64,000 bases of DNA, taken from positions 62,001 to 126,000 of the forward strand of contig NZ_QUWK01000003.1 of the NCBI RefSeq assembly GCF_003429665.1, in the 5' to 3' direction. The stretch comes from Sphaerochaeta halotolerans. Lineage in GTDB: Bacteria > Spirochaetota > Spirochaetia > Sphaerochaetales > Sphaerochaetaceae. The notes beneath the pieces were generated by a model. That model saw only the letters and a program-made list of their open reading frames with translations, was not told where the DNA came from and ran no database searches. Positions 1 to 64,000 of this stretch are shown in pieces. The translations under genes and the position numbers were made by a program. Positions within the stretch are counted from its first letter, which is position 1. Every line of letters starts with the position of its first letter.

Positions 1-33
1 GATGATCTCTCGGTGTTGCTGACAGATATTTAG
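1..33 (+). CDS. possible 3' tail of an upstream gene
   Basis: Reading from base 1 gives ten codons (DDLSVLLTDI) and a TAG stop at 31-33. A hairpin that looks like a terminator follows about 30 bases later, which fits a gene ending here. Too little is visible to name a product, and the frame is only a guess. Confidence 0.25.
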   Translation, partial: DDLSVLLTDI

Positions 34-63
34 CTAACTACAAGTGCAGTAAGGAGTACAATT

Positions 64-92
64 AGGAGGGGTGCCATTCTGGCACCTCTTTG
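64..92 (+). terminator. hairpin, probable terminator of the upstream gene
   Basis: AGGGGTGCC (67-75) pairs with GGCACCTCT (81-89) around the loop ATTCT, with one G-T pair. The T-run after it is short (CTCTTTGG), so termination may be inefficient. It lies between the probable end of an upstream gene and the Wzi-like pseudogene. Confidence 0.5.
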
Positions 93-141
93 GTATACTT
101 GAAGGTGTTTCGAAAATACAAATAAAACAGGAGCCTCTGTA

Positions 142-1293
142 ATGCGAATAACTCGTGCACTGGTGTGTTGTCTTGTAGGGTGTCTCATGTCAGCCTCAAT
201 TTTTGGGGCAGTCAATCAACAAGAGGTCTACAGCTTGGATAGTGATGTCTATGATGCTATTGAAGCACTCTATATTCACCAAGGATTGTCTCTTCCCTCA
301 ACCACTGGTCCATACAGCCAAGCTGAACTTTCCCTGATGGTGGATAGAAGATTAGGGCCTCAGCTGGGGCTTTGATACCACCTTTGGAGACCTACACCCT
401 TACTTCACTGGCACTGGAAGAGAGTCATGGAACTATGACGCAATCCATCATAAGCCACTTCTGGCAGTGAGCTTGGAAACCTGGCCGGGGGGTGCTTTCT
501 ATGGATACTCTGAGTTGAGTGTGGGGAACACCTATACTTTGGAAAATGGGTTTGGTACTACACCATTTGGTACTAATGTCCCGATGATTCCTCCATCTCT
601 TATACCTGACCTAGACTTCAATATGCCTTACAGAGCCTTTGTTGCAACTGGGGGGGAGCATTGGAGTTTTCAGATAGGTCGAGATAGGTTGAGTTGGGGG
701 GCAGGCCAGACTGGCAACCTGATGGTTAGTGATTCGTTCAAGTACCATACCATGGCCCGTGTGACGACCTTCAGCGATTGGTTTAAATATACCTTTGTGA
801 CATCGTTCTTCCCTCATCCTAGCCAATATATATGATCCAGGGGCTGCAAAGGAGCGAGTACCCCCAATGAAGGAGATGGTCAGTCAGATGTTCTGAAAAG
901 GACATTTGTCCAACGATGCTCTAGGCTTAACACTGGCCGAGGAAGGCTTGGATACTCCTCTCAGATACAAATTATCATGTTCCCCGCTTTGGTACGATAC
1001 ATCTATCCATTACAGTTGCCTTGAAAGGCGAGATAGATATGTACACACCAAGTAGCGGAGGTACAACAGATTACGGAGCTATCTTGTTTTCTCAGGATTT
1101 GATTTCCACATCTTTTTGTGCAACCATTGGAGGAGAGAAAGCTCTAGAATTGAGGTCATCAGTAATTGAGAGCTGGGAGGTCTATTCCAGCATTTCTTAC
1201 ATTTCTTTTGGAGAGTATCTGCAGTCCAGTAATACGATTACTAAACGGTCGTGGGATATTCAGGTTGTCATGGGAACCACATTTACTTTCTAA
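142..1293 (+). pseudogene. decayed Wzi-like outer-membrane capsule assembly protein
   Basis: The start is sound: AGGAG at 129-133, ATG at 142, then a signal peptide (MRITRALVCCLVGCLMSASIFG). The first fragment stops at 373-375, but the protein continues in another frame from about 362 (SWGFDTTFGDLHPYF) to a stop at 833-835. That second part holds the stretch GRDRLSWGAGQTGNLMVSD, which resembles spirochaete Wzi-family (Caps_assemb_Wzi) barrels. More frame changes occur around 835-1020, where pieces such as YDPGAAKERVPP read in a different frame. A C-terminal piece runs from 1021 to 1293 and ends in TFTF, as a beta-barrel would. With several indels, sequencing error alone is unlikely. The family call rests on recognised sequence, so it is moderate; that the gene is broken is clear. 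Confidence 0.75.
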
Positions 1294-1342
1294 TGGCAAA
1301 TGTACATTGAAAAAATTATGTCACAGGTTATGTCGGTATTCA

Positions 1343-1372
1343 TTGACGGCATGGGTAAACTGAGAGTAGGAT
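1343..1372 (+). promoter_or_regulatory. sigma-70-like promoter for the small-RNA candidate
   Basis: TTGACG (1343-1348), an 18-base spacer and TAGGAT (1367-1372) put a transcription start near 1379. The promoter lies after the pseudogene and is followed by no open reading frame on this strand, only by structured sequence and a terminator. Confidence 0.5.
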
Positions 1373-1378
1373 AAAAGT

Positions 1379-1580
1379 AGAGATGGATCTTGTTTATGTG
1401 TTTCCTTCTAACAACGGTCTTTCTCTGGGAGTTCTGAGACGATTTCTTCTAACCGTTCCCTTTGCGTGGGGGGAATCGAAAAGTTGGCGGCTGCCTGGGG
1501 AGGTGGCCGTCAGTCTTGATGGACTTTGGAACGGTTGGGCATGAGACTTCACTGTGGGGTGTGAGGTCTCATTGCTTTTT
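1379..1580 (+). ncRNA. candidate structured small RNA, about 200 nt, possibly 6S-like
   Basis: There is no plausible gene between the promoter at 1343-1372 and the terminator at 1541-1579. Inside, TAACCGTTCC (1450-1459) pairs with GGAACGGTT at about 1528-1536. It encloses an unpaired region and an 11-bp stem: TGGCGGCTGCC near 1485-1495 pairs with GGTGGCCGTCA near 1502-1512 around TGGGGA. A closing stem, a large internal bubble and a terminal hairpin in a roughly 200-nt transcript is the general plan of 6S RNA, but no sequence signature proves it. The last 40 nt form the terminator. It could also be an unrelated regulatory RNA. The identity is an inference; the promoter, stems and terminator are visible. 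Confidence 0.45.
1541..1579 (+). terminator. intrinsic terminator of the small-RNA candidate
   Basis: ATGAGACTTCAC (1541-1552) pairs with GTGAGGTCTCAT (1561-1572) with one G-T pair and is followed by TGCTTTTTT. The T-run is only on the plus strand, so it serves plus-strand transcription and not purD, which ends at 1602 on the other strand. Confidence 0.75.
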
Positions 1581-1601
1581 TCTTTCCCAAAGCTTTATTG
1601 T

Positions 1602-2858
1602 TTAGTTCTCGAAAAACCGATTTCCAATATCTTGTCGATACCAAGCACCTTCAAAATTCACTAGTTTGACACCTTTGTATGCATTCTTGTTTGCATTCAT
1701 GATATTGTAACCGACTCCTACTACAGTGACACAGCGCCCACCAGTGGTAACCAATTTGCCTTCATACTCTTGCACCCCTCCAAAGAAGTAACGTGGAGCG
1801 CCTTCGAAGCTATTGTAAAGCAGGGGAGCGGGCATTGATTCGAGTTTCTTTCCAATGATGGGTTTCTCGGGATAGCCCTCAGAAGCAACTACCAAGGCAA
1901 CTGCCGATTGGTTGGAAACCTCAAGATTGAGGGAAGAAAGTGTATCATGCTTCATTGCATCAAGAATATCGACAATATCCGTGTTTATAAGCGGGACGAA
2001 TGCCTGTGCGGCAGGATCGTTGAATCGAACGTGATAATCAACCAATATTGGTCCATTTTTGGTGATGATGACACTGATAGTCAGAACACCTTTATATGCC
2101 ATCTTCTCAGCCTTCAAACCGAACAACACCGGTTCGATGATTGAATCGACGAGAGCCTGGCTAAGATCTTTTTGGAGTGGAACCGGACAGATGGAACCCA
2201 TCCCACCGGTTGGCAATCCTCCTTCCTCAACCTTCATATAGTCACTTGAGGTGGGAAGCATGAGATATCCTTTGTTATCCAAGAAGAGGGTAATGGTAAT
2301 AGGAAGCCCGTTGAGATGCTCTTCAAGGATGATTGGTCCAGTGGCAAGCAACCCTCTGGAGAAATCCATCAAGGTGGAATAGTCGGAAGAATCTACCATA
2401 ATCCTGCTTGGTGCAATTGCATTGCTCTTGACTACAAATCGTTCCCCTTCGTGACGTTTCAAATACTCTGAGAGCTTTTCTTCATCATCAAACAGAACGT
2501 GGGAAGAAGTAGGAATGTTGTGCCGGTCGGAGAACATGCGGGCAAAATTACGGTCACCTTCAAGTTTCAAAGCCCGGTTGGGTGCTCCGAACGTGTCAAT
2601 CCCCCGTTCATTGAGAAAATCAATGACACCAGTAAAAAGTGGTGCCTCAGTACCGACAAATACAAAGTCGATCCCATACGTTTGACACGCTTCATAAACC
2701 TGTTCAGGGTCTGAAGGATCAATGGCCAGATTTACAGCTATCGTCTTTGTTCCCACATTGCCAGGTGCTACATATAAGCCATCAATCAACCTACTTTGAG
2801 AGAACCACCATGCAATGGCATGGTCTTTCGCTCCGGACCCTAACACTAATACTCTCAT
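1602..2858 (-). CDS. purD: phosphoribosylamine-glycine ligase (PurD), divergent
   Basis: Probably makes glycinamide ribonucleotide from phosphoribosylamine, glycine and ATP in purine synthesis, in the cytoplasm. At 418 aa it has the usual PurD length and plan: N-terminal Rossmann part (GSGAKDHA at 7-14; VGTEAPL at 68-74), an ATP-grasp core (TGGMGS at 217-222) and the metal-binding stretch DYHVRFNDPAAQ. Several signatures have drifted: the first loop is GSGAKDHA where PurD usually has GSGGREHA, and the ATP-grasp lysine region reads VVKSNAIAPSR, not the usual VVKADGLAAGKG. Last gene of the minus-strand tatD-dus-purD run, 52 bases after the dus stop. The family is clear; full activity is less certain. 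Confidence 0.82.
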   Translation of the reverse strand: MRVLVLGSGAKDHAIAWWFSQSRLIDGLYVAPGNVGTKTIAVNLAIDPSDPEQVYEACQTYGIDFVFVGTEAPLFTGVIDFLNERGIDTFGAPNRALKLEGDRNFARMFSDRHNIPTSSHVLFDDEEKLSEYLKRHEGERFVVKSNAIAPSRIMVDSSDYSTLMDFSRGLLATGPIILEEHLNGLPITITLFLDNKGYLMLPTSSDYMKVEEGGLPTGGMGSICPVPLQKDLSQALVDSIIEPVLFGLKAEKMAYKGVLTISVIITKNGPILVDYHVRFNDPAAQAFVPLINTDIVDILDAMKHDTLSSLNLEVSNQSAVALVVASEGYPEKPIIGKKLESMPAPLLYNSFEGAPRYFFGGVQEYEGKLVTTGGRCVTVVGVGYNIMNANKNAYKGVKLVNFEGAWYRQDIGNRFFEN

Positions 2859-2910
2859 TGCATTTCCTTATTCGATGTGATTGCTCAAATAAACGTACCA
2901 TTTTACCGCA

Positions 2911-3909
2911 TTACAGGTCAACAAGTGGACTGAGAGCTTCAAGATACTGTTCTCGTCTGGAGGCTTGTACTACAGCTTGCTTTATTGTTGATGTATTGGG
3001 AATTCCTTTCAGATAACTGCAAGTATGTTTTCTCATCAGTGTACAGGCTGTCCTTTCCCCAAAGGCGTCGATCATGAGGTCCAGATGTCGTAGAATGGCT
3101 GCTTTCCGCATTTCTATAGAGATAGGCTCAGGTTCCTTTCCCTGCAAGATAGCTTTTGCCTGGGAGAAGATGAACGGGTTGCCAATGGCCCCACGGGCAA
3201 ACATCACCCCATCAATACCGGTTTCTTCAAGCATCCTCTTGGCATCTTCCGCCTTGAAGAGATCCCCGGAACCAAAGACTGGAATCCCATAGCCATGCTG
3301 AACCGTGTATTGCTTGAGTTCCGTGAGCTTGCTCCAATCAGCAAACGGTGCATAGCCCTGGCTGCGGGTTCGTGCATGGAGCGTCAATGCACTTGCCCCT
3401 CCATCAAGGGCAGCTTGTGCAAACTCAAGAAAGTTCTCGCTCTGTGCATCCCAGCCTGTTCTTAACTTAACCGATACAGGTATATCCGTCTCTTCTGTGA
3501 TGATGTGAACTATTTCAGTGATAAGCTTGGGCTGTTTCATCATAGCCGAACCAGCTCCAGTCTTGGTGACCTTGGGAACGGGACACCCGCAATTGATGTC
3601 AATAACCTCAGGCTGGTAGGGTTGAAGCTGCTCCAAGGCTTCCTTGAGCGAGTCAGCGTTCCCCATGAAGAGTTGAACTGCGTACTTTGTTTCATTTTGG
3701 GCACGTCCCATGAGTGCCAGCGTTTTTTGGCCTTTTCGTGCAAGGCCTTCCGCACTGACCATCTCTGTGTAGGTGAAATCGGCTCCTTCCTCAATGCAGA
3801 GCGTTCTGAATGGAATATCCGTATACCCGGCAAGTGGGGCAAGGAACAGGTTTCCACCGAGCGTTGTCGATCCAATCGTTACAGGGTGATAGAGGTTCTC
3901 TTCGTTCAT
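2911..3909 (-). CDS. dus: tRNA-dihydrouridine synthase
   Basis: FMN enzyme that reduces uridine to dihydrouridine in the tRNA D-loop. The 332-aa length is typical of the DusB group. Visible marks are the TIM-barrel start (LAPLAGYTDIPFRTL), the catalytic-cysteine motif INCGCPVPKVTKTGAGSAMM, the phosphate/FMN stretches SVKLRTGW and LTLHARTRSQ, and VFGSGDL with MFARGAIGNPFIF near the C-terminal part of the barrel. The start codon overlaps the tatD stop by four bases (ATGA), so the two are translationally coupled. Family assignment is firm; which D-loop position it modifies cannot be read from sequence. Confidence 0.92.
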   Translation of the reverse strand: MNEENLYHPVTIGSTTLGGNLFLAPLAGYTDIPFRTLCIEEGADFTYTEMVSAEGLARKGQKTLALMGRAQNETKYAVQLFMGNADSLKEALEQLQPYQPEVIDINCGCPVPKVTKTGAGSAMMKQPKLITEIVHIITEETDIPVSVKLRTGWDAQSENFLEFAQAALDGGASALTLHARTRSQGYAPFADWSKLTELKQYTVQHGYGIPVFGSGDLFKAEDAKRMLEETGIDGVMFARGAIGNPFIFSQAKAILQGKEPEPISIEMRKAAILRHLDLMIDAFGERTACTLMRKHTCSYLKGIPNTSTIKQAVVQASRREQYLEALSPLVDL

Positions 3910-4688
3910 ATATCCTTCGGAAGGGCAAAAGCCCTGAGGCTGTTATCATAAAGTGTTTGGGAGAGAGCTTCAAGAGATGTTTGCCTCAGTGCTGCAAGAA
4001 CGGTTGCCGTTTCCTGGATATAGTGAATTTTGTTTCGCTCTCCCTTGTGGGAGTAAGGAGTCATAAAAGGGGCTTCGCTCTCGATGACTATTCGGTCTTC
4101 AGGAAGGCGTATAGCCACCTCTTGCAACATCCTACTGTTCTTGAAGGTTAGATTACCTGCAAAAGAGAACGTGAGATTCATATCCAATGCTCGTCGAGCG
4201 AAGGTCCAGTCTTCTCCAAAACAGTGCAGAATACCACCCTTTGGGGGAAGCTTTTCCTTGAGAATGGGCAATAGGTCTTCTCCCGCATTTCGGTTGTGTA
4301 TGATCACCGGGAGATCGAGATGTTTGGCAATTTCGAGATGTTTGAGCATCAACTCTATCTGCGCGGTCTTGTCACCTCCGAACATATGGTAATAATCGAG
4401 TCCCGTCTCACCGATGGCGATGATACGTTTCTTTTTTGCATGGGCGATGACGCGCTCTTCCCAGTCATGACCTGGGTGGGCGACTTCAGTAGGGGAGACC
4501 CCTACTGCATGGAATACATCCTTTGCACTTTCCAAATTGGTGTAGGTTTTCTCAAAATCGCTTAGGCTGTTGCAAATGCTCACAACATGCTTGACCGACT
4601 TGACTTTTGCAAGTTGGACAGCAAGCAGTTGCTCCATTTTGTCATCCTGTATCAACCCTATGTGGGCGTGCGTGTCAAACAGTTGCAT
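3906..4688 (-). CDS. tatD: TatD-family metal-dependent hydrolase
   Basis: 260-aa TatD-type amidohydrolase-fold deoxyribonuclease. Metal and active-site motifs occur in order: DTHAHIG at the N-terminus, GETGLDYYH, IIHNRNAGED, LHCFGE and IESEAPFM. I chose ATG at 4688 because translation then begins MQLFDTHAHIG, as in the family, and GGAG lies just upstream; the open frame runs 43 codons further up without a family match. It is the first gene of a minus-strand unit with dus and purD, with a strong promoter at 4734-4762. Members act as 3'-5' exonucleases or in quality control; the substrate here is unknown. Confidence 0.92.
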   Translation of the reverse strand: MQLFDTHAHIGLIQDDKMEQLLAVQLAKVKSVKHVVSICNSLSDFEKTYTNLESAKDVFHAVGVSPTEVAHPGHDWEERVIAHAKKKRIIAIGETGLDYYHMFGGDKTAQIELMLKHLEIAKHLDLPVIIHNRNAGEDLLPILKEKLPPKGGILHCFGEDWTFARRALDMNLTFSFAGNLTFKNSRMLQEVAIRLPEDRIVIESEAPFMTPYSHKGERNKIHYIQETATVLAALRQTSLEALSQTLYDNSLRAFALPKDI

Positions 4689-4733
4689 ACCGACTCCTTG
4701 AGAAGCTGACAAGCCTGTGTGAAGGATGGGTCC

Positions 4734-4762
4734 ACTATAGCATGGGCAATATGAACCGTCAA
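4734..4762 (-). promoter_or_regulatory. sigma-70-like promoter of tatD-dus-purD
   Basis: On the minus strand TTGACG (4762-4757), a 17-base spacer and TATAGT (4739-4734) give a near-consensus promoter. Transcription would start about 40 bases before the tatD ATG at 4688. Confidence 0.7.
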
Positions 4763-4824
4763 CGTTGTAACTCATATGCAGTAAAATAGTTATATACATA
4801 TGTCGAGAGTTTGACAATTTATTA

Positions 4825-4856
4825 TTGACGTGGTAGCTTTACTGCAGTGCTATGAT
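4825..4856 (+). promoter_or_regulatory. probable promoter of the RicT-like gene
   Basis: An extended -10 (TGC then TATGAT, 4848-4856) lies 20 bases after TTGACG (4825-4830); a second TTGACA is at 4811-4816. The long spacer suggests the extended -10 carries most of the promoter. It sits about 20 bases before the ATG at 4876. Confidence 0.45.
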
Positions 4857-4875
4857 CAAATGGCAAAGGATATAG

Positions 4876-5970
4876 ATGAAACGAGAACGAACGAGTGCCG
4901 ATAGCCGAGTCCAGAAGAACCGGCCATCACAAGGCTATATATATTTGGTTAAAAACCCTTCTTCAAATGAGATGAGCATCTGTGCTTGGGACTCTGTGTT
5001 GTATCCAGGGACCTCAGTAGTTGCGCCCACTCGCTATGGACTTGATCTTGGGATCATTATCTCTGCTGCAGACCAGCTTGGTAAGTCCTACGAGTCTGGA
5101 TGTGACCAGCCGAGAGCAGCATGTTTTCACGCAGAGGACTGTCTTCCCAAGGATGAACGGGAAGCATTCCATGCTGGAGATCCAGAGGAAGCACTTCCTT
5201 CCTACTCACTTGAGAAAGATGAGGATCCATGTGAATCCTGTGCAGGGTGCAATCCACAGCGAGAACCCGGAGAAGTTGAAATTTCAGGGGATGTGGTGTG
5301 GATTGACCGTTTGGCAACCCCCTCGGATTTGAGTCGGTATCAAGAGCAATCAGCCAAAGAAGATGAGGCGATGCGTATCTGCCGAGAGAAAATTGCTCAC
5401 CACAAGCTTGATATGAAGCTGGTGACGGCCCATTTTCTGCTTGGAGAGCCGAAGATCATTTTCTTTTTCACTGCAGATGTACGGGTGGATTTCCGTGAAT
5501 TGGTCAAAGATTTGGTTTCAGTGTTCCGTATCAGAATCGAACTGAGACAAATCGGGGTTCGTGATGAAAGCCGTGTGCTTGGGGGACTAGCTGTTTGTGG
5601 GCGCGATTTTTGTTGTCATGGTGTGACTGACAAACTCGATCCTGTTTCCATCAAGATGGCCAAAGAGCAAAATCTTTCGCTGAATTCCATGAAAATTTCA
5701 GGTCCTTGTGGTCGATTGCTTTGTTGTCTTTCCTATGAGTATGATTTCTATGTCGAGGAAAAACGCAATTATCCACCAGAAGGAAGCAAATTAAAGGTTG
5801 GTTATGACTTGATGAAAGTTCATGAAGTCAACATACTGTCGAAACGTATCACACTCAGTGGAAGTGAGGGGAGAATGTTTACCATCCCGCAAAATGCGGT
5901 ATTTTTTAATATTGACACCAAGCGATGGGAGCTCGAGAAGGAGTTTGCAAACGAATTTTTGTCAAATTGA
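4876..5970 (+). CDS. PSP1/RicT-like protein (YaaT family)
   Basis: 364-aa protein with a PSP1 C-terminal domain. In Bacillus the homologue RicT (YaaT) joins RicA and RicF in an Fe-S complex that helps RNase Y mature transcripts. The conserved cysteine block is present: GGLAVCGRDFCCHG, then KISGPCGRLLCCLSYEYDFY. The N-terminal third has an extra cysteine cluster (CESCAGC and neighbours) and an acidic insert that the core family does not need. GTVVVAPTRYGLDLG-like sequence near residue 45 is the usual PSP1 entry. Translation starts at ATG 4876 with AAAGGA upstream. Family call is strong; whether an RNase Y partner exists cannot be seen here. Confidence 0.85.
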   Translation: MKRERTSADSRVQKNRPSQGYIYLVKNPSSNEMSICAWDSVLYPGTSVVAPTRYGLDLGIIISAADQLGKSYESGCDQPRAACFHAEDCLPKDEREAFHAGDPEEALPSYSLEKDEDPCESCAGCNPQREPGEVEISGDVVWIDRLATPSDLSRYQEQSAKEDEAMRICREKIAHHKLDMKLVTAHFLLGEPKIIFFFTADVRVDFRELVKDLVSVFRIRIELRQIGVRDESRVLGGLAVCGRDFCCHGVTDKLDPVSIKMAKEQNLSLNSMKISGPCGRLLCCLSYEYDFYVEEKRNYPPEGSKLKVGYDLMKVHEVNILSKRITLSGSEGRMFTIPQNAVFFNIDTKRWELEKEFANEFLSN

Positions 5971-5984
5971 AGTAAAGCATTGTA

Positions 5985-6013
5985 TTGACCCGTTTTATAG
6001 ACTGTGATATGTT
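5985..6013 (+). promoter_or_regulatory. sigma-70-like promoter of rpsT
   Basis: TTGACC (5985-5990), a 17-base spacer and TATGTT (6008-6013). Predicted start near 6020, leaving a leader of about 75 bases that contains GC-rich complementary segments (ACCGTCGG, GCCGGC) and could take part in ribosomal-protein autoregulation. Confidence 0.65.
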
Positions 6014-6095
6014 TTTAGACCGTCGGTACTTTGTTGCCGGCCTCAATTTTAATAAATGAAATACGTATTCAAGGTAATATGTTTGGAGGTATTAC

Positions 6096-6371
6096 GTGAT
6101 TAACAGGTCTGCTGAAAAAAGAGAGCGACAGAACCAAGTCCGGAAAATGAGAAACCGCGCAACAAAGAGCACAATGCGCACTGCAATCAAGAAATTTGAT
6201 GCCGCTGTAGTCGCTGGGGACAAAGAAACTGCCGCTAAAGCTTTGGCTTTGAGTCTCAAACTGCTTGATTCAACTGCAGGAAAGGGTGTCATCCACCACA
6301 ATACAGCCAACCGCAAGAAATCCAGATTGCAGAGCCGTTTCAATAAGATGACCAACCAGGCTGCTGTATAA
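6096..6371 (+). CDS. rpsT: 30S ribosomal protein S20
   Basis: 91-aa primary-binding protein of the small subunit, which contacts 16S rRNA. The basic helix pattern is typical: SAEKRERQNQVRKMRNR near the N-terminus, then TMRTAIKKF, and TANRKKSRLQSRFNK at the C-terminal end. Start is GTG at 6096, set by GGAGG at 6085-6089; no better ATG exists. First gene of a plus-strand run with HU, lnt and cinA, behind the promoter at 5985-6013. GTG-initiated rpsT is also known elsewhere, so weak initiation may be a control point, though this is inference. Confidence 0.95.
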   Translation: MINRSAEKRERQNQVRKMRNRATKSTMRTAIKKFDAAVVAGDKETAAKALALSLKLLDSTAGKGVIHHNTANRKKSRLQSRFNKMTNQAAV

Positions 6372-6450
6372 TCAGCCAGTCAGAATGATGAGCATATCGA
6401 TTGTTAATCGGTGTGTATACATGCGTATAGAACGTGTTTAAGGAGTAACC

Positions 6451-6771
6451 ATGGCAGGACCAAAGTTGACAAAAGCAGCCATAATCGAGAGTCTCCATGA
6501 GAAGCATGGACTGAATAGGGCCGACATCCACACAATCATCGACGAGTTCTTTGAAGAAGTGAAAGAAGGTCTTCGGAATGATCAGGTCATTGAGCTTCGT
6601 GGATTTGGAACATTTGAGGTTCGCACTCGTAAGGGCCGTGAGAGAGCGCGGAATCCAAAGACTGGCGCCATTGTTGCCGTCGAAACACATGGAGTTGCCA
6701 TTTTCCGTCCAGGCAAAGAACTCAAGGACTATGTGTGGGATTTGCGTGATAACAAGCCGGAGAAGGAATAA
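6451..6771 (+). CDS. HU/IHF-family DNA-binding protein
   Basis: 106-aa nucleoid protein, a little longer than the usual 90 aa because of extra residues at both ends (MAGPKLTKAA; KDYVWDLRDNKPEKE). The family core is clear: KAAIIESLHEKHGLNRADIHTIIDEFFEEV helices, IELRGFGTFEVRTRKGRERARNPKTGA in the arm region with the DNA-intercalating proline, and FRPGKELKD at the end. AGGAG precedes the ATG. It lies 79 bases after rpsT and 34 before lnt. HU or IHF-like role cannot be separated from sequence; it is probably a homodimer because no partner gene is near. Confidence 0.93.
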   Translation: MAGPKLTKAAIIESLHEKHGLNRADIHTIIDEFFEEVKEGLRNDQVIELRGFGTFEVRTRKGRERARNPKTGAIVAVETHGVAIFRPGKELKDYVWDLRDNKPEKE

Positions 6772-6805
6772 CCTTCTACGCTTTTGATAATTAGGAGAAG
6801 ATCTC

Positions 6806-8467
6806 TTGGTTGACTTGCATGCAAGACGGAACCTCAGAACGGTTTGTTCTGAGGTTCTCGTGTTATTAGTTTCGGCATTTATCTACTCAATTGCCTTCCC
6901 TGGTCTCTTGTCGGCCAACGGCATCGGGTTTGTCGCAATGTTTGCTCTGATACCTGTATTTGCGGTAATCAGGAACACAACCTGGAAGTTGACTCCAATC
7001 TATGGATTCTTCTATGGGTTCATGTTCTATCTTTTCTTTAATTACTGGCTCAAGACCTTTCACCCGCTTGCCATTCTGATTGTTCCCATTATCAAGGGCG
7101 GGGAGATGCTCCTGCTCTTCCCCGTACTCAAGGCAGCCCAGAAGCTGTTCAAGAAATATGGATACTTGGTTGAGGCGTTGATATGGGTTGCTTACTCCTA
7201 TTTGAGCCAGGACTGGTTTGCGGGATATCCCTATGGGACCCTTGGCTCAGCAGTGTATCGCTATCTTCCCCTCATTCAGATTTCCGAAATCTTTGGTATC
7301 TGGGGAGTCACCTTCATATTGGTGATGCCGCAGACTTTTCTTGGGGTATATTTGTACCGTTGGTACCATGACAGGGAGTATTCCCTGAAGGGATACCTGA
7401 AGGAACACATTGCTTTCATCATTGCATATGGGGCAGCCCTGCTGGCAACCTTGATCTTTGGGTTTGCTTCCATGGCATACTGGAAGGCTCAGGAACCTGA
7501 TAAAACGTGGCGTGTAGCTACCATCCAGCATAGTGCAGATACTTGGGAGGGTGGGTACACCACCTACAAGCGAAACTTCAACACATTGCGCAAGATGAGT
7601 CTGGAAGCCTTGAAAGAAGACCCTGATATCATTCTCTGGTCCGAAACAGCCTTTGTTCCATCAGTTGCCTGGCATGAGAACTATCCTTCTGACCCAGCAA
7701 CTTCAGCCTTGGTGGAGGAGTTTGTCGAATTCGGCAAGTCGCTTCCCATTCCTTTGGTAACCGGTAATCCTGAAGGAGTCATTAAAGATCCCAGCAAGCC
7801 AGCTCTTGGTGAAGATGGCTCTTGGAACCGAACCGATTACAATACCGTAATCTTCTTTGAGGATGGAAGAATCAAAAATACCTATAGAAAGCAGCACTTG
7901 GTGCCCTTCACCGAGCACTTCCCCTATGAGAAACAGTTGCCATGGCTCTATAATCTCCTGCTTGCAAATGATTACAACTGGTGGGAAACCGGCTATGACC
8001 CAGTGGTTTTTGAAACTGAGGAAGGGGTGAAGTTCTCTACTCCAATCTGTTTTGAGGATGTCTTTGGGTATTTGAACGCCGACTTTGTTTCCAATGGGGC
8101 TGATGTCATCGTCAACATGACCAATGATGGATGGTCAAAAGCTGTTCCTGCGGAAATGCAACACCTCGGATTAGCTGTATTCCGATCCATTGAGAATCGA
8201 AGAACCACGGTTCGAGGCACCAATAGTGGGATGACCTGTGTTATTGATGTTACGGGTAAGATTGTTGACCCGATGGCACCGTTTACGGTTGGCTATCATA
8301 TGTATGATGTACCGGTATACAGTGGGGAAGTTCATGGGACTACCTTCTATACCCGGTATGTAGATTGGTTCGCATATCTGACCGTCTATCTTTCAGCCAT
8401 ACTTCTTGTCGGAGGTGCGCTGTATCGTCTGTATCGATATGTTACCAACAACAGGCAGAAACCATAA
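6806..8467 (+). CDS. lnt: apolipoprotein N-acyltransferase
   Basis: Inner-membrane enzyme that adds the third acyl chain to lipoproteins after Lgt and LspA. At 553 aa it has an N-terminal multi-span membrane half (about residues 10-225) and a nitrilase-like catalytic domain. The triad is visible: Glu in LWSETAF, Lys in YRKQHLVPFTEHF, Cys in TPICFEDVFG; NMTNDGW and RTTVRGTNSG follow as in the family. A C-terminal membrane helix ends the protein (YLTVYLSAILLVGGALY). Translation starts at TTG 6806 with GGAGA at 6794-6798; no ATG fits better. The stop overlaps the cinA ATG by one base. Confidence 0.93.
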   Translation: MVDLHARRNLRTVCSEVLVLLVSAFIYSIAFPGLLSANGIGFVAMFALIPVFAVIRNTTWKLTPIYGFFYGFMFYLFFNYWLKTFHPLAILIVPIIKGGEMLLLFPVLKAAQKLFKKYGYLVEALIWVAYSYLSQDWFAGYPYGTLGSAVYRYLPLIQISEIFGIWGVTFILVMPQTFLGVYLYRWYHDREYSLKGYLKEHIAFIIAYGAALLATLIFGFASMAYWKAQEPDKTWRVATIQHSADTWEGGYTTYKRNFNTLRKMSLEALKEDPDIILWSETAFVPSVAWHENYPSDPATSALVEEFVEFGKSLPIPLVTGNPEGVIKDPSKPALGEDGSWNRTDYNTVIFFEDGRIKNTYRKQHLVPFTEHFPYEKQLPWLYNLLLANDYNWWETGYDPVVFETEEGVKFSTPICFEDVFGYLNADFVSNGADVIVNMTNDGWSKAVPAEMQHLGLAVFRSIENRRTTVRGTNSGMTCVIDVTGKIVDPMAPFTVGYHMYDVPVYSGEVHGTTFYTRYVDWFAYLTVYLSAILLVGGALYRLYRYVTNNRQKP

Positions 8468-9732
8468 TGACCTATACCAGTGCTGCTCTCTTTATCATCG
8501 GGACCGAATTGACTCGCGGGGTTATTGCAGACCGTCACACCCAAGTCATCTCAAGTCAGCTGACCCAGCTGGGTTATCGAGTTGATCGAATGGTTCTTGT
8601 ACCTGATGACGGAACCATCGGGGATGTCCTTAGGGACTGCATTGATAATTGCGATCTGGTGGTGATGACCGGAGGGCTCGGACCCACCAGTGACGATATG
8701 ACCCGAACCATTGTTGCCAATTTGGCAAAAGTCCCCTTGGTCCGTGACCGGGAGGCGTTCGATACCTTGCATGCACGAATAGGGGAGCGAATCTGGGGGG
8801 CGAATGAGCAACAGACCATGATTCCCCAAGGCTTTGAACTCATTCCAAACCCGTTAGGGACAGCTCCTGGATTCAAGGGTTTCATACCCAATGGAGAACG
8901 CCAGATTGCTTGTGTGGCAATGCCGGGTCCCCCTAGGGAGATGAATCCCATGTTCTTCGACCAGGTGATTCCCTGGCTTGCCCAGTTGATTGGGCATGAT
9001 GATTTTTCCCGAAGCGAGTATTCTACATTTCTCATCCCTGAATCAAAACTGGAAGAGCTTTGCAAATCTATTTCTTTCAACGGGATGCAGTGGGGCACCC
9101 GGTTCCAGGATCTGAAGATAAGTTTGTATCTTGTAGATGGAAGTGAAGCTGATAGAACAGAGATGGCCAATCGCCTTCGGTCATTGGTGGGAGCGTGCCT
9201 GGTGGTTGATGGTGACGTCCAACCCACAACGTTGCTTACCACGTTACTTGAAGAGAGAGGAGAGACAATCAGCACAGCTGAAAGCTGTACCTCCGGATAC
9301 ATTGCCAAATTACTCACAGATCAACCTGGCAGTTCTGCATGGTTCTGGGGTGGTGTTGCAAGTTATGCCAATGAAGCGAAGAAGCAACTGCTTGGAGTTA
9401 GAAGCGAAACCTTGGAACAGGAAGGTGCTGTCAGTGAAGCTTGTGTACTGGAGATGGCGGAGGGTATGAGACGGACCTCTGGCAGTGACTGGTCGCTTTC
9501 GGTAAGTGGAATTGCCGGACCTGATGGTGGTACTCCTGAGAAACCAGTAGGAACCGTATGGTTTGGGTTTGCCTCAAAAACTCGAGAGAGTACAGCAGTA
9601 AAGGTACATATTGCATCCTACGGGAGAGATTCGGTAAGAAGGAGAGCCTCTGTAATGGCATTAATTCTTGCAACCCAATACATCAAAGGAGCCTGCTTGC
9701 TTGACACTGTCAAGAAGTGGCAATATATTTAA
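8467..9732 (+). CDS. cinA: CinA-like protein (molybdopterin-binding plus nicotinamide-nucleotide amidase domains)
   Basis: 421-aa protein with both CinA domains. The N-terminal MoCF_biosynth-like half (ALFIIGTELTRGVIADRH, VVMTGGLGPTSDDMTR) corresponds to the ADP-ribose pyrophosphatase side. The C-terminal PncC half (TAESCTSGYIAKLLTDQPGS, GGVASYANEAKKQLLGV, VSGIAGPDGGTPEKPVGTVWFG) deamidates nicotinamide mononucleotide in characterised members. Start at ATG 8467, overlapping the lnt stop (TAATG). An upstream in-frame extension lies inside lnt and was discarded. The last codons contain the rho promoter at 9701-9729. Confidence 0.92.
   Translation: MTYTSAALFIIGTELTRGVIADRHTQVISSQLTQLGYRVDRMVLVPDDGTIGDVLRDCIDNCDLVVMTGGLGPTSDDMTRTIVANLAKVPLVRDREAFDTLHARIGERIWGANEQQTMIPQGFELIPNPLGTAPGFKGFIPNGERQIACVAMPGPPREMNPMFFDQVIPWLAQLIGHDDFSRSEYSTFLIPESKLEELCKSISFNGMQWGTRFQDLKISLYLVDGSEADRTEMANRLRSLVGACLVVDGDVQPTTLLTTLLEERGETISTAESCTSGYIAKLLTDQPGSSAWFWGGVASYANEAKKQLLGVRSETLEQEGAVSEACVLEMAEGMRRTSGSDWSLSVSGIAGPDGGTPEKPVGTVWFGFASKTRESTAVKVHIASYGRDSVRRRASVMALILATQYIKGACLLDTVKKWQYI
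9701..9729 (+). promoter_or_regulatory. strong sigma-70-like promoter of rho, inside the end of cinA
   Basis: TTGACA (9701-9706), a 17-base spacer and TATATT (9724-9729): a nearly perfect consensus. The start near 9737 gives rho a leader of about 148 bases, as expected for a gene that often controls its own transcription. Confidence 0.8.
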
Positions 9733-9825
9733 AGAACCAAACAGCGGAAAGAATTATAGAAAAATACGTTCCAATTCCGCATATTCTTACATTCTGTATT
9801 ACAAATTAAGGAACTGGGCACTTGG

Positions 9826-9851
9826 TGCACCTTTATATATGATGAGGTGCA
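9826..9851 (+). promoter_or_regulatory. hairpin in the rho leader
   Basis: TGCACCT (9826-9832) pairs with AGGTGCA (9845-9851) around a 12-base A/T-rich loop. There is no T-run behind it, so it is a leader structure and not a simple terminator. It lies about 35 bases before the rho ATG. Confidence 0.4.
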
Positions 9852-9884
9852 ATACATTTCCCCTTTTCCGTTGGAGTTAATCCT

Positions 9885-11729
9885 ATGTCTTCCGAAGAAT
9901 TAGAGTTTAATGAAGCCAACGTGGCTGTAGCATCTGAACAGGAATCTGTAAAGAAGCCGATGCGGCGAGTGACCCGAAAAAAGAACCCTGCAAACGCAGA
10001 AGCACCTGGAAACACAAGTGAAGTGGCTGACCAGAGAGAGGAAGCACAGGGAACTCCTGAGCCTAAAAAACGTAGGGGCAGGCCTAAAAAGAGTGAATCT
10101 GAGAACACTGCAAAGGGAAAAGATTCTTCTGATTCCGAGCAACCCCAGCTTGAGTTTGAGGAGAAACAGAAAAGTCCTGCTCCTAAACAAGAACAATCTG
10201 CAGATACTTCCCAACCTCCTGCCCAGTACAAACAAGAGCAGAAGGGTCAAAACCAAAACCAAAACCAAAACCAAACCCATCGTAAACCCTACAACAATAG
10301 AAACAACCGAAACACCCAGAACAGAAATCATCCAAAAGGGTCCTATCCAAAGAGCCAAAGCTTTGGTTCGAACAGGGGAGGAAGGCCGAGCCATCAGGAT
10401 GAACCTTCCAATGACCTGAATATTGAAGAACATCCAGAAGCTCCGGTCTTGGTTCTCGAAGATTTCACCACCATGTCCATTGATGAACTTCGCAAGGTAG
10501 GTCTGGAACGAGGATTGGATGCAGATACCATTCTTGATTTACGCAAGCAGGAAATCGTTGCAGAAATTCTTCGATTGCACACCTCCAGTGGTGGAGTGAT
10601 TGTAGGAACTGGTACCTTGGAAATCCTCCCAGATGGATTTGGGTTCCTGCGTTCCCCCTCAAACAGTTATCTTTCAGGCTTGGAAGATGTTTATATCTCC
10701 CCCGCACAGATCAAGAGTCTGTATCTGAAGACTGGAGATGTTGTTTTCGGTCAAGTGCGGACACCTCGTGAAAATGAACGGTTCTTTGCCATCTTGAAGA
10801 TATTGAAGGTCAATGGTGATGAGCCGATTACGGCAAAAATGCGTGTACCATTTGACAGCTTGACCCCTCTGTTCCCTGATCAACGTCTTAAGTTGGAAAC
10901 CGCTGAAGAGGATATGTCGACAAGGATTATTGATATGTTCTGCCCGATTGGAAAGGGCCAACGTTCCTTGATCGTAGCTCCTCCCCGTACCGGTAAGACG
11001 GTGCTCCTGCAGAAAATTGCAAACTCTATCAGTACGAATCATCCTGAAGTAGTTCTGATGGTCCTTCTGGTTGATGAACGACCTGAGGAAGTGACCGATA
11101 TGCGCCGCCATGTCAAAGGAGAGGTTATTGCCTCCACGTTTGATGAGCAGGCAAGCAGACACGTGCAGGTTGCAGAAATGGTTATCGAAAAGGCAAAACG
11201 CTTGGTTGAACACAAGAAGGATGTTGTCATACTTCTTGATTCCATCACTCGTCTTGCACGAGCTTACAACCAGACAGTTCCTGCGAGTGGCAAGATTCTC
11301 AGTGGAGGTGTGGACTCTAATGCGTTGCACAAACCCAAACGATTCTTTGGTGCTGCCAGAAATATTGAATTCGGGGGGAGCCTTACTATAGTTGCCACTG
11401 GTTTGATTGAGACAGGTTCCAGAATGGATGAGGTCATCTTTGAAGAGTTCAAGGGTACCGGTAACAACGAAATTATTCTGGATCGCCGTCTTGCCGACAA
11501 GCGACTCTTCCCGGCAATCAACATCAAGAAGAGTGGAACCCGTCGTGAAGACCTGTTGTTACCTTCTGACGAGGCTGCCAGAATCTGGCTCATGCGTAAT
11601 GCTGTCAATGATATGGACGATCAGGAGATGACTCCGTTCCTCATTGACAAAATCCGGAAGACAAAGGATAATGAGTCATTCTTGCGTTCTATCAACACCG
11701 GTATTCCCGCGAATTCGGCAGCGTACTAG
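9885..11729 (+). CDS. rho: transcription termination factor Rho with a long disordered N-terminal extension
   Basis: Hexameric RNA helicase that ends transcription. 614 aa, about 190 more than the common form. Residues 1-190 are charged and Asn/Gln-rich with KKRRGRPKK and a run of QN pairs; then comes the Rho N-terminal helical domain ([29 protein letters not shown]), the RNA-binding cold-shock-like domain ([31 protein letters not shown]) and the ATPase core ([11 protein letters not shown] Walker [29 protein letters not shown]). SD GGAG lies 9 bases before ATG 9885. rpmE follows. Extended N-termini of this type occur in several phyla and have been linked to extra RNA binding or aggregation; here that is inference. 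Confidence 0.96.
10248..10271 (+). repeat. in-frame hexanucleotide tandem repeat within rho
   Basis: CAAAAC is repeated four times with a shorter fifth unit, encoding the Gln-Asn run of the Rho extension. Six-base units can change copy number without shifting the frame, so the tract length may vary between strains. Confidence 0.85.
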
Positions 11730-11803
11730 AGACCAGGAACAGATGTAGAGAAACTTGTCTGCTGCCTACAGCCAGCAGAACACATATCCTTGGAGGACCC
11801 TAA

Positions 11804-12007
11804 ATGAAAGATGGAATTCATCCCCGTTATGAACTGAAAGAAATTCGTTGCTCATGTGGCAATGTAATCACAACCAAGACCACTGCAAAGAATCTTGAAG
11901 TTGAAATTTGCTCCGCTTGTCACCCTTTCTTCACTGGAACCCAGAAGATGGTTGATACTGCCGGTCGTATTGAACGTTTCAAGAAGCGCTATGGTTTGAA
12001 CGACTAA
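11804..12007 (+). CDS. rpmE: 50S ribosomal protein L31, zinc-binding type
   Basis: 67-aa large-subunit protein. The four cysteines of the zinc-binding (C+) form appear in [11 protein letters not shown] and [15 protein letters not shown], followed by the usual [13 protein letters not shown] end. TTGGAGG lies 9 bases before ATG 11804. It follows rho by 74 bases, an arrangement also seen in other bacteria, and is followed by a terminator at 12041-12078. A zinc-free paralogue normally replaces this protein when zinc is short; none is seen in the window although a Zur-type system is. Confidence 0.96.
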
Positions 12008-12040
12008 TCAGATTCTGTATCCTGTATAGTGATACGAGAG

Positions 12041-12078
12041 ACCCTCTTTTTTGGAGTACCCAGGAAAGGGGGTTTTTT
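12041..12078 (+). terminator. intrinsic terminator after rpmE
   Basis: ACCCTCTTTT (12041-12050) pairs with GAAAGGGGGT (12064-12073), allowing G-T pairs, and runs into TTTTTT (12073-12078). It closes the rho-rpmE unit. Confidence 0.8.
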
Positions 12079-12216
12079 GCAAGTTTAGGATTCCGATTCA
12101 CGCATTTGTTGGTCATATGGGGAAATGCACGAGTCCCGAATTATACAAAAGTAGGTTTTTTGTTGCATTATGCCGACAAGTATCCTAAAATTGAGCCATA
12201 AAAATTAGGTTGGGGC

Positions 12217-13380
12217 ATGGACAACATCAGAAAACAACACATCAAGGAATACGGCGATTCTCCGCTGGTGATTACGCAGGTACCTGGAACATGTACCTTG
12301 CTTGGTAGTTATGCGGATGCGTGTCTTGGATGGTCCTTGGTGGGAACCGATTCCTCTTCATTGTACGTAGCGGTCTCTTACCGCAATGATCAAATGGTGA
12401 GGCTGTACAACCCAACGCTCAATGATCGAAAGCGCTTCTCCTTGAACAATATCAAGTATAGAAAAGAGGACCGATGGGGGAATTTTCTCAAAGCGGTTTT
12501 TTCGGTTCTTGCAAGTGAAGGGACTGAATTTACGGGAATGAACATAACTGTAGAAGGGAGTCTCTTGCATGCTGATACTCAAATGGTGAGTACCGCATGT
12601 TCGCTTGGAACTTGCCTCGCACTTGATGCTTTGCTCGCCCTTAAGCTTAGTTTCTCCTCCCAGATCAGAATTGCATATCAGGCATGTACGACGTTCAACA
12701 GCGAAGTCTGTTCTATCAGCGATCTTCTTACCATGCTCAATGGAAAGAAAGAAACTGTTCTTTATTATGATCTGCAGCATGTAACCTACAAAGAGTTGCA
12801 TTTCCCCTTCACCAACAAGAATGATGAATATGTTGCTATCATAGTGGACAGTAAGATTTCCCCTAATGCAATGCGTGAAGAGATTAGAAGCAAGCGAAAG
12901 GCTATCAAACGTGCTTTTGAGAAACTGGATGAGTATAAAAGCGGTGGTTTCATGCGGGACTTCCCTGAGAGTGACCTTACCGGCCGTGTGGTGCCCTTGG
13001 AGGAGGAAGATCGCCATATTTGTGAATATATCCTGATGGAGTCTCGACTCACCAATGATGCTGCTTCCTTGCTCACTGAGAAAGATGCAGGAATGTATGG
13101 GAAAGTGATGAATCGGGTTCAGGCTGGGCTTCGGGATCTGTTGGAGGTAACCTGCCCCGAGGTAGACTGGCTCACCAAGAGAGCAGGTGAACTCAATGGG
13201 TGCCTTGGATCGGTCCAGGTTTCCAACGGGTTCAGCGGCAATATCATGGTCCTCTTGAGTAAACAAGCACTTCCAAGTTATATTGGTCGTCTGGAGGACT
13301 ATGAACACATCTTTGGATTCCACCCTCGTTGGTATGTATTTGAGGGGAGCGATGCGGCAAAGGTAGTGTTTCAAGCATAG
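12217..13380 (+). CDS. galactokinase-like GHMP-kinase family protein, divergent
   Basis: 387 aa, the length of galactokinase, and its start (HIKEYGDSPLVITQVPG) aligns with the GalK N-terminus. The galactokinase signature is eroded: PGTCTLLGSYADACLGW stands where GalK has PGRxNLIGEHTDYNxG, the glycine/serine-rich ATP loop is reduced to STACSLGTCLALDALLAL, and the catalytic aspartate region reads VCSISDLLTML. The aspartate itself may be kept. The protein could phosphorylate another sugar, or serve as a regulator like yeast Gal3. AGGTTGGGG lies before the ATG. surE starts two bases after its stop, so the two are co-transcribed. The family is probable, the substrate unknown. Confidence 0.65.
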   Translation: MDNIRKQHIKEYGDSPLVITQVPGTCTLLGSYADACLGWSLVGTDSSSLYVAVSYRNDQMVRLYNPTLNDRKRFSLNNIKYRKEDRWGNFLKAVFSVLASEGTEFTGMNITVEGSLLHADTQMVSTACSLGTCLALDALLALKLSFSSQIRIAYQACTTFNSEVCSISDLLTMLNGKKETVLYYDLQHVTYKELHFPFTNKNDEYVAIIVDSKISPNAMREEIRSKRKAIKRAFEKLDEYKSGGFMRDFPESDLTGRVVPLEEEDRHICEYILMESRLTNDAASLLTEKDAGMYGKVMNRVQAGLRDLLEVTCPEVDWLTKRAGELNGCLGSVQVSNGFSGNIMVLLSKQALPSYIGRLEDYEHIFGFHPRWYVFEGSDAAKVVFQA

Positions 13381-13382
13381 TA

Positions 13383-14183
13383 ATGAAGATACTGCTGACA
13401 AATGATGATGGCTATAAAAGTGAAGGACTGAACACTCTTTCTGAGACGTTGTTGCGTGCCGGCCATGAGGTGTGGGTATGTGCCCCCGATTCAGAGCGAA
13501 GTGCGAGTAGTCATTCAATGACCCTTCGTGACGATATTACTATCACTGAATATGCCAAGAACCGGTATCATTGTAGCGGTACTCCTGCAGATTGCATTCT
13601 GTATGCCTTAAAAGGGAAAATTTTTCCTGAAGATCCTGATTTGGTCATCAGTGGGATCAATCATGGGTATAACATTTCCACAGACATCCTCTACTCGGGG
13701 ACTGTTGGAGCGGCCAGAGAGGCCGCATTGACTGGATTGAGGTCGATGGCTGTCAGTTGTGCAAGAAACAAGGATGGGTCTTTCCCTTTCCAGCGGACTG
13801 CAGACTTTGTGGTACAACATCTTGAGGATTTCTATCCTCTTACCAATAGCGAGTGCATCATTAATATCAATGTCCCTGGTGAAGGGAATGGAAAGTGGAA
13901 GAGCGGGGTATTGAGTTATCTTGACTACCATGATGCAGTGCAGACTAAACAACAAGAAAAAACCCGTTACTATGACACTTCAACAGTACGTTTTGGTACT
14001 TCAGTAGTGCTTTCTATGAAGGGAGGGGTGCAACCTGTTCAACGCTGTAATACCCAGGGAAGCGATTTTCAAGCCGTGAGAGACGGGTATATCAGTGTAA
14101 CTGCAATCTCAATCCTTCCTCCGGTGCATACGGCATCCCAAACCATGCTTGAATCGTTGAGCAAGGGGGGCAACTGTGGGTAA
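13383..14183 (+). CDS. surE: 5'-nucleotidase SurE
   Basis: 266-aa metal-dependent nucleoside monophosphatase. Family marks: MKILLTNDDGYKSEGL at the N-terminus with the metal-binding DD pair, VCAPDSERSASSHSMTL, and the Gly-rich DLVISGINHGYNISTDILYSGTVGAAREAAL. Slightly longer than E. coli SurE (253 aa). ATG at 13383 follows the GHMP gene by two bases; its stop overlaps the next gene by eight bases. SurE removes phosphate from nucleotides during stress or salvage in characterised bacteria. Confidence 0.95.
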   Translation: MKILLTNDDGYKSEGLNTLSETLLRAGHEVWVCAPDSERSASSHSMTLRDDITITEYAKNRYHCSGTPADCILYALKGKIFPEDPDLVISGINHGYNISTDILYSGTVGAAREAALTGLRSMAVSCARNKDGSFPFQRTADFVVQHLEDFYPLTNSECIININVPGEGNGKWKSGVLSYLDYHDAVQTKQQEKTRYYDTSTVRFGTSVVLSMKGGVQPVQRCNTQGSDFQAVRDGYISVTAISILPPVHTASQTMLESLSKGGNCG

Positions 14184-14532
14184 TAAATGGGAGAATAAAT
14201 GCCATAAGTGTGGTCTTTGTTGCCATGAGAAAGCAGTCTATGGTCGTGAATTGGTTATCGACCTGGACAGTTGGTGTGAGCATTTTGATCCTAAAACCAA
14301 ACAGTGCAACATTTACGCTGAGCGATTCAGTCAATCGACCCGATGCAAAAAGATGACTACGATACGGGCCATGTTTGCATCGTACCTCCATGAAAACTGT
14401 GCCTATGTACAATGGGCACGAAGATTTCATATTCGTTTTGCGAAGAAGAGAATTCTTCGATTCATCCATAGTAAAACCTGTCCTGATGAGGACTCAGACG
14501 AAGACGATCTTTACGAAGTATTCAATGCGTAA
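14176..14532 (+). CDS. YkgJ-type cysteine-cluster protein
   Basis: 118-aa cytoplasmic protein of the CxxCGxCC family (YkgJ/YcgN-like), which is thought to bind metal, possibly a Fe-S or zinc site. Visible: NKCHKCGLCCHEKAVYG at the N-terminus, then CEHFDPKTKQCNIYAERF and RCKKMTTIRAMF. The C-terminus is acidic (DEDSDEDDLYE). Start is GTG at 14176, which overlaps the surE stop by eight bases, so expression is coupled to surE. The function of the family is not settled. Confidence 0.75.
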   Translation: MGNKWENKCHKCGLCCHEKAVYGRELVIDLDSWCEHFDPKTKQCNIYAERFSQSTRCKKMTTIRAMFASYLHENCAYVQWARRFHIRFAKKRILRFIHSKTCPDEDSDEDDLYEVFNA

Positions 14533-14591
14533 CAGTTATGTGACTTGACCCTAAGGGGTACCTGTTACTATCGTTTTCTATGAGGTTAATT

Positions 14592-15752
14592 ATGGAACAG
14601 AAGACCATTTATTTGGATAACAATGCGACCACTCCCATGCATGAGGATGTTATTGAGGCTGTGAACGAAGCCAATACCCTCTTTGGGAATGCCTCGAGCA
14701 TGCATAGCTATGGTCGTGAAGCCGCCATGGCAATAGAAGAAAGTAGAAAAGCACTTGCCTCCTTGATTGATTGCGATCCCTCCTCGATCGTTTTCACCAG
14801 TGGAGCCAGTGAATCGAACAATACTGTGTTTAATATTTTTCGCGAGCGCATAGACTTAGGGTCGAAACGCAACCGAATTGTTACCACTACCATTGAACAC
14901 CCTTCAATCAACGAATTGGTGAAGTATCTCAAAAATCTGGGGTATCATGTTGATGAGTGTCCAGTTGATCATAGTGGCCGGGTAGATCTGGAAGTGATGA
15001 AGACGTATCTGGGCGAGGATGTAGCCTTGGTCTCTGTCATGGCTGGTAATAATGAGATAGGTACCATCCAACCAGTAAAGGAAATTGCCAGGCTTGCCCA
15101 CGAGGTTGGGGCCTACATGCACAGTGATGCGACACAGGCAATCGGGAAGATTCCCGTCTCCATGAGAAATTGGGATGTCGATTATCTCAGTCTTTCTGGA
15201 CACAAGTTCTATGGCCCAAAAGGCATAGGAGTATTGGCAGTCAAGGCAAAAGCACCACATACTCCATTGATCCATGGTGGCCATCAAGAAGGAGGCAGGC
15301 GAGCAGGGACCTACAATACTGCATCAATCGTTGGTATTGGGGTTGCCGCTGCGCTTGCGGAACGTGATCTTGAGGAAGAGAGCAAAAAGCTCTGGACCCT
15401 CAGGGAGATGTTGAGAAAGGGAATCGAGGAGCGTATCCCCAATGTGGTGGTAAACGGGAACCAAGAATACTGTCTTCCCGGAACCTTGGATGTGTCGTTC
15501 CCTCATGCAGAAGGGGAATCGATTCTGCTCTATCTCGACATGGAAGGAATTATGGTTTCCACCGGGAGTGCCTGCGCAAGTGGGTCGCTTGAACCCAGTT
15601 ACGTGTTACTGGCATCCGGGGTGGATATAGAGCTGGCCCACGGCTCAATACGGTTCAGTTTTGGAAGGTACAACACAGAAGATGATGTTGCTTATGTACT
15701 GGAGAAATTGCCGCCGATTATCAAGCGATTAAGGGAGATGTCCACACGATGA
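14592..15752 (+). CDS. nifS: cysteine desulfurase, NifS/IscS family
   Basis: 386-aa PLP enzyme that takes sulfur from cysteine for Fe-S assembly. Marks: IYLDNNATTPMHEDV, VSVMAGNNEIGTIQPVKEI, the PLP-lysine motif LSLSGHKFYGPKG and the persulfide cysteine loop VSTGSACASGSLEPS, which is the short-insert NifS/IscS type. I chose ATG 14592 because GAGG lies six bases before it; ATG 14580 has no ribosome site. The stop overlaps the nifU-like start (ATGA), so the pair is a two-gene sulfur-transfer and scaffold unit. Confidence 0.93.
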   Translation: MEQKTIYLDNNATTPMHEDVIEAVNEANTLFGNASSMHSYGREAAMAIEESRKALASLIDCDPSSIVFTSGASESNNTVFNIFRERIDLGSKRNRIVTTTIEHPSINELVKYLKNLGYHVDECPVDHSGRVDLEVMKTYLGEDVALVSVMAGNNEIGTIQPVKEIARLAHEVGAYMHSDATQAIGKIPVSMRNWDVDYLSLSGHKFYGPKGIGVLAVKAKAPHTPLIHGGHQEGGRRAGTYNTASIVGIGVAAALAERDLEEESKKLWTLREMLRKGIEERIPNVVVNGNQEYCLPGTLDVSFPHAEGESILLYLDMEGIMVSTGSACASGSLEPSYVLLASGVDIELAHGSIRFSFGRYNTEDDVAYVLEKLPPIIKRLREMSTR

Positions 15753-16357
15753 CCAACTTTATGAGTCAATGGGTCTACACCCCAGTGGTGAAGGACCATT
15801 TTATGAATCCCAGGAATACCTGGCAGGAAGAAGAAAATTTTCAGGCTGATGGAATCGGAGAAGTCGGTTCCCTCTCCTGTGGCGACCAGATGCAGGTAAT
15901 GATCAAGGTCGATAATGATACAATTAGTGATCTGAGGTGGCTTACCTATGGGTGTGCATCAGCCATTGCTAGCACCTCTATGATGAGTGAAATGGCAATT
16001 GGCATGAGCTTGCATGACGCATACCACCTAACTCCAGACAAGATTACAGAAGCATTGGGTGGACTGCCCGAGCATAAATTCCACTGTTCTGTACTAGGGG
16101 ATAAGGCACTCAGGGCTGCCATTGATGACTATCTTGAGAAAGCGGGACGTGAAAATCCTTTCAAGAACAGCGTGGCAAAGACCATCTGTGAGTGCAACGG
16201 AGTCACTGATATGCAGATTGAGGATCTCGTGAAACGGGGTGAAGCAAAGACTCTGGAACAGTTGCAGGAGATTACCAAGTTTGGTACGGTCTGCGGCAAG
16301 TGTAAGCAACAGGTTAGTGACCTGTTTGATGAGTTCAAGCACATCTATAACGTATAA
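15749..16357 (+). CDS. nifU: NifU-like Fe-S scaffold with a BFD-type [2Fe-2S] domain
   Basis: 202 aa. The N-terminal IscU-like scaffold has its three cysteine ligands at about 44 (LSCGDQ), 69 (YGCASA) and 113 (FHCSV) with the aspartate after the first. The C-terminal part is a BFD-like domain with CECNGVTD (147, 149) and CGKC (182, 185), as in the middle of NifU. The third Nfu domain of full NifU is absent. The start overlaps the nifS stop. A second possible start is MSQW four residues on. A terminator follows at 16381-16410. It would assemble Fe-S clusters with NifS; no sufBCD genes are in view. Confidence 0.9.
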   Translation: MTNFMSQWVYTPVVKDHFMNPRNTWQEEENFQADGIGEVGSLSCGDQMQVMIKVDNDTISDLRWLTYGCASAIASTSMMSEMAIGMSLHDAYHLTPDKITEALGGLPEHKFHCSVLGDKALRAAIDDYLEKAGRENPFKNSVAKTICECNGVTDMQIEDLVKRGEAKTLEQLQEITKFGTVCGKCKQQVSDLFDEFKHIYNV

Positions 16358-16380
16358 GTACGCATTATCATATAATCAAG

Positions 16381-16410
16381 AAAGGGCGGCTGATTGAAGC
16401 CGCCCTTTTT
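16381..16410. terminator. bidirectional terminator between nifU and uxaE
   Basis: AAAGGGCGGCT (16381-16391) pairs perfectly with AGCCGCCCTTT around GATTGA, with a T-run on the plus side and an A-run on the left that gives some T on the minus side. It serves the two convergent units. Confidence 0.85.
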
Positions 16411-16417
16411 CGCCTGT

Positions 16418-17911
16418 TCACTTTTTGAATCCAAGCAAGGAAAGATGTCTGCTGATATGTGCATCAAGCAATTGCTTGTAATGCTCTTCCTCCCGGGAAA
16501 GCAAACTGAAAAAGGCATCCTTGAACAATTTCTTTCCAGTCTCATCGGTATCTTCGAGTAGATAGCCGTAGGTAATGTGGAGAAGTTGCCGGGCATTGTC
16601 ATCGTTGAGGTAGGAAGGCAGGTCTTCATCTTTCATCGTATCCAAATTCTTGATCTTCTCAATGTCAGTGGTTACATGATAGAAGGCTTTCGCATCGCCA
16701 AAACGTTTGAGAGCATGGCTGTGCATCTTCCTATAGAGAGAGGGTTCCTTCTCTGCAACCAATCGGACAGCTTCAAGCCAATTGGTGCCAGCCGTCTTGA
16801 CGTGAAAACTTCCCTTGATTGTCTTTGCAAGAATAGGAAAGATGGAGAATTTGTCGCTGCCTGAATGGATACTGAGTCGGTAGCGATACTGCTTTGCGAT
16901 AGCAGCATGCAATACCAGCTGTCTTTCGAACTCAGCGGTATCACCGATGTAATCGATGCCCTTCTGGAATTCTCCTACAAAACGAGGCGCAAGAGTGGAG
17001 ATGAGTACATGCCGTCGTTTGAGTTCCTTGGCAATAAAAAGATGACTCTTAGGGTCGGTCGGGGTGTCCGTCTCATCAATGGAGATTTCAAAGTCTATTG
17101 GATGCTCGGAAGGCAGGATATGCTGTTCATAGATAATCTGGATGAAATCAAGTGCCTTATGGTAGGTCAGTATATCGCGTTTCAGCGTGGGGAGGTCAAG
17201 TTTCAGCGTTGAGGTTCCAACAGGAAATTCCTGTTCAGCATACAATCCTTCGTATAACTCACGTATCTCACGGTCCAATGCTTCATAGCGTGCTTGGAGT
17301 TGTCCTTCATCCAGGTTCTGTATGGTGGGGTCAATTTGCTCTGAGGAGTCCAGGGTGATCATGGTGGCCCCATCTTCCAAAGCCTGCTTAATCTCCTCGC
17401 TTTTTTTCAAGTGGTCTCCATCAGCACCAAACCCATAGGTATATCCTTCCTGGAATACTGCGTATGAGGCAGCATCAATCACATCTTTGAAGGTTCTATC
17501 GGTAAAGTTCAATTCCCTGATGCTCTGTTGGGCGAAGATTGGGAAAACCGAGGTACCTTCCAAAGCCCATATATGTCCTGGAGTGGCTTCCCCGAGGCGG
17601 TCCCCCAACCCAATGGAAGGGCGCTTGGTGGTGTTTGCAACGGGGTGTGTATAAGGCAGATAGGTATTCAAGACCAGACGATTTTCATGGCTCAGTGGAC
17701 AGACTTTACACTCGTCCTCAGCCTCTCCGTCCAGTTCATCGAATATGGGGCCTGAACCTACAGCCACCAGATACCGTTGTTCACCTGCCTTGATCATGGC
17801 AATCGTGCAACTGCCCAGGTTGGTGAGTGATTGTTCATAGAGGGAGACCTTGCACTTCAGCCTACGCTCCAATTGTTGAATATCCACGGTACGTTCTTCA
17901 TAGATTTCCAT
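16418..17911 (-). CDS. uxaE: UxaE-type tagaturonate epimerase
   Basis: 497-aa protein of the UxaE family first described in Thermotoga, which interconverts tagaturonate and fructuronate in galacturonate breakdown. Recognised by overall sequence, including IGLGDRLGEATPGHIWAL, YGFGADGDHLK, ATMITLDSSEQID, LSIHSGSDKFSIFP with its histidine, and GSFHVKTAGTNWLEA. Length is in the family's range. No other uronate genes lie beside it; a KDPG-aldolase-like gene is 36 kb away. It ends at the bidirectional terminator, 18 bases after it the nucleoside kinase gene lies upstream on the same strand, so the two may be one unit. I am fairly sure of the family from recall, without a search. Confidence 0.75.
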   Translation of the reverse strand: MEIYEERTVDIQQLERRLKCKVSLYEQSLTNLGSCTIAMIKAGEQRYLVAVGSGPIFDELDGEAEDECKVCPLSHENRLVLNTYLPYTHPVANTTKRPSIGLGDRLGEATPGHIWALEGTSVFPIFAQQSIRELNFTDRTFKDVIDAASYAVFQEGYTYGFGADGDHLKKSEEIKQALEDGATMITLDSSEQIDPTIQNLDEGQLQARYEALDREIRELYEGLYAEQEFPVGTSTLKLDLPTLKRDILTYHKALDFIQIIYEQHILPSEHPIDFEISIDETDTPTDPKSHLFIAKELKRRHVLISTLAPRFVGEFQKGIDYIGDTAEFERQLVLHAAIAKQYRYRLSIHSGSDKFSIFPILAKTIKGSFHVKTAGTNWLEAVRLVAEKEPSLYRKMHSHALKRFGDAKAFYHVTTDIEKIKNLDTMKDEDLPSYLNDDNARQLLHITYGYLLEDTDETGKKLFKDAFFSLLSREEEHYKQLLDAHISRHLSLLGFKK

Positions 17912-17929
17912 ATGGATTCTCCTCTTGAT

Positions 17930-19615
17930 TCAGATAACCCCGAACTCACTTCCCCCAATAAATTCCCTGAGAAGGGAATCGTCGGGAACCAAGGTGTCGG
18001 GGATTGGATTGACATGCTCTAGGAATCTGAGCAACCTGCGAGCAGTCTCATACGCAGCTCCTGCAGAGGGTTTCACCATCTTCAGCAAGGGTTGTGCATA
18101 GGTGGTGAGAACTCCTAATTCATAGTCCAAGGCACTATTGATCATGACATTGGCGTTGTTCTGGTACGGGAAAATATACTTGTTTTCTCCCCGCTCCACT
18201 GAAGGCCACATGTTCAGGGTGGCTGTCGCATCTGTCCCACGGGTCCTATTGTCACGAATCATGCGACGTATAATCCGGTTATCCGTGGTACTGATTCGAT
18301 TGTGATCATCAAGATTCAGTTGGGTGAGCGCTGAGATATAGACCCTGAAAAGCAGCTCTTTGTCCAAGGAAGCAGTCAGCATTGGATTCATTCCATGAAT
18401 ACCCTCTATGATCAAGATGGTGCGTTTGTCCAAGTGTACGGGGGTCTCCTCATAGGTACGAGTGAGCGTCTTGAAATCATAGATAGGAAGGTGGACTTCC
18501 TTCTTTGCAAACAAGTCCGCCAAGTCTTTCTGGAATTGAGCAACATCAAGCGCCTCAAGTGCCTCAAGGTCAGGCCTTCCCTCTTCATCCTTGGGAGCTT
18601 GATCAGGAGATAGATAATAATTATCCAAGGATATCTTGATGGTTTTCTTCCCCAATACCTGTAATTGGATTGAGAGTTTATGGGCGAAAGTGGTCTTCCC
18701 TGATGAGGATGGCCCGGCAATGAGAACAGCTTTTACACTGCTGTGAAGATATATTTGGTCTGCAATACTTGCGATTTTCTTCTGTTGCAATGCTTCAGCA
18801 AGCCGAATAAATGATTCAACAGTGTTCTGGTTACCCATCTGATTCAGCTGGCCCAAAGACTGCACGTTGAGAATGGAGCCCCAAGTCTTGTACTCACGGT
18901 AAATGGAGAAAAGCAGGGGATTGTCAACAAATGGATCGAGCCCAATGACATTGTGAGAACGGGGATAGCGAAGCAGCATACCCCGCTCTTGGTAGGGCTT
19001 AAGCTCCCAGATCTTCATTAAGCCTGTCCTGCTGAGCAAGGGCTCGTAGGAGATATCCATATAGCCCTGCAACTGGTAGAGATTCACCTTCGGGTCATTT
19101 CGAGTGGAAAGCAGTGCAGCTGTCTGCTCGTGATGGTTGTTCTCAAAGTAGGAGAGTGCTTTTTCGTAGGGCAGCAAGACCTCCTCGATGGGGAGGTCTT
19201 GTTCAACCAAGGAGTGCATGGCCTTCTCGATTGCTTTTATATCTGTATTGTTCAGGGTAAGGTCGTCATCAAAACTAAAGTAATACCCATCACCAAGGGA
19301 GTGCCCGATGACCAGCCTCCGATTGGGATAGATCATGGAAACGGCGGCACAGAGGAGATAGCAGATGGAGTGACGATACATTCTTTTGCCCATATCCCCA
19401 AATAGCCGTACCGGTTCCAAGATGCAATCGGCAACCAAGGCTCGTGAACAGGAATGCAATTCATGGTTCACCAAGGCCCCGATATACGGGTTCTCTGTAT
19501 AGGTCTGTTTCTTGCCTGATTCGATCACCTTTGCCTCGATCAAGGCCTCTTCCACGGTGGATCCGGTAGGAAGTACAAGATGCTGTTCTTTGATGGTTAC
19601 GGTAATACTCTTCAT
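17930..19615 (-). CDS. nucleoside (uridine-type) kinase with N-terminal TGS and tRNA-synthetase-like domain
   Basis: 561-aa cytoplasmic protein. The N-terminus is TGS-like (MKSITVTIKEQHLVLPTGSTVEEALIEA), followed by a threonyl-tRNA-synthetase-like additional domain (residues 60-200: LFGDMGKRMYRHSICYLLCAAVSMIYP). The C-terminal half is a P-loop uridine kinase (IAGPSSSGKTTFAHKLSIQL, LDNYYLSP, IIEGIHGMNP, RMIRDNRTRGT). The same fusion occurs in Thermotoga and other spirochaetes. I chose ATG 19615; a TTG five codons upstream also reads in frame, and neither has a strong ribosome site. Which nucleoside it takes is unknown. Confidence 0.85.
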   Translation of the reverse strand: MKSITVTIKEQHLVLPTGSTVEEALIEAKVIESGKKQTYTENPYIGALVNHELHSCSRALVADCILEPVRLFGDMGKRMYRHSICYLLCAAVSMIYPNRRLVIGHSLGDGYYFSFDDDLTLNNTDIKAIEKAMHSLVEQDLPIEEVLLPYEKALSYFENNHHEQTAALLSTRNDPKVNLYQLQGYMDISYEPLLSRTGLMKIWELKPYQERGMLLRYPRSHNVIGLDPFVDNPLLFSIYREYKTWGSILNVQSLGQLNQMGNQNTVESFIRLAEALQQKKIASIADQIYLHSSVKAVLIAGPSSSGKTTFAHKLSIQLQVLGKKTIKISLDNYYLSPDQAPKDEEGRPDLEALEALDVAQFQKDLADLFAKKEVHLPIYDFKTLTRTYEETPVHLDKRTILIIEGIHGMNPMLTASLDKELLFRVYISALTQLNLDDHNRISTTDNRIIRRMIRDNRTRGTDATATLNMWPSVERGENKYIFPYQNNANVMINSALDYELGVLTTYAQPLLKMVKPSAGAAYETARRLLRFLEHVNPIPDTLVPDDSLLREFIGGSEFGVI

Positions 19616-19743
19616 GTAGCTATCATACAAGGAGGTTTGCCCGTAAACAAGAGTAAAGCGTTATTCTCAAGTATGTGTTATACTGGTGTTTTAAGCCAGA
19701 GATATGATTCTGGATTGACAGCCAAATGGGAGGTAGGTACCTT

Positions 19744-21486
19744 TTGCACATGAGGAAAAAGCTTCATCTGGCGTTTCCCTATCGACAACGCTTCATACTA
19801 CAGATAGATTTGGAATCAGAAACATACACAAGCATTCCGTTGGAAGAGGAAGAAGCCAAGCGCTACCTCGGAGGAAGGTTCCTTGCTTTGATGCTCTGGG
19901 ACCGCTTTGCCAAATATGACCAGCTTGGAGAGGAATCCTATGAGCGTGGGAATCCGGTTGTCTTCGCTTCTGGGGCTGCAGTCGATATACCTCTTGGGTA
20001 CTGCAACTCCTTCACCGTAGTGACCAAGAGTCCTATTACAGGATCTCTATCCGTCTCCAGTGCCTCTTCTTCATTTGCAGGAGCCATTGTTGGCTGCGGG
20101 TATGCAGCAGTGGTCATTACCGGACGCAGTAGAAAGTTGTGTAGTTTCTCTATAGCAGACGGTGTGGTGAGCTTCAGTGATGCTGAGCAGTACCATGATC
20201 TCACGACAACAGACGTTGCAAAGAGGGTAGGGAAAGACCATATAGTTGTCATTGGCCCTGCTGGTGAACACTTTGTGCCATATGCCTCACTGTATGTGAA
20301 CGATCAGAATGTAGGCCAAGGTGGGGTAGGCTGTGTATGTGGAATGAAGAATATCAAATTTTTCACTCTGTCTCCCCATAGCTATGGCAGGGATGCCTAT
20401 GATTCCCACAGGCTTGGTTTGTTGAATCAAGCCTACCTGAAGGATTTAGAAAAATCACGAATGGGGAAGACAATAGCCCGGGAAGGATCGATTGCTCTCC
20501 TTTCCAAGGCGAATCATCATGGGTGGGCTGCAATAGATACCTATTCCATGCGTGTCGATGGAAGACTTTGGGGGCTTTGCACCCGCAGTGTTCCTGAAGG
20601 AATTCCCTTCGATGATCCATCGTTCCCTGTGTGCCAAGATCATACTCTATTGGATTTGGAGAGTGCGATGGCATTGGGGTCGAATTTGGAACTTTTTGAC
20701 AGTAGGAGCGTACAGCAGGTTGTGCTTCGTTGTTTGGAAAATGGACTGGAAGTGGTAAGTACAGGGGCGGTGCTTGCCTGGGCAAGGGCCTGTCGAAAAG
20801 AGGGTAAGTTGAGTTTTTTGCCTGATTTGCAACGTTCGACAGCAATGCTCTATCTTCGTCTTCTTGATGCCATAGCCTACAGAAGAGGGGCCGGCAACCA
20901 GCTAGGAATTGGACTCTCTGCATTGGTGGAACAATATGGAGGAGCGGAGCATGCCTTCATGGTTGATGGATTGCCACTGCCTCCCTATGATTACCGTGCA
21001 CTGCCGGTGCAGGCATTGCTTGCATCAATGGGAAAAAGAATCGTGGTACTGGGAGAGCTTTTGTGGGGTAATCATTATCATAGGGGCCGGGAGCGTCGTC
21101 TGGTTTCTTGGGCTCTGTATATCCAGAAGCTTACGTATGCCTGCGAGAGTGTAGGATTGTGCCCATGGGTGACGCTTCCCAGTTTCAATCACCGGTTATT
21201 CCACTTTCCTTATTTCTCATTTGCAAGAAAAAACTTTTCAAGGTTGGCATTATTGGCCTCATTGGCAGAAGGGTATGAGATCGGTGTGCATGCGATGCGT
21301 TCCTATGGGGAAGAGGCTCTGTATTTACAAGTATCCCTTGATGACAAACTTTTGAAACGCAATGGTCGCTTTGGATCTCTGCCGGACCAATTACTGGTCA
21401 ACGGGAAGAGTAACTACCGGTCAGCCCAAGTGGTTCCCTTGGCACGGTTGCTCGACGCTTACTGGTCTGCTTTTGGGAGAAAGTAG
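19744..21486 (+). CDS. aldehyde:ferredoxin oxidoreductase (AOR) family homologue, degenerate
   Basis: About 580 aa, close to AOR length. The N-terminal AOR domain is well kept: QRFILQIDLESETYTSIPLE, KRYLGGRFLALML, NPVVFASGAAVD, SFTVVTKSPITGSLS, HIVVIGPAGEHFVPYASLYV, GQGGVGCVCGMKNIKFF. In the catalytic part the CxxCxxxC cluster of AOR is missing; at that place LWGLCTRSVPE holds a single cysteine. Only the distal cysteine region (ESVGLCPW) remains. So tungstopterin chemistry is doubtful. GGGAGG (19728-19733) sits over an in-frame ATG at 19726 and so favours TTG 19744 or ATG 19750. Divergent from the nucleoside kinase gene; its end overlaps the convergent phosphoesterase gene. Confidence 0.7.
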   Translation: MHMRKKLHLAFPYRQRFILQIDLESETYTSIPLEEEEAKRYLGGRFLALMLWDRFAKYDQLGEESYERGNPVVFASGAAVDIPLGYCNSFTVVTKSPITGSLSVSSASSSFAGAIVGCGYAAVVITGRSRKLCSFSIADGVVSFSDAEQYHDLTTTDVAKRVGKDHIVVIGPAGEHFVPYASLYVNDQNVGQGGVGCVCGMKNIKFFTLSPHSYGRDAYDSHRLGLLNQAYLKDLEKSRMGKTIAREGSIALLSKANHHGWAAIDTYSMRVDGRLWGLCTRSVPEGIPFDDPSFPVCQDHTLLDLESAMALGSNLELFDSRSVQQVVLRCLENGLEVVSTGAVLAWARACRKEGKLSFLPDLQRSTAMLYLRLLDAIAYRRGAGNQLGIGLSALVEQYGGAEHAFMVDGLPLPPYDYRALPVQALLASMGKRIVVLGELLWGNHYHRGRERRLVSWALYIQKLTYACESVGLCPWVTLPSFNHRLFHFPYFSFARKNFSRLALLASLAEGYEIGVHAMRSYGEEALYLQVSLDDKLLKRNGRFGSLPDQLLVNGKSNYRSAQVVPLARLLDAYWSAFGRK

Positions 21487-22004
21487 TATTGGAGGCCAGC
21501 AATTGGTTGGTCTTCCCTGAGTTTGCGTATGCTGATCCCCTTATCATCCAGTAGTGCGTAGGTTGGGCCCAAGGCAGTCCTTGGATAGGTTGTCGACCCA
21601 GGGTTGACCCAAATAACCCCATTTTCGCTTTTATGCAGCTTGGGGACATGGGTATGACCACTGATGAAGATGTCTCCTGCTTTCAGATTTTGACCAACGG
21701 GAGAGTGAATCCTGTCCCCATGTGTCATGAATAGGGTTCGTCCTTGCCAATCGATGGTTCTGTTTAAGGGAGGTAAGGTGATTCCTGCATTGCTGAAGTC
21801 ATAACTGCTGTCACAGTTTCCCCGTACCAAGATCAATTGCGGAGTATTCTGGAGCAGTATTTGGAACTGTATGTGTCCTGAGGGACAGAGGTCTCCTGCA
21901 ATCAAGATGCATCCTGCATTATATTCATGTGCACGTTGTTCCAAAAGAGAGAGGGCAGGGAGCGAGCCGTGTAAATCGCTGGCAAGTAAGAGAGTGGTGG
22001 ACAT
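21459..22004 (-). CDS. YfcE/MJ0936-type metallophosphoesterase
   Basis: 181-aa calcineurin-like phosphodiesterase. Metal motifs are in order: DLHGS near residue 10, GDLCPSG near 37, GNCDSSYD near 63, MTHGDRI near 93 and SGHTHVPKL near 115, followed by NPGSTTYPR. Size and motif set match YfcE, which cleaves phosphodiester bonds in small model substrates. ATG 22004 has AGGAG on its own strand. The 3' end overlaps the AOR-like gene by 28 bases in convergent orientation. Confidence 0.9.
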   Translation of the reverse strand: MSTTLLLASDLHGSLPALSLLEQRAHEYNAGCILIAGDLCPSGHIQFQILLQNTPQLILVRGNCDSSYDFSNAGITLPPLNRTIDWQGRTLFMTHGDRIHSPVGQNLKAGDIFISGHTHVPKLHKSENGVIWVNPGSTTYPRTALGPTYALLDDKGISIRKLREDQPIAGLQYYFLPKADQ

Positions 22005-22044
22005 GAAAAACTCCTAAAATTTCCTTGCTACAGATAAATGCTTC

Positions 22045-22073
22045 TTGTGATGTGTACCTTTTGTTGCTATTAT
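22045..22073 (+). promoter_or_regulatory. possible promoter of the hydrolase gene
   Basis: TTGTGA (22045-22050), a 17-base spacer and TATTAT (22068-22073); a perfect TATAAT overlaps at 22071-22076. It precedes GGGGAGGG and the ATG at 22116. Confidence 0.5.
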
Positions 22074-22115
22074 AATACGAGAATTATATAAAAATATATA
22101 GGGGAGGGTGCTCAT

Positions 22116-23042
22116 ATGGTTACCATCCGAGAGCTGTCTTGCAGCGATGGGAAACGTGTGGCTTATCGTGTTTGGATTCCAGAGGGAACACAGGTTGAGG
22201 CGGTGCTTCTCATCTTGCATGGTATGGCTGAGCATAGTCTCCGATATGATACATTCGCCACCTTTCTGAATTCAAAAGGAATTGTTGTCTATGCTCCTGA
22301 TCATCGAGGTCATGGGGAGACTGCAAAACGCTCTGGTGAGACCCTTGGTTGGTTTGCTGAGCGGGAAGGCTGGCAACGAGTGGTGGAAGATACCTATGAA
22401 TTGACGAATGTCATCCTTGCAGAATATCCACGGCACAGTCTCTTCCTGTTAGGCCATAGCATGGGTTCTTTCCTTGCCAGAAGTCTTATGGTGCAACACT
22501 CTGATTTGTTTGATGGAGTCATACTGATGGGTACCGGGGCCTCCCAAGGTATGCTTGGGAAGATTGGCAAGCTGATCGCCCACAGGCATGTAAGCAAATA
22601 TGGTTCCAAGCATCCTGATGCAAAACTGGATAAAATGAGTTTTGGTGCATACAACAAGAAGATACCCAATGCAAAGACGCCCTTTGATTGGTTGAGTAGG
22701 GATGCTGAACAAGTAGCCAAGTATATAGAAGACCCCTTGTGTGGGTTTGTCTGCACCTCTGGATTCTTTGCAGACCTGCTGGATGGGGTGGAGATGGCCA
22801 ATGATGTGGAGAGGGTGAAAAAGCTCCCCTCTGACCTTTCTCTGTTGCTGATCAGTGGTAGTGAGGACCCTGTAGGAGGGTTTTCAAAAGGAGTGCGTAA
22901 GGTGTACGAGCTCTATCGGAATTGCAATATCTCGGACATCACCCTCAATTTGGTTGACGGAGCACGGCATGAACTACTACAGGAAACCAATAGGGAACAG
23001 ACGGCACAATATCTCTATTCCTGGATCAAGCAGAGGCTGTAG
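22116..23042 (+). CDS. alpha/beta hydrolase, monoacylglycerol-lipase-like
   Basis: 308-aa serine hydrolase of the lysophospholipase/monoglyceride-lipase group. LHGMAEHSLRYDTFA forms the oxyanion region, YAPDHRGHGETAK follows, and the nucleophile sits in LLGHSMGSFLAR. The acid and the histidine are likely SGSEDPVGG and DGARHELLQE near the end. GGGGAGGG lies before ATG 22116. The YihY/BrkB-type gene starts two bases after its stop, so the two are co-expressed and may both concern membrane lipids; this is inference. Confidence 0.88.
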   Translation: MVTIRELSCSDGKRVAYRVWIPEGTQVEAVLLILHGMAEHSLRYDTFATFLNSKGIVVYAPDHRGHGETAKRSGETLGWFAEREGWQRVVEDTYELTNVILAEYPRHSLFLLGHSMGSFLARSLMVQHSDLFDGVILMGTGASQGMLGKIGKLIAHRHVSKYGSKHPDAKLDKMSFGAYNKKIPNAKTPFDWLSRDAEQVAKYIEDPLCGFVCTSGFFADLLDGVEMANDVERVKKLPSDLSLLLISGSEDPVGGFSKGVRKVYELYRNCNISDITLNLVDGARHELLQETNREQTAQYLYSWIKQRL

Positions 23043-23044
23043 GC

Positions 23045-24286
23045 ATGTCCTATAAGACCATCGTACAGCAAAACCTTAAGCAACTGAGAGCCTTTCTCTC
23101 ATCCGTGTTCAGGCAGGCGATGAAAGACAACTTTCTCAACTCAGCTTCAGGGTTGGTTTACTCTACGCTATTGGCCATTGTCCCTGCAGCAACATTTCTC
23201 TTTACATTTTTCAATGCATTTGGAGTCATGGAACCGTTGGTTGATTTTCTCACACAGTGGTTCACGGAACTGGCAGGAGAGGATGCAGGTGAGCAGTTGA
23301 TGATTCTCCTTACCCAATACACCCGTAATGCAACCAGCCTAGGAATTGTTGGACTCATATCCTTCCTGATTACCATGGTACTCTTGGTCAACAAGGTGTG
23401 GATTGTAATCAACCGGATCTATCGTTCAAGCAGGAGTCGGAACGCACTGAAACGGTTTGCCGGCTACATCTCATTCTTGATTGTAGCGACTTTGTTGCTT
23501 GCAGCGTATGTAAGTGTACAATCTATCCTCACGTCCTGGTATCTCGATTTGATTGGAGTGACGCTGGGAAGGTGGTCTGTTGCAGTTGAAGCCATCGCCC
23601 CGAGTTTCATTGTTGGTTTGGTCGTTTTCCTGCTCATCTATTTTGTTCCCAATACAAAGGTCCGTTTCGACTCAGCAATCCTTGGAAGCTTTGCCGGGTT
23701 GTTGATAATCACTATCTTCAATAGGTTAACTATACTGTTGACTACGATGGCGAGTAGGTTCTCCATAATTTATGGTTCCTTTGCAGCAATCTTCCTGTTC
23801 TTGTTCTTCTGCTATGTCTTCTGGGCAACCGTGTTCTTCAGTGTGGAACTTGCCTATGTGCATCAGTTTAAGCCGAATATTTCCAGTTTTCGTGGACTTC
23901 CCCAAAGCCCAGCGCTCCAGCTGTCGGAAGGAACCAACATCATGATGCTCATCGGAAGCAACTTCCGCGAAGGCAGGGGAGCTACTTCCACCAAGGAACT
24001 GCTCGACCGCCTCGCAATTCCCTATAATCGCTTGCAGGGCTTTCTTGGACTCCTATCCGAGCTTCAATTCATAACCCCCACCAACAGCAGCCAAACCAGT
24101 TATATCCCCAAGCAACCACTCGATACCCTTCGCATCCAAGACTTGGTAAAGGGACTCTATGGAATGAATACGATAGATGAGGTTGAGCACGATACCGCCG
24201 GGGAAGCGGTTGCGGAGCAGGTTCAGGACAGGGGTGTTTCCGCACTGGGGAATCTTACGATTGAACAACTGTTGCAAAGAATCTAG
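23045..24286 (+). CDS. YihY/BrkB-family inner-membrane protein
   Basis: 413 aa with about six membrane helices in the first 280 residues: SGLVYSTLLAIVPAATFLFTF, SLGIVGLISFLITMVLLVNKVW, FAGYISFLIVATLLLAAYVSV, FIVGLVVFLLIYFVPNTKV, GSFAGLLIITIFNRL and FAAIFLFLFFCYVFWATVFFSVELAY. These fit the Virul_fac_BrkB domain once mis-called RNase BN. The C-terminal 130 residues form a soluble winged-helix-like tail, also seen in other members. Function is unsettled; transport of an anionic lipid or intermediate has been proposed for relatives. Confidence 0.88.
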   Translation: MSYKTIVQQNLKQLRAFLSSVFRQAMKDNFLNSASGLVYSTLLAIVPAATFLFTFFNAFGVMEPLVDFLTQWFTELAGEDAGEQLMILLTQYTRNATSLGIVGLISFLITMVLLVNKVWIVINRIYRSSRSRNALKRFAGYISFLIVATLLLAAYVSVQSILTSWYLDLIGVTLGRWSVAVEAIAPSFIVGLVVFLLIYFVPNTKVRFDSAILGSFAGLLIITIFNRLTILLTTMASRFSIIYGSFAAIFLFLFFCYVFWATVFFSVELAYVHQFKPNISSFRGLPQSPALQLSEGTNIMMLIGSNFREGRGATSTKELLDRLAIPYNRLQGFLGLLSELQFITPTNSSQTSYIPKQPLDTLRIQDLVKGLYGMNTIDEVEHDTAGEAVAEQVQDRGVSALGNLTIEQLLQRI

Positions 24287-24340
24287 GGAGTGCTTGCCTC
24301 TTGAGAGCAACACAGGATACTCTACCATGAGGAGGCTCCC

Positions 24341-24805
24341 ATGAACCTAGACGTTACCACCCAGCCCGTGATCGACCCACTTATCTGGCACACCTTTCCA
24401 GATGAAAAAGATGGCATCATGTCTGATGAAATATGGAAGTGCGGTCCTTTGGTCTGTACCCTGCTCAAGAACCCCGCATGTAGAAATGGCGAACAACTCG
24501 TTGCAATTCCCTATGCGATGGTGGTGAAACGGGATGGTGCTGCAATACTGGCTGTCTCTCTTGAACAAGAGGACCTCAGGGCACTCTCTTATACAATGGG
24601 AATATCCCTGAGGGAGTTGCAGGAAGACTACCAAACCAAAGGGAATTTTTCGGAGCTCAGAGGATTTGTGTATTCTGATGTGACTCGAGAAGACCTTGGG
24701 GTGTATGATGGGGATATGGATCTCCAAAGCATCAGGATTTTCTTCTTGGAGACAGTCTGTGATACCTTCGACATCCTCTCTGAACCGGTGCAGGTTACAA
24801 TGTAA
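24341..24805 (+). CDS. conserved-looking protein of unknown function
   Basis: 154 aa, no signal peptide and no membrane helix. GAGGAGG lies 6-7 bases before the ATG, which supports it as a real gene. It has mixed alpha/beta composition with four cysteines (CGPLVCTLLKNPAC, CDTF) and a central stretch with regular hydrophobic spacing (AILAVSLEQEDLRALSYTMGISLRELQED). I recognise no domain. It follows the BrkB-type gene by 54 bases and could be in its operon. The first repeat copy begins about 20 bases after its stop. Confidence 0.6.
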   Translation: MNLDVTTQPVIDPLIWHTFPDEKDGIMSDEIWKCGPLVCTLLKNPACRNGEQLVAIPYAMVVKRDGAAILAVSLEQEDLRALSYTMGISLRELQEDYQTKGNFSELRGFVYSDVTREDLGVYDGDMDLQSIRIFFLETVCDTFDILSEPVQVTM

Positions 24806-24825
24806 TGGCATCAGGTTCATGAAAA

Positions 24826-24955
24826 GAGAGGAATTGAAGATTCATTCCCGAGCGAGTGCCGAGAAGGCAAGGCGAGAAACCCATCCCTTGGGGCGGAAAA
24901 GGAGGCAACGCCTCCTGAGTCCAAGGCTTGCCCTGGGGTATTGATACCTTGCATT
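24826..24955 (+). repeat. dispersed hairpin repeat, copy A (left end degenerate)
   Basis: Shares with the other copies GAGAGGAA, CGAGCGAGTGCC, the block CCTTGGGGCGGAAAAGG, GGAGGCAACGCCTCC, the imperfect CCAAGGCTTGCCCTGG, and GGTATTGATACC. The left arm hairpin is damaged and the element is about 130 bp, shorter than the others. It lies between the unknown gene ending at 24805 and the rib operon leader. Confidence 0.85.
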
Positions 24956-25012
24956 TGGTTAGGTTACATGCTCCAGTGAAATCGCGGGAATCCGCATCTC
25001 CGTTTGGAGCTG

Positions 25013-25041
25013 TTGACATCCAATAGTGAAATCTATAAGGT
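25013..25041 (+). promoter_or_regulatory. promoter of the riboflavin operon
   Basis: TTGACA (25013-25018), a 17-base spacer and TAAGGT (25036-25041), placing the start about 35-40 bases before the FMN riboswitch. Confidence 0.55.
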
Positions 25042-25082
25042 ATAAAAACACAGCCATATATATATGGTTGTGCATAATACGT

Positions 25083-25206
25083 TCTTCAGGGTTAGGTGTA
25101 ATTCCTTACCGGCGGTAGGCAGCTAAGCTGCAAGCCCGCGAGCCCCTTGGGTTGATTCGGTCAAAGTCCGAAGCCGACAGTTAAAGTCTGGATGGAAGAA
25201 GAATTG
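25083..25206 (+). promoter_or_regulatory. FMN riboswitch (RFN element)
   Basis: Contains the RFN consensus blocks in order: TTCAGGGTTAGGTGTAATTCC, TTACCGGCGGTAGGC, GCAAGCCCGCGAGC, TTGATTCGGT, AGTCCGAAGCCGACAG and AGTCTGGATGGAAGAAG. It lies between the promoter at 25013-25041 and ribD. Bound FMN should lower expression of ribD-ribE-ribBA-ribH. The 95 bases after it carry no clear terminator, so control may act on translation through sequestering of the ribosome site before 25303. Confidence 0.95.
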
Positions 25207-25302
25207 AAGTGCATTACTACAGGATTGTTCCTTTAGTGGCCTATTTCTCTTTTTATCCATGCAAAGCAAGTACCTTGGAGGAATGATTTCAAGGGGGTGT
25301 GC

Positions 25303-26427
25303 ATGGAAAACGAATTACAATACATGACCCGGGCTCTTGAGCTTGCTGAATTGGGAAGAGGCGCTACCAGTCCAAATCCTCTGGTGGGTGCTGTTCTTGT
25401 CAAGAATGGAAAGATCATTGCAGAAGGGTATCACCAGAAGTATGGTGGTCCTCATGCTGAGATACATGCACTCCATGCAGCAGGGAAAGAGGCTGAAGGC
25501 AGTACCCTCTATGTGTCACTGGAACCTTGTTCCCATTATGGGAAAACTCCCCCGTGTTGTGAAGCCATTGCTGAAGCCAAAGTCCAAAGAGTTGTATGTG
25601 CTATTTCTGATCCTAATCCCTTGGTGCAAGGAAGAGGTCTCGCTTATCTGCGGGAACGGGGCATCGAGACTTCGTGCGGCCTGTTATCTGAGCAGGCTAG
25701 AAAGCAAAATGAGATATTTCTCCATTTCATCACCACCGGGACCCCCTTTGTTTTGCTGAAAACGGCGATGAGTCTGGATGGAAAAATTGCCACTTCAACA
25801 GGTGAGAGCCGTTGGATCTCTTCAGTGGAATCCCGTTCCTATATGCATCAGATTCGAAACAAGTATTCAGCCATCATGGTTGGTATTGGTACTGTCTTGG
25901 CGGACGACCCTGTACTGACTACACGAATAGAAGGAGTGGATGGACACAATCCTATACGGATTGTGATGGACAGCAAAGCCCGAACCCCAATCAATTCCCG
26001 TTTGTTCAAGACAATTGGAGATGCTCCTGTGATTATTGTTACTTCAGAGCAGGCTTCTTTTACGCAGGAGGAAACTCTCCGTAGCGTTGGTGCAGAGGTA
26101 CTGAAAATCCCTGGAGATGATCAGGGAAAGCGAATCAGGGAATTGCTGACCATTCTAGGAAAAAGAGGCATTGATAGTTTGCTCGTTGAGGGGGGAGGAA
26201 CCTTGGCTGATTCCTTTATTCGAACACGGGCTGTGCAGAAATATTTGGTATGTATCGCTCCTATTGTCATAGGAGGAAAAGATGCTCTAACCCCTGTTGA
26301 GGGTAACGGTATATCTAGCTTGGCGGATGCTGCCCAATTTTCGATTACAAAGGCTGAGCGTATTGGCCCTGATATCTTAATTGAGGCGTACCCGAATAGG
26401 AGGAATGATGTTTACGGGAATTATTGA
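25303..26427 (+). CDS. ribD: bifunctional riboflavin deaminase/reductase RibD
   Basis: 374 aa. The N-terminal zinc deaminase has HAEIHALHAAG and PCSHYGKTPPCCEA (zinc ligands and proton donor); the C-terminal reductase has LKTAMSLDGKIATSTGESRWIS, IMVGIGTVLADDPVLTTR, RIVMDS and LLVEGGGTLADSF. It catalyses the second and third steps from GTP to lumazine. ATG 25303 is preferred because AAGGGGG lies five bases before it; a GTG two codons upstream also reads in frame. First gene after the FMN riboswitch; its 3' end overlaps ribE by 20 bases. Confidence 0.96.
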   Translation: MENELQYMTRALELAELGRGATSPNPLVGAVLVKNGKIIAEGYHQKYGGPHAEIHALHAAGKEAEGSTLYVSLEPCSHYGKTPPCCEAIAEAKVQRVVCAISDPNPLVQGRGLAYLRERGIETSCGLLSEQARKQNEIFLHFITTGTPFVLLKTAMSLDGKIATSTGESRWISSVESRSYMHQIRNKYSAIMVGIGTVLADDPVLTTRIEGVDGHNPIRIVMDSKARTPINSRLFKTIGDAPVIIVTSEQASFTQEETLRSVGAEVLKIPGDDQGKRIRELLTILGKRGIDSLLVEGGGTLADSFIRTRAVQKYLVCIAPIVIGGKDALTPVEGNGISSLADAAQFSITKAERIGPDILIEAYPNRRNDVYGNY

Positions 26428-27049
26428 AGAACTTGGATCTGTAGTCGCTTTGCATGGAAAAGCTTTGAGCATACATTGTCATCTTGTACAAGAGGATCTA
26501 ATGATTGGAGATAGTATTGCCGTTAATGGAGTATGTCTGACCATCATCAACTATTCATCGCAACATATTGAAGCAGAGGTCATGCCTATTACTCTGGAGA
26601 CAACCAATCTGGGCTCTCTCAAGCCAGGGTTCATGGTCAACCTTGAACGTGCAATACGCCTTGGGGGCCGATTAGGTGGTCATCTCGTTTCCGGTCATGT
26701 CGATGGAACAGCAACCATTCTGAGATTGCAACAGAAGCAAGATGCTCATCTGGTGACAATGGAAATTCCACAAAAGTTCGTTCCCTTCGTTATTTTGAAG
26801 GGATCCATTGCAGTGGATGGCATCAGTCTTACCGTTGCCGAGCTTTCAGGCAACCAGGTGACCGTCTCGCTTGTGGGACATACGAGAAAACATACCACAT
26901 TAGAGGGTAAGCGGGTAGGAGCCATCGTCAATATTGAATGTGACCAGATTGGAAAATATGTAAACCAGTTGTTGGTCAACCAATCTACAAACAAAACAAA
27001 AGGGTCATTGGATCTTGCGTTTTTGCAAAAGCAAGGATTTTCCCTGTAA
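26408..27049 (+). CDS. ribE: riboflavin synthase, alpha-subunit type
   Basis: 213 aa, made of two repeated lumazine-binding barrels. First repeat starts MFTGIIEELGSV with SIAVNGVCLTII and GRLGGHLVSGHVDGTA; second has GSIAVDGISLTVAEL and KHTTLEGKRVGAIVNIECD. It dismutates two dimethylribityllumazines to riboflavin. ATG 26408 is set by AGGAGG just upstream and by the canonical MFTGII start; the doubled ATG at 26405 is too near the ribosome site. Confidence 0.96.
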   Translation: MFTGIIEELGSVVALHGKALSIHCHLVQEDLMIGDSIAVNGVCLTIINYSSQHIEAEVMPITLETTNLGSLKPGFMVNLERAIRLGGRLGGHLVSGHVDGTATILRLQQKQDAHLVTMEIPQKFVPFVILKGSIAVDGISLTVAELSGNQVTVSLVGHTRKHTTLEGKRVGAIVNIECDQIGKYVNQLLVNQSTNKTKGSLDLAFLQKQGFSL

Positions 27050-27071
27050 CAGGGAATGGAGGATACACTAT

Positions 27072-28274
27072 ATGGAATTTTCAACAATTGAATCGGCCTT
27101 GGCGGCTATTCGAAGAGGTGAAATCGTAGTGGTGGTGGATGACCAGAACAGAGAGCATGAGGGTGATCTCATCGCTGCTGCTGAGTTTGCAACCCCCGAT
27201 ATCATCAACTTCATGGTGACACATGGAAAAGGGTTGGTATGTGCCCCTTTGGACACATCCATCACCAACCGTCTTAATTTGATACCAATGACAGCGCGGA
27301 ACAGGGATCCGATGGGTACTGCTTTTACACTTTCTGTAGATCATGCCACTGCTACCACAGGTATCAGTGCAGCCGAGAGGGCATTGAGCATCAAACAATT
27401 GGCAGACCCAAAGTCAACGGTAGCAGATTTTCGTGTACCAGGGCATGTGTTTCCGCTCATCGCAGCTGATGGGGGAGTCTTGACGAGACCTGGTCATACA
27501 GAAGCCGCTGTAGATTTGGCACGTTTTGCCGGACTGCAACCTGCAGCGGTTATCTGTGAGATTCTCAAGGATGATGGATCGATGGCAAGAACAGAGGATT
27601 TGAAGCTGTTTGCCAAAATGCATGGGTTACCTATCATAACTGTTGCTCAGTTGATTGCATGGAGAAGTATCGGCAAGGAGTATGTAGTGAGAGACTCAGT
27701 GGTAGCGTTACCTACAGAGTATGGCACATTCACTGCCTATACCTACTATCAATTCCCTTCAGGGCAGCATCACATAGCGTTGGTTATGGAGGATCAAAAG
27801 CTTCTTGCAAATACGTCTTCCGTTTTGGTCAGGATGCACTCCGAATGCTTGACCGGTGATGTATTTCACTCGTTGCGCTGTGATTGTGGAAAACAATTGG
27901 ATACATCCTTGAAGATGATTGCAGAGGAAGGAGTTGGTGTCCTCATGTATCTTCGTCAGGAAGGAAGAGGTATCGGGTTGCCCAATAAGATGCGTGCTTA
28001 CCATCTTCAGGAGCAGGGGCATGATACTGTGGATGCCAATCTGGCACTGGGCTTTGCAGCCGATGAACGTGAATATTCTGTAGGTGCAGATATATTGAGA
28101 GACCTTGGGGTGAATACTATTCGGTTGCTCACCAACAATCCCCATAAGATGGCTGAATTGGAATCATGGGGAATTCATGTTGCTGAACGAATACCTGTAA
28201 TAATTCCACCCAATGCATTGAACAAGAACTATTTAGATACAAAAGCACAGCGGATGGGACATGTTTTCTCTTGA
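27072..28274 (+). CDS. ribBA: bifunctional DHBP synthase / GTP cyclohydrolase II
   Basis: 400 aa. RibB domain at the N-terminus (VVVVDDQNREHEGDLIAAAEFATPDIINFM, DPMGTAFTLSVDHA, GHVFPLIAADGGVLTRPGHTEAAVDL); RibA domain from about residue 215 (VRMHSECLTGDVFHSLRCDCGKQLD, YLRQEGRGIGLPNKMRAY), with the zinc ligands CxxxxxxxxxxCDC. GGAGG lies nine bases before ATG 27072. It supplies both the four-carbon unit and the pyrimidine precursor for the pathway. Confidence 0.96.
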   Translation: MEFSTIESALAAIRRGEIVVVVDDQNREHEGDLIAAAEFATPDIINFMVTHGKGLVCAPLDTSITNRLNLIPMTARNRDPMGTAFTLSVDHATATTGISAAERALSIKQLADPKSTVADFRVPGHVFPLIAADGGVLTRPGHTEAAVDLARFAGLQPAAVICEILKDDGSMARTEDLKLFAKMHGLPIITVAQLIAWRSIGKEYVVRDSVVALPTEYGTFTAYTYYQFPSGQHHIALVMEDQKLLANTSSVLVRMHSECLTGDVFHSLRCDCGKQLDTSLKMIAEEGVGVLMYLRQEGRGIGLPNKMRAYHLQEQGHDTVDANLALGFAADEREYSVGADILRDLGVNTIRLLTNNPHKMAELESWGIHVAERIPVIIPPNALNKNYLDTKAQRMGHVFS

Positions 28275-28308
28275 GAAGGCATTCAATAATGAGTAGGAGA
28301 GATTACGA

Positions 28309-28779
28309 ATGAACGAAAGAACAGTATTTTCTGGAAATCTGATTGCAGAAGGGAAAAGAATTGGAATCGTGGCAGCGAGGTTCAATGAATTTATTACCTC
28401 CAGATTGGTAGATGGTGCATTTGATGCGCTTTCCCGCCATGGAGTAAAAGAGAACGATGTTGATATTGCATGGTGCCCTGGGGCTTTTGAAATTCCTCTG
28501 GTGGCGAAGAGAATGCTTATGACAGAAAGATATGATGCAATCATCTGTCTTGGATGTGTAATTCGGGGAAGTACGCCTCATTTTGATTATATTGCAAATG
28601 AGGTATCCAAGGGGATTGGAAAAATTGCTTTGGATTTTGCAAAGCCCGTAATCTTTGGAGTACTGACCACAGATACCATCGAGCAAGCTATAGAGCGTGC
28701 AGGTACCAAGGCAGGAAACAAGGGCTTTGATGCTGCTACCTCAGCAATTGAGATGGTAAACCTCTTGGATACACTGTAG
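28309..28779 (+). CDS. ribH: 6,7-dimethyl-8-ribityllumazine synthase
   Basis: 156 aa, normal size. Family motifs: [57 protein letters not shown] and [26 protein letters not shown]. Joins the RibB and RibD products to form lumazine, the substrate of RibE. AGGAGA lies before ATG 28309. Last gene of the rib operon; a hairpin follows at 28796-28826. Confidence 0.97.
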
Positions 28780-28795
28780 CGTTATAAAAGGTTTT

Positions 28796-28826
28796 CATAC
28801 CTGCTCTGCTTCTAGGAGCAGGTATG
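28796..28826. terminator. hairpin between convergent ribH and lipoprotein genes
   Basis: CATACCTGCTC (28796-28806) pairs perfectly with GAGCAGGTATG (28816-28826). There is no strong T-run on the plus side; the minus side has AAAACCTTTTAT. Probably a shared terminator for both units. Confidence 0.6.
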
Positions 28827-28834
28827 ATCAATCC

Positions 28835-29233
28835 CTACAGGGTAAACACGAAGTTTCCTGTTACGTTCAGCTTGGTATTGATCTTTGAGCGTTCATCCCG
28901 GTAGGGGAAGAGCATTCCTGTGCTCCCTTCCTTGAGTTCTTTTGGGAGATGCAACAGCGAGTATGCTTCAGTTGCAACCAATGTGGTGTATCCCTCTTTG
29001 GCCTCAAGACTGTAACGTGCATGGATCAGCATACCTTCAAGCTCAATAGTAACGATATCGCCCAAGGTATATCCAGCTTCTTGGAGCATCGCCTGATTCA
29101 CAGAGAGTCTGAACAAATGATCAGCTGGGGATTCGGTTATGGAAAGGGGAATTGCCTCCACTTTCTTTGATGTGGCGCAGGAAGGGAGTAGTAGCAAGGC
29201 CATGACAAGCAGTATGTACAATAATCGTTTCAT
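28835..29233 (-). CDS. small lipoprotein of unknown function
   Basis: 132 aa with a lipoprotein signal (MKRLLYILLVMALLLLPSCATSKK; lipobox LPSC), so it should be exported and lipidated. The mature part is short and rich in beta-type sequence (YTLGDIVTIELEGMLIHARYSLEAKEGYTTLVATEAYSLL). No domain recognised. It lies two bases after the Crp/Fnr gene stop and is thus probably in one transcript with it, which is unusual company for a regulator. Confidence 0.7.
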   Translation of the reverse strand: MKRLLYILLVMALLLLPSCATSKKVEAIPLSITESPADHLFRLSVNQAMLQEAGYTLGDIVTIELEGMLIHARYSLEAKEGYTTLVATEAYSLLHLPKELKEGSTGMLFPYRDERSKINTKLNVTGNFVFTL

Positions 29234-29235
29234 AA

Positions 29236-29901
29236 TCAGTTCTCCTCGAGCAGGGTAAATGTGCTCTTGTGGTAATCCACCAGTCCTTCACTACGCATCT
29301 TGGAGAGTTCCGTGGACATGGCACTTCTCTCCACACAGAGGTAGTCTGCAAGGTGTTGTCGGTCAAAAGGAATGGTGAATGTCTTCTTGTTTCCCTGCCG
29401 CTTCGATTCAGCAGAAAGGTAGGAGCGTAGTTTCTCCCGTGTATTATGTTTTGTGATATGGTTGATTTTTTGCATCAACTCCAGGTTCTTGTGACTGAGC
29501 AACCTCACTAGGTTTTCGATGAGCATATGATGGTACACACAGTTTGTACTGCAAGTAGTTACGACTTTGTTGATGTTCAGAAATAAGATGGTGGTGGGCT
29601 GGGAGGTGATGGCGCTGACTTCACTGGGGCTCTGAGAGAAGGCAACAGTCTCGGCAAAGGTGCCTCCTTCCCCAATATAGGTCACAACTGTTCTGTTTCC
29701 CCAGAAATCGTGACGGACGATATGCACTGATCCTTGGAGTACAATTCCCATTTCATCGGTGAAATCTCCTTCAGCAATGATGGTGTAGTCCTTGGGGAAA
29801 TTGCTGGTCCTACTCTTCAAGCAATCAAGCAATTGAGGCAACTCATTCGCTGCTATCTGCTCAAAGAGGTATGAATGATGTACTATCTCGTAAATGTTCA
29901 T
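29236..29901 (-). CDS. Crp/Fnr-family transcriptional regulator
   Basis: 221 aa. N-terminal cyclic-nucleotide-type sensor (FPKDYTIIAEGDFTDEMGIVLQGSVHIVRHDFWGNRTVVTYIGEGGTFAET) and C-terminal winged helix (FDRQHLADYLCVERSAMSTELSKMRSEGLVDYHKSTFTL). The FNR cysteine cluster is not evident: the cysteines here (CLK; CSTNC) do not match the FNR spacing. The cofactor is unknown. A palindrome, TGTTG-N6-CAACA, lies just upstream at 29917-29932 between this gene and the divergent ferredoxin-like gene, which suggests control of both. Confidence 0.88.
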   Translation of the reverse strand: MNIYEIVHHSYLFEQIAANELPQLLDCLKSRTSNFPKDYTIIAEGDFTDEMGIVLQGSVHIVRHDFWGNRTVVTYIGEGGTFAETVAFSQSPSEVSAITSQPTTILFLNINKVVTTCSTNCVYHHMLIENLVRLLSHKNLELMQKINHITKHNTREKLRSYLSAESKRQGNKKTFTIPFDRQHLADYLCVERSAMSTELSKMRSEGLVDYHKSTFTLLEEN

Positions 29902-29916
29902 TGCTTACCCTATATT

Positions 29917-29932
29917 TGTTGTAAATCCAACA
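29917..29932. promoter_or_regulatory. candidate Crp/Fnr-type operator
   Basis: TGTTG TAAATC CAACA is a perfect five-base inverted repeat with a six-base centre, the usual geometry for this family. It lies 16 bases before the regulator ATG and about 60 before the divergent ferredoxin-like gene. A minus-strand TATAGG-like -10 (29914-29909) is adjacent. Confidence 0.5.
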
Positions 29933-29990
29933 TATCATACTATGCGCACATGGTACCATAGCCTGCATAACAAGACAATGGAGAAGCAAC

Positions 29991-30692
29991 ATGATCAGAC
30001 AGATGATAACGATAGATGAAAAACTGTGTAATGGATGTGGATTGTGCGTTGGTGCCTGCCAAGAAGGCGCAATCGGTTTGGTGAACGGAAAAGCGGTGCT
30101 CCTGAGAGAAGATTATTGTGATGGATTGGGTAATTGTCTTCCTGCATGTCCTACCGGTGCGATTACCTTTGAAGAGCGAGATGCTCCAGCTTTCGATCAT
30201 CAGGCGGTTGCAGTGTTTTTGGAAGCGGACAAGCCTGTCTTCAGTTGTCCGGGAAGCCAGATCAAGGTGATGAAACAGGAAGAGAAGACAGAACCTGCTG
30301 ATCAAAAAACGAGTTCCACACCTGTGCGAAGCCAGCTCCGCCAGTGGCCGGTGCAGATCAAACTGGCAGCGCCGAATGCTGGGTTCTTCAACGATTGTGA
30401 CCTGCTTATTGCTGCAGACTGTGCAGCCTACGCCTATGGTGATTTTCACAACACCTTCATCAAGAACAGAGTCACCCTCATCGGATGCCCCAAGCTCGAT
30501 GCAGGGGATTATGCAGAGAAGCTTACCGAAATATTCCAGAATCATGAGATTAGAAGCGTTACCGTTGCTAGAATGGAAGTGCCTTGCTGTGGTGGCTTGG
30601 ATGGAGCCGTGAAGCGTGCCATCGCTGCCAGTGGGAAGATCATTCCCCTTGCTGTGGTGACCCTCTCCACAGAAGGGGAGATTCTCCGTTAG
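29991..30692 (+). CDS. ferredoxin-domain Fe-S protein with large C-terminal domain
   Basis: 233 aa. The first cluster motif is complete (C13, C16, C19, C23 in CNGCGLCVGACQ). The second is CDGLGNCLPACP: cysteines 43, 49 and 53, with leucine 46 where a fourth would be, so that site may hold a 3Fe-4S cluster or use another ligand. After a linker (80-110) comes a C-terminal domain with DCDLLIAADCAAYAYGDFH, LIGCPKLDAG and VARMEVPCCGGLDGAVKRA, the pattern of a known ferredoxin-like family with unclear function. GGAG lies before ATG 29991. Divergent from the Crp/Fnr gene; electron-transfer role is inferred. Confidence 0.8.
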   Translation: MIRQMITIDEKLCNGCGLCVGACQEGAIGLVNGKAVLLREDYCDGLGNCLPACPTGAITFEERDAPAFDHQAVAVFLEADKPVFSCPGSQIKVMKQEEKTEPADQKTSSTPVRSQLRQWPVQIKLAAPNAGFFNDCDLLIAADCAAYAYGDFHNTFIKNRVTLIGCPKLDAGDYAEKLTEIFQNHEIRSVTVARMEVPCCGGLDGAVKRAIAASGKIIPLAVVTLSTEGEILR

Positions 30693-31795
30693 AAGATCCA
30701 GGAAGCCCCGAGGGTGAGAGCAATTCGTGCATCAGTTGGCCCATAAGGAGAAGGAACCTTGCCTTTCCAACTGAAAAGGTCGTTTTCTTCCCCAAAAGGG
30801 GAGCTGAGGAAGCCTAGGAGGCTGAAGCCTTCAAGGACTGCCCAGTTGACGCCGAGTGTTGCATTGAGGGAGAGATCCATCACAGAAATGATTGTCCTCA
30901 GGGACCAAGAGAGGCTGGAAGAAGGGGTGTAGACCAGCTCCTGATAGAGAAGCAGCGGGCAGTCATCATCACTTTGGCTCTCAGCTTTCCAGTTTCCTGC
31001 AGGACGGGTAAGGAACTCCAGGCGAAGAGACAGATTCTTGAGATACTGTATGTGGTACAACCCACCGGTAATTACCAAGGAATCCAAGGTTTCTTCGCCG
31101 ATATCTCCCCTCTGTGGAATAGCCACTGAGGAAGAAAGATACCAATCTGGTCCAATATTTCCCTGTAAGCTTATGTAGGGCTTATGCAGTCGTTCACTCT
31201 CGTAGCTTGTAAGGTAGCCAGCTTCTACCTTGGTATCCTGTACGGTGGTGTAGATGCGAGCCCCTCCCCCCATATGCTCAATCTGATTATCCGGGGATGG
31301 GAGTACTGTTACCTCAGCGAAGCTGAAGAATCCCAAAGGATAATTCAAACTCACCAGGAGTCCTGTTTCACTCCGCAACTCTGCTTGGGTCAATGTAACA
31401 GAGGTGTCATTACTTCCATAGAGCACATCCCCGGCATTGAAAAGCATCCCATCACCCCAGGAGAGGCGGGTCTTTCCTGCTGTCAGGCGGAAGGAAGGGA
31501 AGCGTGCCTTGAAGTAAGCCTTGTGGAGAATGTCATCATAGATGGCTGGTGCAGGAGCAGTAGTGAGAAGGTTCACATTAGGAGTTTTTAGGACCACTTC
31601 CCCCTGTACATTACCACTCCTGCCTGAGCTGATCGAAAGGCTCATGGCCGGAGCCATCGTTTGGCTCCACTGCTCAGTGGCTGGTGTATAGTTGATGGTA
31701 TTGAGCAATTGCATCTCCACCACCGGGTTTTCAGCAGCGCTCAGGGTGAGTGCGATAGACAGCAAGAGTGATAGAAACAGAGACTTTTTTACCAT
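30689..31795 (-). CDS. outer-membrane beta-barrel protein of unknown function
   Basis: 368 aa with a signal peptide (MVKKSLFLSLLLSIALTLSAAEN) and no membrane helices after it. Alternating hydrophobic strands with aromatic edges run through the mature part, and the last residue is phenylalanine (LTLGASWIF), typical of barrels inserted by BamA. FRLTAGKTRLSWGDGMLFNAGD resembles the strand-plus-loop seen in Wzi-type and related spirochaete barrels. Last gene of the seven-gene GntR/ABC operon; the start overlaps the LolA-like stop by seven bases. It may be the outer-membrane end of the export route of this operon; this is inference. Confidence 0.65.
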   Translation of the reverse strand: MVKKSLFLSLLLSIALTLSAAENPVVEMQLLNTINYTPATEQWSQTMAPAMSLSISSGRSGNVQGEVVLKTPNVNLLTTAPAPAIYDDILHKAYFKARFPSFRLTAGKTRLSWGDGMLFNAGDVLYGSNDTSVTLTQAELRSETGLLVSLNYPLGFFSFAEVTVLPSPDNQIEHMGGGARIYTTVQDTKVEAGYLTSYESERLHKPYISLQGNIGPDWYLSSSVAIPQRGDIGEETLDSLVITGGLYHIQYLKNLSLRLEFLTRPAGNWKAESQSDDDCPLLLYQELVYTPSSSLSWSLRTIISVMDLSLNATLGVNWAVLEGFSLLGFLSSPFGEENDLFSWKGKVPSPYGPTDARIALTLGASWIF

Positions 31796-32532
31796 GTCAG
31801 GTTCTCCAAGGTGAAGAGATTGCTCTCAAGTGGAATGTTTACTTCCAAGGTATCGAGCATCATCCAGGTGGCGCTGTTGCTCTTCATCGCATCCTCAATG
31901 CGGGTCTCTTTCGGCAATGTCCTCCCGTCTATCACCAAGGTATCGAGTACCTCCATCTTCTTGAGTAGGCGACCATGGTTGGTTGCATATTCCCCTTTCC
32001 ATGTCAGGAAGGTCTCTTTGTCCACCCAGATTTTCTGAACTGGATAGGCTACCTGCCTAGTTTTTGCCGTGAGGATGAGGATGTGGCAATCCCTTCCTCT
32101 GACGGTTTCACTGCCATCCAACGTTACGTCATAGTCGTCAAGGGTTGTTTTTTCTTCAGTCATATCCTCATAGGAGAGGTCACTGCCAAGTACTGACTGT
32201 CTGAGTGCTGCCCCTTGCATCCTGATCAATTCCTCAGCATCAGGGTAGAAAAGATAGAGACTTCCCTTGGTTCTGAGGATTTTTTGTCCTCGCTCTGCGA
32301 TACTGGTGAACTCAATGAGGGAATCAGTTGTTCCACGGGACCATGCCTTGAAAGTGCTCTCTTTGGTCCCAAACCGGTCAACCGTCTTGATTGAACCGGT
32401 GGCGTAAGAGGTTTCAAAGGTGGCCTGGGCATCCATCTCCCTGACAATTTCCTGAGCGGTGATAGCAAACAGTGAGACTGGGAGGAAGAGTATGGTGAGT
32501 CCAAGCAGGACTATTATGATACGTTTAGACAT
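31789..32532 (-). CDS. LolA-like periplasmic outer-membrane lipoprotein-sorting protein
   Basis: 247 aa with a cleavable signal (MSKRIIIVLLGLTILFLPVSLFA) and a LolA/LolB-like half-barrel pattern (ITAQEIVREMDAQATFETSYATGSIKTVD, ILRTKGSLYLFYPDAEELIRM, KIWVDKETFLTWKGEY). The start at ATG 32532 was chosen because it gives a clean signal peptide; the open frame extends 52 codons up into the permease gene. It overlaps the permease stop by eight bases and the barrel gene by seven. Proteins like this accompany FtsX-type exporters and carry lipophilic cargo across the periplasm. Confidence 0.75.
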   Translation of the reverse strand: MSKRIIIVLLGLTILFLPVSLFAITAQEIVREMDAQATFETSYATGSIKTVDRFGTKESTFKAWSRGTTDSLIEFTSIAERGQKILRTKGSLYLFYPDAEELIRMQGAALRQSVLGSDLSYEDMTEEKTTLDDYDVTLDGSETVRGRDCHILILTAKTRQVAYPVQKIWVDKETFLTWKGEYATNHGRLLKKMEVLDTLVIDGRTLPKETRIEDAMKSNSATWMMLDTLEVNIPLESNLFTLENLTW

Positions 32533-33760
32533 AGCGTAGCGCCTCCACAATCTGGATTTTTGAAGCTTTTCTGGACGGGATGAGTGTAGAGAGTGATGAG
32601 ATGATGATTGCGTAGATCCACACATACAGTGCGGTGAACCAGTTGACCCGCGGGAAAAGGATGGAGGAAATCTCCATATCGACGCCACTCATCGCTTCAG
32701 TGAAATTGATTCCCGTCTTACTGAGTATGAAAACGATCAAGACCCCTACGAGCGTTCCAAGTGTGGAACCGGCGATGCTGATAAATGTTCCTTCCAGAAG
32801 GAAAAGCCTCGTGAGTTCCTTTCCCTGCATTCCCAGTGCTCCCAGGGTTCCAATCTCTCGAATTCTCTCATAGATGACCATCATCGTGGTATTGATGATG
32901 ACGGTGCTTCCTAGGACAAAGAAGATTGCTCCCATTACATAGTAGATGAACTTGGCAATGGACAGAAATGAATACATCATATTCAGATCCTTCCATGCAC
33001 GAGTTTCTGTTTCAAGGGAGAGGTATTCCTCTAACGCTGTTTCCACCGCCTGTGCTACATCCCGTTCCCTGTATCCGTCTTCGGTGAGCAGCAGAACCTC
33101 TTGGGTTTTGCCTTCCATCCTGAGTAGATACTGAGCCCGATCGATGGGGATATATACTGTTTTTGCACTCAATCCCCCGACAGGGAAGGATGCGATACCG
33201 ACAATCGTGAATGTCATGGCGTTCGATCCCCTGAGTGCAGTGGAGGTTAGCATGGTTACTTTATCCCCCAGTGAGAGTCCAAGGTCATGTGCTAGGAATT
33301 TGCCCATCAAGAGCTCATTGGCTCCAGGTTTCGGGATTCTCCCTTCATCCACAATTGCAGAGAAGTCAATGAAAGCCTGTTCTGTGGCAAAGTCAACACC
33401 AACACCCATGGCTCCATTATTCTGCCCATCAATGTAGAGATTGGCAGGAAAGTTAATCCGCGCAGTAGCTGCTTTTACTCCCCCGACATCCGATGCAACA
33501 GAGATCACCGCTTCGGTATCCAAGCTCAGATGCAGAGGATTGTATCGTTCGTACTTTTCGTATTCTGCATGTCTTATCCTTACCTCTCCAGTGTAGTAGC
33601 TGGTGAGGTTTGTCGCCATATCTGTTTCCATGGTTTCAAGCAGGGATAGAAGTGCCATGATTGCCATTGCGGAAACTGCAATGGCAACAGCGCAGAGAAT
33701 GGAGCGGCGGAGATTCCTGAAGATATTTCGAAATGCTACAGCTGGTAATTTAATCGTCAT
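32525..33760 (-). CDS. FtsX/LolE-type ABC transporter permease
   Basis: 411 aa. One N-terminal helix (ILCAVAIAVSAMAIMALLSLL), a periplasmic MacB-like domain (about 45-280) and three C-terminal helices (IYYVMGAIFFVLGSTVIINTTMMVIYER, GSTLGTLVGVLIVFIL, FTALYVWIYAIIISSLSTLIP). REIGTLGALGMQGKELTRLFLLEG is the cytoplasmic loop that binds the ATPase in this family. Starts nine bases after the neighbouring permease. Permease pairs of this kind, with a LolD-like ATPase, extract lipophilic molecules from the inner membrane. Confidence 0.9.
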   Translation of the reverse strand: MTIKLPAVAFRNIFRNLRRSILCAVAIAVSAMAIMALLSLLETMETDMATNLTSYYTGEVRIRHAEYEKYERYNPLHLSLDTEAVISVASDVGGVKAATARINFPANLYIDGQNNGAMGVGVDFATEQAFIDFSAIVDEGRIPKPGANELLMGKFLAHDLGLSLGDKVTMLTSTALRGSNAMTFTIVGIASFPVGGLSAKTVYIPIDRAQYLLRMEGKTQEVLLLTEDGYRERDVAQAVETALEEYLSLETETRAWKDLNMMYSFLSIAKFIYYVMGAIFFVLGSTVIINTTMMVIYERIREIGTLGALGMQGKELTRLFLLEGTFISIAGSTLGTLVGVLIVFILSKTGINFTEAMSGVDMEISSILFPRVNWFTALYVWIYAIIISSLSTLIPSRKASKIQIVEALRYV

Positions 33761-33769
33761 CGCCTTCTC

Positions 33770-35017
33770 CTATTGATGGTGCAAGCACGTGGGAATGTCG
33801 AGTTTCAGAGCCCTTCTGATGGGAAGAACTGCCACAAGCATGGAGAGGAAGATACCGGCAGAGAATGCCTTGAGTATGGTGGAAAGGCTCCATGCCCCCC
33901 GCATAACACTTGAAATTCTAAAGCCGATATCCATGTTCCTGAACATGAATCCGAAATCGAAACCCGTGTTCACCAGGTAGATATTCACGAGGCTTCCCAG
34001 TGCTATACCCACGACTGACCCGATGAGGCCGATACCTCCAGCTTCAAAGAGGAACGAGAGTAGGATATCACGGTCCCGCATGCCGAGTGCGCGCATCATC
34101 CCAAGCTCTCTCATTCGTTCATACATTGCCATCAACATTGTGTTGGAAACTCCGACTGCTGCGATGATGAAAACAAGGAAGAGAATCATACCGGTTCCTC
34201 CTTGTTTAGCTCCCACGATTGCAAGGTAATCTTGAGCAAGGTCCTTCCAAGTAAAGACCTCAAGACCTTCGGGAAGTTTTGCTTGTATAGCTACTTTTGC
34301 TAGTTCGAGATCGGTTTTTTCAGGAAGAAGAATATCGATACTGGTGACCGAGTTTTCCATCCCAAGGTACGTGTCTGCAGCTGCAATATCCATCATAATG
34401 AGCGTTCGGTTTACATTGGGGTTAGGGCAGTTCACGATTCCAACAATTTGCATATCGAAGGCCTCATAGAAGCCTCCCTTGCCCCTGGTGAGCAAGGTAA
34501 CCCAGTAACCGACCTCAGCTCCAATATCTTCAGCAAACCAGCTTCCTAGTAGCAGTCCATCCATCTCCCCTGGTTCAAGGAATCGGCCTTCAACCAAGGT
34601 GTCTTCAAATCGATAGACTTCGAAATCCTGTGTTGGGTCAATAGCAGTCACTTTGACATTCATGTTCCCGTTTTCACCAAAGTCATCACTATAGAGAATC
34701 ATCTCAGCGGCAAAGGTGGTACGAACCGTCGCTACCCCCTGTTCTCCCTCTACCAGTGACATGATTGATGCTGGGTCCTCGATGCTATTCTCAAGGGGGA
34801 GGAACGCACGGTCTTCCCAATACCCTTCTGCGTAGACACGGAGGGAAGCAGTCTCATACCAACGTAGGTTGCGCATCGATTCCAGTGAAGCACCCCGCAG
34901 AATGGAATCAACGATGATGTACATCATCAATCCTACTGCAATGGCTACTGCAGTGATGATTGTACGTCGCTTGTAGCGGCTGAGATTTTTCACTGCCAGC
35001 TGCAGGATAAATTTCAT
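33770..35017 (-). CDS. FtsX/LolC-type ABC transporter permease
   Basis: 415 aa, paralogous to the next gene. Layout: helix 1 (RRTIITAVAIAVGLMMYIIVDSIL), a MacB-like periplasmic domain, then three helices (GGTGMILFLVFIIAAVGVSNTMLMAMYER, GGIGLIGSVVGIALGSLVNIY, SAGIFLSMLVAVLPIRRAL). The coupling loop reads RMRELGMMRALGMRDRDILLSFLFEAGG. It overlaps the ATPase stop by one base. Together with the second permease it probably forms a heterodimeric transmembrane part. Confidence 0.9.
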   Translation of the reverse strand: MKFILQLAVKNLSRYKRRTIITAVAIAVGLMMYIIVDSILRGASLESMRNLRWYETASLRVYAEGYWEDRAFLPLENSIEDPASIMSLVEGEQGVATVRTTFAAEMILYSDDFGENGNMNVKVTAIDPTQDFEVYRFEDTLVEGRFLEPGEMDGLLLGSWFAEDIGAEVGYWVTLLTRGKGGFYEAFDMQIVGIVNCPNPNVNRTLIMMDIAAADTYLGMENSVTSIDILLPEKTDLELAKVAIQAKLPEGLEVFTWKDLAQDYLAIVGAKQGGTGMILFLVFIIAAVGVSNTMLMAMYERMRELGMMRALGMRDRDILLSFLFEAGGIGLIGSVVGIALGSLVNIYLVNTGFDFGFMFRNMDIGFRISSVMRGAWSLSTILKAFSAGIFLSMLVAVLPIRRALKLDIPTCLHHQ

Positions 35018-35703
35018 TACCGTCTCCTCTCGTCACTGACGATGGCCCCGTCATGCAGTTGTACAAGACGGGAGGCATAATCCATGATCATCTGGTCATG
35101 GGTGGAGAAGAGAAAGGTGGTATGATATTTTTCATTCATGCGCTTCATCAGCTTGAGTATCTCAGCCCCTGTTTTGGAATCCAAATTGGCTGTTGGTTCG
35201 TCAGCAAGAATAATCTGCGGATTTTTTACCAGTGCACGAGCGATGGCAACCCTCTGCTGCTGTCCACCACTGAGCTTGGAAGGACGTCGGTCCTCCATCC
35301 CTTCCAATCCAACTTCCATGAGTACTTCATAGGTGCGTCGCTTGATCTCGCGCTCACTTATGTCAAGCAATGAGAGCACGAAGCTAACATTCTCGTAGGC
35401 AGAGAGGACCGGGATCAAGTTGTAGGTCTGAAAGATGAAGCCAAGGTTGTTTCTCCTGAATGCAGTTTTCTCTATCTTGTCCATGGAACTGATTGCGGTA
35501 TCATTGATGAAAATCTCTCCCTCATCCAATTCGTCGATACAACCAATAAGATTGAGCAGTGTGGTCTTTCCGGAGCCAGATGGTCCTGCAATAGAAAGGA
35601 ACTCTCCCGCCTCAATAGTGAGCGAGACCTTTTTCAAAGCTTTGACTAGTGTTGCTCCAGTCTTGTAGTTTCTCGATACCTTCTCAATTCTGATTATGCT
35701 CAT
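35017..35703 (-). CDS. LolD/MacB-type ABC ATPase
   Basis: 228 aa. Walker [13 protein letters not shown] (about 40-51), Q-loop [18 protein letters not shown], signature [15 protein letters not shown], Walker [14 protein letters not shown] and H-loop LFSTHDQ. It drives the two FtsX-like permeases that follow it. The start lies inside the slipin gene end (20-base overlap), an arrangement that couples translation. Substrate not known; lipoprotein or other hydrophobic cargo is the family's usual role. Confidence 0.93.
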
Positions 35704-36796
35704 CTTGTGCTACTTCCTTCTCGCTGTCTCGTTTGGCTTGTTCCCCTTTCTGCATTGCTGCTGTACCCATGACTGCACCAAAATCCATATGATCCAGTAT
35801 TGATGCAGGCATCAACATCATTGAATTGTTTTGCCTAATTCCCTCATATACCATGTTCATCGATCGAAGTTGGAGTGCAATTGGGTCATTGGCATATTCT
35901 GCTGAAGCTTCGGTGAATTTCTTTGCAATCTCTACCTCTGCAGCCCCCAAAATGATTCTCGACTCCTTCTCGCGTTCAGCTTGAGCCTGCTTGCTCAGCG
36001 CGTCTTCCAGCTCCTTGGGGATGATGATGTCGGTAATCTCGATTGAGAGGATGGTAACGCCCCAAGGATTTGTCTTGGTGTCGAGGGCCTGCTGAATCTC
36101 CCTGCCAAGCTCCTCTCGTTCACTGAGCAGGCTTCTCAAGTAGTGTTTGCCGATGGAATCACGGAGTGCTGTCTGAGCGGAGAGAATGACCGCCTCAGTG
36201 TAATCCTCCACTTCCAGAATTGCTTTCTTTGCATCCCAGATCATCCAGAATGCAAGGGCATCTACATGCACCGGGACGGTATCCTTGGTGAGTGTTTTCT
36301 CTGCGCTGAAGTCCGTCGCTCTAATTCGGGTATCGATGAACTCTGCTGCCCGATCAATCAGGGGAAGTAGGAAGAACAGCCCTGGCCCCCTTACCTTTTG
36401 GAACTTTCCCAGTCTTAGGACGATGACCTTGTCCCAGTGGTAGACCAACTGGAAGGAGGATGAGATGAGAAGCCCAAGTGAGGAAAAAGCGGTAATCGGA
36501 TAGAGATAGGGTGAGAGTTCCCCTATTATCCAAACCCAAAGGATCAGGATGATGGCCATCACCAATGTCCACAGTGGGAAGATGGCGATGATAATTGCAG
36601 CGGTGAAAGCAATAGTGCTTACCATGACAATTGCATCATGGGGCATGTTGGGGTAGAGCAGGAGTTGCAAGATAGCGCCTCCGGCGAGGAAGAGTGCCAA
36701 GACCAGGAATGAGAGAGCTCCGTAGTTGAAGTCCTTCTTCAGGACAAACCCTTTCATGTTCTTGATGCGTTCAATTTTCTTCTTGTACAGGTTCAT
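35684..36796 (-). CDS. SPFH/Band-7 (slipin-type) membrane protein with a multi-helix N-terminus
   Basis: 370 aa. Four hydrophobic stretches occupy residues 25-115 (LSFLVLALFLAGGAILQLLL, AIVMVSTIAFTAAIIIAIFPL, VMAIILILWVWIIGEL, SSLGLLISSSFQLV), more than the single hairpin of ordinary slipins. Then comes the SPFH domain (KVIVLRLGKFQKVRGPGLFFLLPLIDRAAEFIDTRIRATDFSAEKTLTKDTVPVHVDAL) and a coiled-coil (ELEDALSKQAQAEREKESRIILGAAEVEIAKKF). The C-terminus is charged. Start overlaps the GntR stop by four bases. Such proteins form membrane microdomains; one inside an ABC export operon suggests it organises that exporter. Confidence 0.85.
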   Translation of the reverse strand: MNLYKKKIERIKNMKGFVLKKDFNYGALSFLVLALFLAGGAILQLLLYPNMPHDAIVMVSTIAFTAAIIIAIFPLWTLVMAIILILWVWIIGELSPYLYPITAFSSLGLLISSSFQLVYHWDKVIVLRLGKFQKVRGPGLFFLLPLIDRAAEFIDTRIRATDFSAEKTLTKDTVPVHVDALAFWMIWDAKKAILEVEDYTEAVILSAQTALRDSIGKHYLRSLLSEREELGREIQQALDTKTNPWGVTILSIEITDIIIPKELEDALSKQAQAEREKESRIILGAAEVEIAKKFTEASAEYANDPIALQLRSMNMVYEGIRQNNSMMLMPASILDHMDFGAVMGTAAMQKGEQAKRDSEKEVAQDEHNQN

Positions 36797-37209
36797 GTTG
36801 ATTCCCCTTGTGTATGTGTTTCACTTCCCAGATCCCTGATGGCCTCAATCAACTCGCTTGGCTGGAATCCATAGGAGAAAGCTTTTGTAATATATTCCTT
36901 GGTGATCTGGGAAAGAATACGCTCTCGCTCGATACCATCAATACTGATCTTTTTATCACTGATGAACGTTCCTGAACCTTGTTGGGTGACCACAATATTC
37001 CTGATTTCCATCTCTGCATAGGCTCTGGCAACCGTGTTCGGGTTGACGCTTAAGTCCACCGCCAGGGCTCTCACAGTGGGTAGTTGGGTTCCTTTTTCCA
37101 ATCTTCCATCTGCAATGGCCATTTCGACCTGGAAGATGATCTGTTTATAGAATGGTACACCGCTCTTCACATCCAGGCTGAATTCCAATTTAGGTTCAAT
37201 CTTGGCCAT
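36793..37209 (-). CDS. GntR-family regulator, YtrA-type
   Basis: 138 aa, short YtrA-type regulator with only a winged helix and a small dimer helix. SGVPFYKQIIFQVEMAIADGRLEKGTQLPTVRALAVDLSVNPNTVARAYAEMEIRNIVVTQQGSGTFIS is the classic domain. I chose ATG 37209; a GTG six codons upstream reads in frame but places AGGAG inside the coding sequence. It begins a seven-gene operon and lies right behind a promoter holding a perfect TTGTACTA/TAGTACAA inverted repeat, so self-repression is likely. YtrA regulators commonly control adjacent ABC transporters and respond to envelope stress. Confidence 0.92.
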   Translation of the reverse strand: MAKIEPKLEFSLDVKSGVPFYKQIIFQVEMAIADGRLEKGTQLPTVRALAVDLSVNPNTVARAYAEMEIRNIVVTQQGSGTFISDKKISIDGIERERILSQITKEYITKAFSYGFQPSELIEAIRDLGSETHTQGEST

Positions 37210-37230
37210 TTCCACCCATCTCCTCACTAC

Positions 37231-37266
37231 TTGTACTATTGTACTGGTGTATTAGTACAATGTCAA
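37231..37266 (-). promoter_or_regulatory. promoter and palindromic operator of the GntR/ABC operon
   Basis: On the minus strand TTGACA (37266-37261), a 17-base spacer and TACAAT (37243-37238) make a near-perfect promoter. TTGTACTA (37231-37238) and TAGTACAA (37253-37260) are an exact eight-base inverted repeat with a 14-base centre covering the spacer, the -10 and the start site. This is where a GntR/YtrA dimer would block transcription. Confidence 0.8.
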
Positions 37267-37276
37267 CAAAATCTTC

Positions 37277-37434
37277 ATTCCCCACCAGAGCGAGAGGAAA
37301 GGAATCAGCAGGAAGGTTCCTCTCCCGAGAGAGTGCCGGGAAAGCAAGGTAAGATACCCCGTCCCTTGGGGCGGAAAAGGAGGCAACGCCTCCTAAGTCC
37401 AGGGCTTGCCCTGGGGTATTGATACCTTTCATTC
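37277..37434 (+). repeat. dispersed hairpin repeat, copy B
   Basis: Nearly full copy: ATTCCCC start, GAGAGGAA/TTCCTCTC arms, CCCC-GGGG, GGAGGC/GCCTCC, CCAGGGC/GCCCTGG and GGTAT/ATACC. It lies 11 bases upstream of the GntR operon promoter -35 side and downstream of the pirin gene, between two minus-strand genes, and is therefore in the opposite orientation relative to both. Confidence 0.9.
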
Positions 37435-37448
37435 TGTTTAGAAAGAGA

Positions 37449-37474
37449 AAGCTGCCTCCTGTAGGAGACAGCTT
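37449..37474 (-). terminator. terminator of the pirin gene
   Basis: On the minus strand AAGCTGTCTCCT pairs with AGGAGGCAGCTT around AC and is followed by a T-rich stretch (TCTCTTTC). It lies 23 bases after the pirin stop. Confidence 0.65.
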
Positions 37475-37496
37475 GAATACGTAATGAATTATTGTA

Positions 37497-38339
37497 TCAC
37501 GTATGTTTGATAAACGTCCCATCCTGCAATTCCTGTCGCGCAAGACGCAACTCCTCAGGGGTATTCATGACAATGGGACCGGCCCAGGCAATAGGCTCCT
37601 GCAGCGGTTTTGCAGCATAGAGGAAAAAACGAACACCTTCCTCTCCAGAGGTGAGGGAGAGGGTGTCCCCTTCTCCAAAGAGTACCGCTTTATGGTAGGG
37701 TACCTCCATGCCATCAGTATGCAAAGTTCCCTCTACAATATACACGAACAGCGTGTTCTCAGTGGGAATCTCCACTGACCAAGATTGGTTAGCCTCCAGT
37801 TTGACATCCAGGTAGGTGGCCTTTACAAAATCCCCTTCCTTGGGTCCTTTTGTCCCGCTGTAGGAACCACTGATGACCCTGACCTCACCCCCAGCTTCCT
37901 TGACCACAGGGATTTGTTCTTTCCTGATGTCTCTATATGCGGGCTCAGTCATCTTGTCCTTCTTGGGAAGGTTGATCCAAAGTTGGCAACCGAGCATGCG
38001 ATCACGGGGCTGGGGCATTTCCTGGTGAATGATGCCACTCCCCCCGGTCATCCATTGGCAACATCCCTCGTTTATTGTACCGCTGTTTCCCAGACTGTCC
38101 CCGTGTTCAATCTCGCCTTCAATAAGGTAGGTAACCGTCTCAATCCCCCTGTGTGGATGCCAGGGGAATCCTTTGATGTAGTCTTCACTATCCTTCGAAT
38201 CGAATGCGTCAAGCATGAGAAAGGGGTCGAATTCCTTGGTATCATTGTATCCAATGACCCGGACCAACTTGACTCCGGCTCCGTCATACTGTACTGCTCC
38301 GCCAGTGATGCGCTTGATGGGTCGTTTCTGCATAATCAC
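37497..38339 (-). CDS. pirin-family bicupin protein
   Basis: 280 aa. N-terminal cupin with the metal-binding histidines in GFPWHPHRGIETVTYLIEGEIEHGDSLGNSG and the acidic residues in MTGGSGIIHQEMPQ; LGCQLWINLPKKDKM follows, and the C-terminal cupin is DVKLEANQSWSVEIPTENTLFVYIVEGTL. Bacterial relatives include quercetinases and redox-sensing proteins. ATG 38339 has AAGGAG upstream. It is next to ferritin on the same strand, with a hairpin between them. Confidence 0.92.
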   Translation of the reverse strand: MIMQKRPIKRITGGAVQYDGAGVKLVRVIGYNDTKEFDPFLMLDAFDSKDSEDYIKGFPWHPHRGIETVTYLIEGEIEHGDSLGNSGTINEGCCQWMTGGSGIIHQEMPQPRDRMLGCQLWINLPKKDKMTEPAYRDIRKEQIPVVKEAGGEVRVISGSYSGTKGPKEGDFVKATYLDVKLEANQSWSVEIPTENTLFVYIVEGTLHTDGMEVPYHKAVLFGEGDTLSLTSGEEGVRFFLYAAKPLQEPIAWAGPIVMNTPEELRLARQELQDGTFIKHT

Positions 38340-38364
38340 TCCTTATGTTCTGTATAGAGTATAA

Positions 38365-38385
38365 CACCCACGCTGGATGTGGGTG
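38365..38385 (-). terminator. hairpin after the ferritin gene
   Basis: CACCCAC (38365-38371) pairs with GTGGGTG (38379-38385). The T-run on the minus side is weak (TTATACT), and that same stretch could be the pirin -10, so this may be a terminator with a promoter directly behind it. Confidence 0.4.
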
Positions 38386-38405
38386 CATAGAAGGTTGTTA
38401 CGTTT

Positions 38406-38918
38406 TTACAGCTGCAAGGAAGGAGGTGAGAAAACTCTTGCTTCCAGCTCCTTGTCGAGCAAGTACAGGCCACGGTTGTCAGTGCCAAAGACCTCGAACT
38501 TCTGGATGTTCTCTTGGGCATTGGTCTCTTCTTCCCCTTGCTCCTTGATGAACCAGTCCAGGAATTGCTGGGTACGGTAATCTTTCTGCTTGGTGGCTTC
38601 CTCGTAGATGGTGTTGATCGACGCCGTGATATATTCCTCATGCGCTAGGGCTTCCTCTAGAGGAGCCTTGTTGTTCTCATAGGATTTGCTGGGATCTGCT
38701 AGAGCAGACAAGGTAACCGTATGACCATTGTTCAACAAATACTGGCGGAAGAGCATTGCATGGGTTCTCTCTTCTTCTGCCTGGACCTTGAACCAGTTCT
38801 CGTAGCCCAAAAGCCCTTTTTCAGCGTAGAAGTTTGCTATATCAAGATAGAGATAGGCAGAATAAAATTCCTTGTTGATTTGTTCATTCAATAAATCGGC
38901 GATTTTTTTTGAAAGCAT
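38406..38918 (-). CDS. non-heme ferritin
   Basis: 170-aa iron-storage protein. The four-helix bundle and ferroxidase residues are visible: Glu in INKEFYSAYLYLDIANF, Glu and His in QAEEERTHAMLF, then HEEYITASINTIYEEA and the Gln/Glu site in FIKEQGEEETNA. ATG 38918 has AGGAG a few bases upstream; 39 further in-frame codons upstream lie in the divergent trkH leader and have no ferritin match. A near-palindrome, GATACTACTAATATC (38949-38963), lies in the shared promoter region and could bind a Fur-type regulator. Confidence 0.93.
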   Translation of the reverse strand: MLSKKIADLLNEQINKEFYSAYLYLDIANFYAEKGLLGYENWFKVQAEEERTHAMLFRQYLLNNGHTVTLSALADPSKSYENNKAPLEEALAHEEYITASINTIYEEATKQKDYRTQQFLDWFIKEQGEEETNAQENIQKFEVFGTDNRGLYLLDKELEARVFSPPSLQL

Positions 38919-39033
38919 ATGGAACTCCTTTGTTATTATTAATATAAGGATACTACTAATATCAAATATCGACAATACGGTATCCGTCTCATCACCTTGC
39001 ACTTCAGGAAAAGACACGATAGACTCTGTCAAC

Positions 39034-40332
39034 ATGAAAAAGCGTATGAAAAAGCCGCTGAAAGCAAATCAATATTTGTTGTTAGGCTTTCTGGCTATCA
39101 TCCTGATGGGCTCCCTCTTGTTAAAACTTCCCATAGCCCATAATGAAGGCATAAAAATTTCTTATTGGGATTCCCTGTTTATATCCACCAGTGCTGTTTG
39201 TGTTACTGGACTTGTAACGGTTGATGTTGCACTTACTTTTTCTCTCTTTGGCCGTACAGTTATTGCCATCCTGATTCTGCTTGGAGGCTTGGGCTTTGCA
39301 TCAATGGTTATCTCCTTCAGTCTCCTCTTGGGCATGAATATTGGACTCAGCCAACGATCTTTCATCAAGGAAGCCTACAACCTCTCATCTGTCCAAGGAA
39401 CATTGATGGTGGTACGCACTGTTGCCCTTACCGCTTTGGTGGTGCAAGGAGTAGGTGTCTTCATTGAATACTTCATATTCCGTTCGTCCTATGCTCCCCT
39501 TGATGCATTGGGACATGCGTTATTCAATACCATCTCTGCCTTCAACAACGCTGGTTTTGACCTCATGGGAAAGTTTCAGAGCCTTACCTTATATCGTCAA
39601 AGTGTTGCAATGAACCTTACGACAGCTTTCTTGATCATCATCGGAGGCACCGGCTTCTTTGTAATTGCAGATATTGTGAGGAACCGTGCTTGGAAAAAAC
39701 TGAGCATGCATTCCAGGATTGTGGTAACCATGAACAGTATTCTCATCATTGTAGGATTCCTGTTCTATCTTTTAGTGGAACATTTGGAGCCTCTTGCAGC
39801 ATTTTTCCAGAGTGTCACCACCAGGACTGCAGGGTTCAATACAGTGGATATTGCAGGCTTGAGTCAAGCTGGGCTCTTGGTTACCATTCTATTGATGTTC
39901 ATGGGAGCAAGTCCGGGATCGACCGGTGGTGGTATCAAGACCTCCACTACCTTCACGTTGTTCCTCAGCCTCGGTTCCTTGATGTTTGGCCGTCAGACTG
40001 CTGCATTCAAGCGAAAGATTGGAAGCGAGAGTATTCTCAAAGCTTTCCAGGTCCTGTTGCTTTCCGTCTTGTTGGTGAGTGGAGGAAGCTTTCTATTATT
40101 GCTTATTGAGGGCTCAAAATTCACGTTTCTCGAAGTTCTATTCGAGATTGTTTCTGCATTTGCGACCGTGGGCCTATCAATGGGGATCACAACCGAAATT
40201 GCAACGCTCTCGAAACTTGTATTGGTAGTAGTTATGTTTGCTGGAAGAGTCGGCCCTATCACTATAGCCACCAGTTTTGCCAGAAAGACATCACAACTGG
40301 GCTATGTTGAAGAGCAGGTGTTTATTGGTTAG
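39034..40332 (+). CDS. trkH: TrkH-family potassium uptake membrane subunit
   Basis: 432 aa with four repeats of the M1-P-M2 plan and selectivity-filter glycines in TSAVCVTGLVTVD, FNTISAFNNAGFDL, VTTRTAGFNTVDIA and SAFATVGLSMGIT. Closer in size to KtrB than to E. coli TrkH. Start at ATG 39034 removes 54 spurious codons that lie over the divergent ferritin promoter. It lies 13 bases before trkA and would form a K+ channel-like importer gated by TrkA. Confidence 0.92.
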   Translation: MKKRMKKPLKANQYLLLGFLAIILMGSLLLKLPIAHNEGIKISYWDSLFISTSAVCVTGLVTVDVALTFSLFGRTVIAILILLGGLGFASMVISFSLLLGMNIGLSQRSFIKEAYNLSSVQGTLMVVRTVALTALVVQGVGVFIEYFIFRSSYAPLDALGHALFNTISAFNNAGFDLMGKFQSLTLYRQSVAMNLTTAFLIIIGGTGFFVIADIVRNRAWKKLSMHSRIVVTMNSILIIVGFLFYLLVEHLEPLAAFFQSVTTRTAGFNTVDIAGLSQAGLLVTILLMFMGASPGSTGGGIKTSTTFTLFLSLGSLMFGRQTAAFKRKIGSESILKAFQVLLLSVLLVSGGSFLLLLIEGSKFTFLEVLFEIVSAFATVGLSMGITTEIATLSKLVLVVVMFAGRVGPITIATSFARKTSQLGYVEEQVFIG

Positions 40333-40345
40333 GAGGTAATTCATC

Positions 40346-41017
40346 ATGAAGAAAGAATATGATCCCGATGCCTATGGGATTATAGGACTGGGAAGGTTTG
40401 GTCTTTCCTTGGCCCTGGAACTTACAAAGGCAGGGAAACAAGTCATAGTCTTGGAAATTGAAGAAGAGAAGCTGAACGCGGTCAAAGACCAATTGGAAAA
40501 TATTTATCCAGTAAAAGCAGTCACTGAAGAAGTGTTGCATGAGTCTGGAATCTCCCATTGTCGAACTGCAATTGTCTGTATAGGGAAGGATATAGAATCG
40601 AACATCTTGGTAACGATGAGCTTGATCGAACTGGGTATCCCTCGTGTTATTGCCAAGGCAACAAGCGTGAATCATGGGAAAGTGCTTGAGCATATCGGAG
40701 CAGAGGCAGTTTTTCCTGAAGTTGAGATGGGAGAGCGGTTAGCCCGATCCTTGGTTTCCACGGGAACATTGGACTTCTTGGAGCTCTGCGAGGACTTCTC
40801 CATTGCCAATATTTCTCTCACAAGGGCATTTGCCAACCGGAGCGTGGAAGAGATCAATCTCCGTAAGCGATTTCATTTAAATATCATTGTGATAATCCGT
40901 CAAAAGAGAGCTATCAGTGAAATACTTCCGAATTTTGTGGTGGAAGAGAATGATGTGCTTGTTGTCGGCGGTACCAATGATGCCATCAGAAAGTTTGAAA
41001 AGGCAAATGAGGTTTAA
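40346..41017 (+). CDS. trkA: TrkA/KtrA-type potassium channel gating protein
   Basis: 223 aa. N-terminal RCK (Rossmann) domain (YGIIGLGRFGLSLALELTKAGKQVIVLEIEEEKLNAV; TAIVCIGKDIESNILVTMSLIELG) and C-terminal TrkA_C domain (NLRKRFHLNIIVIIR, VVEENDVLVVGGTNDAIRKFE). The single RCK pair matches KtrA size (about 220 aa), half of E. coli TrkA. AGGAGGT lies before ATG 40346. It binds nucleotides and gates the TrkH subunit. The stop overlaps the convergent next gene by four bases. Confidence 0.94.
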   Translation: MKKEYDPDAYGIIGLGRFGLSLALELTKAGKQVIVLEIEEEKLNAVKDQLENIYPVKAVTEEVLHESGISHCRTAIVCIGKDIESNILVTMSLIELGIPRVIAKATSVNHGKVLEHIGAEAVFPEVEMGERLARSLVSTGTLDFLELCEDFSIANISLTRAFANRSVEEINLRKRFHLNIIVIIRQKRAISEILPNFVVEENDVLVVGGTNDAIRKFEKANEV

Positions 41018-41535
41018 CTGATTGTTTGCTTCCCACTGGTGAGATCCTGGGCGAACTCCCAGTACTCCTGGGTGTTCTCGCGCATCTTCTTGAACTCTTC
41101 ATCGCTGAGGGTCCTTATGAGTTTTGCAGGGGTACCCACCAGTAGCGAGCGGGGAGGATAGGCCTTGTTCTGGGAAACCAAAGCCCCTGCAGCAACGATG
41201 GACTGTTCCCCAATTACTGCCCCGTTGAGCACAATAGCTCCCATGCCGATGAGACAGTCATCACCAATGGTGCAAGCATGAATGATGGCTCCATGCCCAA
41301 CAGTGCATCTTTTTCCCACAATAAGCGGAAAATCGTTGTCCACGTGTGCAACCACATTGTCCTGAAGGTTCGTTCTTTCCCCGATATGGATGGTATTCAC
41401 ATCTGCACGGAGCGTAGCATGGAACCAGATGGAGACCCCTTCTTCCAACGTGACGTTCCCGATTACATCAGCAGTCGGGGCGATGTAACAACCAGTTGCC
41501 ATATTCGGCGATTTACCATTGTATGTGTAGATCAT
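41014..41535 (-). CDS. gamma-class carbonic anhydrase-like hexapeptide protein
   Basis: 173 aa, left-handed beta-helix of hexapeptide repeats. Metal histidines are visible in NVVAHVDND, VGHGAIIHACTIGDDCLIGMGAIVLNG, and the usual GALVSQNKAYPPRSLLVGTPAKLIR end is present. Family includes Cam-type carbonic anhydrases and YrdA/PaaY; catalytic activity varies. It lies between the trk and znu units on the opposite strand, and its 5' side shares a 128-base region with the znuA promoter. Confidence 0.9.
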   Translation of the reverse strand: MIYTYNGKSPNMATGCYIAPTADVIGNVTLEEGVSIWFHATLRADVNTIHIGERTNLQDNVVAHVDNDFPLIVGKRCTVGHGAIIHACTIGDDCLIGMGAIVLNGAVIGEQSIVAAGALVSQNKAYPPRSLLVGTPAKLIRTLSDEEFKKMRENTQEYWEFAQDLTSGKQTIS

Positions 41536-41600
41536 AGTCGCGTTCCTCTTTTGTTTCGACTATAGCCGGAATGAAAGGATTCTGTACAGACTGAAATAAA

Positions 41601-41619
41601 TTTGCAAATGACTTGCAAA
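41601..41619. promoter_or_regulatory. Fur-family (Zur-type) operator
   Basis: TTTGCAAATGACTTGCAAA is a perfect 7-5-7 palindrome of 19 bases, the size of Fur-family boxes. It overlaps the -35 of the znuA promoter, so the regulator encoded at the end of the operon could repress by blocking the polymerase. Confidence 0.65.
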
Positions 41620-41641
41620 AATTCTCTAGGTTTACTATGTT
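41613..41641 (+). promoter_or_regulatory. promoter of znuA-znuC-znuB-zur
   Basis: TTGCAA (41613-41618), a 17-base spacer and TATGTT (41636-41641), followed by GGAGG and ATG 41664. Confidence 0.6.
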
Positions 41642-41663
41642 GTAGGTACCCAATGGAGGTCCT

Positions 41664-42554
41664 ATGCGTATACGTGCATCAGTAATACTACTCGCTCTCA
41701 TAATCACTCCTTTCGTCTTGTTTGGAGGGGGGAATGCTGAACAGAATTCCAAGCCGATTGTCATGGTGAGCATTCTTCCCCATGCTTATTTTGTTGACCA
41801 AATTGCTGGTGATCTCGTGGATACGGCTGTGTTGGTTGGGGAGGGGCAGAATCCTCACTCCTATGAACCCTCTCCATCACAGATGGCTCAGTTGGCGAAG
41901 GCCAGTATCTGGATTCTCAGTGGAACAGATTTTGAACATGCCCTTAAAGACAAGGTTTCCAATCTTTATCCTAATCTTACCATTGTAGATGGGACAGAAG
42001 GGATGGTTTTTCGTTCTTTGGAAGAACATGACCATGAGGAAGAGGGAGAAGAAGATCTTATCCATGATCTGAACATTGATCGACATACTTGGCTTGGATG
42101 GGAACAGTCGAAGGTATTGGTGCACAACATTGCAGATGCATTGACTACCTACTTGGGGTTGCCTGAAGCGGTAGTGAACCAGCGTGCTGAGCAGTTTATT
42201 GCGCAGATTGATAAGGAGTTCACTTCGTTGAAAACAGGGCTCACAGATTTATCTGGCAGTACCGTCTTTGTCTATCATCCATCCTTTGGATATTTCCTTG
42301 ATTCGTTCGCCTTGCATCAGGAGGCTGTTGAAACAGGGGGAAAGGAACCCACAGCAAAGGACCTAGCCTTACTGATAGAGAGAGCACAAGCCGCTAAGGC
42401 TAACGTAATCTTCGTCCAGAAGCAATTCCCTGCTGCCAGTGCAGAGAAAGTCGCTCAAGTGGTAGGGGCGCATGTAGTAGCGCTCGATCCACTCGCCTAT
42501 GATTGGTTGGGTAATATCCGCTTGATGGGTAATGCCCTCTTGGAAAGTCTATGA
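41664..42554 (+). CDS. znuA: zinc-type ABC transporter substrate-binding protein (ZnuA-like)
   Basis: 296 aa with an N-terminal signal (MRIRASVILLALIITPFVLFGGGNA) that has no lipobox cysteine. Cluster A-I receptor with metal histidines in ILPHAYFVDQIAG, NPHSYEPSPSQ and DRHTWLGW, plus the late HPSFGYF and DPLAYDW sites. An acidic His-containing loop (EEHDHEEEGEED) fits zinc over manganese. Directly behind the Zur-type operator; stop overlaps znuC by four bases. Confidence 0.9.
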   Translation: MRIRASVILLALIITPFVLFGGGNAEQNSKPIVMVSILPHAYFVDQIAGDLVDTAVLVGEGQNPHSYEPSPSQMAQLAKASIWILSGTDFEHALKDKVSNLYPNLTIVDGTEGMVFRSLEEHDHEEEGEEDLIHDLNIDRHTWLGWEQSKVLVHNIADALTTYLGLPEAVVNQRAEQFIAQIDKEFTSLKTGLTDLSGSTVFVYHPSFGYFLDSFALHQEAVETGGKEPTAKDLALLIERAQAAKANVIFVQKQFPAASAEKVAQVVGAHVVALDPLAYDWLGNIRLMGNALLESL

Positions 42555-43324
42555 GTAGTGTACCTATTGCCCTCTCATTCCATGATGTTGCGTTCTCCTA
42601 TCCCAACTTGAAAGTGCTTGAGGATGTCTCCTTTCATTTTCATGTTGGAGAGTTCATTGCATTGGTAGGTCCGAACGGTTCGGGAAAGAGTACTTTGCTG
42701 AAATTGGTCCTTGGCCTGGAAGCCCCACAGGCGGGGACTATCAGCCTGCTCGGAGAGAATCCAAAAAAGAGCAGGGCTCTTGTGGGGTACGTACCCCAAC
42801 ACACCAGTTATGATTCCAATTTCCCAATTTCGGTCCTAGAAGTGGTGAGAATGGGTTGTGTTGATGCCACAAAAAGGGGAGGGAAAGCCAAGCAGACGGA
42901 GAAAGCGCTTAAGGCACTTAGGCAGGTTGAGCTCGAGCACCTTGCCGAGCGCCCTTACAATGCCCTGAGCGGGGGGCAAAGGCGACGCGTGTTGGTTGCC
43001 CGAGCCCTTTCCGCAGAGCCCATCATGCTGATCCTCGATGAGCCTGCTGCCAATCTGGATAAGGAGAGTGAGCAGAGACTCTATGCAACCCTGAGCAAGC
43101 TCAAGGGCTCAACTACCATCTTGATTGTTACCCATGATATGAGAGAGGTCTCACCTTTGATTGACCGGGTGTTTTGCATCGATGCCCACAAGGATGGGAA
43201 GATCGGCCGGACGGTGGTTCAGCATGCACTTGAAGATGAAGCGGAGGGTACAAGAAAACGAGTGCGTCATGATGTAGAGATACCTGGAGACTTCTGCCAT
43301 TACCCAAGGGAGGAGAATGTATGA
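42551..43324 (+). CDS. znuC: zinc ABC transporter ATPase (ZnuC-like)
   Basis: 257 aa. Walker A GPNGSGKSTLLKL, Q-loop VPQHTSYDSNFP, signature ALSGGQRRRVLVARAL, Walker B LILDEPAANLD and H-loop IVTHDMREV. A C-terminal tail of about 40 residues with several histidines may bind metal. Overlaps znuA and znuB by four bases each, so the four genes are translated together. Confidence 0.93.
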   Translation: MSSVPIALSFHDVAFSYPNLKVLEDVSFHFHVGEFIALVGPNGSGKSTLLKLVLGLEAPQAGTISLLGENPKKSRALVGYVPQHTSYDSNFPISVLEVVRMGCVDATKRGGKAKQTEKALKALRQVELEHLAERPYNALSGGQRRRVLVARALSAEPIMLILDEPAANLDKESEQRLYATLSKLKGSTTILIVTHDMREVSPLIDRVFCIDAHKDGKIGRTVVQHALEDEAEGTRKRVRHDVEIPGDFCHYPREENV

Positions 43325-44187
43325 GTGATCTTCTCGGATTCTTTTCAGCGCTGTTCAACCCTGATTTCCCCTTTGTGAGAAATGCGTTCTTTGCTGGATT
43401 GCTCTCTTCCGTCCTGTTTGGGGTATTGGGGTCTGTAGTTACCGTAAAACGGATAGCTGGTCTCGCCGGAGCCATCAGTCATGCGGTGCTTGGTGGAATC
43501 GGAATCGCTTTGTATCTCTCTGCCACTGGTTTGGTACCAAACCTGAGTCCGATGGTAGGTGCCATTATCTTTGCACTCCTCTCTGCCGCGATAATTGGGA
43601 CGGTTTCCCTCCATTCCAAGCAACGTGAGGACACGGTAATCCAAGCAATCTGGGCAATCGGGATGAGCATTGGTGTGCTGTTCATGGCAAAGACCCCTGG
43701 GTATACCGATCCATCAAGCTATCTCTTTGGCAATATCCTGCTCATTGCTTCCTCTGATTTGATTCTCCTTGCAATTCTTGATGTAGTGGTCATTGTCCTG
43801 GCTTGGAGATTTTATCCACAGATTGAGGCCTCTGCCTTTGACGAGGAATTTGCTCAGGTGAGGGGAATTCCCACCCAATTGGTGTTCCTGGCAATTCTCT
43901 CCATTACAGCAGTGGCTGTGGTACTGCTTCAGACGTTTGTGGGTATCGTAATGGTAATTGCCATGCTTACCCTCCCAGCGGGGACCGCAGGATACAATGC
44001 GAAGAACCTCGCCTCTATGATGGTCTTTGCCACCCTGTTTTCCTTTTTATTTTCCTTTGCAGGACTTGTGGTGGGTTGGGAATTTGATATCCCTGTTGGA
44101 GCAACCGTTGTTGTTATCGCAGGTTCGTTTTACCTGGGAAGATCAGCAGGTGGCATATTGAGGAAATGGAGGAAACACCATGACTAA
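43321..44187 (+). CDS. znuB: zinc ABC transporter permease (ZnuB-like)
   Basis: 288 aa, ABC-3 family permease with about eight helices (AFFAGLLSSVLFGVLGSVVTV, MVGAIIFALLSAAIIGTVSL, AIWAIGMSIGVLFMA, ILDVVVIVLAWRFYP, VFLAILSITAVAVVLLQTFVGIVMVIAMLTLPAGTAGY, MVFATLFSFLFSFAGLVV). Forms the membrane channel for ZnuA/ZnuC. The start overlaps the znuC stop by four bases, and its stop overlaps the Fur-family gene by eight. Confidence 0.93.
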   Translation: MSDLLGFFSALFNPDFPFVRNAFFAGLLSSVLFGVLGSVVTVKRIAGLAGAISHAVLGGIGIALYLSATGLVPNLSPMVGAIIFALLSAAIIGTVSLHSKQREDTVIQAIWAIGMSIGVLFMAKTPGYTDPSSYLFGNILLIASSDLILLAILDVVVIVLAWRFYPQIEASAFDEEFAQVRGIPTQLVFLAILSITAVAVVLLQTFVGIVMVIAMLTLPAGTAGYNAKNLASMMVFATLFSFLFSFAGLVVGWEFDIPVGATVVVIAGSFYLGRSAGGILRKWRKHHD

Positions 44188-44578
44188 GGCGCGAAAAGCT
44201 CTGCTGGAGCTGTTGAGAGAGAGCAAAGAGCCGATTAGTGCATCGATGCTGGGAGGAGATCCCTCTCTCCCGTTTGACCAAGCAACCATCTATCGCAACC
44301 TTCACTACCTGGAAGAACAAGGCTTCGCTGAATCATTCATCCTCCACTGCACCGAGCACGGCACCGAACGCTACTATAGCTATCGCAGTCGCAGTGAAGG
44401 AGTTCATCACCACTGGTTTCACTGTGAGAAATGCCATGCGTTCATCGACCTTGGGGGGTGTGTCTACCAAGAGCAGATGAAGGATTGGGAACAGCAGTAT
44501 GGATTTACCATCAACGACCATACCTTCTTTCTTACCGGTATCTGTGCCTCCTGTAAATCACAATCACTGCTTGAGTAA
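44180..44578 (+). CDS. zur: Fur-family metalloregulator, probably Zur
   Basis: 132 aa. The winged helix is at 1-70 (ARKALLELLRESKEPISASML, FDQATIYRNLHYLEEQGFAES) and the metal and dimer domain follows: EGVHHHWFHCEKCHAFIDLGGC supplies sensor histidines and the first zinc cysteine pair, GICASCKSQ the second. Placement at the end of a znuABC operon points to Zur rather than Fur or PerR. Probably represses its own operon at 41601-41619. No PerR-type asparagine/aspartate check is possible from sequence alone. Confidence 0.85.
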   Translation: MTKARKALLELLRESKEPISASMLGGDPSLPFDQATIYRNLHYLEEQGFAESFILHCTEHGTERYYSYRSRSEGVHHHWFHCEKCHAFIDLGGCVYQEQMKDWEQQYGFTINDHTFFLTGICASCKSQSLLE

Positions 44579-44626
44579 TGAGAAGAGTTGGAGCCGGTTG
44601 CTTACACCCATCTTGGCAATCTCTTG

Positions 44627-44783
44627 ATTCCCCAACGGAGCGAGAGGAAAGGAATCAGCAGGAAGGTTCCTCTCCCGAGAGAGTGCCGGGAAAGCAAGGT
44701 GAGATGCCCCGTCCCTTGGGGCGGAAAAGGAGGCAACGCCTCCTGAGTCCAGGGCTTGCCCTGGGGTATTGATACCTTTCATT
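44627..44783 (+). repeat. dispersed hairpin repeat, copy C (reference copy)
   Basis: Five consecutive inverted repeats: GAGAGGAA (44642-44649) with TTCCTCTC (44667-44674); CCCC (44707-44710) with GGGG (44718-44721); AGGAGGC (44728-44734) with GCCTCCT (44738-44744); CCAGGGC (44749-44755) with GCCCTGG (44758-44764); GGTAT (44765-44769) with ATACC (44772-44776). Between fur/zur and pyk, downstream of zur by 48 bases. Confidence 0.92.
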
Positions 44784-45148
44784 AATGATGCCATGGCTGG
44801 GATCTTGTGTATTGACTACATCCACGGGATGGGAGAGAGAAACACGTACCCAAGGGTGGATTATTAAGCATTCGGTTGCCCAAAAAAGGCTGAGTGAGGG
44901 TTGTTTCGCTGAGAAGTTGCTTGTGTTTATGTCATATTGCAATGTGCAGCCTCCCGATACTGCTGATACAGATGAGGCTGAAAACCAGTGAGACGGCAAT
45001 GAATAATGTGTCTGTTCATGCTTTCATGCTAGTACTTGGCTGTAGGAAAACAATCGCCTGGAGAGAGTATTCTCTTCACACCACGTGTGGGAATAATGCT
45101 TTACAAATCAGGGTGAATCACCTCATGATACTCATAGGAGGCAGGGAT
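44784..45148 (+). other. long untranslated region before pyk
   Basis: 365 bases with no convincing gene; the open frame that runs through it has no ribosome site or family match. CAGCCTC (44947-44953) pairs with GAGGCTG (44974-44980) around a 20-base loop, which may be a leader hairpin. A weak -35/-10 pair (TTTACA 45100-45105, CATGAT 45124-45129) lies close to the pyk ribosome site. Confidence 0.4.
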
Positions 45149-46582
45149 ATGACCTATACCAAGATTGTTGCCACATTGGGCCCAGCAAGTGAAACATATG
45201 AGATGATCAAAGCCATTTTGGAAGCAGGATGCCGTGTGATTAGGTTGAATTTCAGCCATGGGTCGCATGAAGAACAGCAAAAGCGGTTCGACTATGTCAG
45301 ACAGGCAAGCAAGGAATTAGGGTTTCCCGTAACAGCGTTCATGGACCTGCAAGGACCAAAGATCCGTCTTGGACAGCTGCAGGAAGAGATGTATGTGTTG
45401 CAAAAGGGAGAGAAACTTACCCTAACCACTGAACCTTGTGTGGGAACCAGAGAGCGTATCAGTATCGACTATCCGTACCTCCATGAAGAAATACAGGTAG
45501 GGCAACGCATCTTGATCAACGATGGATTGGTCTCTCTTGTCGTGGAAAACATAGAAGGGAACGATATTCATTGCTCCTTGCTAGAAGAGGGCGTTATCCT
45601 CCCAAGAAAAGGCGTAAACCTGCCAGAAGTCCCCTTGAGCCATCTGAGTTCGTTCACAGAAAAAGACAAGAGAGACTTGGATTTTGCCTTCAAGAACAAC
45701 CTTGACTATGTTGCACTCTCCTTCGTTCGTAGCGGGAAAGATGTCAAAGCCTTGAAAGAGCATATGATGGCATCTTACGGCAGAATCATTCCGGTTATCA
45801 GTAAGATTGAGAAACCGGAGGCTGTAACGAACCTGCAGGAAATCATGGATGAGTCAAGTGTAATCATGGTTGCCCGTGGAGACTTGGGGGTGGAAGCTCC
45901 TGCTGAGGAAGTCCCCCTGATGCAAAAAGCTATCATCAGATCGTGCATCGATCGGGGGCTTCCGGTCATTACCGCAACACAGATGCTGGAATCGATGATG
46001 CACAACCCCAAGCCCACCAGGGCTGAGACCAATGATGTGGCAAATGCAGTGTTGGATGGGACGAGCGCAGTGATGCTCAGTGGGGAAACTGCTGCAGGGG
46101 AGTACCCCTTGCAGGCAGTGACCATCATGAGTCGAATTGCCAGTTTGGCTGAGCGTAGTGATGTATTTCAAAAGCAGGTTTTCAACCAGATCAGCATGCT
46201 GGACCCAGAGCGAAAGATTACAACCACTGAAGCTGTGGGGCTTGCAACCCGTGAACTTTCTCTCTCGGTAGGGGCAACGTTCATTGCATGTTTCACCCAA
46301 ACGGGTTCTACTGCACGGTTGATTGCCAAATTCCGACCCTCAGTTCCAATCATTGCATTTTCTCCCTTGCCCGAGGTGGTTACCTACCTTGCCATGAGCT
46401 GGGGAGTCACCCCGATTCTTATCGATCAACTTGCAAGTGTGGATGAGCTGCTTGCCTATGCTCCGACATATCTCCAGAAACAGGGATTGGTACAACAAGG
46501 AGATACCGTAGTAATTACTGCCGGAGTTCCTGTAGGCAGTAGTGGGAAGACCAATATGATCAAGGTCGTAGAGATTGAATAG
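45149..46582 (+). CDS. pyk: pyruvate kinase
   Basis: 477 aa, typical bacterial length without the C-terminal PEP-utiliser extension. Motifs: TKIVATLGPASETYEMI, VIRLNFSHGSHEE, FMDLQGPKIRLG, the catalytic lysine in VISKIEKPEAV, MVARGDLGVEAP and ITATQMLESMMHNPKPTRAE. Makes pyruvate and ATP from PEP in glycolysis. ATG 45149 is set by AGGAGG at 45136-45141; the frame is open for 85 more codons upstream without support. Confidence 0.96.
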   Translation: MTYTKIVATLGPASETYEMIKAILEAGCRVIRLNFSHGSHEEQQKRFDYVRQASKELGFPVTAFMDLQGPKIRLGQLQEEMYVLQKGEKLTLTTEPCVGTRERISIDYPYLHEEIQVGQRILINDGLVSLVVENIEGNDIHCSLLEEGVILPRKGVNLPEVPLSHLSSFTEKDKRDLDFAFKNNLDYVALSFVRSGKDVKALKEHMMASYGRIIPVISKIEKPEAVTNLQEIMDESSVIMVARGDLGVEAPAEEVPLMQKAIIRSCIDRGLPVITATQMLESMMHNPKPTRAETNDVANAVLDGTSAVMLSGETAAGEYPLQAVTIMSRIASLAERSDVFQKQVFNQISMLDPERKITTTEAVGLATRELSLSVGATFIACFTQTGSTARLIAKFRPSVPIIAFSPLPEVVTYLAMSWGVTPILIDQLASVDELLAYAPTYLQKQGLVQQGDTVVITAGVPVGSSGKTNMIKVVEIE

Positions 46583-46589
46583 ATTGTAA

Positions 46590-46616
46590 AAGGCTGGTGC
46601 AAAAAGCACTGGCCTT
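46590..46616. terminator. terminator between pyk and the outer-membrane protein gene
   Basis: AAGGCTGGTGC (46590-46600) pairs with GCACTGGCCTT (46606-46616), with two wobble pairs and an AAAAA loop. The minus strand continues with TTTTAC, so it probably serves both convergent genes. Confidence 0.6.
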
Positions 46617-46619
46617 CCT

Positions 46620-47369
46620 TCACTGCAATTGTGGCCTGAACGAGATGGTGGCACCGATGCTCAATGCTCTTCCTTCATGGTCAAACAGATCAAGTGCCCT
46701 GATATCAAGGCCGAAGTAGGTAGCGGTAAGGAATTCAACGGGAAGCAGGCGTAGGGCAACGTTGACCAACCCCCTGTCTCCGGCGTTTCCAGCAGACGGG
46801 GTGGTGCTATAACTGACATTGCCGAAGTCCAAGAGGAAATCTACCTTTTCCTTGAATACTTCAGGGAAAAAAGGTGTTTGGAAACCAAGGGCAAAATCAA
46901 TATTGCTGGTCATGGGCTTTTTGAAAGTGTATCCGAGGCGAAGCGTTGTCTTGGAAGGGAGGTCCATGATGGAACTTGCGAAGGTGGAAGCCACATAGAG
47001 TTGGGCAGATAGTTTGTTCGTGTTTGATACCCCACTGACTTGAGCAAGCACCCCTGCAGCAAAACTGGTGGTCTCTCGCTTTGTAAACCTCCACTTTCCA
47101 TTGAGCAGAAGATCAATATCATTCCCAATATCGACTGCAAAACTGGATTCAACGGTGTCGGAGAACGACAAAAGGATTGAAGGTATATGGATGACCTTGC
47201 CACTTGTGATGGTAGCTGAATATGCAGTAGTAACTGAGCTGTGTACCTCACTGGGAGCAACTTCAGCACTCGGAACTACGATGTAGCCCGAACTTCCACC
47301 CAAGGTTGTGCTGCCGAATATTGGCACAAGAAAGATGCATAGTAGGGTAAAAAGCACTGTTCGTTTCAT
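46620..47369 (-). CDS. exported outer-membrane-type protein, unknown function
   Basis: 249 aa with a signal peptide (MKRTVLFTLLCIFLVPIFG) and, after a GYIVVPSAEV stretch, regular beta strands with aromatic edges throughout (FAAGVLAQVSGV, TTLRLGYTFKKP, NIDFALGFQTPFF). This suggests a small beta-barrel. No named family recognised. Its own unit: a hairpin follows it and a diguanylate cyclase gene lies upstream on the same strand at 47411, 41 bases away, so they may be co-transcribed. Confidence 0.6.
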   Translation of the reverse strand: MKRTVLFTLLCIFLVPIFGSTTLGGSSGYIVVPSAEVAPSEVHSSVTTAYSATITSGKVIHIPSILLSFSDTVESSFAVDIGNDIDLLLNGKWRFTKRETTSFAAGVLAQVSGVSNTNKLSAQLYVASTFASSIMDLPSKTTLRLGYTFKKPMTSNIDFALGFQTPFFPEVFKEKVDFLLDFGNVSYSTTPSAGNAGDRGLVNVALRLLPVEFLTATYFGLDIRALDLFDHEGRALSIGATISFRPQLQ

Positions 47370-47410
47370 AGAAGCCTCCTAGCACAGGATGCCTAGAGAT
47401 TGTCTCTGGG

Positions 47411-49084
47411 TCAAGTAACTGAAGCAGGTTGTTTCATGGAATGCTTGCATGCATACATTGCTTCATCTGCACGTCCCACACATTGATGGAACCGGTCTTT
47501 TCTCTTTGGAATGTATCGGTCAAATCCCACTGCCACAAAGTAGTGAAGCTTGTTCCCAAAGGGAAAGGGGGAGAGAATCCTGTCTGCCAGTTTCTGCATT
47601 TCCTCTTCTGATACATCGCTGATAAGGGCAATGAACTCGTCTCCTCCGTAGCGGTAGATCTTTGCTCGAAAAGGGAGAAGCTTTTGTAACCGTCGTGCAA
47701 AATCCCTCAAGACCAAGTCTCCCTGAGTATGTCCTTGTGTGTCATTGATTTTCTTCAGGTCATTGACGTCCATCATAAGGATTCCCAGCACTTGCTTGTC
47801 CTTTGATGTCTGGATTCGTGAGACTTCTCTGTCGTAAGCTGCTCGATTTCCTACCTCGGTCAGTGCATCGCTGTAGGCAAGGCTAAGAAGAAGCTGCTCC
47901 TTGCAAATCGACTTTGTCTTGATTCTCATCAAGGTGGCACTACGCCAGAACAGCACTACTGCGGAGGCTGCCATGCCAAAATGGAGAATGACAGCACTAT
48001 CCAACGAGATGCCAAGGATGAGCAGGATTACTTCAGCGAGGATGGATGAGAGCAGCAACCCCATCGCAACCAAGAAGGACCTTAGGTCTTGGTTGCCCCT
48101 GTAATATTCAACGAACAAAAGCGTGAAAAGCGAAAGGAGGAAGAGCGCCAAGAAAACCCCGCAAGGTAAGAGCAGGTCGGTGTATTGCGTGATACCAAAG
48201 AGTTGCAGAGCACCTCCCAAAACATAGATGGAAGCGAAAAAATACGAGATGTACAAGAATGGCGTTACCCATTTTCCTACTGGGTAGGAGTGGATGATAT
48301 AATTGACCAAGAATAGGGGAAGCAGGAAAAGAGCAGCAAAACTGAGATTCATCGGGAGAGCGGGATTCCTGAAGAGTAAGAATTTGCTGGGAGTCTGGCT
48401 GAAAACCCAACCGCCAAGGGCAAGGAGAACCAAGCCAAAGTAGAAGAAGCTCTTTCTTTCCTCATCTGTCTGGATTGAGAGAGAGAAGAGGAGAACCAAA
48501 AAACCAATCAAGAGAAGCGAGAACCCATAGAAGAGAGACGGCCACTCTCGTAGTTCATGAAAAAGCAGATCAGTCTTGGTCCCGTTGTAGACCGGTTTGA
48601 AATGTCCTGCAAATGAATTGTTGGATGTATAGCCGAATGTAATGGTCAACTCGCCTCCAAGATGCGCTTCCTCGAGACGTATGAAATGGGTGTAAGTACC
48701 TCCAAAAACAGGGACTGCCCACCCTTTTTGTGGCCCTTCAAAGCTATAGAGTGCTTCATCATTTACCTTCACCGAGACGCTCGCCATGCTGGAATTGAAC
48801 GCGATGGTTCTCCCCTCAGCAGGAAGTTGTGAGGGAATGGTGTAGTGCAGCGTAATCACCTTGTCCTTAACAGGTTTTGGCAGCGAGTAGGGAAGGGTGA
48901 TTTCTTCAGCAAACGTCTGGCCATCGATTTCGATAGTCCATGCCGTATCCCATGAGGTCACCTTTCCATCAAAGAGCGGTTCAGTTTCCAGGAATGAATC
49001 GTAGTAGAGGGCCATGATGAATACAATCAAGACCAGGGCAAGTACAATTCTCTGAACATGGTTTTCACGTGAGAATGCAGCCAT
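47411..49084 (-). CDS. membrane diguanylate cyclase with extracytoplasmic sensor (GGDEF)
   Basis: 557 aa. One N-terminal helix (IVLALVLIVFIMALYY), a beta-rich sensor of about 150 residues outside the membrane (7TMR-DISM-like: WTIEIDGQTFAEEITLPYSLPKPV), about seven helices (residues 190-390), and a C-terminal GGDEF domain with DALTEVGNRAAYDRE, MMDVNDLKKINDTQGHTQGD and the intact active site RYGGDEFIALI. It should make c-di-GMP in response to an outside signal. Upstream of it lies the NYN gene, 22 bases away on the same strand. Confidence 0.9.
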   Translation of the reverse strand: MAAFSRENHVQRIVLALVLIVFIMALYYDSFLETEPLFDGKVTSWDTAWTIEIDGQTFAEEITLPYSLPKPVKDKVITLHYTIPSQLPAEGRTIAFNSSMASVSVKVNDEALYSFEGPQKGWAVPVFGGTYTHFIRLEEAHLGGELTITFGYTSNNSFAGHFKPVYNGTKTDLLFHELREWPSLFYGFSLLLIGFLVLLFSLSIQTDEERKSFFYFGLVLLALGGWVFSQTPSKFLLFRNPALPMNLSFAALFLLPLFLVNYIIHSYPVGKWVTPFLYISYFFASIYVLGGALQLFGITQYTDLLLPCGVFLALFLLSLFTLLFVEYYRGNQDLRSFLVAMGLLLSSILAEVILLILGISLDSAVILHFGMAASAVVLFWRSATLMRIKTKSICKEQLLLSLAYSDALTEVGNRAAYDREVSRIQTSKDKQVLGILMMDVNDLKKINDTQGHTQGDLVLRDFARRLQKLLPFRAKIYRYGGDEFIALISDVSEEEMQKLADRILSPFPFGNKLHYFVAVGFDRYIPKRKDRFHQCVGRADEAMYACKHSMKQPASVT

Positions 49085-49106
49085 TCGGATTCCTTTTTGT
49101 TAGTTT

Positions 49107-49898
49107 CTAATTAGGGAGCCTCCGAATTTCAGGATGTCCCTTCTCATTGATTTTACGCTCGATATAGTTTTCTTTCTCCAGTTTTGAGAGCAGGTTTCCA
49201 AGACTGTGATAACTACTTCGTTCAATCATCCGACTCTTATCCATCTGGTGGAATTTCACACCCACATAGCTTACCAGCTGCCAGCTGTCTGGGTCAAAGG
49301 AATCTACTACCCGTTTCATGAGCGTCTCCACCTGTTTGTCCATCTTCTTGGTATGAATAATCTCAGCAGGTTTTTCTTCTATTTTTGCTTTTGAATGGCT
49401 GCTGCTTTTCGGTTCATCTGCTTTCGGTTTATTCATGAATGATTCAATAATCAGGATTTCATCACAACAGTTGTTGAAAATGGGTTTGTCGCTTACCATT
49501 TCTTTGGTTACCAGATAGACTTCCTTGCCGTATTTACGCAACGCCTCCATAATGACAGTGAAGTCACTGTCACTGGTAATGAAGACATAGCGGTCTATGA
49601 CCGGTGTGTTGACGATGATGGTTTCCAATGCCTCGAGGCTGATGATCAAGTCAGCACGATTCTTGTAGTTTGTGGTGATGGAAGGGGTATCTCTGATGGT
49701 GAAGTTGTATTCTGCCAACTGTTTTTCCAGTTTTTTAATGGAAGAGGAATTTCCACAAGCCATCTTGATGACAAAAACATTCTCTTCCTCGGGAGAGTCA
49801 TTGTGTTGGAGCGTCAGTTCCTCAAAGAGCGGTTTAAGATCCAACCCTGAAGGAATATTCTCCAAGTCGATGTAAATTGCATTGTTTTTTCTCCGCAT
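49107..49898 (-). CDS. NYN-domain ribonuclease-like protein with OST-HTH/LOTUS tail
   Basis: 263 aa. N-terminal NYN domain (PIN-like nuclease fold) with the acidic residues in IYIDLENIP, RADLIISLEAL and FITSDSDFTVIMEALRKYGKEV. After a charged linker (160-190), the C-terminal OST-HTH/LOTUS-like domain is at 190-260 (VDSFDPDSWQLVSYVGVKFHQMDKSRMIERSSYHSLGNLLSKLEKENYIERK). NYN plus LOTUS proteins bind RNA in many organisms. ATG 49898 follows GGAGG; five further codons upstream have no support. Next gene downstream is the GGDEF protein, which hints at, but does not prove, a shared c-di-GMP or RNA role. Confidence 0.8.
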   Translation of the reverse strand: MRRKNNAIYIDLENIPSGLDLKPLFEELTLQHNDSPEEENVFVIKMACGNSSSIKKLEKQLAEYNFTIRDTPSITTNYKNRADLIISLEALETIIVNTPVIDRYVFITSDSDFTVIMEALRKYGKEVYLVTKEMVSDKPIFNNCCDEILIIESFMNKPKADEPKSSSHSKAKIEEKPAEIIHTKKMDKQVETLMKRVVDSFDPDSWQLVSYVGVKFHQMDKSRMIERSSYHSLGNLLSKLEKENYIERKINEKGHPEIRRLPN

Positions 49899-49946
49899 AG
49901 ACCCTCCATGCATTACTATACAACACCTTAAGAGTACACGGAAGTA

Positions 49947-51251
49947 TTAAAAAGGGTCATCTGTACTGAACTCCATCCATTCTCCGGTTATTGGATGATG
50001 AAAGGAAAGTGCCTTTGCATGTAGGTAGAGGCGGTCTTGCATCCCGTGTCCGTACAACCGGTCCCCTTTGATGGGATGCCCAAGGCCTTTTTCATGTGCG
50101 CTATGCAGCCTAAGCTGGTGGGTTCGTCCAGTTAATGGGAAAAAGTACATCCTGGTCACCAGCGACCCATCAGCCCTTCGTTCCACCCGGATTCTCTGGA
50201 AGAGCGTCGTTCCCCATTTCCCCTGCTGCGCATCATACATCTGATGAGGGCGATGATTGACATCAAGACGGAAAGGAAGCTCAATCTTGCCTTTTTCTTG
50301 TGTAACGACACCCTCCAGTAGTGCTACATAGCTCTTGCTTACCTGTTTTTCACTAAACTGCTTGTTCATCCTTTTATGTGCTTCCTTGGTTTTTGCAAGG
50401 ATGAGCAACCCGGAGGTATCCATGTCCAGTCTATGCACTGCACACTGCAGGGGAAGGTCTGGCATAAGCAATCTGAGACGAGTTTCTACACTGTCACGCT
50501 TCTGAGGGCCTCTTCCTGGCACTGAAAGCAACCCTGCATCCTTGTTTACGATGATGATATGTGAATCTTGGTAGACGATATCCAAGGTAAGCATTGCGTG
50601 GAGTATGGGCTTGCATTTTTCATCACAAGGGCCATAGAAACTAAGATGGCTTCTCCTGCTGTCCTTTGTGGGAGCTCCAAAGAAGAACTCTGCCATGCTT
50701 ATGGGATGCAGATGATGGGTAAGAGCATACTGAAGTAGCTTGATGGCACAACAATCGCCACTTCCTGTAGGTACTTTTCCCCCGGGGAAAATCGATTCCA
50801 AACGGATGTTTCGTCCATCAATCGTGGCTATGTTGTAGAGTTCCCGATAGTGGGACAAAGCCTTTCGGGAGAGTTCAGAGCGTCTCGCAAGCAGCCCACG
50901 GCGTTCCTCTTCAGTATGTGCTGCCTCAGCACGTATTCCCAGCTCCTTTATCGGTACGTCAAACAGACCAAGATATCGTGTGTAGGCTTCTTCATCGACC
51001 AAGTGGGTGACCCACCCGGGTAGATTCAGGTGACCCATGCAGCTGCCTGAGAATGCTTTGAGTAGTACCTCATTGCCATGTTGGCCGAGGGCGACGAGAA
51101 CCCCGAACATAGCCCCGCCCCCTGGGAAGAAGAACCCATCAATGGGTACTTTCCCCTCCCCTTCAAAATCTACTACTCTGTTTGTAAGGAGTAGCTGCTG
51201 AAGGAGCAGGGCATGAGTTAGGGCTGGGTATTCTGGCAGTGGTGGGTTCAT
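49947..51251 (-). CDS. RluA-type pseudouridine synthase with an N-terminal extra domain
   Basis: 434 aa. The C-terminal 225 residues are the pseudouridine synthase: IVYQDSHIIIVNKDAGLLSVPGRG, the catalytic aspartate in CAVHRLDMDTSGLLILAKT, LTGRTHQLRLHSAHEKGLGHPIKGD. The first 200 residues form a domain with GVLVALGQHG, FSGSCMGHLNLPGW, GSGDCCAIKLLQYALTHHL and SFYGPCDEKCKPILHAML. That domain is also present in long RluA-type enzymes of gamma-proteobacteria. ATG 51251 is my choice; a TTG 13 codons upstream (51290) with GGGTGG near it is possible. Substrate RNA position unknown. Confidence 0.85.
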   Translation of the reverse strand: MNPPLPEYPALTHALLLQQLLLTNRVVDFEGEGKVPIDGFFFPGGGAMFGVLVALGQHGNEVLLKAFSGSCMGHLNLPGWVTHLVDEEAYTRYLGLFDVPIKELGIRAEAAHTEEERRGLLARRSELSRKALSHYRELYNIATIDGRNIRLESIFPGGKVPTGSGDCCAIKLLQYALTHHLHPISMAEFFFGAPTKDSRRSHLSFYGPCDEKCKPILHAMLTLDIVYQDSHIIIVNKDAGLLSVPGRGPQKRDSVETRLRLLMPDLPLQCAVHRLDMDTSGLLILAKTKEAHKRMNKQFSEKQVSKSYVALLEGVVTQEKGKIELPFRLDVNHRPHQMYDAQQGKWGTTLFQRIRVERRADGSLVTRMYFFPLTGRTHQLRLHSAHEKGLGHPIKGDRLYGHGMQDRLYLHAKALSFHHPITGEWMEFSTDDPF

Positions 51252-51346
51252 CGTATCTTTGATGGTACGAAAGTACTGCTTTTGATGCAAGGTCCACCCT
51301 AGGCAAATAGGAGGTGCTATGGCATCATAGATGCAAGAGAGGGCCT

Positions 51347-52444
51347 ATGAATGCGACACTTGAGTTGGATGTACTATCGGTGGTGCTTCTGATTTTTACC
51401 ATAGCTTTGGCTTCCCATAGTCTGCGGAGCAAGCCGATTAACCGTTGGTATATTCTCTCTGCTGTCATCCTCCTGATTGTCATTGGTACAGAGTTGTTTG
51501 CCTATCAGGTAGATGATGTCGGAATTTCCTCCCAGATAGCTCCCCATCGTATTGCCAATGTACTCGGATTTGGGCTTTCCCCCATGATTTGTTATTTCCT
51601 GTTTAAGTACATCTCCAACACAGAATACCAGCAGAGAAGCGTGTGGTTCTACTTGCCGTTCTCCTTCCATGCAATTGTAAGTATTCTCAGCTATTTCACT
51701 GGTTGGTATTTCTTTGTAGACTCCATGAATATCTACAGCAGGGGGCCGCTCTTCCCACTGGCAACGCTCACTATGTTGTTTTACTATGGGTTGTGTATCG
51801 TGTATCTTACCAAGACATTGCATGGCTACGAAGCTTCAGACCGTCCCCTCTTGCTCTTAATCTTGGTAACCCCGATTGTGGGAGCAGGTATTCAGATAGC
51901 GTTTCCCCCGATTCTTACACTCTGGCCTGGTATTGCGCTTTCTTTGTTGTTGTTCTACCTCTTCTCCCAAGAGCAATATTATGCATTTGATGTGCTCACA
52001 GGACTCAGGAACCGAGCTACGTTTATGCGGGACCTCTCAGATCTGCAACGATCGAGTAAGGGGCCGGCAACCATCGTAGTCTGTGACGTCAATGCATTGA
52101 AGATGGCCAATGACACGTATGGTCATATAAGTGGGGATGAACTATTGGTGCATACCAGCAGGCTGTTGGAACGTTGTTTTCGAGGCGTAGGGAGGGTATA
52201 TCGCATCGGTGGTGATGAGTTTGGTGTTATCATCACTAAAGAGGATTCTCTGGAAGTAGAGCGGGCTCTCTCCCCCCTTGAGAGCCAGATAAAGCTTTCC
52301 AACAAGAACAGAACTATTCCTCTCTCCCTGGCAATTGGATGGTCATGGTGCGAGTCTTGTTCTGGGAATCTTTTCAACACTTATGTGGCAGCAGACAACA
52401 GCATGTATGATACCAAGAGAAAGATGAAACAAGGACGGAGGTAA
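51347..52444 (+). CDS. membrane diguanylate cyclase (GGDEF)
   Basis: 365 aa. Six or seven helices in the first 205 residues (VLLIFTIALASHSL, WYILSAVILLIVIGTELF, VLGFGLSPMICYFLF, WFYLPFSFHAIVSILSYFTGW, ATLTMLFYYGLCIVYL, LLLILVTPIVGAGI), resembling histidine-kinase N-terminal sensor regions. The GGDEF domain follows with DVLTGLRNRATFMRDL, VCDVNALKMANDTYGHISGDELL and YRIGGDEFGVII. The active site is intact, so it is probably a working cyclase. The start at ATG 51347 follows AGAGAGGG; GTG 51314 also reads in frame. The creatininase gene starts five bases after it. Confidence 0.88.
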   Translation: MNATLELDVLSVVLLIFTIALASHSLRSKPINRWYILSAVILLIVIGTELFAYQVDDVGISSQIAPHRIANVLGFGLSPMICYFLFKYISNTEYQQRSVWFYLPFSFHAIVSILSYFTGWYFFVDSMNIYSRGPLFPLATLTMLFYYGLCIVYLTKTLHGYEASDRPLLLLILVTPIVGAGIQIAFPPILTLWPGIALSLLLFYLFSQEQYYAFDVLTGLRNRATFMRDLSDLQRSSKGPATIVVCDVNALKMANDTYGHISGDELLVHTSRLLERCFRGVGRVYRIGGDEFGVIITKEDSLEVERALSPLESQIKLSNKNRTIPLSLAIGWSWCESCSGNLFNTYVAADNSMYDTKRKMKQGRR

Positions 52445-52448
52445 TCTG

Positions 52449-53165
52449 ATGGATCCGCATGTACAATATGCTTATCTCAGTGTTTCCCAGTTTGTACAGA
52501 GGTTGACTGAGCACCCTGTAGGATATATTCCCCTCGGAACCCTTGAATGGCATGGGCTGCAGAATGTTCTGGGTGCTGATGCACTCCAAGCAGAAGGATT
52601 GTTTATCAGGGCCGCTCAGCGTTTTGGAGGTATCGTGTTCCCTCCATTCTATCTGGGTCCAGACAGAATTGCAGACGCTGGCGAGGGAAGGAGTCTGATC
52701 GGGATGGATGCAAGTGAGGCTACAAAACCCCATCAGAGGCTGCCAGGCAGTTGCTATTGGGTCTCCAAGGGATTGTTTCTCCAGATGCTTGAAGCACTTG
52801 TCGCCCAAGCCAAGCGGGCAGGTTTCATCTGCCTGATCGCCGATGGTCATGGTCCTTCAAGGAAGGCATGGGCAGAGTTGGCCAGTCAATGGGAAAAGCA
52901 GTACGACATCATTCTTCTCTCTTCCATCAATGATTTTTCACCAGAATCGTATCCAGCCCTGAGTGATCATGCGGGTCGGTGTGAAACTTCTACCATGATG
53001 GCTCTCCACCCTGGGTTGGTGGACCTCTCAAAATTGGAACAGGATACGTGGCCACTTGGGGTAAAAGGAGAGGACCCAAGGCTTTCAAGTGCAGCCTATG
53101 GGGAATATATTCTTGAAACAACTGTGAATGCGATAGGCCAAAAACTGCAAGAGTTGGGACTCTGA
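52449..53165 (+). CDS. creatininase-family amidohydrolase
   Basis: 238 aa. Metal motifs of the family are present: PLGTLEWHGLQNVLGADALQAEGL (E, H, D ligands), IADGHGPSRKAW in place of the usual GHGGN, and DHAGRCETSTMM for HAGExETS. Relatives are creatininase and riboflavin or mycofactocin pathway enzymes such as MftE, so the substrate is open. It follows the GGDEF gene by four bases and its stop codon lies at the left end of repeat copy D. Confidence 0.82.
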   Translation: MDPHVQYAYLSVSQFVQRLTEHPVGYIPLGTLEWHGLQNVLGADALQAEGLFIRAAQRFGGIVFPPFYLGPDRIADAGEGRSLIGMDASEATKPHQRLPGSCYWVSKGLFLQMLEALVAQAKRAGFICLIADGHGPSRKAWAELASQWEKQYDIILLSSINDFSPESYPALSDHAGRCETSTMMALHPGLVDLSKLEQDTWPLGVKGEDPRLSSAAYGEYILETTVNAIGQKLQELGL

Positions 53166-53322
53166 TTCCCCAATGGAGCGAGAGGAAAGGAATAAGCCTG
53201 ATGGTTCCTCTCTTGAGCGAGTGCCGGGAAAGCAAGGTGAGATACCCCGTCCCTTGGGGCGGAAAAGGAGGCAACGCCTCATGAGTCCAGGGCTTGCCCT
53301 GGGGTATTGATACCTTTCATTC
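53165..53322 (+). repeat. dispersed hairpin repeat, copy D
   Basis: Full copy with all five inverted-repeat blocks; the left arm reads GAGAGGAA ... TTCCTCTC with several changes and CCTCATGAGT replaces CCTCCTGAGT. Its conserved left end (ATTCCCC) starts at the last base of the creatininase TGA stop (53163-53165). Confidence 0.92.
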
Positions 53323-53380
53323 CTCTTTCGCAATGGCTCGGACAGTTCTTCTTTGCAATACTTGAGCAGGAGGAATTGTT

Positions 53381-53608
53381 ATGGAGAGAGCAAATGCTGT
53401 CATTGGAGAGGTGGTGTGTGCGACAACTACGGTACTTGGAGAGCTCAGCGACCGTTGTCATATCTATGGAGACAAATATACCACTCACGTTCTGACGGTC
53501 ACTGAAAAACTACCACGTGTTCTCCGCAAGGGCATGGGTGTGTTGTTTTTAGACTCCAAAGGATTAGTAATCAACACACACTCTCAGCAAGAGGCGTTAT
53601 TACGCTGA
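53381..53608 (+). CDS. small protein of unknown function
   Basis: 75 aa, no signal or membrane helix. GGAGG lies seven bases before ATG 53381, so it is likely translated. The sequence (AVIGEVVCATTTVLGELSDRCHIYGDKYTTHVLTVTEKLPRVLRKGMGVLFLDSKGLVINTHSQ) is rich in beta-strand pattern and could be a small barrel-like fold; I do not recognise it. It follows repeat D and converges with the KDPG-aldolase-like gene, overlapping it by nine bases. Confidence 0.5.
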   Translation: MERANAVIGEVVCATTTVLGELSDRCHIYGDKYTTHVLTVTEKLPRVLRKGMGVLFLDSKGLVINTHSQQEALLR

Positions 53609-54205
53609 GGGGAGTGAGAATTTCTTTGCGCGTTTAAGAGCAGCTGTGGTTGCTTCCCAGTCTGTCTCCTTGAGCATCCAGCTTCCCGTCATTGCAAGCA
53701 CGTGTGGATTTTCAAGGTAGGTAGCGGTCATCTCCTCATTGATATGGCCTGCAACGATAAAATTGAGACCTTCTTGTTCTCCCATTGCATTGATGAATGG
53801 TAACCCACCCAACTCTTCCACAGGAAAACAACCCAGTGTTTTGAGATTCCAAGCCTTCGCTACTGCTGCTTGGGTGGTAACCGCATAGATGGGTTTCCCA
53901 ACTTGCTGGCAATACTCCACCATCTGCTCGTTGAAAAGAGGAGAGAATATGAAGGCAGCCCCTGCTTCCAAAGCTGCTTTTGCTTCTTGAAGCGTCTGGA
54001 CATTGCCTCCTCCGATGATAAGATCCTCCTCTTGGGCCAGACGACGTAGCAAAGCAAGCCCCCCTGCCATCTGTTGAGAGATGTTTGCCACGCGTAGATC
54101 ACTTGCACGCAGTGCCTTGATCAAGGCATCTGCTTGGTCCTCTCCTCCCTGTTTGACCATCGGAATACACCGAATTTGTGCCAATCGCTTGGTGATTGTA
54201 TCCAT
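53600..54205 (-). CDS. KDPG/KHG-aldolase-like protein lacking the catalytic lysine
   Basis: 201 aa, correct length for Eda (2-keto-3-deoxy-6-phosphogluconate aldolase), and the fold is recognisable: ASDLRVANISQQMAGGLALLRRLAQ, LIIGGGNVQTLQEAKAALEAGAAFIFSP, KTLGCFPVEELGGLPFINAMG. But the Schiff-base lysine (K in the KFFPAE motif of Eda) is glycine 125 here; the Glu before the TLRT motif is Asn 41, the Arg is Gln, and the Thr of GAGTV is Asn 68. Ordinary aldolase chemistry is therefore doubtful. Its start lies 26 bases after the MATE gene stop, so the two are probably co-transcribed. Confidence 0.7.
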   Translation of the reverse strand: MDTITKRLAQIRCIPMVKQGGEDQADALIKALRASDLRVANISQQMAGGLALLRRLAQEEDLIIGGGNVQTLQEAKAALEAGAAFIFSPLFNEQMVEYCQQVGKPIYAVTTQAAVAKAWNLKTLGCFPVEELGGLPFINAMGEQEGLNFIVAGHINEEMTATYLENPHVLAMTGSWMLKETDWEATTAALKRAKKFSLPSA

Positions 54206-54231
54206 GTCAGTTTCTCCTTTCAGCTGTAAGT

Positions 54232-55572
54232 CTACGCTGTTTGGTGCATCCAGTCGACCCTAAAGTAATAGATGACAAAGATAATGGAGCTGAGCGACCA
54301 GGTAACTGGATATGCCCAGAAGATAACCCTGATATCCATGAAGAGCTGAAGTCCGATTGAAATAAAAATGATTCGGAAGATGCACCAGATTGCAAGCATG
54401 ACTGCCATGGGGACGATTGCCTTTCCTGCACCGCGATAAATACCGCTCATTGCATGGCTGAGTGCAAGAGCCCAGAGGAAGAGACTCGAGATGTTGGCCT
54501 TCGAGACTCCCACTGCAATGACTTCAGGGTCTTGGCTGAACAGCCTCATCAAGGGTTCCGCTCCCAGAAACATGCCAAGTCCTATGGTCTCAGCAAGAAT
54601 CATGGAGAAAAGCGCCCCAAAGCGTGCCCCTCTTTTCACTCGCTCATATTCTTGTGCTCCCAGATTTTGCCCGGTGAAGGTGGTGAGAGCCAGGGCAAAA
54701 GCCGTTATGGGGATGAATGCAAAGCCTTGAATACGCATGAATGCACCATTTCCTGCCATGGCTGAAGCTCCGAAGAGATTGATTGAGGATTGAAGAATGA
54801 CATTTGCAAAGCTGGTCACCGAATTCTGGATACCGGAAGGGATACCGAAGGTAAGAATCTGCTTGAGGAAGCCTTTGTGAATTCGTATGGAGGGAATATG
54901 TACACGGACTACCGAGGGAGTAGTCAGCAACAAACGGAAACTGAGTGTAGCACTCACTCCTTGCGCAATGATGGTAGCAAAAGCGGTTCCCTCTATTCCC
55001 ATTCCTAATACACCGACAAAAAATAGGTCGAGGGCAATGTTGATTATTGCAGCGATGATAAGGAAATAGAGTGGATGCCTACTGTCTCCCACTGCCTGGA
55101 GAATTCCGCTAGCAGTGTTGTAGAAGATCAATGTGGAGATGCCTAAGAAGAAGATGCGGAGGTAGGTTTGTGCGTCGATGAACACACTTTCTGGGGTCTG
55201 CATCCAGTGAAGGACTACCGGAGCAAAGAAGTATCCCAAGGCGGTAAGCAGGGCACTGGTAAATACACTGAGCGCGACAGTGGTATGGACAGCTTTCCTG
55301 ACTCCTTCCAGGTCTCCTTTCCCGAACGCTGTGGAGATGACCACCCCTGCACCTACGAAAATACCTTGAAAAAGCCCTACCAGGAGCATAATAAGGCTGG
55401 TGATGGAGGTAATGGCTGCCAAAGCCTCCTTGCCCACAAGGTTTCCCACCACCAAGGTATCAGTTGTGTGATAAAGCTGCTGAAACAAGTTCCCAAGGAA
55501 AATAGGGAGGGCAAAAGCGATAAGGTTTCTTTGGATTGACCCGCTTGTCATCAGCTTGGTATGCGTTGCCAT
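54232..55572 (-). CDS. MATE-family multidrug/sodium antiporter
   Basis: 446 aa with twelve predicted helices. Two MatE repeats; the first begins RNLIAFALPIFLGNLFQQLYHTTDTLVVGNLVGKEALAAI and the second GFLKQILTFGIPSGIQNSVTSFANVILQSSINLFG. Exports organic cations or metabolites against Na+ or H+. ATG 55572 is chosen because the family begins at about MATHTKLMTSGSIQRN; 24 more codons upstream have no support. The palindrome GCCATATGGC lies at the start codon. Next gene on the strand is the aldolase-like one. Confidence 0.9.
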   Translation of the reverse strand: MATHTKLMTSGSIQRNLIAFALPIFLGNLFQQLYHTTDTLVVGNLVGKEALAAITSITSLIMLLVGLFQGIFVGAGVVISTAFGKGDLEGVRKAVHTTVALSVFTSALLTALGYFFAPVVLHWMQTPESVFIDAQTYLRIFFLGISTLIFYNTASGILQAVGDSRHPLYFLIIAAIINIALDLFFVGVLGMGIEGTAFATIIAQGVSATLSFRLLLTTPSVVRVHIPSIRIHKGFLKQILTFGIPSGIQNSVTSFANVILQSSINLFGASAMAGNGAFMRIQGFAFIPITAFALALTTFTGQNLGAQEYERVKRGARFGALFSMILAETIGLGMFLGAEPLMRLFSQDPEVIAVGVSKANISSLFLWALALSHAMSGIYRGAGKAIVPMAVMLAIWCIFRIIFISIGLQLFMDIRVIFWAYPVTWSLSSIIFVIYYFRVDWMHQTA

Positions 55573-55771
55573 ATGGCCTAGTACTCTATTCCATCGCTGT
55601 AGTTCTTGCAAGCAGAACGGGGCTTCATCTTGCCATACATGCAAGGCTATTGAGAGCTATGGTAACAAGCGAGAACGTAATAGCGGAGTATGTGAAGCAT
55701 TAAGGCAAGAAGAAAGATGAATATAAGCAATTGTATCTCACGCTTGAACGCGAATGACCTAGTGCGATACA

Positions 55772-55787
55772 TCGGGGCTTGCCCCGA
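55772..55787 (+). repeat. short perfect inverted repeat upstream of the PTS IIA gene
   Basis: TCGGGGC (55772-55778) TT GCCCCGA (55781-55787). The centre TT-flanked GGGC/GCCC resembles one block of the dispersed repeat (CCAGGGCTTGCCCTGG), but the flanks do not match. Confidence 0.5.
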
Positions 55788-55857
55788 GGAGGTTTACCCT
55801 TCACTTTACAAACCTTCTGGAAGCTTCTATGCTTTGCTAGACGTAGGAGAGATGTCT

Positions 55858-56304
55858 ATGCGTATACTCGATTATCTTAATGAAACTTCTATTTTGTTCC
55901 TCAAAGAAACACATAAAGACCAGATACTTACCACCATGGCGAAAAAAGCTGCTGAAAGCGGATATGTATCCAGTGAAAAGGCCTTCGTTGATGCAATTCT
56001 TGAGCGAGAGACCATAATGAGCACAGGTATTGGTCTCCAGGTTGCCATTCCTCATGCAAAGATGGATGGCATCAAAGAGTTCTTTGTGCTCGCTGCAGTC
56101 CTTGAGAAGGATGTCCCATGGGATTCCTTGGATAAGAAACCGGTACGTCTGGTTTTCATGATCGGAGGTCCATCTGACCGACAGTCAGATTATCTGATGA
56201 TTCTTTCCAAGATTACCTTGGTAATCAAAAACCCAGAACGCAGGAAAGCACTCATGGCTGCCAAGACTCCCCAGGCTGTGCTCGATGCATTTGCCGATTT
56301 GTAG
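55858..56304 (+). CDS. PTS IIA-type (PtsN/fructose-mannitol) protein
   Basis: 148 aa, full PtsN size. The phosphorylated histidine sits in GLQVAIPHAKMDGIKEFFVLAAVLE; GGPSDRQSDYLMILSKIT matches the second family block. AGGAG (55845-55849) precedes ATG 55858 by eight bases; a longer frame opens at 55717 but its first 47 residues have no family counterpart. Followed by a cation antiporter and a PII-like gene with gaps of nine bases. Such a IIA next to a potassium or sodium antiporter suggests PTS-dependent control of transport. Confidence 0.85.
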   Translation: MRILDYLNETSILFLKETHKDQILTTMAKKAAESGYVSSEKAFVDAILERETIMSTGIGLQVAIPHAKMDGIKEFFVLAAVLEKDVPWDSLDKKPVRLVFMIGGPSDRQSDYLMILSKITLVIKNPERRKALMAAKTPQAVLDAFADL

Positions 56305-56313
56305 GATTGCATT

Positions 56314-57525
56314 ATGGAGTTCCATCTGTTTCTCTATCTTGCGGCAATTTTTGCAGCTGGATATGGAAGTAAAGTACTCACTACAGCCCTGAAAATTCCT
56401 GAAGTTACCGGCTATGTCCTTTTGGGTGTCGTGCTAGGTGGCTCCTTGGTTAATCTCCTTTCCCCTGAAGTATTGGATATGTTGGCCCCCCTCTCCTCCA
56501 TTGCTCTGGCCTTGATAGCATTCACGATTGGAATTGAGCTGAAGCTTGATGTAATCAAACGGCTGGGAAGGAGCATCTTAACCATCGTGACATTCGAAAG
56601 CATTGGGGCTTTCCTTGTCGTTTTCTTTGGCTTGTTTTATGTGTTCAAGACCGATCTCAATACTGCGCTTTTACTCGGATCTGTGGCATCGGCCACGGCT
56701 CCTGCTGCAACAGTTGCTGTCATAAAACAGTACAAGGCAAAAGGCGTGTTGACTTCGACCATCTTGGCAGTGGTGGGCATTGACGATGCCTTTGCTCTCA
56801 TCATCTATGTTTTTGTAGAGAGTTTTGTCAGTTCCAACTTGCTTGGCAGTTCCCTTGCTATCGGCCCTATGGTTGCGTCGGCCTTGCTCTCGGTTGTAAT
56901 TGCTCTTGGACTCGGTGCGGTATCTGCGGTCCTCTACATCCTATTACTGCGTGGAAAGAGAAATAACGATTGGGTGATGTTGCTGCTTGCTACATTCCTG
57001 TTTCTGCTGCTTGGAGTATGTGAGCTACTTGGGGTGTCTGAATTGCTGGCAATTATGGCTTTCGGAATGACTATTGTAAATAGTTCAGCAGTGTTAAGCA
57101 AGAAAAGCGAAACGGTAGTCTCCTCGTTCAGCCCTGTGTTTCTGGTTGCCTTCTTTATCCTTGGTGGCGCTCACTTGGATGTCTCCTTGATTACCCAGAT
57201 TGGATTGCTTGGGCTCTTCTACTTTGTAGCAAGAAGCATCGGAAAGATTGGGGGGGCAACCCTCGGGGCTTTGATTGGGCGTGCGCCGAAGAAAGTCCGG
57301 TTTTTAATTGGTTTTTCACTCCTGCCACAGGTTGGAGTTGCCTTGGCTCTTGCCTTGGCAATCAACAAGACATTCTCTTCCCCAGCTTTTGGAGAAACAG
57401 GGCAGCATTTGGCGAGCCTAATCATCAATGTACTATTGTTTACCACAATCATAACTGAGGTCGTAGGCCCCCTACTGACACGGTTGGCACTGCGCAAGGC
57501 GGGCGAAACAAATGAGCGTATCTAG
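56314..57525 (+). CDS. CPA2-type cation:proton antiporter (KefB/NapA-like)
   Basis: 403 aa of the Na_H_Exchanger fold without a C-terminal RCK domain. Twelve hydrophobic helices, with the P-loop-like PEVTGYVLLGVVLGGSLVNLLSPEV, the ion-binding aspartate pair region DDAFALIIYVF in helix 5 and the conserved SATAPAATVAVIKQY. KefB-like proteins often need a soluble partner; here the neighbours are a IIA protein and a PII-like protein. Expression is coupled by nine-base gaps on both sides. Confidence 0.9.
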   Translation: MEFHLFLYLAAIFAAGYGSKVLTTALKIPEVTGYVLLGVVLGGSLVNLLSPEVLDMLAPLSSIALALIAFTIGIELKLDVIKRLGRSILTIVTFESIGAFLVVFFGLFYVFKTDLNTALLLGSVASATAPAATVAVIKQYKAKGVLTSTILAVVGIDDAFALIIYVFVESFVSSNLLGSSLAIGPMVASALLSVVIALGLGAVSAVLYILLLRGKRNNDWVMLLLATFLFLLLGVCELLGVSELLAIMAFGMTIVNSSAVLSKKSETVVSSFSPVFLVAFFILGGAHLDVSLITQIGLLGLFYFVARSIGKIGGATLGALIGRAPKKVRFLIGFSLLPQVGVALALALAINKTFSSPAFGETGQHLASLIINVLLFTTIITEVVGPLLTRLALRKAGETNERI

Positions 57526-57534
57526 GAGGAAATA

Positions 57535-57876
57535 ATGAATCTATTGCTTATGGTGCTCTCCCAACTGGATTATAAGGAGGATGTGTTTCTGGCAATGCAG
57601 AGTGTCGGAATCACAAAAGCCTCCGTGTTCGATGCCAAAAGCATGGATCGAAGTCTTGAGAGCGAATTCAGCCTTTTTACCGGATTCTTGCACAGTAGAA
57701 GCGAGATGGAAGGGGAGCAGTTGGTGATCTTTGCCCCATTAGCTTCAGCTGACCTTGCAAAAGAGTTGCTCACCAACCTTGAAGCGGGCGGAATTCCTTT
57801 GAAGCGTGAGGACATCCTTTCGCTCATGGTTCTTCCCGTCTCCTATTGTTTTGACCAGTCAACCATTCTTTGTTGA
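57535..57876 (+). CDS. small PII-like protein (tentative)
   Basis: 113 aa. Secondary structure pattern matches a ferredoxin-like PII fold: MNLLLMVLSQ strand, YKEDVFLAMQSVGITKASVF helix plus strand, GEQLVIFAPLASADLAKELLTNLEAGG strand and helix, then DILSLMVLPVSYC. PII-like proteins such as SbtB bind nucleotides and gate a partner transporter. No invariant loop residues are seen, so the assignment is by pattern only. It ends the IIA-antiporter unit; AGGAGG precedes its ATG. Confidence 0.5.
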   Translation: MNLLLMVLSQLDYKEDVFLAMQSVGITKASVFDAKSMDRSLESEFSLFTGFLHSRSEMEGEQLVIFAPLASADLAKELLTNLEAGGIPLKREDILSLMVLPVSYCFDQSTILC

Positions 57877-57947
57877 ATCTTTTTGTTGTAGATTGGTTCT
57901 TTGCCCTCTAGGATGACGATAAGGAATTGAGAAAAGGGAGATATTAT

Positions 57948-60458
57948 TTGTTGGCACAACTGCTCGCCGTCCAATTAAACCAAAAAGATCTTTCCGTGGT
58001 AAGGAATGTAGCGGGAAACATGCAGGTGCTCACAGCTGGAAATAGCAGTGAGGCGCTTCACTTGATGGAAATGCACGCTTCGATCGATATGGTGTTGATC
58101 GATATTGAACGCTCATATCTGCAGAGCCTTCAATTGCTCCACACATTGGTCTACAGGTACCAGCAAGAACCTCTCAGAATTATCGTACTCGGTGAAAAAC
58201 AGCTACTCCAACAGAAAAAGAGAGTCTTTGACCTAGACCTCATTACAGTCCTAAATAAGCCAATACAAGAAAAACAATTAAGAGGCCTTCTCGAACTGGA
58301 GGTTGTGAAACAGGATTCATATTCAGAGCAGCAGAACGTATTGGAAAAGGCTCATCTGTTTAATGCAATCTTCTACCAAGCTCCCATTGGAATTTCCATT
58401 TCTTACCGCGTTGATCTCGGGGTGGAGCCTGGTAAGGAACGGTTCGTTGGTAATCCCATGTATGAGAAAATTACAGGCAGGAGCATGGAGGAAATACTCA
58501 GAATTGGGTGGACGGCGATTACCCATCCTGACGATCTTCCTCGAGAGTTGGAATATTTCAAGCGGTTGAAGCGTGGGGAATTGGAAAGCTATACTCTGGA
58601 AAAGCGATTCATCCGTCCCGATGGTTCCATTGTCTGGGTTGAAATGACGGTTGCTCCGCTGCAAGCAAGGGACAGCCGGCTCTTTGCTCATATCAGCCTC
58701 TTTCAAGATATCACCAAAAGAAAAGAAGCTGAAAGATTGCTTGCCGAGAGTGAACGCAGTAAGTCTGCGCTGCTCTCACACTTGCCTGGAATGGCGTATC
58801 GATGCCTCTATGATACCCATTGGACGATGCTTTTCGTCTCTGCAGGATGTGAATCCTTAACGGGCTATACTCCTGACCAGCTGATACACAACCGAGATAT
58901 ATCATACAACGATATCATTGTAATTTCCTATCGACAAAAGATCTTTAGCGAGTGGTCATGGGCAGTTCAAGAAAACAAGCCCTTTGTGCTTGAATATGAA
59001 ATTCTCACTGCTCAAGGAACTCGCAAGTGGGTATGGGAGATGGGACAAGCTGTATATACGGATGGTGGTGATGTTGAAGCCTTGGAAGGAATCATTCTCG
59101 ATATTACTAACAGAAAACAGATGGAGCAGAACCTTGCCTTTCGTGATGCCCATGATCTATGGACCGGACTCTATAACCGACGGTACCTTGAGCAGTTGTT
59201 GCTTCAGGATATCAAAGCAAAAAAAAGTACAAAACGAGCGCTTGTCTCAATTAACTTAGGGGCCTTGAATGCGAAAAGTATGGCCTATGGCTACCAATAT
59301 AGCCAAGACATCATGAAGAAGGTTGCAGAGGGATTGCTTATCCTCTGCAACAAACTTGTCGTGCTAAGTATTACGCATGAGTATCAACTTGTGTTCTATC
59401 TTAGGTCTTACCATGAAAGGCAGAATCTTCTCATGCTTTGCAAGAAGATTGAAAGTACCTTGGAGCACCTATTGGTTTTGGAAAGGATTCCCTATGGGCT
59501 GGGAGTTCTGGAAATCAATGATTCCAATCAGGATGCCATTGACCAATTACTCAGAAATCTCTTGGTAGCTTCCCAGCGTTCCGTTGCGCTCTATGACGGG
59601 GAGGCAAAGCTTTGTTTCTTTGATGAGAGTATGGAAACTGAGATTCTTTGGGAAGCAAAACTTACTGAAATCTTGGCAAGTATTGTGTCAGGGAGGAATC
59701 AGGAATCGTTGTTCCTGCAATACCAACCGATTGTTGACATGCGCACAAGGCGTATCTGTGGTTTCGAGGCGTTGGCGCGATTGAAGTGCAAAGATATGGA
59801 GATGATTCCACCATTGCAGTTCATTCCAATTGCCGAGAAAACAAAACTCATCATTCCCTTGGGTAATCTCATTATTCGACAGGCATTCCAGTTTTTGAAG
59901 CAACTGGAAGATCAGCATGTGATGGACTGTACGGTCTCCATTAATATCTCTGCCCTTCAGGTGATTAAAGAAGGTTTTGCTGAGCATGTCATTCGCTTGA
60001 TGCATTCAATGGATGTGAACCCTTCCTGTATCTGCTTGGAGCTTACTGAATCCATCTTTGCCTCGAACTTTCAAGAAATTAACCGGGTTCTGAAGACCTT
60101 GCGATCCAAAGGAGTCAAGATATCGGTTGATGATTTCGGCAGTGGATATTCCTCCCTTTCAAGGGAGCGGGAGCTCTATGTCGATGAATTGAAGATTGAC
60201 AAATCATTCATAGATAAACTGCTTTTTCTCTCTGATGATCAAGCAATCACCGGGGACATTATTTCTATGGCCCACAAATTGGGTCACAATGTGGTAGCAG
60301 AGGGTATCGAACATCAGAGACAGTTTGACTATCTGAAGCGCAACAACTGTGACAAGGCTCAAGGGTTTCTCTTTAGTAAGCCGCTGGATGCGACTGATGC
60401 TATTGCGTTGGTTGCGAGAAACGATGCCCACCGGCTATTTGAAAATCTGTTCGAGTAA
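57948..60458 (+). CDS. REC-PAS-PAS-GGDEF-EAL protein, probable c-di-GMP phosphodiesterase
   Basis: 836 aa, cytoplasmic. Residues 1-130 look like a receiver domain (MVLIDIERS, VLNKPIQ), followed by two PAS domains (NAIFYQAPIGISISYRVDL; LPGMAYRCLYDTHWTMLFVSAGCESLTGYTPDQL with a PAC-like VWEMGQAVY), a GGDEF domain in which the motif is lost (THEYQLVFY), and an EAL domain with FEALARLK, NISALQV, ELTES, DDFGSGYSSLSRE, KIDKSFI and AEGIE all present. So it should cleave and not make c-di-GMP. TTG 57948 with GGGAG seven bases before it is my start; TTG 57927 is the alternative. Confidence 0.88.
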   Translation: MLAQLLAVQLNQKDLSVVRNVAGNMQVLTAGNSSEALHLMEMHASIDMVLIDIERSYLQSLQLLHTLVYRYQQEPLRIIVLGEKQLLQQKKRVFDLDLITVLNKPIQEKQLRGLLELEVVKQDSYSEQQNVLEKAHLFNAIFYQAPIGISISYRVDLGVEPGKERFVGNPMYEKITGRSMEEILRIGWTAITHPDDLPRELEYFKRLKRGELESYTLEKRFIRPDGSIVWVEMTVAPLQARDSRLFAHISLFQDITKRKEAERLLAESERSKSALLSHLPGMAYRCLYDTHWTMLFVSAGCESLTGYTPDQLIHNRDISYNDIIVISYRQKIFSEWSWAVQENKPFVLEYEILTAQGTRKWVWEMGQAVYTDGGDVEALEGIILDITNRKQMEQNLAFRDAHDLWTGLYNRRYLEQLLLQDIKAKKSTKRALVSINLGALNAKSMAYGYQYSQDIMKKVAEGLLILCNKLVVLSITHEYQLVFYLRSYHERQNLLMLCKKIESTLEHLLVLERIPYGLGVLEINDSNQDAIDQLLRNLLVASQRSVALYDGEAKLCFFDESMETEILWEAKLTEILASIVSGRNQESLFLQYQPIVDMRTRRICGFEALARLKCKDMEMIPPLQFIPIAEKTKLIIPLGNLIIRQAFQFLKQLEDQHVMDCTVSINISALQVIKEGFAEHVIRLMHSMDVNPSCICLELTESIFASNFQEINRVLKTLRSKGVKISVDDFGSGYSSLSRERELYVDELKIDKSFIDKLLFLSDDQAITGDIISMAHKLGHNVVAEGIEHQRQFDYLKRNNCDKAQGFLFSKPLDATDAIALVARNDAHRLFENLFE

Positions 60459-60536
60459 TACAGACAGAGAAATAATATGCCTATGTTAGTCCAAGTTACA
60501 TATAAAACTTTGTAATTAATAGAGTTGTTATTCTTC

Positions 60537-60564
60537 TTGACGTGAAATGTAAGGAGGGTATACT
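60537..60564 (+). promoter_or_regulatory. promoter of the ROK repressor gene and sugar transporter unit
   Basis: TTGACG (60537-60542), a 16-base spacer and TATACT (60559-60564), with a start near 60571. Confidence 0.6.
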
Positions 60565-60568
60565 GTAT

Positions 60569-60597
60569 CTAGGTTAGTACAAAAGCGAACAAACTAG
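60569..60597. promoter_or_regulatory. candidate ROK operator
   Basis: CTAGGTT (60569-60575) and AAACTAG (60591-60597) form an inverted repeat with one mismatch around a 15-base centre, covering the predicted start and extending to the ribosome site before 60608. This fits self-repression by the ROK protein that follows. Confidence 0.4.
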
Positions 60598-60607
60598 GAG
60601 AATCCCC

Positions 60608-61762
60608 TTGTCTGAACCAAGAAGATCACGACTTATAAACTCCTCACGGATAATTCATCGTCTCTGGATTGAAGATCAACTTAGTCGTGCCGATCTTGCC
60701 ATACGGCTTGGACTTACCAAATCTTCCATTTCAAATATCGTAAATGATTTGATATCACTCGGGATTGTGATAGAAAATGAAGTTCTTGAAGCGAGTCCGA
60801 AAGGGGGGAGGAGAGCAATAGGTCTCACCCTCAATAAAGCATACTTTCATGTCATCGGGATAGAGATTCGCTCTGATTCCTATACAGCTCTCTCCATAGA
60901 TTTGGAAGGTAAGGTGCTCTTTTCACAAACTAAGCCGAAGGGATTTACTGCCAAGACCTTTAGATTGGAAGTATGTGACTTGATCGAATCCCTTTGCAAA
61001 AGCCTTGAAGGAATGCAGAGACATCTTTTGGGGATAGGCATCGGATTCTCTGGGGTGATTGATGCAGAGAATCAAATAATCTACCGCTCTGTCTCTCTCG
61101 ATTTCCAGCAACCTTTTGATTTCCAGAAAGAGATTGCTTCACATTTCCCCTTTCCTGTCATTCTGGAAAATGATGCTAACTGTGGTGCATGGGGAGAGGT
61201 GGTATTCCAGAGAAAGCAGAAGCTCAAGAATTTTTTGTTCGTGCTTATAGAGTTCTGGAAACGCTATGAAGTACAGACAGCATCTCCCCAACCTACTATC
61301 GGCTTGGGTTTTGGTTTTGATGGTAAAATCTATCGTGGGAGTAGTAGCCAAGCGGGAGAATTTAAAAGTGTATGCAATAGGGAAGCAACCTCCTTGCAGC
61401 AGGTACAGATTCCAGATGGTGTTTCTGTGAGCGAAGATGGAGAGGCTCTACACAACTATATCCAGGAAATATGCCAAAATTTGGCATTTCTCATCAATAC
61501 ATTGGATATCGGGCATGTGTTCATCGGGGGAACTATAGAACCGTTTGCTTCGTTCATGCCTGACATGCTTAGAAAAGAATTGAAAGCAAACTCACTAATC
61601 CAGAGTGATGGGAATTGCCAAATTCAGTTTTCGTCATTGGGGTATGATGCAGTCTCCTTCGGTGCTGCAGCCCTGGTTCTCGATAAGGTATTGATGAATT
61701 TGGAGCCACTCAATGAGAACAGCGCCAAACAAGCTGTTCCCCTCTTTCACTTGTTGTCTTAA
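60608..61762 (+). CDS. ROK-family transcriptional repressor
   Basis: 384 aa. N-terminal winged helix (INSSRIIHRLWIEDQLSRADLAIRLGLTKSSISNIVNDLISLGIVIENE) and a ROK sugar-kinase-like domain (YFHVIGIEIRSDSYTALSIDLEGKV, LLGIGIGFSGVIDAENQIIYR, VILENDANCGAWGEVVFQ, FIGGTIEPF). The usual ROK zinc-binding CxCGxxGCxE signature is not seen; at its place the sequence is FKSVCNREATSLQQVQ. TTG 60608 follows AGGAG by seven bases. It lies directly before a sugar ABC transporter, so that is the likely target. Confidence 0.9.
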   Translation: MSEPRRSRLINSSRIIHRLWIEDQLSRADLAIRLGLTKSSISNIVNDLISLGIVIENEVLEASPKGGRRAIGLTLNKAYFHVIGIEIRSDSYTALSIDLEGKVLFSQTKPKGFTAKTFRLEVCDLIESLCKSLEGMQRHLLGIGIGFSGVIDAENQIIYRSVSLDFQQPFDFQKEIASHFPFPVILENDANCGAWGEVVFQRKQKLKNFLFVLIEFWKRYEVQTASPQPTIGLGFGFDGKIYRGSSSQAGEFKSVCNREATSLQQVQIPDGVSVSEDGEALHNYIQEICQNLAFLINTLDIGHVFIGGTIEPFASFMPDMLRKELKANSLIQSDGNCQIQFSSLGYDAVSFGAAALVLDKVLMNLEPLNENSAKQAVPLFHLLS

Positions 61763-61806
61763 CGGAAACATCCTCGCTATGGGGGTGAAAAAAATGGAGG
61801 TCCTGT

Positions 61807-63099
61807 ATGAAAATGAAACGATTGTTGATTTTGGCTTTCGTGTCTTTCTTGATTCCCTCGCTGCTTATAGCGGCAGGAACAAAGGAATCGGCAGCGGATG
61901 GAGTGATTGAACTCTCTGTATATCACTACCTAGATCAAACGGATAAGACTACTGCACCAAATTTCCAACATCTGGTGGATGTCTTTGAAGCAGCTAACCC
62001 CGATATCAAGCTCAGTTTTGAGTATGGGTACGGAGAATCTTTTCACGACAAGTTACAGACCATGGCTATGAGTGGGCAGCTGCCGGATATAGTCTTGCTG
62101 TATCCTGGGGAAAGAACCAGCCAGGTGACATCAGCTGGATTGGTGAAGGACCTTCGTCCATATCTCTCTGGTCATGAAGATGAATTTGCTGATATGGCAA
62201 TGCAAGCACAGGGGGAGAACGGAGAAATCTGGGAACTGCCTGAGGATATCTCCATCACCTCGATTATGTACACAAATAACCGGTTGCTTGCAGAACTTGG
62301 ATTGGAATATCCCAAGTCATATGAAGAGTTGCTCACGCAAGGACCGGTTATCCGCAAAGCCGGTTTAATACCCATCTCTATTGCCAACAAAGATGCTTGG
62401 CCAATGCAGTCCTGTGTTGCCGGTATGCTGGTTGAACGAGCCTGTGGCATGGAGTGGTGGGACAAGGCTCTCAGCGGTGAAGCAAGCTATGATGATCCTG
62501 AGTTCGTATATGCCATGGAAATCATCAAGGAGCTGAACGACAAGCAGATGTTCTCTCCTGGAACCAACCAACTAGCCTATGGACAGGGATTGGATGATTT
62601 TGTCAATGAGCGTGCTGTGTATCTCCTTGATGGTGGATGGACAGTGAATAGTATGGTGGGTGAGCTCACTGATGAGCAAAAGACGTATATGAGTCTTGAA
62701 TCATTCCCCGATATTCCCAACCAGAAGGGACAGAGCCTTTCTGTTTCTGCGACAGCAGGACAAGGCTTTGGCATGAATGCAAAGCTTAATGAGAAGGAAG
62801 CTGAGGCAGCATGGAAGTGGATCTGGTTCTACTCTGGACCTGAAGGGTCTGCCATTCGCCAACAGTATGGTCGTCTTCCAGCCTACAATCTTGATGAACC
62901 TGAGGATGCAGATCCCATGATCAAGAAACTGATTGCATTTGCTGGAAAGGTCCCGATGGGATATGTCATGGACTCAGTCATTGCAGCCGAACCAATTGGA
63001 ACGTTCAATATCAATCTTCAGAATATGATGTTTGATACGATGAGCCCAATGGAAGTTGCGCAGGACCTGGAGAGAATGGTCTCTTCTGTAGGTCGTTAA
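61807..63099 (+). CDS. sugar ABC transporter substrate-binding protein
   Basis: 430 aa, exported (MKMKRLLILAFVSFLIPSLLIAAG signal; no lipobox cysteine at its end). Family 1 extracellular solute receptor: LSVYHYLDQTDKTTAPNFQHLVDVFEAANPDIKLSFEYGYG, MSGQLPDIVLLYPGERTSQV, DAWPMQSCVAG, AVYLLDGGWTVNSMVGEL. GGAGG lies seven bases before ATG 61807. Followed by a permease gene after a stable hairpin. The sugar is not readable from sequence; multiple tryptophans and aspartates suit an oligosaccharide. Confidence 0.92.
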   Translation: MKMKRLLILAFVSFLIPSLLIAAGTKESAADGVIELSVYHYLDQTDKTTAPNFQHLVDVFEAANPDIKLSFEYGYGESFHDKLQTMAMSGQLPDIVLLYPGERTSQVTSAGLVKDLRPYLSGHEDEFADMAMQAQGENGEIWELPEDISITSIMYTNNRLLAELGLEYPKSYEELLTQGPVIRKAGLIPISIANKDAWPMQSCVAGMLVERACGMEWWDKALSGEASYDDPEFVYAMEIIKELNDKQMFSPGTNQLAYGQGLDDFVNERAVYLLDGGWTVNSMVGELTDEQKTYMSLESFPDIPNQKGQSLSVSATAGQGFGMNAKLNEKEAEAAWKWIWFYSGPEGSAIRQQYGRLPAYNLDEPEDADPMIKKLIAFAGKVPMGYVMDSVIAAEPIGTFNINLQNMMFDTMSPMEVAQDLERMVSSVGR

Positions 63100-63112
63100 T
63101 AAGTGATTGCAA

Positions 63113-63134
63113 CGCTTCCCCTCAGGGGGAAGCG
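63113..63134 (+). promoter_or_regulatory. intercistronic hairpin between binding protein and permease
   Basis: CGCTTCCCC (63113-63121) pairs with GGGGAAGCG (63126-63134) around TCAG. There is no T-run, so it is more likely a 3' stabiliser that leaves more binding-protein mRNA than permease mRNA than a terminator. Confidence 0.6.
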
Positions 63135-63160
63135 CTGTTCTGATAGGAAGGTGAAATCCC

Positions 63161-64000
63161 ATGACGTATGCACAACAAAAACATATGAGTTACTGGATTC
63201 TGGTGCTACCAGGAATTTTGGTGTTTGCTTCAATCATCATATTCCCCGTGCTCTTCAGTTTCTCTTTGAGTTTCACCACCTGGAATGGGTATGGAATGCC
63301 GACCTTTGCGGGGTTGGAGAATTATCGAACAATCATTTCTGACCCTGTGTTTCTTCATTCACTAAGAAACAATCTTCTCATTGTTGTTATTTCAGTCTTT
63401 GGACAGATACCGTTAGGGTTTCTTTTGGCATACCTGCTTCACAGAAGTATGGTTCGTCATGGTAATTTTTTCCAGACGATGATTTTCCTGCCTATCACCA
63501 TTTCCCCGGTTGTGGTTGCGCTACTCTGGAACCAAATATTTTCATCATCGGGAATGGTTGTAGCCCTGGTTCGATCGTTTACCGACAATCCTCAGTATGT
63601 GATCCGAATCTTCGAGGATCAGCAACTTGCCATCGTACCAATTCTTTTCGTGTTACTCTGGATGCATACAGGAACATATATGATCATTTATTATGCAAAC
63701 CTACAAAAAATGACACCTTCAGTGTTGGAGGCAGCCCAGATTGACGGGGCAAGTGAAAACCAAATGTTGATGCGTATTATTCTCCCCTCGATGATCGGGA
63801 CCATTGCCACCACTGCAATATTTGCTATTTCAGGTAGCTTGAAGGCCTTTGATCTAATCTATGCCATGACTGGTGGAGGTCCTGCACATTTTACAGAAGT
63901 GATAGCAATCTACATGTATGTGAATACATTCAAGTATTACAAGTACGGGTTCGGTAGCGCTGCTTCAATCATCATCGTCTTGCTTGCTGTTGGTTTGATT
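63161..64000 (+). CDS. sugar ABC transporter permease, partial at window end
   Basis: At least 280 aa, open at the right edge. MalF/UgpA-type permease: signal-anchor WILVLPGILVFASIIIFPVLFSFSLSF, then WNGYGMPTFAGLENYRTIISDP. Helices follow with the EAA-loop stretch EAAQIDGASENQMLMRIILPSM that binds the ATPase. The second permease and any further genes lie beyond the window. ATG 63161 follows GGAAGGTG. Confidence 0.93.
   Translation, partial: MTYAQQKHMSYWILVLPGILVFASIIIFPVLFSFSLSFTTWNGYGMPTFAGLENYRTIISDPVFLHSLRNNLLIVVISVFGQIPLGFLLAYLLHRSMVRHGNFFQTMIFLPITISPVVVALLWNQIFSSSGMVVALVRSFTDNPQYVIRIFEDQQLAIVPILFVLLWMHTGTYMIIYYANLQKMTPSVLEAAQIDGASENQMLMRIILPSMIGTIATTAIFAISGSLKAFDLIYAMTGGGPAHFTEVIAIYMYVNTFKYYKYGFGSAASIIIVLLAVGLI

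Follow-up and report, generated by a model that had tools for sequence, protein, structure and literature searches.

The window analyzed here (64,000 nucleotides of Sphaerochaeta halotolerans, contig NZ_QUWK01000003.1, positions 62,001 to 126,000) carries three consecutive forward-strand genes, which were found exactly where the initial annotation had placed them and are separated by two gaps of nine bases (56305-56313 and 57526-57534). The first encodes a PTS IIA protein of 148 aa from the Fru/Ntr IIA superfamily (55858..56304, +; Pfam PTS_EIIA_2, E 1.4e-35), the predicted phospho-acceptor of which, H66 (56053-56055, +), lies within AIPHAK and corresponds to an invariant His in related IIAs; the start codon chosen agrees with the spacing of GGAGAG and with the lengths of homologues. 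The second encodes a CPA-superfamily cation/proton antiporter of 403 aa, consisting of the membrane domain alone (56314..57525, +; Pfam Na_H_Exchanger, E 3.4e-37). The third, with AGGAGG upstream, encodes a 113-aa PII-like protein (57535..57876, +) with a beta-alpha-beta-beta-alpha-beta fold assigned from an AlphaFold model, PDB structure matches and a paralogue, and its T-loop region (residues 34-60; 57634..57714, +) is placed between beta2 and beta3 in the model. A promoter/terminator scan of the locus gave matches at chance level. The three-gene arrangement is far beyond chance, since families far apart in the phylum have the same triple. About 50 bases past it lies a gene for a response-regulator/PAS/GGDEF/EAL protein (window 57927-60458), a neighbour that is present in Sphaerochaeta locus L042 and absent from more distant triples.

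The Na_H_Exchanger match (PF00999) spans residues 17-384 of the antiporter, and Pfam detected no RCK/TrkA or other soluble domain in it, as had been annotated; the accompanying label "KefB-type" did not survive, as the protein scores far under the Kef/CPA2 subfamily model of NCBIfam (TIGR00932; 51 vs 238 bits). Similarly, the "PtsN-type IIA with the His in AIPHAK" retains its domain (PF00359) and H66 but loses the PtsN label, falling below the PtsN equivalog model (TIGR01419; 69.9 vs 138.7 bits), and it passes the fructose-IIA model (TIGR00848; 105 vs a cut-off of 103.5). These NCBIfam scores make "CPA-superfamily antiporter" and "Fru/Ntr-superfamily IIA" the better readings. An Asp-Asp pair (D157-D158 in the window; 56782-56787, +) is kept in the linked antiporters except for two with the second Asp alone, and the helix-10 Lys (K311; 57244-57246, +) is likewise conserved in nearly all of them, a combination which, from NhaA and NapA, we take to fit electrogenic Na+/H+ exchange.

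The phospho-His is invariant in all 42 IIAs of the related loci, fused ones included, and an Arg-Glu motif near the His is lost in the Mrp-type IIA of Sphaerochaeta. The S. halotolerans genome encodes one EI, one HPr with HprK adjoining, and four IIAs. A search for EIIC of the glucose/fructose family (PF02378, the one EIIC family covered) found none in the genome, and the control searches matched. In this respect the relay resembles that of Treponema denticola, which is described as being without PTS permeases (Gonzalez 2005, cited in PMC2937029). With no glucose/fructose-family EIIC found in the genome, it is more likely that the relay signals the state of PEP/pyruvate and the HPr kinase than that it follows the uptake of sugar. 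The third IIA of the genome (L116, 5295-10716) is preceded by a V-type ATPase operon together with a gene for a universal stress protein, which puts three of the four IIAs with ion-translocating machines, and the fourth (L117, 4455-6509) follows a gene that by eye is GltD-like, resembling the glutamate synthase small subunit.

The 113-aa protein produced no match of its own in Pfam or in PDB sequences, its NCBIfam match was at chance level, and its family profile gave weak PII matches in PDB sequences (best E 0.45); scanning the genome collection with the protein itself recovered few relatives, at five Sphaerochaeta loci. Pfam P-II (PF00543) matches 8 of 15 relatives, the window protein not being among the matches, and a paralogue elsewhere in the genome scores above the cut-off (27.7 bits vs 25). 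An AlphaFold model of the single chain, built from the 15 relatives (pLDDT 75, pTM 0.64), shows the order beta-alpha-beta-(T-loop)-beta-alpha-beta, and the best 50 PDB structure matches to it (Foldseek, VIA-align) are all PII or PII-like. Foldseek gave an E of 7e-5 and VIA a Z of 9.5 across 89 residues at 2.7 A, and the nearest folds by VIA Z are PotN (9.5), SbtB (9.4), TT1020 (9.3) and CPII (9.2). On the grounds of paralogue, profile and modelled fold the 113-aa protein is assigned a PII fold, which bears out the PII-like pattern noticed in the initial annotation. The T-loop has a pattern of its own in the alignment (invariant L41, E44, L47, F48 and F51) and pLDDT below 50 at residues 41-46 and 48-58; it is the probable target-binding element. 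The canonical PII B-loop, C-loop and uridylylation Tyr motif occur in none of 53 PII-like proteins, nor does the SbtB R-loop CGPEGC, so that the residues give no support for nucleotide binding. A c-di-AMP cyclase is encoded in the genome.

The contexts of these 53 homologues, picked by PII sequence similarity only, confirm that antiporters accompany the small protein at other loci too: an antiporter adjoins 44 of them, and an IIA adjoins, or is fused to, 46. The set includes near-duplicate rows (L042-L044 and the window; L081 and L082), and phyla outside Spirochaetota are represented in it by L046 and L121-L123 only. IIA-antiporter-PII triples account for 12 loci, Mrp operons for 19 (18 with an IIA, the PII-Mrp locus without one being L046 from Aerophobetes) and a single fused IIA-PII protein beside an antiporter for 11. 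Five loci hold IIA-PII pairs with no adjoining antiporter (including L083 and L103-L105), two hold PII and antiporter without IIA (L106, L123), and the remaining four comprise two with DUF1538, one with a DcuC-family carrier and one at a contig edge. As five IIA-PII pairs stand alone and three PII loci adjoin DUF1538 or DcuC-family proteins, antiporters may not be the sole target of IIA-PII. Most neighbouring genes in these loci overlap slightly or lie less than 20 bases apart. The PII gene is followed by a hexokinase gene in L032, and in L099 (5049-11328) and L100 the triple sits in an apparent glycerol operon, with FAD oxidoreductase genes on one side and, across a 3-base gap, a glycerol-kinase-like FGGY gene on the other. 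P-II-like genes adjoin those for DUF1538 membrane proteins on an alphaproteobacterial plasmid (L122, 5986-7324) and in a spirochaete (L087, 4392-6643; PII-like protein of ~200 aa), which suggests a wider transporter-linked PII group.

The fused IIA-PII proteins of the 11 loci are about 270-280 aa long. In a model of one example (pLDDT 83) the first half matches IIA-Ntr structures (E 3.6e-13) and the second repeats the PII strand/helix order; the PII halves of the fusions are also matched by sequence profiles. Putative PII halves in L134 and L140 gave no match and were left out of the PII counts. The antiporters paired with fused IIA-PII are of two subtypes, with either ATAPA or ATSVS in the fourth-helix region. 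Fusions fall in two places in the PII tree, in which a single clade is disfavoured (AU p 0.016, post hoc), and the IIA tree is compatible with a single origin; two independent fusion events are thus favoured by the PII tree, and the IIA tree leaves one origin possible. Tandem IIA genes, one normal in length and the other as long as a fusion (~270 aa), lie upstream of the antiporter in L131, L135 and L140, and the second half of the long IIA of L140 gave no PII match. Fold matches to the IIA half of the fused-protein model also include band 3 and related SLC4 exchangers, in their cytoplasmic domains, and the Mrp IIA (L031, 10675-11172) has a weak Pfam Band_3_cyto match (2e-4); this likeness, an old fold similarity, fits a regulatory-domain role on ion exchangers.

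The paralogue of the 113-aa protein is the first gene of a PII-IIA-MrpE-MrpF-MrpG-(B)-MrpB-MrpC-MrpD operon in the same genome, the Mrp identity of which is given by Pfam MNHE and Proton_antipo_M matches. Mrp is unrelated to the CPA antiporter of the window, and Mrp (Mnh) Na+/H+ antiporter operons of S. halotolerans and its relatives begin with the same PII-IIA pair; to our knowledge, classical Mrp operons carry no PII or IIA gene. This gene order suggests that another, unrelated antiporter in the genome is under the control of a PII-IIA pair, or is at any rate accompanied by one.

Viewed from the antiporter side, the seven closest antiporters in 296 genomes of the phylum (E <1e-100) all lie in an IIA-antiporter-PII triple. 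Among 50 antiporter loci, PII is fused or adjoining in 12, none of which has CBS domains, and CBS domains occur in 26 (24 C-terminal, two in an adjoining protein), none of which has PII, a count that ignores phylogeny and in which many CBS cases stem from one family. The CBS-tailed antiporters (a Treponemataceae-like family and others) belong to the same antiporter superfamily and carry a cytoplasmic module whose class frequently has adenosine ligands; they differ in that CBS is mostly fused, whereas in the window PII takes its place, with no co-occurrence in the 50 loci. In L165 the antiporter has a C-terminal IIA within the same chain, and three CBS-bearing antiporters (L166, L167, L170) have an IIA adjoining and no PII. 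The exclusion of CBS and PII, together with the single antiporter-IIA chain, indicates that the IIA and PII modules stand where a regulatory domain would otherwise be. The simplest reading of these comparisons would be that antiporter cores of the phylum recruit two modules, one of IIA type and one for a small molecule, the latter being either PII or CBS.

From their sequences, the IIA and the PII-like regulator both look functional. Gene content, the PII fold, conserved linkage, fusion, the conserved phospho-His and the presence of the relay form the observed basis for reading the three genes as one ion-transport unit, in which it is likely that PTS phosphorylation and a PII ligand (perhaps an adenine nucleotide) gate Na+/H+ antiport. 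The 403-aa antiporter would exchange Na+ (or K+) for H+ and, having no regulatory domain of its own, would have this role filled by the two soluble proteins, IIA and PII-like protein. The EI-HPr relay would phosphorylate the IIA at H66, so that the IIA would signal the PEP/pyruvate and HPr-kinase state, and the PII-like protein, presumably a trimer, would sense a small molecule, for which c-di-AMP or an adenine nucleotide is the likeliest candidate. Its T-loop probably touches the antiporter. We infer that gating is direct, and the same two-sensor pair may act on Mrp. The initial annotation had proposed that sugar-PTS state and nucleotide level are coupled to ion flux; the coupling gains from the 11 fusions and from the pair heading Mrp operons, and "sugar-PTS" proves too narrow for a genome with no PF02378 EIIC.

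The sign of control may be guessed from Escherichia coli, in which PtsN in its unphosphorylated form binds the K+/H+ antiporter YcgO and inhibits it, an association that is weaker once PtsN is phosphorylated (PMC11808508). By analogy, unphosphorylated IIA would keep the antiporter off and phosphorylation would release it. The two systems pair a cation/proton antiporter with an IIA from one Pfam superfamily, whose control over it depends on the phospho-His in E. coli (PMC11808508) and is predicted to do so here; however, YcgO is a CPA1 protein with RCK and CorC domains of its own as the PtsN site, whereas the window antiporter has neither, ptsN is not described as an operon partner of ycgO, and PMC11808508 describes no PII partner. 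For the second input the precedent is SbtB, as PII-fold proteins of this kind use the T-loop to bind transporters and sense adenyl nucleotides, c-di-AMP among them (PMC10117731). As in SbtB-SbtA and GlnK-AmtB, in which the T-loop is the target-binding element, a PII-fold protein is encoded here beside a membrane transporter, and SbtB is among the folds nearest to the 113-aa model. Those systems involve other transporter families and no IIA partner (the partner of SbtB being SbtA and that of the 113-aa protein a Na_H_Exchanger protein), and the 113-aa protein is without canonical PII motifs or the SbtB R-loop. A broader proposal, which we hold to be about evenly balanced, is that IIA and PII form a portable two-input cassette, free or fused, on three or more antiporter lineages (Mrp and two subtypes of CPA), which would set Na+/H+ exchange according to both the phosphorelay driven by PEP and a signal from adenylate or c-di-AMP, CBS being interchangeable with PII.

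Other readings of the same gene order can be weighed against gating of the antiporter. Signalling might run in reverse, with the antiporter sequestering IIA and/or PII at the membrane in the style of AmtB-GlnK and so telling the ion state to other targets, flux not being the output. Such targets are conceivable given the IIA-PII pairs with no adjoining antiporter (L083, L103-L105), and IIA proteins are known to regulate non-transport targets, but the pair is attached to at least three antiporter lineages with no constant downstream gene and is replaced, in its PII part, by CBS, known in-cis regulatory domains, and we regard this reading as unlikely. The IIA and the PII might instead act separately on the antiporter or its expression and form no single module, as could be expected from the loci that have one regulator without the other, whether PII beside a CPA antiporter (L106, L123) or Mrp (L046) or IIA beside CBS antiporters (L166, L167, L170); the 11 single-chain fusions, and IIA and PII trees that group similarly, argue against such independence and render it quite improbable.

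It could also be supposed that the genes merely share an operon, the IIA serving sugar uptake and the small protein nitrogen control, with no functional contact with the antiporter. These are the usual roles of the two families, and in two genomes (L099, L100) the triple lies inside a glycerol-kinase operon; yet the genome has no glucose/fructose-family EIIC, the small protein has no canonical nitrogen-PII motifs, and the triple, the Mrp operon and the fusion are conserved across many families, so this explanation is already disfavoured and seems very improbable. Gating of Na+/H+ antiport by the two regulators remains the reading that we prefer.

PII control of AmtB or SbtA offers known single-input precedents for such a unit. 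The action of an IIA on YcgO is another single input to a transporter that was already known (PMC11808508). A literature search of open-licence papers found no description of a joint IIA-PII cassette, of its fusion, or of its sharing by CPA and Mrp antiporters. Such a cassette would bear on the role of a regulatory-only PTS, a question dating from the description of T. denticola as being without PTS permeases, and the fused protein of ~275 aa with one antiporter of 400 aa makes a compact, testable system. If the proposal is true, a regulatory relay apparently without sugar permeases would match pH and sodium bioenergetics to the glycolytic and nucleotide state in anaerobic spirochaetes, and the occurrence of the IIA-PII cassette in Sphaerochaeta and many other spirochaetes suggests a portable unit tying ion flux and cell pH to energy state.
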